A DNA stretch of 26,552 nucleotides from positions 1-26,552 of IMG/VR virus record IMGVR_UViG_3300021379_000903; one strand, 5' to 3'. Each line of letters begins with the position of its first letter. The first letter of the stretch is position 1. Below the pieces are notes generated by a model that made no database searches, was not told the origin of the DNA, and was given only the letters and a program-made list of their open reading frames with translations. Origin of the DNA: a virus. A program made the translations under genes and the position numbers. This document shows, piece after piece, positions 1-26,552 of the stretch.

Positions 1-269
1 TTAGAGACCTATTAGTTTACAAGCGTAAAAGGCTGTATAAAGTAGCCAAGCATAGAAGAGACGATCTTAAGAATACTAAGTACGACTATAAGTCTGCACA
101 AAGAGGTCTGATTAAAAATCAAGTTTCACATCATATTCAAAGAAATCAAACGATGAGAGAGTTTTTACTCTTTATCAACGATTATATTGTTAGCCTGTTA
201 GATCAGGTCAGATATTTAAAGAACTATAAAAACTTTACAGTACAAAAAGACGACGATACAACTAGATAA
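1..269 (+). CDS. C-terminal end of an unknown basic protein (partial)
   Basis: An open frame (codons in phase with position 3) runs from the window edge to a TAA at 267-269, two bases before the ATG of the next gene. About 88 residues are visible. The first half is strongly basic, with many Lys and Arg, and the second half has a helical, hydrophobic stretch (FLLFINDYIVSLL) before an acidic end (QKDDDTTR). I do not recognise the family. Tight spacing and shared strand place it in the same late operon as the baseplate genes that follow, so a virion or assembly role is an inference from position only. Its start lies outside the window. Confidence 0.7.
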   Translation, partial: RDLLVYKRKRLYKVAKHRRDDLKNTKYDYKSAQRGLIKNQVSHHIQRNQTMREFLLFINDYIVSLLDQVRYLKNYKNFTVQKDDDTTR

Positions 270-271
270 CT

Positions 272-3037
272 ATGTGGAATAATTTAAGATTCTTTAATGG
301 TACTGCTGAAGAGTTACAGTTAGTACAGAACGCAGCAGGCGTATGGACCGGTAAGGTCTATCTACCTGAAGTATCTGCAGGTCTGTATGAAACTGTTAAT
401 CTATTTGTATTGGAAGAAGTTATCCACGAGGGAGAGACTAAGGTCAGCAAGCCTATTTCGCCAAATGGTACAATCACTCAATTAGACTTCAGTTGGAGAG
501 CTTTAGCTAAAGATCAGTCTAAAGACGTGATTATGTATGGTATGAGAATGGATGGTGGTAAAGCCTATGTAAAGGAATTAAAGAACCAATCTCTAGAGTT
601 AGCTGATTTTACTACTATTGTATCACAGGACAGTGACTACTTAAAGATAGTAAACGCGCACGAGAACATTGCTCTACAAGTTAACATCGCAATCTCTTCA
701 CAGAATGAAGGTATTCATAAGAGAGTATTGCAAGTTAAAGCTGGTGAGACGCTAATCGCTGAAATTGAATTCTACGGAGAAGTAGAAGCAGAAGACGAGA
801 GATTAAAAATCTTATTAGGTAACTTAGGCGCCTCTTTAGAGGAAGAAGACTTTATGATATTTAAGTCACATGACATCTCAGAGATGCACCCTGACTATCA
901 ACTGTTAAACCAAAAGAGAAGAGAACTCTTACTAGAGTTAAACAACATTAAACCATTTGTCGGTACGTATAAGGCTATCCTAAATGCGATCGACTTCTTT
1001 GGTTACGATAAGATTACCCTAAAAGAGTATTGGATTAATGTAGATAAGAGCTCAAGCAGTTTCGGTAAGCTACATGCTATCCCAGTACCTAACTCATCGG
1101 TAAGAGGTGAGATGACTAGAAAACTACTTAAGTTTAAAATGCCTTCTGCTACGCAGAAGAAAACTAGTAGATTCTCTCTAGTCTACAGATTAAATGAGCC
1201 TAATGGTACATTCGATCAGTGGGATTTTGCTAATGTAGATGAAGTATTTGATTATACTCCAGAAGAAGTCCTAATTAAATTATACGGTTTAAAGAATAGA
1301 TTACAACGAGATTTTTTACCCCTAGAAGCTAAAATCGTAGACATCACAGGGGAAGGCGACTATTTCGCTCAGAAAAACTTAAATATCTGGAAGATTCAAA
1401 ATCCAATTAGTTTCTTCACCGAAGGACATAGAGTAAAGTTCGATGTATTTCCTAACGACAGAGAATTATTCATTGAAGATACATCAATGGTATTAAAGTC
1501 TTACCTAGATCAAAATGATTTAACCAATAACTACACTACATTCTTAAACTTAGGTGTAGGTGATGAGGCTAGTATTACAGAGGCGCAAAGAACAGAATTA
1601 AAAACTGTCTATGAAAAATTCTATGAGACATATCACGATAGAGAGATGAACTCATGGAACCAGAACTTTGGTCAAACTACAGTGCCAATCGGCTGTCCAG
1701 TTATCTTAGACTCGATGGAGTCTTGGGATGATGTATGGGATGAAGCTCAGTTTGTTTGGGATGATGCCGTTGATGCAAATGCAAATCTAAAAGTAACTTG
1801 GGAGAACTGGTGGAAGAGATGGGTCTATGAAGTTGAGTGGATTATCGATGGTCCTAATGGATGGCATCAAGAATACAGAGGTCCAATCGACGACTACAAG
1901 AGATTGCCACTTAATTTACCTTATGTAGGTTCATACACAGTCGAGCTAAGATATTATGACTTATTTGGTCACATGTCTTACTATAAGAAAGAAGATCTTT
2001 TTGATGTAAAACTAAAAGAGATAGAACTATATGGTGTTTACTCTTGGTTAGAGACTGACAAGAAAGATAATATCTCACCTTGGAATGAAAAGTATTTAGA
2101 CTGGAATCATTCAGGTGGTTACTGGGATTTTCCACAAGATAATAAGAATAAAGTAGAAGATTCAATTGCTACTTTCTATCTGACGTTAGATAGAGCTAAT
2201 TATCCAAAAGATGCTACAGATCAGGGTGTAAGATTCTCAACAGTAAGAAGATATATTGACATCTACTCAGATACAGGTTACTCGGAAACTACTGGTCCAT
2301 TCCAGTGGGATGAATGTTCATTTAGATGGAAAGATACAGTACATAACTGGTGGAACAACATGAGAGTGGGACCAGATTTAACTGCATCTTTTAAAATAGA
2401 TTGGATTCAACAGGGCGACACTTTAGTGATAACACATAGAGACCCTGTGTCCAATGAGTTAATAACAGGTAGTCATACGATTACATCGACTACACCATCT
2501 GGTTCTAATGATGTTACTGCTTGGCAGAATATCGCCGACGAACTAGAGGCTAGCACAAATCCTATTGTTGCTAAATTTAACTATAACGCTGTTTTTAAGG
2601 ATATGGACAGTGATAATGATATTGACAACTTAGACCAATTTCATTTCATACTGTGTACTGGACAAGAGTACTCTAAGACTTATGATTTTGAAAATGTAAT
2701 TATCCAAGGTAGCGCAAGCTCATCGGTGAGTGGTCCAGTAAATTCAGTAGCATATAACCCAACATGGGATAATTTAAAAGTATTTAAAAATTGGGCAGAA
2801 GTTGAAAGATCTACCCATGTCACTATATCAACCGACATTTCTAAGTTCCCGGGTGCAAGAAACCCAAAATGGACGATTACTAATATAAGTAACCCAAATG
2901 TGAATGATATATACTATAATAATATGTGGCTTACGTACATTTTCCAGGAGCCGGGTGATTACTCGATACAACTGGAAGCGGAAGACACGTATGGAAATAA
3001 GAACGTTGTACAACGCAACATGTTAAAAGTAAAATAA
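272..3037 (+). CDS. Large baseplate wedge-like virion protein (gp7/P2 gpI-like)
   Basis: This 921-aa protein probably belongs to the baseplate wedge. Residues about 210-260 contain QKRRELLLELNNIKPFVGTY followed by a segment ending in FFGYDKITLKEYW. This resembles the R-x-L-I ... kGT-x-x-A-I ... G ... E-W core of P2 gpI-type tail proteins, the group to which T4 gp7 has been related. The C-terminal half is Trp-rich and beta-rich. It has two PKD/Ig-like segments, around residues 515-600 (ending GSYTVELRYYDLFGH) and 840-921 (GDYSIQLEAEDTYGN). Between them, residues 777-788 form an EF-hand-type loop (DMDSDNDIDNLD). The ATG follows the previous stop by two bases, with no Shine-Dalgarno sequence. 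The gp7 assignment is an inference from the motif, length and position. A generic large structural protein is the safe reading. Confidence 0.75.
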   Translation: MWNNLRFFNGTAEELQLVQNAAGVWTGKVYLPEVSAGLYETVNLFVLEEVIHEGETKVSKPISPNGTITQLDFSWRALAKDQSKDVIMYGMRMDGGKAYVKELKNQSLELADFTTIVSQDSDYLKIVNAHENIALQVNIAISSQNEGIHKRVLQVKAGETLIAEIEFYGEVEAEDERLKILLGNLGASLEEEDFMIFKSHDISEMHPDYQLLNQKRRELLLELNNIKPFVGTYKAILNAIDFFGYDKITLKEYWINVDKSSSSFGKLHAIPVPNSSVRGEMTRKLLKFKMPSATQKKTSRFSLVYRLNEPNGTFDQWDFANVDEVFDYTPEEVLIKLYGLKNRLQRDFLPLEAKIVDITGEGDYFAQKNLNIWKIQNPISFFTEGHRVKFDVFPNDRELFIEDTSMVLKSYLDQNDLTNNYTTFLNLGVGDEASITEAQRTELKTVYEKFYETYHDREMNSWNQNFGQTTVPIGCPVILDSMESWDDVWDEAQFVWDDAVDANANLKVTWENWWKRWVYEVEWIIDGPNGWHQEYRGPIDDYKRLPLNLPYVGSYTVELRYYDLFGHMSYYKKEDLFDVKLKEIELYGVYSWLETDKKDNISPWNEKYLDWNHSGGYWDFPQDNKNKVEDSIATFYLTLDRANYPKDATDQGVRFSTVRRYIDIYSDTGYSETTGPFQWDECSFRWKDTVHNWWNNMRVGPDLTASFKIDWIQQGDTLVITHRDPVSNELITGSHTITSTTPSGSNDVTAWQNIADELEASTNPIVAKFNYNAVFKDMDSDNDIDNLDQFHFILCTGQEYSKTYDFENVIIQGSASSSVSGPVNSVAYNPTWDNLKVFKNWAEVERSTHVTISTDISKFPGARNPKWTITNISNPNVNDIYYNNMWLTYIFQEPGDYSIQLEAEDTYGNKNVVQRNMLKVK

Positions 3038-3044
3038 ACGAAAA

Positions 3045-3602
3045 ATGGCAAACATTACTGAAATTTTAGGTACAGACTCGGTTTCATCTTCAAGACCAGT
3101 TATCAACAGTAACTTCGAACTTCTGAACGACGAACTAGCTACAGTTACAGGTCTATTAGACCCAACAACTGCAGTCCTATCTGGCTTAACAAACGCTACG
3201 ACTCAAGAACTTAATGTAGTAAATGGTTCTACATTATTTAGAGTAAGTACTGCCGGTGCATTAATTGGCACTGCAGCTACATTCTCTTCATCTGCGAGCT
3301 TTGGTGGTTCAATTGTTAAATCAGGTGTAGGTGGTTCTGCAAGTGCACCAGTAGCTGCTCCAACGACTATCGATAAGAGCACTTACTTTATGAATGGCAA
3401 CTATGACATTCCAGCTGGAGCAGATGGGCAAGAAGTTACGTTAATCAATAAGAGTGGAGGCGCTGCTACTGTAACTGCATCTGGTGTAGTTAGTTTAGGT
3501 GCTACTTCTATCTCTTTAGATGGCAACAACTCAACTGTAACATTAAGATGTTTTGAAAACGTATGGTATGTAATTAGCTCTTACGCTACTACAATATCAT
3601 AA
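3045..3602 (+). CDS. Small tail fibre/baseplate-associated structural protein
   Basis: A 185-aa virion-type protein. Residues 1-36 carry the pattern I-x-E-I-L ... IN-x-NF-x-LLNDEL, a short helical N-terminal module. The collagen-like fibre at 17564 begins with a related version, so it may be a docking element. The middle is rich in Ser, Ala, Gly and Thr, as in fibre shafts. The C-terminal 70 residues (IPAGADGQEVTLINKSGG ... VTLRCFENVWYVISS) match the beta-structured tip common at the end of phage tail fibre proteins. It starts seven bases after the previous stop in an A-rich leader (cgaaaaATG). The precise T4 equivalent is not clear. Confidence 0.72.
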   Translation: MANITEILGTDSVSSSRPVINSNFELLNDELATVTGLLDPTTAVLSGLTNATTQELNVVNGSTLFRVSTAGALIGTAATFSSSASFGGSIVKSGVGGSASAPVAAPTTIDKSTYFMNGNYDIPAGADGQEVTLINKSGGAATVTASGVVSLGATSISLDGNNSTVTLRCFENVWYVISSYATTIS

Positions 3603-3628
3603 TAATTAAATTAAACCGAAAACTGTAG

Positions 3629-5569
3629 ATGGCAACTCCATTAGTAAGAATACCACAACCGCAGGGCGGCACGATGTATGCTTTCGCTTCAGCAGCGAGA
3701 GATATTACTAGAGCATTTAACAGCGCTGACATCAATTTTGAGTTTAGTAAATTCGCTTTACTAGACTTACCTGATTTCACAGACTCTGTTAACAACTCTA
3801 ATACTATCGACTTTGAGCTGAAATTGAAAGAGCAATCTGGTGCAGCATATAACGCCAATATGCCGAATGTGGATTTCGCACAAACATTCCAAAATTATGC
3901 ATTGAATTTAGAAGAGCTACTTCTAAAGGACGATGACTATGACCCAATCATCTTGGCATCTGACGCTGAGAAGATTTTCTTTAAGTGGTTATCAGCTCTA
4001 GGTGCAATTGATTTTAGACCGACTGACTCTAATGAGTCTTCTACAGGAGCTTACGCTGAGAACGATAACGCAATCTTAGGTGGCTCGAACTACGATAGAG
4101 TAGTTAAGTACTTAGGTAGTATTGACGCTGAGAACGACGTAGCATATCAAGGCAATACTTACCATGAGGTTTATATTAACGTGCCGACATCGGTAGGTTA
4201 TACGCCTCTGGTGTTGTTTAAACCAACAGAGTATAATACCTCTGCAACTAAACTTTATTTAGATGCAAACAATGTAAACGTTGAGGGTAGAGAGGGACAA
4301 ACACACCCTGACCCTAATATCAACCTATTGCCTGTAGTAGATGCTGGTTCAACAGCTAACACTGCGGCTTATTATGATATTGCAACTAATGCTACAAACT
4401 CAGTTCAAATTGACTGGGACACGGCTTCTTACGAGCCAATTCAAAATAATCCAGATGTTCAATCACTACTGGATTATGCAAAGACTGGACAACAGTTCAG
4501 ATTTAATGCCGTTTTAGTTTATTACGATTTATATAGTTCTTCTATTCCTGCGAATAGATCAACAAACCTATATGGTATCTTAATCCTAGATGATATTACA
4601 GATTCTTATGGGCCTGGATCTAAAATCCACGAACAAATTAAATTTAAGCCAAATGAAGTTACTGGCTTAAATGGTAATGCGTTCTCATTAAAGTTAAATC
4701 TTAAATTTAACTCTTCATTAGATAACGTAGGTGTTGAGACAAGTGTAAATGACTTTACTACTTTCTCAATGGACTTATTCATGGACACCACTACTGCGTT
4801 AGAGAATGCAACCGAGCTGTTATTACAAGCTAATAATAGATATAATAAAATTGTAGAGAGATTAGACTCGTTAGAGAATATTATTTTAGGCACGGCGAAA
4901 GCTGCTGCACTAGAAGCTAGAATTCAAGAGTTAGAAGATGACTTTACAGCATCGTCTCTACAGTTACAAGATTCAAATGCACTATTAAGCTTAATTAATA
5001 ATGCACATACAAAAATTAATCAGCTAATTGATGGTACAATTCCAGTAGAATTACAGTATAATACAGATGTAATCTTTGCAGGTAAAGGTACTAATGTTGA
5101 TAAATCAATTGCTGGTAAAATTAAGGTTAATAACTCTGTTGAGGGCTATGTGGTAAACGATGTATTCCAATGGGATATTGCATCTGGTGTAGTAAGTGGT
5201 AGCGTACTAGGAGGTACTAACCTGTTTGATAATTCAAACTCTAATATCAATGGTGTTTGGACTAAATTAAATTCTTACAGCAACAGATTAAGCTTAAAGA
5301 ATAAATTGAGTACCGATCCACTAAATGGCAGCCTAAATATATATGTTGATGACTCAGTAACTGGCTGGACGTTAGGACAATCTTTCAGAATTGCTTTTGA
5401 TACAATCGATGTAGATGGTAACAACATTAAAGTTTGGACAAACAAATCAGGTGGCTGGCAAAATATCGCAGATATTGACCCATCACAACTATTAACGAAT
5501 AAACCATACATTGAGCTGGTCTGCACAGATCCGGTGAACTTTGTATTTGAAGTAGATATTTTAAGATAA
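3629..5569 (+). CDS. Virion structural protein with central coiled coil
   Basis: A 646-aa protein with no signal peptide or enzyme motif. Residues 1-380 are mixed alpha/beta, opening with the distinctive MATPLVRIPQPQGGTMYAFA. Residues about 383-470 form a long coiled coil with Leu/Ile heptads (IVERLDSLENIIL, LEARIQELEDDFTASSLQL). Residues 475-646 are beta-rich and may be an attachment or tip domain. It sits between a fibre-like gene and another structural gene, with its stop one base before the next ATG, so it almost certainly belongs to the baseplate or tail. I have seen similar N-termini in marine T4-type phages as unnamed structural proteins, but cannot assign a T4 gp number. Confidence 0.72.
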   Translation: MATPLVRIPQPQGGTMYAFASAARDITRAFNSADINFEFSKFALLDLPDFTDSVNNSNTIDFELKLKEQSGAAYNANMPNVDFAQTFQNYALNLEELLLKDDDYDPIILASDAEKIFFKWLSALGAIDFRPTDSNESSTGAYAENDNAILGGSNYDRVVKYLGSIDAENDVAYQGNTYHEVYINVPTSVGYTPLVLFKPTEYNTSATKLYLDANNVNVEGREGQTHPDPNINLLPVVDAGSTANTAAYYDIATNATNSVQIDWDTASYEPIQNNPDVQSLLDYAKTGQQFRFNAVLVYYDLYSSSIPANRSTNLYGILILDDITDSYGPGSKIHEQIKFKPNEVTGLNGNAFSLKLNLKFNSSLDNVGVETSVNDFTTFSMDLFMDTTTALENATELLLQANNRYNKIVERLDSLENIILGTAKAAALEARIQELEDDFTASSLQLQDSNALLSLINNAHTKINQLIDGTIPVELQYNTDVIFAGKGTNVDKSIAGKIKVNNSVEGYVVNDVFQWDIASGVVSGSVLGGTNLFDNSNSNINGVWTKLNSYSNRLSLKNKLSTDPLNGSLNIYVDDSVTGWTLGQSFRIAFDTIDVDGNNIKVWTNKSGGWQNIADIDPSQLLTNKPYIELVCTDPVNFVFEVDILR

Positions 5570-5570
5570 T

Positions 5571-8500
5571 ATGAACACTAACAACTCTATATCCAATTCT
5601 TTGAAGAAGCTGCTAGAGATTAATACTAATTCTCTAAAGACTTTCGAGCGTATTAATGAAGCAGTAACTACAAATGCTAAGGACATCCCGTTAGAGATAC
5701 TAACTGACGAGGGTACTAAAATAGTATCTATACCAGGGTTTGGTTATATGAAGAAAGAGCTAGAGAGATTAGATAATAATCTAAAAGCTCTTGCTGGTTT
5801 AAGTAAAGGTACTACTAGAGTAAAACTAGCAGATGGTACTTTTCAGAATATTGTCACTACTTCGTTAAAGACTCCTGCAAATGATATTACTACTTTAGCA
5901 AGACCAACGGCTTTTGCTTCTAAACCTAATTATTTTGCAGAGGATTTCTTAAACCCAATGTTAACTACATCGATCGATGTAAGTGGTCAGATTCCAAACG
6001 ACACAGAAAGAGTCTTAATAAAAAGAATTTTATTTGACGGTACTAATCAAGTTGCTGTAGACTTCTTTAATGAGAACTACAGAAATCAGGATAACATTGA
6101 TTATCTAACTGCGATTAGAGATATTGTCAACAACAATATTGCATATACGCTTGACGAAGAGTTAAGAGATATGCCTTATAGAACTACACAGTTTACTGGT
6201 AGATTTGATGTTCTTTCAATTTCTAACTCTCAGAGAGAAGTTGTAGAAGAGGGAGTAACTACAAAACAAGCTATCAAACTTTATACTCTAGACAGTTTAA
6301 CTTACTCGGATAACGATAAAGATCTAGATGATACTGAATTACTCCGCGTAGGAGACCAACTGATGGTCACTGGTGGTTCTAAAAACACAAGATATAAGAT
6401 TAGTAAGCTAGATGCTTCGACGCGTCAGGTTGAATTAGAATTAGTAGAGGGCTATGAGGCCATCAAGATCGGTGCAGGTACTCTGTCTATCTACAAGGTA
6501 GAAGACAATAATTTATCGATTGAAGTACCTATTGGATTTGATGAGAGAATCTTAATGTTTGTAAAAGCAGTAGATCCTGAATCTAAGATATTAGCTGAAA
6601 GCTGGTCACCTGGTGTTGGCTTCTACTCAAACGACCTAGAGGTGATACAAGAAGATGGTTCAATTATTTTATTAGCTGATTATTACAAAGAGAATGTGGC
6701 TGACTTTGGTAGACTTATTACGTCTATTAAAGAAGATAATATTCCTCCGGCGACGGTAGGTGTAACTCCTAATGCTCCAACTCTAGTAGCTGATAATTTT
6801 AAAGTAGTTCAGATTAACAAACATTTAACTGAGAATGACGCTGCTGATAAAATTAAGAAATTATCTGCTGATAAAGCCACTGTTGAAGAGGCTGTTAAGA
6901 AGTTAGATGATACTATTACTAAGAAGAGATCTGAAATAGCAACTAAAAAGTATGAGTCTCAGGTACAGAAAGATAAAGATAAATCTGAATTAAACTCATT
7001 AATTGAAGAGAGAACTTCTGAGGCTAAATTATACAACTCGATTGTAACACAAATTCAATCTTTATCAGCATCATCAAACGCTGCTAAGATTACACCTAAA
7101 TACAGAATTAGAGGTTTCTGGTCGGTACCTGCACCTAAACAAGTTGCAGATACTCTAGATCAGAATGTCGTACAGTTTATTGTACAATATAGATACTTGT
7201 CGACTTCTGGCAAAGCTGCTGAAGTTGCACAGCTTAAATTCACAGAGGAAGATAGAGAGAAAGCAGCAGTATTCTCAAACTGGAATGAAGTTAAGACTAA
7301 AGTTAGAGAAAGAGCTAAGTCAATTGACAATAACGGCAATATTGCTGATAAATTTACATGGCAAGATACTAAGATCGAGGATGGTCAAGAGATTAACTTT
7401 AACCAGTTAGATATTGCGATTAACCAAGGTGAATTAGTAGAGATTAGAATTAAGTCTGTCTCTGAGGCTGGTTTCCCTGCTAATCCAATGTTATCTGATT
7501 GGTCAGAGCCAGTTCAAGTATCTTTCCCAGAAGAAGAAATTGATACAACGGATGTTGCTGCAGTAGTCGAGGTTAACACTGCTGAACTTGCTAAAGTTCA
7601 AATTACAGAGGAGTTAACTGCACAGGGAGTATTCACTCACGTTAGTGATGCGTTTACTGCTAATGAAAACTACTATGCACACGTTGCAACTAATATAGCA
7701 TCTGGATTCTTATCTCCGGAACAAAAACCAATTTCAGTCTATGACAAGATAGCGGAGTTAGAAGCTCAGATCGCAGGTCTTAAATCTGACGTTGAAGCAG
7801 AGGTTGGTGAATTGGTTGTTAAGATTGTCGCAGAAGACGGTTCAGTAACTAACATTGCTAAAGACACTACAACTCAGTTATTTGCTGGTTACTATGTAGA
7901 CGAAGTTGCAGATCTAACGGTTAGAAAAGGACATATTGTAACTAAAACATTTAAGTTACAGTTAGAAAATAGTAAAGCTACTAAATTAGAGTTAGTATCT
8001 AGACTAATTGGTGATAGAACTAAACCTGTTTACAGATCTTTCGGTAATACAGCTGGCGATCCGTATGACAATAACTTCGGTGTTGGTAATAACGACCAAG
8101 GTGGTACGGGTATTGATGTTAAAGTTAATAGAGATAACTACTATCAAGAAGAGGGTAACTACGATCTAGTACCTGTTCAATATCAGAACGTAACAGTTGG
8201 CTCAGGAGCTGGCGCTGGAGAATATGCTGAAACACATCAGGCTCCATATCAGTCTGCTCAAAGAAGGGGTCAGTTTATCTACAGCAGATATATGGACATA
8301 GCTAATCAGAACCCACACTACTTAACGTCACCATTAAACACGTTAGTTAGTAATACTGATGCTACAATTGAAGATTATGAATATGCTTTAAGCTTTGCAG
8401 GCACAGGCACAGATCCTTGGCCTAACCCAAATAATGATACTTACACGAGTGCTAACTTTATCTGGGATGGTAGTTTTACAAGTATTGCTAATAACATTGA

Positions 8501-9272
8501 TTGGAGTAATGACTTAATTAAAGTTACTTCTACATCACAAGTTGGTTTAACTAACTATAATAACGGTTTATTCTTACATAAAGATCATCCTCTATTAGCT
8601 AACTTATGGGACGATGCACAAAATGCTCAAAATTTTGATCTAGAGACTGTTAAGAAGTCTATGATTTTCTCAATGCCTAAATCTGCAACACAGGGTACAG
8701 GTACTCAACTACTAAGTATCTTTGGTTATGATTTAAGTACGAACGAGGTGAGTTCAAAACAACAGATGGCATATCATAGTGGTACAGGCCTGTACGACGC
8801 TACGTTAGCAGCGGCAAACAATAACATCATAAGACCTTTAAAAATGTCGTTTGACTCTAGCGACCAATACTTGCTAGGTGGACAATCATGTGGTGCTTTC
8901 TTATTTATGTCACCTGTGAGTGTAGATACTTTAAAAGTGAGCGGTGAAACGAAGAGATCAGCAAAAGAAATTAAAGCTAAAAAAGATAATGAGTCTAACG
9001 CAGTCTCAGTAGATATTGTGTTCCAGTACAGAATGACTGATTACTTTGGTAATAACGAGGACACCGATACAGGTAGAATCGGTGGTTTAGCTAGACTCGC
9101 ATTTAATAACCTAACCTATACAAAGAAAATTGGTTTAGATATTTTTGACAAGTATGGTGAACAATTCTCGTTTGACTTAGAGGTATTTGCCAAGTACAGT
9201 CCTAAAGGAAAGAACTTAAATTCTATTAAAGCTGCGCGACTACTCAGACCTATACCTAGAGAGATCCAGTAA
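5571..9272 (+). CDS. Large virion structural protein with coiled coil and FN3-like domain
   Basis: A 1233-aa protein. An N-terminal helical segment (residues 5-75) is followed by a beta-rich region to about 400. A charged coiled coil spans about 408-505 (KIKKLSADKATVEEAVKKLD and following Lys/Glu heptads). A fibronectin-III-like region spans about 507-657, with a VVQFIVQYRYL strand and a VEIRIKSVSEAGFP ... SDWSEPVQVSF end. A second short coiled coil lies near 725-745 (IAELEAQIAGLKSDVEAEV). The last 450 residues are beta-rich and contain a glycine-rich loop GSGAGAGEYA at 877-886. The ATG comes one base after the previous stop. Size, domain style and position point to a baseplate or long-fibre hub component. 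The exact equivalent is unknown. Confidence 0.72.
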   Translation: MNTNNSISNSLKKLLEINTNSLKTFERINEAVTTNAKDIPLEILTDEGTKIVSIPGFGYMKKELERLDNNLKALAGLSKGTTRVKLADGTFQNIVTTSLKTPANDITTLARPTAFASKPNYFAEDFLNPMLTTSIDVSGQIPNDTERVLIKRILFDGTNQVAVDFFNENYRNQDNIDYLTAIRDIVNNNIAYTLDEELRDMPYRTTQFTGRFDVLSISNSQREVVEEGVTTKQAIKLYTLDSLTYSDNDKDLDDTELLRVGDQLMVTGGSKNTRYKISKLDASTRQVELELVEGYEAIKIGAGTLSIYKVEDNNLSIEVPIGFDERILMFVKAVDPESKILAESWSPGVGFYSNDLEVIQEDGSIILLADYYKENVADFGRLITSIKEDNIPPATVGVTPNAPTLVADNFKVVQINKHLTENDAADKIKKLSADKATVEEAVKKLDDTITKKRSEIATKKYESQVQKDKDKSELNSLIEERTSEAKLYNSIVTQIQSLSASSNAAKITPKYRIRGFWSVPAPKQVADTLDQNVVQFIVQYRYLSTSGKAAEVAQLKFTEEDREKAAVFSNWNEVKTKVRERAKSIDNNGNIADKFTWQDTKIEDGQEINFNQLDIAINQGELVEIRIKSVSEAGFPANPMLSDWSEPVQVSFPEEEIDTTDVAAVVEVNTAELAKVQITEELTAQGVFTHVSDAFTANENYYAHVATNIASGFLSPEQKPISVYDKIAELEAQIAGLKSDVEAEVGELVVKIVAEDGSVTNIAKDTTTQLFAGYYVDEVADLTVRKGHIVTKTFKLQLENSKATKLELVSRLIGDRTKPVYRSFGNTAGDPYDNNFGVGNNDQGGTGIDVKVNRDNYYQEEGNYDLVPVQYQNVTVGSGAGAGEYAETHQAPYQSAQRRGQFIYSRYMDIANQNPHYLTSPLNTLVSNTDATIEDYEYALSFAGTGTDPWPNPNNDTYTSANFIWDGSFTSIANNIDWSNDLIKVTSTSQVGLTNYNNGLFLHKDHPLLANLWDDAQNAQNFDLETVKKSMIFSMPKSATQGTGTQLLSIFGYDLSTNEVSSKQQMAYHSGTGLYDATLAAANNNIIRPLKMSFDSSDQYLLGGQSCGAFLFMSPVSVDTLKVSGETKRSAKEIKAKKDNESNAVSVDIVFQYRMTDYFGNNEDTDTGRIGGLARLAFNNLTYTKKIGLDIFDKYGEQFSFDLEVFAKYSPKGKNLNSIKAARLLRPIPREIQ

Positions 9273-9302
9273 TATGTCCGCCTTTAAACGGAGGATATAT
9301 AC

Positions 9303-9320
9303 TAGAGAAGAAATTCTCTA
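9303..9320 (+). other. Perfect hairpin with GAAA tetraloop upstream of the giant gene
   Basis: The sequence TAGAGAA-GAAA-TTCTCTA folds into a 7-bp stem capped by a GNRA-type GAAA loop. It sits in the only sizeable gap (64 bp) of the late block and ends 16 bases before the next ATG. A weaker inverted pair, TCCG/CGGA at 9277-9280 and 9289-9292, lies just upstream. There is no T-run after the stem, so it is a poor intrinsic terminator. An mRNA processing, stability or translation-control element is a better guess. Confidence 0.5.
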
Positions 9321-9336
9321 AATAGAATTAAAGTTA

Positions 9337-12300
9337 ATGGCATACGTAGTATTACAATTTTCGGCAACAACTTACTTTAGTGCATGGGGCGCAGGACAAG
9401 ATAATGGTTCTAGCACACAAAACGTAGTATATGATAACGCGCAGCAATCGGGCACGGCCCTACAGGTGGGTGATGCTGTTTTTTATGAGGATGGTAGTAA
9501 CTTAGGCAATCCTTCTACAACACCAGTTCAGGATGGTTTCTATTTGTGCCAAGTGCAAGGCACACCCAACACAGTAGTGCAGATAACATCCGCGGATGTT
9601 TCTTCTATAATAGACCAGAGTAATGCCACGACTACAACAACTACAACAAGTACAACGACAACGTCGACTACGACTGAAGCCCCGGCTATTGAATGGAACG
9701 ACAGTTCAACTTTTAATACGTCTTCGGCGGCCACTACTTTAACGAGGTCTTTTACAATAACTAATAATAGTACTAACTTTACCCAAGGTGATATTGTTGG
9801 CTTACCTAACTGGATAACTGTAACCTCTCTATCAACTACAACACAGGGTGGTACTATTGAGTTTTCTATATTGGAAAACACTACAGTCACTCCAAGGGAT
9901 GCTACTATTGAGTTAGAACACCCTGGAGTAAATGGCGTAAAAACAGATCCTGACATTACTATCAACCAGGCGGCAGGCGACGCGGTGCCTACCGCTCCGG
10001 ACTTTAGTAAAATAGTTCAATATACCACAGTAGGTGGAACTGCACAGTTTACTCTTGATTTTTCTAATGCGTCTGGTTGGACTAACGTAGGAGGCAGCTC
10101 GGTACAAGATGCTGAGTCTTCTTTCGCGAACGATGATTTAAAGATTCAGATTATTGAGATTCCAGGTAACATCGAGATCTATGATAACGCTGCATCAGGG
10201 ACACAGTTAACACAAGTAGCAAACCCTCCGTATGAATTAATTAATCAAGGCGGTGCGCCTACTCTACTTATTTCCAGTACGAGTTGGACTGGTACGGTGG
10301 TGTGGGACTATCAAGTAGAAGACGCTGCTGGTAATACAGTAACAGGTGAGATTGAAGTTACTATACAGGAACCTGCTAACCAGGCACCTGACGCAACAGA
10401 CGCTATTATTACACCTTTTGTAAACGATAGTACAGGTATATTAAAATATTTCAGTAGAGCTGCAACGGACGACGGAGTTGGCGGCGGCAGCACGACGTTT
10501 GAATGGTGGGATAATGATAATCAAACGACTAAAACGCTAGCACAATTAAATAATACTATTTTACAATATGGGCAAGTAAGTTTGGCATCCGGTGAGTCTT
10601 GGATTTATACACCTGATGCATCAAGTGTTAGACAATTTGGAGACCCTACTCTTACAGAGACGTTTTACTTTAAAGCAACAGATCAAGACGGTAATGGTCT
10701 ATCCGATGCTGGTAGTATTGGTACGGTCCAAATAGTTATGTTGTCACCTGGTAATGAGCGACCAGAATTTACGGTTACTTCTGGCTCGGACACGATGGCA
10801 CAATATACTCAATTGAGTCAAACTATTACAGCATCAGATCTAGACGGAGATCCATTAACCTTTTCTATATTACAGGCTCCAGCAGAGGGCGAGTTAACCC
10901 TTGTTAACCCTCAATCAAATGAGGTGACTTGGAACTATAACGCGAATGGAGCTGCTGGAACAGTTACGTTCCAACTACAAGTTACGGATTCAAAGAACGA
11001 GAGTGCTCTTACACCGTTTACGATGACAATCAACGTGACAGCGTCGAGCGCTGTGTTAGTTAATGCATCTCAGTTTCAAGCTAACTCCAATGACGCATGT
11101 GCTGCTACAAAAGACCAACCAAAATATTTAGATACTGCGCAAGCTCAAAGCGTAGATCAGCTAGAGGTAGGTGATATAATTTACCAAGATACAGACTTTA
11201 ACACTCCGTTAGCCAGTACAAACCAAGCTACTAGATGGGTTGCGGTGGTGCAACCTTCTAACCCTACAGTTTCAAGAGCAATTGAAATAGACAGCGATGG
11301 TAGGATTGTGAGTATCGTTGAGTGTCAAGTTTCTTTAGGAAATGCTTGGCCTATTATTGTAAGCTACGACGAGGATGTTATTGATTTATGTCAGGGCAGC
11401 GCAGAGTACAGCTATCAAGAAGTTTATCAGAATATAAGTCAAAATGCAACACTGGCAGATGTCGTTACGGCTGGCGGTCAACTATTTAATGATATAGTCG
11501 TAGCAAACATATACCTTAGTAACACAGCTCCTAGTGAGTTTACAGTACCATCGGGTTACTACAATGATACTACATCTAGTGCGGACGGTGAGTATTATGA
11601 GTTTCAACAAGGTAGTTGGATCGCTGGTACTAACACAAACAGTTCGAACTCATGTCCAGTTGAAATAAATTATCAGACATACAATGTTGGTGTATACTAT
11701 AATAACGTAGATAGAGACAGCATAGATAATATCTGTTTAGCTAATAGTTCTGATTTAATTTTTACTAAACTCTATTTTAGAGGTAATATATTAGATAACA
11801 TTAGTCAATTATCCGAAGAAGACAAGCTACAGTATTTGTTACAGAATAACCTAGTGATATTTACATCACAAGAGGGTGCAGATGCGGTGGACTATGACTT
11901 AACATGGGACAACACAGTATTCTTAAGCTCTACATTAAACGGTAGTACTTATAGTTTACCTGCCCAAAGAAAGTTTGCGATTTGGGAAAACTATAACTCA
12001 AGCGGCTACTCTGGTAATTTCACTTGGAAAGGCACAGATAGTTCTGGTTTTGTTTTGAGGAACGGTGGAGACAACAGCACAGTTTTAGCGGAATGTTCAT
12101 TATATCCTGCTGGCGCTGGAAGACCTGCTGCAAACTCTATATACTGTCAAGGTTTAGAGAATAACGCTTGTACATCAGTCGACGGAGTTGCTACATCCCG
12201 TGAAAATGTATTCTATGCTTTCTTATCATGTGTAGCTAGATTTGAGGATGGTAGTCCTTACTGGAATCTATATGTAGTTGATGGTTTACATAAAGATGAG

Positions 12301-15300
12301 ATTAATGCATCTTCATATATTGAACAGCTAGTAGAAGAGATTGGTGTTGGTGCTACTCTAGGCGGCCAGTCCATGTTAGAGTGTGTAACTCTGCAGCATA
12401 AAGTTTTAGCCGTTAATATTGATGACGCTCAAGATATTTTAAATAGCCTAGACCAATACTCTGCGACAGGTGCAATTAGACCTGTACAAATTAACGCAGT
12501 AGATCTAGGACTTACTTCTAATGCCACGATCAGATATGGATATGCTGATTGCGCAGCATGTATAATGGACACCGGCTCTTTTAGTAGTTTTACACTGGCA
12601 ACAGTAGATGATGCTGAAATTATTAACACTTCAATACCTAACTTTGATTTAGAGAAGAACTATGAGTTAGATGATGTGTCAAAGCCTCTATTAAGAACCA
12701 ATCCTAAACTATCAACAAACGCTAAGCTTGTTGTTAACAGTGCTGGTGAAATGTATCTAGAAGCAATCGAGGCGAGTAAAGAACTTGCTTCAGTAGAGTA
12801 TAAAAAATGGCCTATCAACAAAGAAGGTCAATGGTCTTATGACTTGCATAAATTCTTTAAGAATACAAAGACTCCATCTGATTTAATATACCAAGCGAAA
12901 GAGTCATACTCTAATTTTGCGGTACAAGAGACTTTTGAAAATCAAATAGAAGAAGATTACCACTACGGTACAGTCTATAACTATTCTAAAATATACAACG
13001 AGGATTTTAGAATGTTAGCACCTATTTGGTTAGACAAAAATATACCTAGTAAGTTTGTTATCTTTAGAGTTAAAGATCCAGTAGGTACTTTAGATTTTGA
13101 TACTAGATCTAACCTAGATAATATTAAAGAGGTGTTAAAGAATTCTGAGATTATTAAAACCTATGATTTAAGTAGAAAATCTGCTCTAGGTACATATCTT
13201 AGAAACCATATACAGTCCGAGTCTTTCCCGAAGACGCCTATCACTATGAACTTTGATAAGACTCAAAGATCTTCATTCAATGGAATAGATTTAGACAAGG
13301 GTGGATTCTCTAGTAAAGGTGAATATTTAGACAATGATTTAATTAGACAGGATAGCACTTTAATTTCAGCTAACGAATTAATAACTTCAGGTTTTGAAAG
13401 AAATAAATTAGCATGTGCTAATCTAATTAACCTAGAGTTCTTGTTTGATGATGATTCAGCTTCTGACTATTCTATTAATAGATATTTTGGACTATATGTA
13501 AATGATATTGATTCGGGTTATGGTACACTTGAATCAGCAGCAGGCGGCAGACTAAAGTTTAAAACTTTAAACTCTTATATTAACTCTGAGTCTAGCTCTG
13601 CTATCCCGCCATATAAACTTATCTCGGAGAGTCCTATATTAGGCTACGCGGCGACATCAGATAAATTTTACAGAATATCTCCTAAAGTCTTATACAACGT
13701 CGATGATTTAGAGGTTAATGTAGAAGATTCAAATAATTCTATTGCGTCAGAGATAAGACTAGCTGAAACTGGTAATTCAGTAGATATAAAAGTTAATGAT
13801 GATGCGGGTAGTGACTTTGTGAAAGTAACTGTGATTGATACTCCAGCGGTAAATGACGGATTTGCAATCTTCCCTTCTAAGGAACAAACATATAGAATTA
13901 AGTTTACAAGACTAGTTCCACAGCAACAAGTAGGGCAAGAGGGTTGGAACTTTACTATAGTTAACCCAGCAGACGGCAACCTGTTAGAGTTTGGTCCAAT
14001 ATACGTTACACAAAATGGCATACAAGGAGTTGCTAACTACATTAAAGATAAGATTGGAGCTTCAAATGGATTTGGCCAACCCCTATATCCTGAGTTAAAT
14101 GAAAACCTAGAGGTTGAAGTCGAGTCCGATAGATCTATTATACTTGCTGAGAAGAGAGCATCTTTAAAACCGCTACAACCAGATTTTGTACCTGTAAGTG
14201 CTGTTACAAGTTCTATTGTAAGAGTTGAAGAGTTACAGGTGCCTTATGACATTGATAATAATACATTCTTTGCACTAGAAGATCTACCAGCAGGTGGATT
14301 TGGTGGTGTGAACTTCTCTAACCATGGTACAATCCCACAGATTACTAGCGCTATTGTAAAGTCTATTAACTCGGTAGACAATGGATTTACTGCGCTATCT
14401 TATGACGGAGCAGACCACTTCTATATTAAAACAGATGTACAAGGATATAGATTACTTTCTGCTGGTGTTGCAGTTCCTAACAATAATGCAAATCAGTGGA
14501 TTAGTGTAGATGATAACAATCTAGATATAAACAACGAACTAAGACTAGATATTAACTCTAACTCTGGTAATACAATTAACAATAGTAGTATTTACTATTT
14601 TAGTGGTGGTAACCAACAGGGTAAATCAGTCCTAGTTACTTTAGACTCTGTTGCTGATATTAATATTAACGATTCTATTAATACAAAAGCAAGAGGCGTC
14701 TACAACAAGGTTATTGATATTGTTGACGATATTGAAAGACTGCCTCTACAGTATAAAAAAGTTATTCTAGAGAAAACAAACACAATTGAGTCAGGTGAAG
14801 TAAAAACTTACGCGGATAACCTAGTTAAGTTAGGTTTATTCTCAGCGTTCGATATTCACGATATGAACTTTGACTTTTATGACACTGCAAACTCTAATCT
14901 AAAAGAGTTAGTCTACGAAACTCCTGCTAATATAGCATACGAGCCTGAGCTAGATGACTCAAACGACATATACCCATTCGGAGATAAAGATAACACTGAG
15001 TATACGATTGACCCTGTTTCTTACTTTAGCGGGTTAAATGATATTTTATTAGAGGAACAATCTGATGAGTTTGATGAAAATCAAATTACTAGTGAGTTTG
15101 ATAGACTACAAGAGAACTATCTAAAAGAATATGCTATTAGATCTAGAGTAGTGCCTTCGATTAATAAGTGGGTGTTGAAAGACAGTTTAACTGTTAGAGA
15201 ACAACCTTATTATCTAAATGTAAATGAGGCTTTTGGTAGATCTAACTTTGCGCCAGATCTTACTGCTAATGGTAGAAATAGATTAGGGATGACTCACGAA

Positions 15301-17559
15301 TGGTTCTATATTAATAACCTACCTGCTTATTTCAAGCAGAACGTGGGAAGTGATAATAATCCAGTTTATAGATTAAATGATTCATTTAGTTATATTAACT
15401 TTATGGATGGTTTTGAAATTACACCATCTTTATTTAAAGATACAAACTATGATTATTTTGATAGATTCTTTGTAACTGAAGGCTTTGAAATAAAGGGTGA
15501 TAATAACTATAAGACTTTTGTTAAAACAAATAGACAAAAGAAATATACTAAAGTAGATGGTGGAAACAATACTGGTTTTGCTAACACTATATTTAAAGGC
15601 TTAAAGTTTACTTTTAAAAATAGAAAAGAATTTAGTGCTGATAACCCAGTAGATTTCATTAAATCAGCTGAGTTTAACGGTTACAAGTTTAGTACTCTAC
15701 TTAATGTGAAAGTTGCACAAGAGTCTAATGGTATTGAATATGAGATAATACAAAATAAAAAATTCAAATTTGTAGTCTTCTTAATTACACTATCTTTAGA
15801 TGATTTATGGGCAGATGGCACTGTAAACAGAAAACTTTTATATGAGTTAAACCATTCTCTGGTATGGAAGCAAGAGGATTTAACATTCGATTACTCAGAT
15901 ATTAAAGTAGATGGAGCCTTAGATTTATATAATGCTAACTTGACTAACAGTAGTGCTGATGACTATTTAGTTATCAAGGGTTACGAACACGCTGACGGAT
16001 CTTTACCTCAGTTCTTAGAGCAAATCAATAAGGATGAAGACTCTGCTTTTGGCAATATTTTGGTTAAAATGTTAACCCCATTTGGTGAGCTGATTTTAAA
16101 ATTAAAGATAGCTAGACTAGACGGTCAAGATACTCTAGTTCTATCTGAGCCACCAACAGATATAAACGATAACCCTGTTGATTTACAGAACATTCCAGTA
16201 TATTTACAAAGCCAAGCAGAATACACTTACGAAAGAGGTGGTATCAATGCGTATAAGTCTATACTAGATGCTTTAGCTGCGAAAGATGTTAGTGAGATGT
16301 TATTAAGAAATCCTAGCAATGTTAAGTTTACAACAGTAGAAAACAACGGTGCTCTATCTGATAACAAGTTTGTGGTTACAATGGAAGACGGTACCGAGGT
16401 TATTAAAGAGTCCTATGTTGTAACTATTCCAGATACTGATAAGCCTGAGTCGTTTAAACTGTTTACTGGTAACATTGGCTATAACCTAGATGATGGATTT
16501 ACATACTATCCGTTCTTAATCAGACAAAATGGAAACTACACGGTAGATACTAGACCTGTTGTAACTTTTACAGATATTTACTCACACATGAAGACAAATA
16601 CTTTACAGAGTACAGTCGACACAACAGAGATATTGTTAGAAGAACAAATGTACAAACACTCGCTAACTGATATTGATGAGATTAACCTAGCTAAAGATTA
16701 CTATAAGAGGTATAATAGATGTGGAGTTGCATTCAACTTAGGCTTTATTTACGATGGCGGAACTCATGATTCGGCATGGGGTTATATTAGAAACCACTTC
16801 TACAGAAAAGTGAATGAGTTTAACGCAGCCTCTGTAACTAAACTATCTACATCTACAGATAAATTACCACTGTACCCACTAATCGGTGAGGTTGCTATCG
16901 ACAAGAAAGACGTACATGTATTTAAGTCTTCTTGGGATAAAAACTACTACACGAGATCTTTATCTGGCGGGGGTATCGAACAGGTGCCTGGTACATTTGA
17001 GACCAAGGAAGAAAGGTCTTATCTTGCGTCTACTATAATGAAGGTTAAAGATAGTTATACTCTATTAGAGTTTACTCAACAAGTGGTTGAATCTGAAGAA
17101 GAACAAGATCAAATACTAATAGATGATAACTCTGAGAATGATTTAGTTATATTTGAAGGAGATGACAGAATAGTTATTGATTTTTACATTACTAAAAAAA
17201 TCAACACACAACTATCGACAGATGGTGTGTTTAATGCAATTCAACAATATGTTGCTGTAGCAGACTCTGCAGAAGACAAGACTACTCTATTAGATGACGC
17301 TCAACTTTATATTGAAGAGAACTTAGTTAACCTGTTTAGCTTAAATCAAATTAAGCTGTTTACAAGAAGAACTAAAGGCGAGAGTTCAGCATTAGAAAGT
17401 GTTGCTACTATTGACGCATTAGACGATGGTGGGTATACACAAGATCAGAACTTTACTTTTAAGGCGCATGAACAAAAGCCCCTTAATTTTAGATTGATAT
17501 ATAATAAAAGATTAGGTTACTCTTATAGAATAAGACCTATGATAAAAATAACATCATAA
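9337..17559 (+). CDS. Giant modular virion adhesin/structural protein (BACON, cadherin-like and conserved C-terminal scaffold)
   Basis: A 2740-aa protein, the largest in the window. Residues 1-96 are a small module ending DGFYLC. Residues 98-113 are a pure Thr/Ser linker followed by EAP. Residues about 117-214 match the BACON domain pattern: PNWITVTS, GGTIEFSILENTTVTPRDATI and a terminal DITINQAAG. Residues 348-568 contain Ig/cadherin-like repeats (NQAPDATD; NERPEFTVTSGSD ... ASDLDGDPLTFSI). Residues 574-776 contain Cys-bounded small modules. From about residue 1100 to the end, roughly 1640 residues with AT-rich, AGA-dominated codons resemble a conserved virion scaffold (DYHYGTVYNYSKIYNEDFR). 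I infer a host-recognition or adhesion front fused to a tail or baseplate scaffold. The BACON domain is known from Bacteroidetes proteins, where carbohydrate binding has been proposed for it. No enzyme motif was seen. Confidence 0.78.
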   Translation: MAYVVLQFSATTYFSAWGAGQDNGSSTQNVVYDNAQQSGTALQVGDAVFYEDGSNLGNPSTTPVQDGFYLCQVQGTPNTVVQITSADVSSIIDQSNATTTTTTTSTTTTSTTTEAPAIEWNDSSTFNTSSAATTLTRSFTITNNSTNFTQGDIVGLPNWITVTSLSTTTQGGTIEFSILENTTVTPRDATIELEHPGVNGVKTDPDITINQAAGDAVPTAPDFSKIVQYTTVGGTAQFTLDFSNASGWTNVGGSSVQDAESSFANDDLKIQIIEIPGNIEIYDNAASGTQLTQVANPPYELINQGGAPTLLISSTSWTGTVVWDYQVEDAAGNTVTGEIEVTIQEPANQAPDATDAIITPFVNDSTGILKYFSRAATDDGVGGGSTTFEWWDNDNQTTKTLAQLNNTILQYGQVSLASGESWIYTPDASSVRQFGDPTLTETFYFKATDQDGNGLSDAGSIGTVQIVMLSPGNERPEFTVTSGSDTMAQYTQLSQTITASDLDGDPLTFSILQAPAEGELTLVNPQSNEVTWNYNANGAAGTVTFQLQVTDSKNESALTPFTMTINVTASSAVLVNASQFQANSNDACAATKDQPKYLDTAQAQSVDQLEVGDIIYQDTDFNTPLASTNQATRWVAVVQPSNPTVSRAIEIDSDGRIVSIVECQVSLGNAWPIIVSYDEDVIDLCQGSAEYSYQEVYQNISQNATLADVVTAGGQLFNDIVVANIYLSNTAPSEFTVPSGYYNDTTSSADGEYYEFQQGSWIAGTNTNSSNSCPVEINYQTYNVGVYYNNVDRDSIDNICLANSSDLIFTKLYFRGNILDNISQLSEEDKLQYLLQNNLVIFTSQEGADAVDYDLTWDNTVFLSSTLNGSTYSLPAQRKFAIWENYNSSGYSGNFTWKGTDSSGFVLRNGGDNSTVLAECSLYPAGAGRPAANSIYCQGLENNACTSVDGVATSRENVFYAFLSCVARFEDGSPYWNLYVVDGLHKDEINASSYIEQLVEEIGVGATLGGQSMLECVTLQHKVLAVNIDDAQDILNSLDQYSATGAIRPVQINAVDLGLTSNATIRYGYADCAACIMDTGSFSSFTLATVDDAEIINTSIPNFDLEKNYELDDVSKPLLRTNPKLSTNAKLVVNSAGEMYLEAIEASKELASVEYKKWPINKEGQWSYDLHKFFKNTKTPSDLIYQAKESYSNFAVQETFENQIEEDYHYGTVYNYSKIYNEDFRMLAPIWLDKNIPSKFVIFRVKDPVGTLDFDTRSNLDNIKEVLKNSEIIKTYDLSRKSALGTYLRNHIQSESFPKTPITMNFDKTQRSSFNGIDLDKGGFSSKGEYLDNDLIRQDSTLISANELITSGFERNKLACANLINLEFLFDDDSASDYSINRYFGLYVNDIDSGYGTLESAAGGRLKFKTLNSYINSESSSAIPPYKLISESPILGYAATSDKFYRISPKVLYNVDDLEVNVEDSNNSIASEIRLAETGNSVDIKVNDDAGSDFVKVTVIDTPAVNDGFAIFPSKEQTYRIKFTRLVPQQQVGQEGWNFTIVNPADGNLLEFGPIYVTQNGIQGVANYIKDKIGASNGFGQPLYPELNENLEVEVESDRSIILAEKRASLKPLQPDFVPVSAVTSSIVRVEELQVPYDIDNNTFFALEDLPAGGFGGVNFSNHGTIPQITSAIVKSINSVDNGFTALSYDGADHFYIKTDVQGYRLLSAGVAVPNNNANQWISVDDNNLDINNELRLDINSNSGNTINNSSIYYFSGGNQQGKSVLVTLDSVADININDSINTKARGVYNKVIDIVDDIERLPLQYKKVILEKTNTIESGEVKTYADNLVKLGLFSAFDIHDMNFDFYDTANSNLKELVYETPANIAYEPELDDSNDIYPFGDKDNTEYTIDPVSYFSGLNDILLEEQSDEFDENQITSEFDRLQENYLKEYAIRSRVVPSINKWVLKDSLTVREQPYYLNVNEAFGRSNFAPDLTANGRNRLGMTHEWFYINNLPAYFKQNVGSDNNPVYRLNDSFSYINFMDGFEITPSLFKDTNYDYFDRFFVTEGFEIKGDNNYKTFVKTNRQKKYTKVDGGNNTGFANTIFKGLKFTFKNRKEFSADNPVDFIKSAEFNGYKFSTLLNVKVAQESNGIEYEIIQNKKFKFVVFLITLSLDDLWADGTVNRKLLYELNHSLVWKQEDLTFDYSDIKVDGALDLYNANLTNSSADDYLVIKGYEHADGSLPQFLEQINKDEDSAFGNILVKMLTPFGELILKLKIARLDGQDTLVLSEPPTDINDNPVDLQNIPVYLQSQAEYTYERGGINAYKSILDALAAKDVSEMLLRNPSNVKFTTVENNGALSDNKFVVTMEDGTEVIKESYVVTIPDTDKPESFKLFTGNIGYNLDDGFTYYPFLIRQNGNYTVDTRPVVTFTDIYSHMKTNTLQSTVDTTEILLEEQMYKHSLTDIDEINLAKDYYKRYNRCGVAFNLGFIYDGGTHDSAWGYIRNHFYRKVNEFNAASVTKLSTSTDKLPLYPLIGEVAIDKKDVHVFKSSWDKNYYTRSLSGGGIEQVPGTFETKEERSYLASTIMKVKDSYTLLEFTQQVVESEEEQDQILIDDNSENDLVIFEGDDRIVIDFYITKKINTQLSTDGVFNAIQQYVAVADSAEDKTTLLDDAQLYIEENLVNLFSLNQIKLFTRRTKGESSALESVATIDALDDGGYTQDQNFTFKAHEQKPLNFRLIYNKRLGYSYRIRPMIKITS
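9628..9675 (+). repeat. ACN triplet repeat coding a Thr/Ser linker
   Basis: Sixteen codons of ACN/AGT/TCG type encode TTTTTTTSTTTTSTTT (residues 98-113 of the giant protein), followed by GAAGCCCCG (EAP). The DNA is a degenerate ACA/ACG/ACT repeat. A closely similar tract lies at 18473-18550 in another gene, so the two could recombine. Confidence 0.85.
9685..9978 (+). other. BACON-type domain within the giant protein
   Basis: Residues about 117-214. The strand pattern FTITNNST ... LPNWITVTS ... GGTIEFSILENTTVTPRDATI ... DITINQAAG has the hallmark W-x-x-V, the N-x-T ... R-x-A-x-I core and the closing I-x-Q-A-x-G of BACON (Bacteroidetes-associated, often N-terminal) domains. It lies directly after the Thr linker, at the position expected for a swappable ligand-binding module. 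Assigned by eye from motif order only. Confidence 0.65.
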
Positions 17560-17563
17560 GAAG

Positions 17564-19711
17564 ATGGCCATTAATATACAAGAAATACTACACCCTAGTG
17601 ATTCGGACGCTATTAAGTTTGAGAAGATAAACTATAACTTCGACCAGATTGTTGCGAACGGAGGTGGTCCTACTGGTCAGAAAGGTAACCAGGGTATACA
17701 AGGTTCCAAGGGTAATGTAGGTGCTAAAGGCCAAAAAGGTGACCTGGGTGAAAAGGGTGAAACTGGAGCAACTACCTCACGTTGGGAAGTTATCACAGTT
17801 AATCCAGACTCAGCTGGAACTTATTCTATATTAAAACCAAAATTATTAACGGATGATATACATCCACATGTTTGGTTAGGCGATCAATCATTCAATGAAA
17901 ATACAGGTGCTAATGGACAAACTGACATTAGAGCCACTATAACTATAGGTAAAAACGCACAGGGTACTGCCGGCTACGACTCAGATGAGTATGTCAGATT
18001 TTGGCATGGTACCGATCTATTAGGCAACGATGTTTCAATCGATATGCAGTCGACTGATATAAGTGCTGATAATTCAGTTAGATATGAGTTTGGTAAATCA
18101 TTTGACATTGGTACAGGACCAACAGTTGAGTTCAAAGCTAGCTTTGATAAATTTACAATCGCACCGACTTCTACTTTTAAAGTACCCGTTGTAGGGGGAG
18201 TTGATGCTGCTGGCCAACAGCCAGAAGCTGGTCTAGTTAGATATAATACAGACACGAATGTTTTTGAAGGTGGTGTATTTGATGGTGTTCAAACTACTTG
18301 GACGTCATTCTGTATGGCTCCATGTGGACAGGGTACTGCTAACTACTCTATCTCAATTGACCCGGCCGGAGACTTAAGCGTAAACGAAGTAGGTACAGAA
18401 AGTGGTAACTCAGTATCTTTTACACCAGCGGATGATGTAGAAGTAGACGCGTTTGGTGAAACATGGGTAGATACAACGACAAGTACGACGACGACTAGTA
18501 CGACAACAACAAGTACAACGTCTACAACAAGTACGACGTCAACTACGACCGGCGCACCATCATACTCACATACACTAACGTTTGATGCTGGAGATGTCAT
18601 GGCCGCGTGTGACAGTAGCACACAATACACGTTATGGAGTGGCGATCAGACATTAAATGGAAACTCAGTTTTCTGGTCAGATTCAGATCTATCAGAATTC
18701 ACAACACCAGCGGGTTGGTATTCAAACGGCACTCTGGGTTGGTTAATCACTAACAGTGCAGGAGGATCTGTTACTGCTACAGACACATGTGAATACACGG
18801 CTACTTGGAATATTACAGAGCAAATTGTTAACGGTAAAGCGTATGCGACTCAACATTCTACTACTGAGACTACACAGATTTCAGCATCTGCTGCTCCAGG
18901 TAATCAGGCTGAAGCAACAGTGTGGGTTGGAGGTAATGATGCAGCATACTTGTTAACGGCACAGGATATGACTGGGTATAGCACCACGTTAGGTGTATCT
19001 TCTCTTGGTGATGATACTACTAACAATAGCGGTGAAAATAGAGTACCTATTACTGTATCAGTTACAATGGGCAACTCAGATGTATCAGGAACATTAACAC
19101 TAGAAGGTTCTGCTACGCTAACGTCTTATACAGTGTACTACATTAACGGTACAACCGATCAATATGGAACTTGTCAGTTAGTTGGAAATAATAAAGCAGC
19201 TACATATACCTCGAGTAGTGCAAATAATTGGAGTGTAATATCAAATGCTATTGTCGCCGATGATGACTATGCGGGATCGCCTGGTGTTTGGTTTAAGGTT
19301 GTTAGCTCAAATGAGCCTGGCTTCCAGTGGGCTAATCGCGTGGCCAACGACAGCGCACCACATTATGGAGGAACTGATTGTTCTACTGTGACGAACGGAA
19401 CAAATTATACTTATGATAACCCGAACAGCAATATAGCCGCAAATCTTGTATACTACAACTTAGATGGTACTAATGGTAGCGTACGAGCTAACCTGTCATC
19501 TCCAATTGGAGGCGGTTACCCGACCGGTCCTAGGACAGAGTGTTCTTTAGACGTGAGTGCGGGAGCTCCGGAGCTCCCATTCTTTACAGAACTGAATAAT
19601 TACTGTAACGACGCGACGGAAACATGGCCATGTAGTAATTCTGGAATCAATCATATAAACCCTCCAGGTTCGAGTATCCAGGCCAATGGCACGAGCTGTA
19701 ATATAGGTTAA
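17564..19711 (+). CDS. Collagen-like tail fibre / receptor-binding protein
   Basis: A 715-aa fibre protein. Residues 1-34 are a docking-like module (IQEILHPSDSD ... KINYNFDQI), similar to the start of the protein at 3045. Residues 35-70 are twelve uninterrupted Gly-x-y collagen-type triplets (GPTGQKGNQGIQGSKG...), expected to form a trimeric shaft. Residues 71-250 are beta-rich and end with the fibre motif GLVRYNTDTNVFEGG. Residues 304-329 are a Thr/Ser linker followed by GAP. Residues 349-409 are a Cys-bounded module (SEFTTPAGWYSNGT) also found in the giant protein. The last 300 residues are Asn/Thr/Ser-rich and include several Cys residues, consistent with a variable receptor-binding tip. 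It starts four bases after the giant gene. Host-receptor binding is inferred from architecture. Confidence 0.8.
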   Translation: MAINIQEILHPSDSDAIKFEKINYNFDQIVANGGGPTGQKGNQGIQGSKGNVGAKGQKGDLGEKGETGATTSRWEVITVNPDSAGTYSILKPKLLTDDIHPHVWLGDQSFNENTGANGQTDIRATITIGKNAQGTAGYDSDEYVRFWHGTDLLGNDVSIDMQSTDISADNSVRYEFGKSFDIGTGPTVEFKASFDKFTIAPTSTFKVPVVGGVDAAGQQPEAGLVRYNTDTNVFEGGVFDGVQTTWTSFCMAPCGQGTANYSISIDPAGDLSVNEVGTESGNSVSFTPADDVEVDAFGETWVDTTTSTTTTSTTTTSTTSTTSTTSTTTGAPSYSHTLTFDAGDVMAACDSSTQYTLWSGDQTLNGNSVFWSDSDLSEFTTPAGWYSNGTLGWLITNSAGGSVTATDTCEYTATWNITEQIVNGKAYATQHSTTETTQISASAAPGNQAEATVWVGGNDAAYLLTAQDMTGYSTTLGVSSLGDDTTNNSGENRVPITVSVTMGNSDVSGTLTLEGSATLTSYTVYYINGTTDQYGTCQLVGNNKAATYTSSSANNWSVISNAIVADDDYAGSPGVWFKVVSSNEPGFQWANRVANDSAPHYGGTDCSTVTNGTNYTYDNPNSNIAANLVYYNLDGTNGSVRANLSSPIGGGYPTGPRTECSLDVSAGAPELPFFTELNNYCNDATETWPCSNSGINHINPPGSSIQANGTSCNIG
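18473..18550 (+). repeat. ACN triplet repeat coding a second Thr/Ser linker
   Basis: Twenty-six codons encode only Thr and Ser (residues 304-329 of the collagen-like fibre), followed by GGCGCACCA (GAP). It includes near-repeats of ACAAGTACGACG. The preceding Asp-Thr-Thr fits the D-(S/T)-(A/I/L/V/M/T) O-glycosylation signal known in Bacteroidetes, but whether it is used is unknown. Confidence 0.85.
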
Positions 19712-19717
19712 TAAAAT

Positions 19718-20527
19718 ATGAAGGATAAAATAAAAAACATACTCTCAAACAGGACTCTAGTGACATTTATCGCTGGAGCTCTTGTCGTATTATTGTTCTT
19801 TAGGCAATGTAACCAGATTTCAAATCTAAAACAAGATGTGAAATTTGCACAAGAGGATGCTGATAGAAACTTAAATAACTTTAAGGCAGCACAAGACTCA
19901 GTTACTATCTTAAGAAACGATAACGGCGATCAGTTAGCTGAGATTAGATCTTATGAATTTGATCTATCAAAGCTACAAGAGAGTCAGAAGGATTTAACAA
20001 AGAAGTACCAGAAGGCACTTGCGTTAAATAAGGATTTGAAAGAGGTTAACTCACTGATTTCTGCAGAGTTAGAGATTAAAGATAGCCTGGACGTAACGAC
20101 AACTACAGAGACGATTGATACTACTACAACTAAAATTACTTTCAGCTCAGAGAAAGATTTTGGTAATGGTAACTCAAGAATTTTATCTGGGTTCTCGACG
20201 ATAAAATATGACTTTGGACAATTTAAAGTTTTACAAAGTGAATTTGAATTAAAACAAACACTAAGCCTAATGGCTGCGATTGAAGCGGGTGAGGATGGAG
20301 CAGATAGACTAAAACTATCTACATCATATCCTGGTTTAGTGATTAAAGATATTGAAAATATTAATTTAGTCAATACTAGATTGAACAGAAGAGACGAGAA
20401 GAAATCAAGATGGTTAATCGGCTTTGGTGTTGGATATGGTGTTAACTTAAATAACGATCAGGTGATTAGCACCGGGCCTTCAATAGGCGTGGGACTTTAC
20501 TGGTCACCTAAATTTTTACAATTTTAA
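19718..20527 (+). CDS. Membrane-anchored coiled-coil protein, spanin-like candidate
   Basis: A 269-aa protein. Residues 1-11 are Lys-rich and residues about 12-27 form one hydrophobic segment (TLVTFIAGALVVLLFF), giving a likely N-in, C-out inner-membrane anchor. Residues 33-125 are a long charged coiled coil. Residues 126-140 are Thr-rich (DVTTTTETIDTTTT). The C-terminal 40 residues are glycine/aromatic and strand-like (WLIGFGVGYGVNL ... GPSIGVGLYWSPKFLQF) and end in Phe, as outer-membrane beta proteins do. This layout would suit a one-piece spanin that bridges the envelope in lysis, but no lipobox is present and no lysin is next to it. A tail-associated membrane protein is the alternative. 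It starts six bases after the fibre gene. Confidence 0.6.
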   Translation: MKDKIKNILSNRTLVTFIAGALVVLLFFRQCNQISNLKQDVKFAQEDADRNLNNFKAAQDSVTILRNDNGDQLAEIRSYEFDLSKLQESQKDLTKKYQKALALNKDLKEVNSLISAELEIKDSLDVTTTTETIDTTTTKITFSSEKDFGNGNSRILSGFSTIKYDFGQFKVLQSEFELKQTLSLMAAIEAGEDGADRLKLSTSYPGLVIKDIENINLVNTRLNRRDEKKSRWLIGFGVGYGVNLNNDQVISTGPSIGVGLYWSPKFLQF

Positions 20528-20530
20528 AAC

Positions 20531-22615
20531 ATGGCGCAGTCATCTAGATATTTTAAGATAGACCAAGACATCTTACTTGAGTTTATCTACCACGATCAGG
20601 GTAACCCGGAACCATATCGTATTGAAGTAGACGATAACGGTAGCGAGGTTATGTTCTTGGACGTGGAGCAGGGTAATCCATTTGGAACCAGACACTTGAT
20701 TAACGAGTTGGGTTCTGCTGTGGTGAACTTTGATGTAACAGAAGTATCTGGTTATCTGGCTGTTGAAAACTTTGCAGCTAGAACTTTACTACTGCAAAAT
20801 GGTAAGACATATAAGTTTGACTTAAGTGCTTTAACTAATCCAGCTGATTTTGCGATTAGCGGTGCGTTAGGTATTTACTCTTTCTCTCCAGTGACTAATA
20901 TCGCTGAATATACACCAACTCAAAATGGCACAGTAGAATATTCTTATCCTGGGTTAATAGGTGGTAAAGCGATCGTTGATACTAGAGCTAACCCTCTATT
21001 TGCTTCTCCAGACGAAGCAACCGGTAATGATATTAACCAAACTATTGGTAGATACCATGCAGTTAATGTACCTGGTGATGATAAAACTAAATATGCTTTA
21101 CTAGGTTACGACTCGACTGGCGACTACGAGATGCATAACTTTATTAACAGATCAATAGATTGGACTGGCTCAAAAGAGAACGACCTATTGAACTACCAGA
21201 CTGAAGCAACTGCAAATATCAACTATATACAGTATGATACTGTTAGACTACACTTAAGATCTGGATTTAGTTTTGCAGCAAGGGGTTACGAGGGCTTTCT
21301 ATTCGAGGTAACTACTGAAAGAAATACTAGAGTCAAAAACTTCTTAACTCAGTTAGTCTACTTAAATCAAAGTAACTATGAGTTCTCAAACCCTAAACCA
21401 TTTATTTTAGGTGAGACTCTGTGGTCTAAGTATATTAATATTAAAATCCCATCGTTAATCGGACAGAACCAAGAGTTCTTAGATAGATTCTACGGTGATG
21501 GTACAGTAGGCTCAAGTGATATAAATGAATTCTCTAACTACGGTATAGCCTTTAAGCTACTAGATAAATTAGAGACTGTTAATGGTTTCGACTACGTTTA
21601 TACAGGAGAAGAGAATGTATTTACAGTATCTAGAGAAGATGAGTACGCTGATTTTACAGTAGCGGTTGAAGACGCTGATGACGGAGATTACTTTAAAATC
21701 TACGGTGAGAAGGATAATTCAATCTCTGGGTTTGAGAGTAATTTACTGAATAGAATTCAAACTAGCTCAGATGATATTGTTGTTATTTATGAGATTGAGG
21801 TGTTCGAGCAAGTGGGTACTTCTTTTATTAAGACTTCCGATACGACTTTTACACAGTATGAAGACTTTAGCACACCTATCGTCTTTAGACCTGTAATTTC
21901 AAACGCTAATGTTGCTGTCAACTTTTCGATCGACGTAACGATGAGAATTTACAATCAAACAGATAATACTCAGATTGTAAAGAAAGCAGCGTTAACTGTA
22001 AACCACCCAGCAAAATATGGTAAGAAGTTATCTTCATTAAAGATTGATAATCCAAATATATTAACTGAAGTCTATAACGTACTACCTAGTCTGACTTCAA
22101 ATAAAACAATTTCAGGGTTTATCACTGATAACCTGCCTAGATCTGTTAAATACGTACCGACATTCATTGAAAGACATAATGTTATTGCTTCAAGCACTAG
22201 AGTAGATTTAACTGGATTGAGCTCAGGCAGTGGCGCAGGCGCTGGTATGTATGCTGACGTTGAAGAGTTAGAAACATCTGAGTTTGTTAACGAGGGAGAC
22301 CTATCGATTACAATACCTCCCTTTGCTACTTATATTAAATTTGTAGTTGCTAAGAAAAGAGGTGATGATTTCGAATTAGTAAACTTTGAAAACTCTGAGT
22401 TAGTTATTCTAACCTTTAATGATGGTAAAACAAAATTGAAGTTCAACCACGTCTATAACAAGGATATTGATATGGGTAAAGGTGAGGTCTTATTTAAGAT
22501 TAACGAACAGAATGCAAACACTATCAGAGGTATGCAAAACCGTGATTTCTATATTAGTTTAGATAACGGTGCTGATGAGTCGATGGTTACTAAAGGTAAA
22601 TTTACTCTTGGATAA
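20531..22615 (+). CDS. Virion structural protein, beta-rich
   Basis: A 694-aa protein without signal peptide, enzyme motif or coiled coil. It opens MAQSSRYFKIDQDILLEFIY and is mostly beta-type throughout. It contains segments such as SFAARGYEGFLFEVTTERN (about 250-270) and an Ig-like region (about 420-490, SFIKTSDTTFTQYEDF ... VNFSIDVTMRIYNQT). Residues 566-573 form a glycine-rich loop GSGAGAGM followed by YA, nearly the same as a loop in the 1233-aa protein. Its stop overlaps the next ATG by one base (TAATG), suggesting translational coupling to the tail-tube-fold protein. I infer a tail or baseplate component. The precise role is unknown. Confidence 0.7.
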   Translation: MAQSSRYFKIDQDILLEFIYHDQGNPEPYRIEVDDNGSEVMFLDVEQGNPFGTRHLINELGSAVVNFDVTEVSGYLAVENFAARTLLLQNGKTYKFDLSALTNPADFAISGALGIYSFSPVTNIAEYTPTQNGTVEYSYPGLIGGKAIVDTRANPLFASPDEATGNDINQTIGRYHAVNVPGDDKTKYALLGYDSTGDYEMHNFINRSIDWTGSKENDLLNYQTEATANINYIQYDTVRLHLRSGFSFAARGYEGFLFEVTTERNTRVKNFLTQLVYLNQSNYEFSNPKPFILGETLWSKYINIKIPSLIGQNQEFLDRFYGDGTVGSSDINEFSNYGIAFKLLDKLETVNGFDYVYTGEENVFTVSREDEYADFTVAVEDADDGDYFKIYGEKDNSISGFESNLLNRIQTSSDDIVVIYEIEVFEQVGTSFIKTSDTTFTQYEDFSTPIVFRPVISNANVAVNFSIDVTMRIYNQTDNTQIVKKAALTVNHPAKYGKKLSSLKIDNPNILTEVYNVLPSLTSNKTISGFITDNLPRSVKYVPTFIERHNVIASSTRVDLTGLSSGSGAGAGMYADVEELETSEFVNEGDLSITIPPFATYIKFVVAKKRGDDFELVNFENSELVILTFNDGKTKLKFNHVYNKDIDMGKGEVLFKINEQNANTIRGMQNRDFYISLDNGADESMVTKGKFTLG

Positions 22616-23166
22616 TGATATTAAATAGCAGAAATAACTCATTCGATTTTAGATTTCCTAGAGGCTTTATTCCAACTGAAGTAGCTGAGAAATATAAGAA
22701 GTATTTGAACAGAGTACCTGGTGGTCTGTTAGCAGAGCCAGTGGATTTTGTCAACTACTCTATTCAGGGTGTTAACATTCCTGGTATTACGTTTGACCCG
22801 GTTACTCAAGCGGATAACGATGGAACAACAAGATACCACAGAGGTGCAGTGCCAATTCAAAACACAATTGCTAGAGAGTTTACAGTCACATTTCAATTAC
22901 TAGATGGTTTTATTAACTACTGGATTATGATGGACACTCTACTGTACTATTATGCTAGAAGTACTGAACAGCCATATATCGAACCGTTCACACTAAGAAT
23001 CTTAGACGCGGAAGGTGCATCTGTGGCTTTCATGAAATTTGAAAAAATAATTCTAAACTCTATTAACGAGTTAAATCTAAACATGGCTGAGAATGTAGCA
23101 GACTTCTCTACATTTGAGTGTAATTTCTTTTACAATAAAATGAGCCTGGATTTAGAGATAGATTAA
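22615..23166 (+). CDS. Tail tube-fold protein (gp19/gp54-like tube or tube initiator)
   Basis: A 183-aa protein with features of the contractile-tail tube fold. It opens FDFRFPRGFIPTEVAEKYKKY. The middle has alternating strands (VNIPGITFDPV; EFTVTFQLLDGFINYWIMMD), and the C-terminal part has the pattern L-x-I-L-D-A-E-G ... I-x-L-N-S-I-N-E-L-N-L ... F-x-T-F-E-C-N-F-F-Y-N. In tube proteins the last two elements are the strand that sets the lumen and the closing strand. T4 gp19, gp48 and gp54 share this fold. Length (T4 gp19 is 163 aa) and its place next to baseplate genes fit either a tube protein or a tube initiator/cap. The choice cannot be made from sequence alone. Translationally coupled to the upstream gene by a 1-bp overlap. 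Confidence 0.62.
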   Translation: MILNSRNNSFDFRFPRGFIPTEVAEKYKKYLNRVPGGLLAEPVDFVNYSIQGVNIPGITFDPVTQADNDGTTRYHRGAVPIQNTIAREFTVTFQLLDGFINYWIMMDTLLYYYARSTEQPYIEPFTLRILDAEGASVAFMKFEKIILNSINELNLNMAENVADFSTFECNFFYNKMSLDLEID

Positions 23167-23180
23167 AAGATATATACATT

Positions 23181-23552
23181 ATGAAAACATTTAATGATTA
23201 CTTAGTTGAACAACAAATCACAGAGACTGATATGCAACTCTTACAAGAGGGATTACAGTCAGAGTGGACTCCTGAATTAGAGGAAAAAGTTGACCAAGCT
23301 CTAGAAGAGTTTGTAAGACAATATCACAATGAAAAGACTGGTGAATTTGATTTAGACAGACTAGAAGAAGATATTCTAAATGAAGGTCTACTAGGTTCAA
23401 TCATCGGTGGTTTAACTGGTTTCGCGTTAGGAAAATCTGTTGGTAAGATGATTGCTAAAGTACTAGGTATTCAGAAAGGTATATTCTACGATCTATTAAC
23501 CTCCAGACTAGTTGGTGCCGCTCTAGGTGCTGCGTTTGGTAAAAGATTCTAA
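23181..23552 (+). CDS. Probable internal head protein with capsid-targeting N-terminus and glycine-zipper C-terminus
   Basis: A 123-aa protein. It begins MKTFNDYLVEQ, close to the capsid-targeting sequence of T4 internal proteins (MKTYQEFIAE). Two sites fit the T4 gp21 protease rule (L/I-x-E before G/A): LQE-G at residues 21-24 and LNE-G at 66-69. Between them lies an acidic helical region (residues 25-68). After the second site, a 55-residue hydrophobic, cationic stretch is rich in small-residue zippers (GSIIGGLTGFALGKSVGK; LVGAALGAAFGKRF). I infer packaging into the prohead, cleavage, and release of a membrane-active or DNA-associated peptide. It starts 14 bases after the tail-tube-fold gene in an AT-rich leader. 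The alternative is an unprocessed small membrane protein. Confidence 0.6.
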   Translation: MKTFNDYLVEQQITETDMQLLQEGLQSEWTPELEEKVDQALEEFVRQYHNEKTGEFDLDRLEEDILNEGLLGSIIGGLTGFALGKSVGKMIAKVLGIQKGIFYDLLTSRLVGAALGAAFGKRF

Positions 23553-24225
23553 TTTGAATTTAGTTACTGTTGACTTCTCGCTTAATTCCCCTGGTATCTG
23601 TATCTGGTCGTCTGACACAAATAGGTATCACTTTATCTCCTATATTAAAGCTGGTTCAGGTACAAAAGCTGAACAAAAGCGACAAGAAGAAATAGGTACA
23701 TTTGAAGACGTAACCCTAGTCCACCAACCTGATTGGAAACTAGTTGTCGGTGACTACTCTAAGAACGAGTTCGCAAAAATCAAGAGATACATTAAGACTG
23801 CTGATGACATCATTAATCTGATTGTCAATATCACACAGACCAAACAAGATTATCATATTGCATTCGAGGGTACATCATACGGTTCTAAAATGGGAACTAA
23901 TAATATGATTGACATGGCTGCAGGTGCTGCTATTCTAAAAGAGCAAATGATTGCTCAGCTCGACGTCAAAAATCTACTGACCGTTGCACCTACTACAATT
24001 AAGAAACATGCTGGTAAAGGGAATATGAATAAGTTAGCTCTTTGGCATTCCTTTTTAGATAATGTATGTGAGAGTGATGAGTTAGCTAGCTCGCCGTTAT
24101 TTGCTTACTGTCAGAAAGAAATTGGAGAGGTGAAAAAAGTTCCGAAGCCTTTTGATGACCTTGTCGATGCCTGGTTCCTTAATCATTATTTGCTTCAGCA
24201 ACTTGGGGAAAATTTGCCAGACTAA
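23527..24225 (+). CDS. RuvC-like Holliday junction resolvase
   Basis: A RuvC/RNase H-fold nuclease that would cut four-way DNA junctions during recombination-dependent replication and packaging. All the expected acidic residues are visible, numbered from the GTG at 23527: D16 in VTVDFSLNSPG, E114 in AFEGTSYGS, and D201 and D204 in FDDLVDAWFLNHY. A basic segment (TIKKHAGKGNMNK, about 157-169) follows the second acidic motif. There is no ATG. GTG 23527 would overlap the upstream gene by 26 bp, while TTG 23554, one base after the upstream stop, puts the first catalytic Asp at residue 7, as usual for RuvC proteins, and is my preferred start. T4 itself uses the unrelated gp49 for this job. Confidence 0.82.
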   Translation: MLRLVKDSNLNLVTVDFSLNSPGICIWSSDTNRYHFISYIKAGSGTKAEQKRQEEIGTFEDVTLVHQPDWKLVVGDYSKNEFAKIKRYIKTADDIINLIVNITQTKQDYHIAFEGTSYGSKMGTNNMIDMAAGAAILKEQMIAQLDVKNLLTVAPTTIKKHAGKGNMNKLALWHSFLDNVCESDELASSPLFAYCQKEIGEVKKVPKPFDDLVDAWFLNHYLLQQLGENLPD

Positions 24226-24230
24226 CCAAA

Positions 24231-24257
24231 TCTCTGCCTTCAGTCTAGTCTCTGCCT
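24231..24257. repeat. Short direct repeat in convergent gap
   Basis: TCTCTGCCT occurs at 24231-24239 and 24249-24257, spaced by 18 bp. It lies in the 115-bp gap between the convergent resolvase and minus-strand genes. I see no clear intrinsic terminator or other feature in this gap. Confidence 0.4.
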
Positions 24258-24340
24258 ACAAGCCAACACCAGCACTACTCTTCCCTTGAGGTTAAATACA
24301 TAACTTATATGCGACTTCCCAGAAAAGGTTTCAAATCAGT

Positions 24341-24493
24341 TCAACTTTTTCTCAACTTTTTTCTTAAAGCCTCTTTTTGATCTTCTTTTCTAAGCTCCTC
24401 TTCGAGCTCACGACGCTTCCATTCACGTCTTTCCCATTCCATTTCGTCTCGTTGGCGGGATTGTGTTTCCCAAGGTCTGTGGTCCCATGACAT
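24341..24493 (-). CDS. 50-aa highly charged helical protein
   Basis: A short gene that standard length cut-offs would miss. The minus strand reads ATG at 24493 to TGA at 24341, giving MSWDHRPWETQSRQRDEMEW followed by an almost uninterrupted Arg/Lys/Glu helix (EWKRRELEEELRKEDQK...). AGGAGGTG at 24498-24505 is a near-perfect Shine-Dalgarno sequence at proper spacing, which is the main evidence that it is translated. It follows the zinc-finger gene by 15 bases on the same strand, so it is likely the last gene of a three-gene operon. Function is unknown. The charged single helix could bind protein or nucleic acid. Confidence 0.62.
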   Translation of the reverse strand: MSWDHRPWETQSRQRDEMEWERREWKRRELEEELRKEDQKEALRKKLRKS

Positions 24494-24497
24494 AGGG

Positions 24498-24505
24498 CAC
24501 CTCCT
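24498..24505 (-). promoter_or_regulatory. Strong Shine-Dalgarno site
   Basis: On the minus strand AGGAGGTG lies four bases before the ATG at 24493. Almost all other starts in the window lack such a site, so this one both supports the small gene and stands out. Confidence 0.7.
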
Positions 24506-24508
24506 ATT

Positions 24509-24658
24509 TTAGTTATTGAGTGTAAGTTTAATTCTTTCAGGGATGACGACAGTGAAGTTACAAGTATCACAACATCTACCCTCTTCTTTGACGGGAGCAG
24601 GATTGTGTCCCCACTCGTCTAAGATTTCTCCATTACATATTATGCAATTATCTTCCAT
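24509..24658 (-). CDS. Small double CxxC zinc-finger-like protein
   Basis: A 49-aa protein with Cys pairs at residues 5/8 (CIIC) and 29/30/33 (RCCDTC), which would bind one zinc ion. Between them is the motif EWGHNPAPVKEEGRCC. The form C-x-x-C ... GHNPAP ... GRCC-x-x-CN ... VIPERI recurs as a small protein of unknown role in many phages. The start is set at the ATG at 24658: a longer frame exists upstream, but it would overlap the neighbouring gene, while this ATG follows that gene's TAA by a single base. Likely translationally coupled to the upstream 96-aa gene. Function unknown. Confidence 0.75.
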   Translation of the reverse strand: MEDNCIICNGEILDEWGHNPAPVKEEGRCCDTCNFTVVIPERIKLTLNN

Positions 24659-24659
24659 A

Positions 24660-24950
24660 TTAACAGTATGAATTAATTCTTTCCATATCCTCTTTGATTT
24701 TTGCAGTCTCTTTGGCAAAGTAGTCAGACTCAGGATATTTAAAGCCTAACCAAAGCATATCGATGTTGATTGGACCTGCTCCACCAATCTCGTTCTCAAT
24801 GTACTCACAGAACGCGTAGAGCTCGTCTGACTCATTGATGTATAAACTCTCTTCGATGTAATAATAACCCTCTAGAAAGCTTCCAGTTTGCTTAGCCCCC
24901 ATCAAAAGGAGGTCTTTGTTCCTTGAACTTAGATATTTGATATTTTCCAT
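24660..24950 (-). CDS. 96-aa phage hypothetical protein
   Basis: First gene of the minus-strand cassette. Residues about 43-75 (DELYAFCEYIENEIGGAG followed by PINIDMLWLGF) resemble a recurring small phage protein with an F-C-x-x-I ... IGGA ... NID-x-LW pattern. I know no function for it. There is no signal peptide or membrane segment. An AAGGAA sequence lies five bases upstream of the ATG at 24950, a moderate Shine-Dalgarno site. Its promoter must lie in the divergent region 24951-25117. One base separates its stop from the zinc-finger gene. An early host-takeover or nucleotide-metabolism role is only a guess from strand and location. Confidence 0.7.
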   Translation of the reverse strand: MENIKYLSSRNKDLLLMGAKQTGSFLEGYYYIEESLYINESDELYAFCEYIENEIGGAGPINIDMLWLGFKYPESDYFAKETAKIKEDMERINSYC

Positions 24951-25117
24951 ATATTCCTTTGTTTAATTACAGTACTAATATAATAAAAATATCTGACATG
25001 TGAAACTTTTTTTGCAATTATTTTGCATTTTTTTGCAAAAAAGTTATTAACATATTATGAAGAAACAAATCTAAATTCAGATATATAATATGTATAATAA
25101 ACAAAAGTACAATTGAC
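24951..25117. promoter_or_regulatory. Divergent AT-rich control region
   Basis: This 167-bp gap separates the minus-strand cassette from the plus-strand replication block, so it must drive both. It is extremely AT-rich. It holds three spaced TTTTGCA boxes (25010-25037) and two TATAAT hexamers on the plus strand (25084-25089 and 25093-25098). It also has a TATTATATTAG stretch on the minus strand, at about 24975-24985. No confident -35 element or TAnnTTTG Bacteroidetes box could be placed. Confidence 0.55.
25007..25042. promoter_or_regulatory. Three helically phased TTTTGCA boxes
   Basis: TTTTGCA occurs with its G at 25014, 25025 and 25035, spaced by 11 and 10 bp, about one DNA turn. The third lies inside a perfect 14-bp palindrome, TTTTTTGCAAAAAA (25029-25042). 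Phased T-tracts of this kind bend DNA and could form an operator or origin-type site. Function is inferred. Confidence 0.55.
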
Positions 25118-25312
25118 ATGTTGATAACAGCGGACTACTTCCGTCTCAATGAGATCCTCAAACAAATGGTGGAAGCCAACGCAATCACTTCGCAAGAACG
25201 TGAGGAGTTGCTACACAAATCAGGGCTGATTAAGCAAGAGGACGGGACCTGGAAGGAATTACCCCAGGACAGAAGACAAGGATATAATCCAGCTTATTTG
25301 ACACTAGATTGA
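25118..25312 (+). CDS. 64-aa unknown protein upstream of gp32
   Basis: An open frame of 64 codons from ATG 25118 to TGA 25312. The product is mostly helical and charged (YFRLNEILKQMVEANAITSQ) with a C-terminal stretch EDGTWKELPQDRRQGYN. Codon use is richer in G and C (CGT, CTC, GAG) than the virion genes, so it may have arrived separately. There is no Shine-Dalgarno sequence, as for its plus-strand neighbours. It is the first gene after the divergent control region and lies 87 bases before gp32. I do not recognise the family. A small regulator of replication or transcription is possible. Confidence 0.6.
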   Translation: MLITADYFRLNEILKQMVEANAITSQEREELLHKSGLIKQEDGTWKELPQDRRQGYNPAYLTLD

Positions 25313-25399
25313 AACTATTGATTATTGTACAACTATAAGGTATTGAAAGAACATTAAAGTAATTTCAGGTAATTAACATTTTAAACAATTTTAAGTATT
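25313..25399 (+). promoter_or_regulatory. AU-rich leader of gp32
   Basis: The 87-bp leader is almost free of G and C in its last 40 bases (AATTAACATTTTAAACAATTTTAAG). T4 gp32 represses its own translation by binding an unstructured AU-rich leader next to a pseudoknot. The base composition here would suit similar control, but I could not place a pseudoknot. Confidence 0.3.
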
Positions 25400-26326
25400 A
25401 TGAGTGATTCATTTGACATTTTTAATCTTGGCGTAGAAGACGTAGAAACGCATCAGCCAGAAAAGACAACGGTAAACGAAGTCTACAAACCAACTGCCGA
25501 TGACGGCAAAGACGGCACGTACAAAGCCCTAATTAGATTTGTACCTAACCCAGAGAATCCAAGAAAATCTCTGATTCAAAAGTACGTACACTGGTTAACT
25601 AACTCTAATGGAGATGGAAAACTAGTGGACTCTCCACAAACTATTGGCGAGCACTGTCCAATTGCAGATGTATTCTGGAAATTGAGAAAGTCAGATTCAG
25701 CAGTAGACAGAAAGTCTTCTGAGAAGCTAAAGAGACGCCAACAGTATTATTCCCTAATTAAGATTATTAAAGATCCACAGAATCCAGATCTTGAAGGCAC
25801 TTACAAAGTATTCAAGTTTGGTTACAAGATCAAAGAGAAAATCGATTCAGAGTTGAAGCCTGATTTCGGTGAGCCAACACAAGTATTCGACCTTTTCGAA
25901 GGTAAGAACTTTGAATTGGTTATCACAAGACAAGGTGAGTACAACAACTACGATAAGTCTAAGTTCTCTGCTAACAAATCTGCGATTGTAATGGGAGACG
26001 CTCCAGCGGAAAGATCTCAAGAGACTATGACCGCTATCAAGACAGAATTAGAAACTGCTCCTTCTCTTGCGACTTATGACTATAAGCCATGGGACGAAGA
26101 CACAAGAGCATTCGTAAATAACGTTCTAAGAATGTATCTAAATCCAGGTGACTCTATCGCTGAAGTAACTGCAACACCAGCTACTAAAGCAGCTCCAAAA
26201 GCAGAGCCAACGCCAGCTAAAGAGCCTGTAGTTGCAGCCGCGCCAGCGAAAGCAGCTACTGAAGCAGCAGCTCCGGCAAACACGGACGATGATTTAGACT
26301 CTTTCTTGAATGACCTCAACCTCTAA
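25400..26326 (+). CDS. 32: Single-stranded DNA-binding protein, gp32-like
   Basis: A 308-aa helix-destabilising protein for replication, recombination and repair (T4 gp32 has 301 aa). Landmarks in order: an N-terminal region for self-interaction, the OB-fold start YKALIRFVPNPENPRKSLIQ, H64 and C86 (GEHCPIAD), the basic DRKSSEKLKRR segment, and YSLIKIIKDPQNP ... KVFKFGYKIKEKI, which corresponds to the LVVKDP ... VFKYRFGKKI core of the family. The C-terminus is a long Ala/Pro/Lys linker (about 255-293) followed by the acidic partner-binding tail DDDLDSFLNDLNL. Of the four T4 zinc ligands (H64, C77, C87, C90), only the first and third equivalents remain. The stop overlaps the next gene by 17 bp. 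Confidence 0.92.
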   Translation: MSDSFDIFNLGVEDVETHQPEKTTVNEVYKPTADDGKDGTYKALIRFVPNPENPRKSLIQKYVHWLTNSNGDGKLVDSPQTIGEHCPIADVFWKLRKSDSAVDRKSSEKLKRRQQYYSLIKIIKDPQNPDLEGTYKVFKFGYKIKEKIDSELKPDFGEPTQVFDLFEGKNFELVITRQGEYNNYDKSKFSANKSAIVMGDAPAERSQETMTAIKTELETAPSLATYDYKPWDEDTRAFVNNVLRMYLNPGDSIAEVTATPATKAAPKAEPTPAKEPVVAAAPAKAATEAAAPANTDDDLDSFLNDLNL

Positions 26327-26552
26327 CATACAGTTAACTGAGGAGCTTAAGAGTAGAATTAAAGTCGCACTAAAACAAGTTTGTGTAGAACACCACACTA
26401 CTCCTAACAAGCAACTACTTAAAGACATGCCAGGGCGTATAACCCTGGCGTGTCCTTATTGTGGTGATTCCCATACAGATGATACCAAGAAGAGAGGTAA
26501 CATGTATTGGGACACTTTACAGTATCATTGCTACAACTGTTCGCACCACACC
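26310..26552 (+). CDS. Zinc-finger protein, primase-like N-terminus (partial)
   Basis: The frame opens at ATG 26310, inside the end of gp32, and is still open at the window edge (81 codons). Residues about 49-78 contain CPYCGDSHTDDTKKRGNMYW and then YHCYNC, a C-x2-C ... C-x2-C zinc ribbon of the kind found at the N-terminus of DNA primases and related phage replication proteins. Overlap with gp32 suggests coupled expression, which fits a replication role. The catalytic part is missing, so a different zinc-ribbon replication or transcription factor remains possible. Confidence 0.68.
   Translation, partial: MTSTSNIQLTEELKSRIKVALKQVCVEHHTTPNKQLLKDMPGRITLACPYCGDSHTDDTKKRGNMYWDTLQYHCYNCSHHT
26429..26449 (+). 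other. Perfect 7-bp hairpin within the primase-like gene
   Basis: GCCAGGG and CCCTGGC are separated by a 7-base loop (CGTATAA). The stem lies inside the coding region about 100 bases after gp32 ends. It has no T-run after it. It may be an RNA processing or attenuation structure, or chance. Confidence 0.35.

Follow-up and report, generated by a model that had tools for sequence, protein, structure and literature searches.

The closest described counterparts of the protein considered here are the internal proteins IPI, IPII, and IPIII of bacteriophage T4, with which it shares a KT[FY]xx[FY][IL]xE N terminus, a cut site at residue 10, small size, and a gp21-type protease in related genomes. Mutagenesis of T4 IPIII has assigned targeting mainly to residues 4 and 7 of the capsid targeting sequence (CTS) and processing to residues 8 and 10 (PMC9026906), and apart from the CTS the T4 internal proteins are highly diverse (PMC3012670). 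The protein described here, referred to below as the zipper protein, differs from them in that its mature part would be a glycine-zipper domain, in that it is core conserved and syntenic rather than variable, and in that it carries additional LxE sites, while some of its homologues have a capsid-arm tag. T4 gp67 and gp68 are likewise small, processed core proteins with an acidic N-terminal part (processing of the zipper protein is predicted), but both lack a zipper, and T4 gp67 lacks the CTS found here. The GxxxG ladder resembles the Pfam domains PF13488 and PF13441, whereas the LTSRLV motif and the phage context are peculiar to the zipper protein. The proteins gp7, gp16, and gp20 of P22 and the core proteins of T7 offer an analogy in the proposed role, i.e., leaving the head with the DNA and crossing the envelope, and no sequence relation to them was found.

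The window, by which we mean the whole 26,552-nucleotide stretch of viral DNA that was analyzed, carries the zipper-protein gene between a tail-tube-like gene and a RuvC-like gene, the latter being followed by a gp32-like gene. Rereading the sequence reproduced the open reading frame, motifs, and coordinates reported in an earlier sequence-only reading, namely, the MKTFNDYLVEQ start, LQE-G at residues 21 to 24, LNE-G at residues 66 to 69, and a C-terminal part of 55 residues (69 to 123). The features are as follows:

22615-23166, plus strand: tail-tube-like protein, upstream neighbor and synteny marker (phrog_45 tail tube, E 7.6e-5)
23181-23552, plus strand: zipper-protein open reading frame, whole gene (ATG start, 123-aa precursor, at least 199 family loci)
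23181-23210, plus strand: CTS, residues 1 to 10, MKTFNDYLVE, like T4 MKTYQEFIAE (conservation in 82 homologues; predicted cut after LVE10)
23241-23252, plus strand: LQE-G, residues 21 to 24, second predicted protease site (E23 in 84/84)
23250-23384, plus strand: acidic helical stretch EGLQxEWTPELE..., residues 24 to 68, candidate pro-domain or solubilizing part (moderate conservation, pN/pS 0.39)
23361-23369, plus strand: LEE, residues 61 to 63, alternative LxE site, lying 5 residues ahead of the zipper (61/84 homologues combine E63 with L at P3)
23376-23387, plus strand: LNE-G, residues 66 to 69, zipper-domain boundary, doubtful cut site (E68-G69 in 84/84)
23385-23549, plus strand: glycine-zipper domain, residues 69 to 123, with an invariant LTSRLV motif (most conserved segment, pN/pS 0.23)
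23554-24225, plus strand: RuvC-like Holliday junction resolvase, downstream neighbor, context only (phrog_159, E 7.1e-14)

Scanning of viral contigs recovered at least 199 relatives of the zipper protein, of which 85 distinct sequences were examined and 84 aligned, and a second scan with a divergent homologue as the query reached additional relatives. Full-length or domain-level homologues are present in the 462-kb genome LR756500 and in the Prevotella-infecting Lak megaphages. Scanning of bacterial and archaeal genomes yielded none. In the Tenacibaculum phages pT24 and PTm1 and in three larger megaphage records, the tube-like gene is present, but none of the open reading frames found directly after it encodes the zipper protein. 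Judging from the Lak and Tenacibaculum phage relatives, the host is probably a member of the Bacteroidota. A PDB profile search returned chance matches only, the window protein matched no PHROG family, and 1 of 48 homologues matched phrog_2667 (internal head protein) weakly (E 0.0025). Both Pfam matches lie below the curated cutoffs, with 20.6 of 25 bits for PF13488 (Gly-zipper_Omp; best stretch, E 4e-4) and 16 of 28.9 bits for PF13441.

The case for a head protein begins with its first 10 residues. Across 82 homologues, T3 and E10 do not vary, positions 4 (F/Y), 7 (Y/F/H), and 8 (L/I/V) are nearly fixed, and positions 5, 6, 9, 11, and 12 are variable; the strict CTS pattern is matched by 82 of 85 homologues, one of the three exceptions being merely an open reading frame with an extended start. 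Since this position-by-position conservation agrees with the T4 mutagenesis, we regard it as the strongest evidence that the CTS is functional. By chance, a CTS-like motif would be expected about 5e-5 times close to the start of any of the 17 open reading frames in the window. One homologue starts with MKTYEEFINE, to be compared with MKTYQEFIAE as read directly in the T4 record for IPII and IPIII. From these comparisons, we take the N terminus to be a real counterpart of the CTS of T4. Scanned over T4, the strict pattern matches IPII, IPIII, and gp61.1; P-SSM2 and HTVC008M give one match each, neither of them N terminal.

The third T4 match, gp61.1 (NC_000866.4, 18966-19130, minus strand; L351:1366-1530, L356), is a 54-aa hypothetical protein that starts with the CTS MKTFKEFIKE. 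After the LxE cut, it continues in register as a copy of the mature N-arm of gp23 (score of 82, reached in 0/5000 shuffles; the next best open reading frame in the compared 49-kb T4 stretch scores 50), and it looks like a head protein made of two tags.

If the zipper protein is packaged, the CTS is likely to be cut after E10 (LVE10), at a site homologous to the T4 internal-protein cut, where P3 is L or I in 81 of the 84 aligned sequences. This site was overlooked by the sequence-only reading, which had proposed two cuts, after E23 and after E68, releasing a 55-aa peptide. The first proposal agrees well with the family: P3 of E23 is L or I in 77/84 (92%), and the next residue is G or S in 79/84. 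E23 and E68-G69 are each present in 84/84. The second cut fares less well, as the residue at P3 of E68 is T in 53, V in 20, L in 5, I in 3, and M in 3 of the 84 homologues, so that L/I-x-E directly precedes G69 in 8/84 (10%). Because few homologues have L or I at P3, and because the predicted capsid-protein cut sites of relatives retain L-x-E (LYE-D, LNE-A, and LNE-N), the LNE-G of the window is partly private. With P3 mostly T or V, release of the exact 55-aa peptide (residues 69 to 123) is doubtful, and we put it just short of an even chance. On the other hand, phiKZ-type proteases are known to accept a different P3 (PMC9026906), and relaxed specificity at 68/69 is thus possible. An enrichment of LxE-G/A/S across all CTS-bearing proteins disappeared once the zipper family was removed and was dropped as evidence.

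Selection differs along the gene (pN/pS of 0.31 for the CTS, 0.53 for residues 11 to 24, 0.39 for residues 25 to 68, and 0.23 for residues 69 to 123; range over all segments, 0.23 to 0.53). The zipper domain, common also to LR756500 and the Lak phages, contains five glycines at i+4 spacing (G72-G76-G80-G84-G88), a ladder equalled in 0.8% of shuffles of the peptide, and a second short ladder (G112-G116-G120). The net charge is -15 over residues 1 to 68 versus +6 over residues 69 to 123, a contrast which suggests that the acidic first part may hold the zipper in a soluble or inactive form up to maturation. Hydropathy is moderate, with a 19-residue maximum of 1.40, under the usual transmembrane thresholds, and with an AlphaFold model of poor quality (mean pLDDT of 59), a membrane role draws no support from any fold. 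This hydropathy and the weak structural model are compatible both with insertion of the zipper into a membrane and with its absence, and membrane action of the zipper protein during entry can be put forward only tentatively.

The sequence-only reading called for a gp21-type protease and for other proteins with the same N terminus. Neither an S77 protease nor a gp23-type capsid protein was found in the 26.5-kb window fragment, but the protease (PF03420, gp21-type S77) is present in fuller relatives (G001-G003, G009, G020-G023, G026, and G027, on contigs of 51 to 205 kb), in LR756500, and in Lak, and from these we infer one for the window's own phage. In relatives, the protease is fused to a scaffold-like region and adjoins the gp23-type capsid gene, and most relatives that carry it also have the PF07068 (gp23-type) capsid protein. 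The search for a shared N terminus succeeded: a small acidic protein between the portal and the protease, in the place of T4 gp67, begins with the zipper-protein motif (KTFEEFIQE), and in G001-G003 the strict N-terminal motif is limited to this protein and the zipper protein, which in G001 reads RTF. A looser motif is 5.7-fold denser N terminally than internally (65/28,766 versus 145/364,516 positions; the count covers the window together with eight genomes or contigs, among which orthologues are not independent), and many of the N termini concerned belong to small proteins of unknown function. A C-terminal CTS-like motif, present in genes inserted ahead of the zipper gene, is only weakly enriched genome-wide (P 0.05).

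Two further proteins in these genomes may be mentioned. At G021:149872-150456, an unrelated protein of similar layout has the CTS-like start MKLFEEFIQD, then LLNEG, and then the hydrophobic-cationic stretch IFGWIKGLF. A cytidylyltransferase-like enzyme (PF01467; G001:55884-57746 and orthologues) carries the CTS-like end TFEAFLKNI in several relatives and is possibly a packaged enzyme.

The N terminus shared with the gp67-like protein could also mean that the zipper protein is itself a prohead core component like T4 gp67/gp68, which would aid assembly of the core and shell, be cut up, be mostly lost or retained in the head, and remain inert in the host. Universal conservation, the acidic helical middle, and the several LxE sites in the precursor would all suit such a role, but a hydrophobic cationic zipper as the most conserved segment is odd for a degraded core peptide, and the head block does not contain the gene, so we consider this explanation unlikely.

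Independent evidence placing the zipper protein in the head comes from three divergent homologues in which a copy of the capsid N-arm replaces the CTS. The zipper proteins of L156, L157, and G020 are without a canonical CTS and carry NVNGMGxVSLP...GSGD, which is the N-arm element of the capsid proteins of these phages, situated just past their predicted cut; the match was equalled in 0/3000 shuffles with the LR756500 capsid protein and in 2/3000 with that of G002. The element GMG...P...GSGD occurs also in small noncapsid proteins (G001:60646-61842, G002:46273-47451, G003:30620-31354, G021:61586-62098, G022:39820-40431, G023:123329-123790, and LR756500:265261-265644) and is possibly a shell-targeting tag.

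The position of the gene is an observation against a head role, since it sits beside a tail gene and outside the head block. Among 80 loci fetched via the tube-like gene, 73 zipper genes were recognized by pattern and 4 by eye, and the remaining 3 run out of sequence; the zipper gene is thus downstream of the tube-like gene in 77 of 77 testable loci, usually within 30 bases. This arrangement would be expected of a tail or baseplate-tip protein made together with its tube-like neighbor, the CTS-like start being coincidental. Such a coincidence is, however, difficult to reconcile with a CTS conserved position by position as in T4, with a capsid-arm tag that substitutes for it in some homologues, and with the insertion at the same spot of further CTS-bearing genes (in about 10 loci, one to three genes lie between the tube-like and zipper genes, mostly with CTS-like ends), and we regard it as highly improbable. 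Being universal and conserved where T4 internal proteins are diverse (PMC3012670), the zipper protein resembles in its behavior a core component serving a general function.

The insertion spot can be seen at L043:7037-7962, L188:2640-3787, L258:3554-4908, L292:1092-1523, and L303:3565-4593, where inserted genes have CTS-like N termini (KLFKQYVNE and KTFNQFINE) or a CTS-like C terminus (LLLFEQFINK). At L156:3321-6182 and L157:3198-6051, the zipper gene is followed by runs of genes, many starting with MKSLxxYLxE or similar, which are likely a cassette of head cargo proteins.

The identification as an internal head protein that bears a true CTS, already proposed from the sequence alone, is thereby retained as likely, on the strength of the CTS conservation, the S77 protease in relatives, the core-protein N terminus, and the capsid-arm tag. 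We envisage the following course: (i) the first 10 residues would attach to the prohead core and bring the precursor into the head of a T4-like marine phage; (ii) the S77 prohead protease would remove the CTS after E10 and probably cut after E23 too; (iii) the remainder would comprise the acidic helical segment and the conserved 55-residue zipper domain, possibly split at E63 or E68; and (iv) the zipper domain would exit with the DNA and reach the host inner membrane, most likely as a general genome-entry part rather than a strain-specific counter-defense. Taken whole, this reading, in which a conserved zipper protein would be packed in the head, processed, ejected, and active at the inner membrane of the host, appears to us reasonably probable. 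A holin, antiholin, or superinfection-exclusion protein made during infection would match the two glycine-rich hydrophobic stretches, the basic end, and a possible spanin-like gene upstream (19718-20527; weak Rz-like matches, E 0.012-0.032), but it leaves the CTS, the capsid-arm tag, and the invariance of E10 and E23 unexplained, sits poorly with the moderate hydropathy and with conservation above the level usual for such genes, and is the least probable explanation of all.

To conclude, the way in which contractile-tailed phages bring their DNA across the inner membrane is, to our knowledge, unsettled. It is conceivable, if rather speculative, that every phage of this widespread T4-like lineage with probable Bacteroidota hosts, reaching as far as Lak, packs a membrane-active zipper peptide, addressed by two interchangeable tags, the CTS or a copy of the N-arm, and ejects it with the DNA so that it forms or opens the inner-membrane passage. 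A universal, head-addressed, membrane-active-looking peptide would be a single testable candidate for this passage of DNA. More broadly, the zipper family suggests that CTS-type addressing labels a considerable number of cargo genes among uncultured phages, and a second tag, the copy of the capsid N-arm, may serve the same addressing job.
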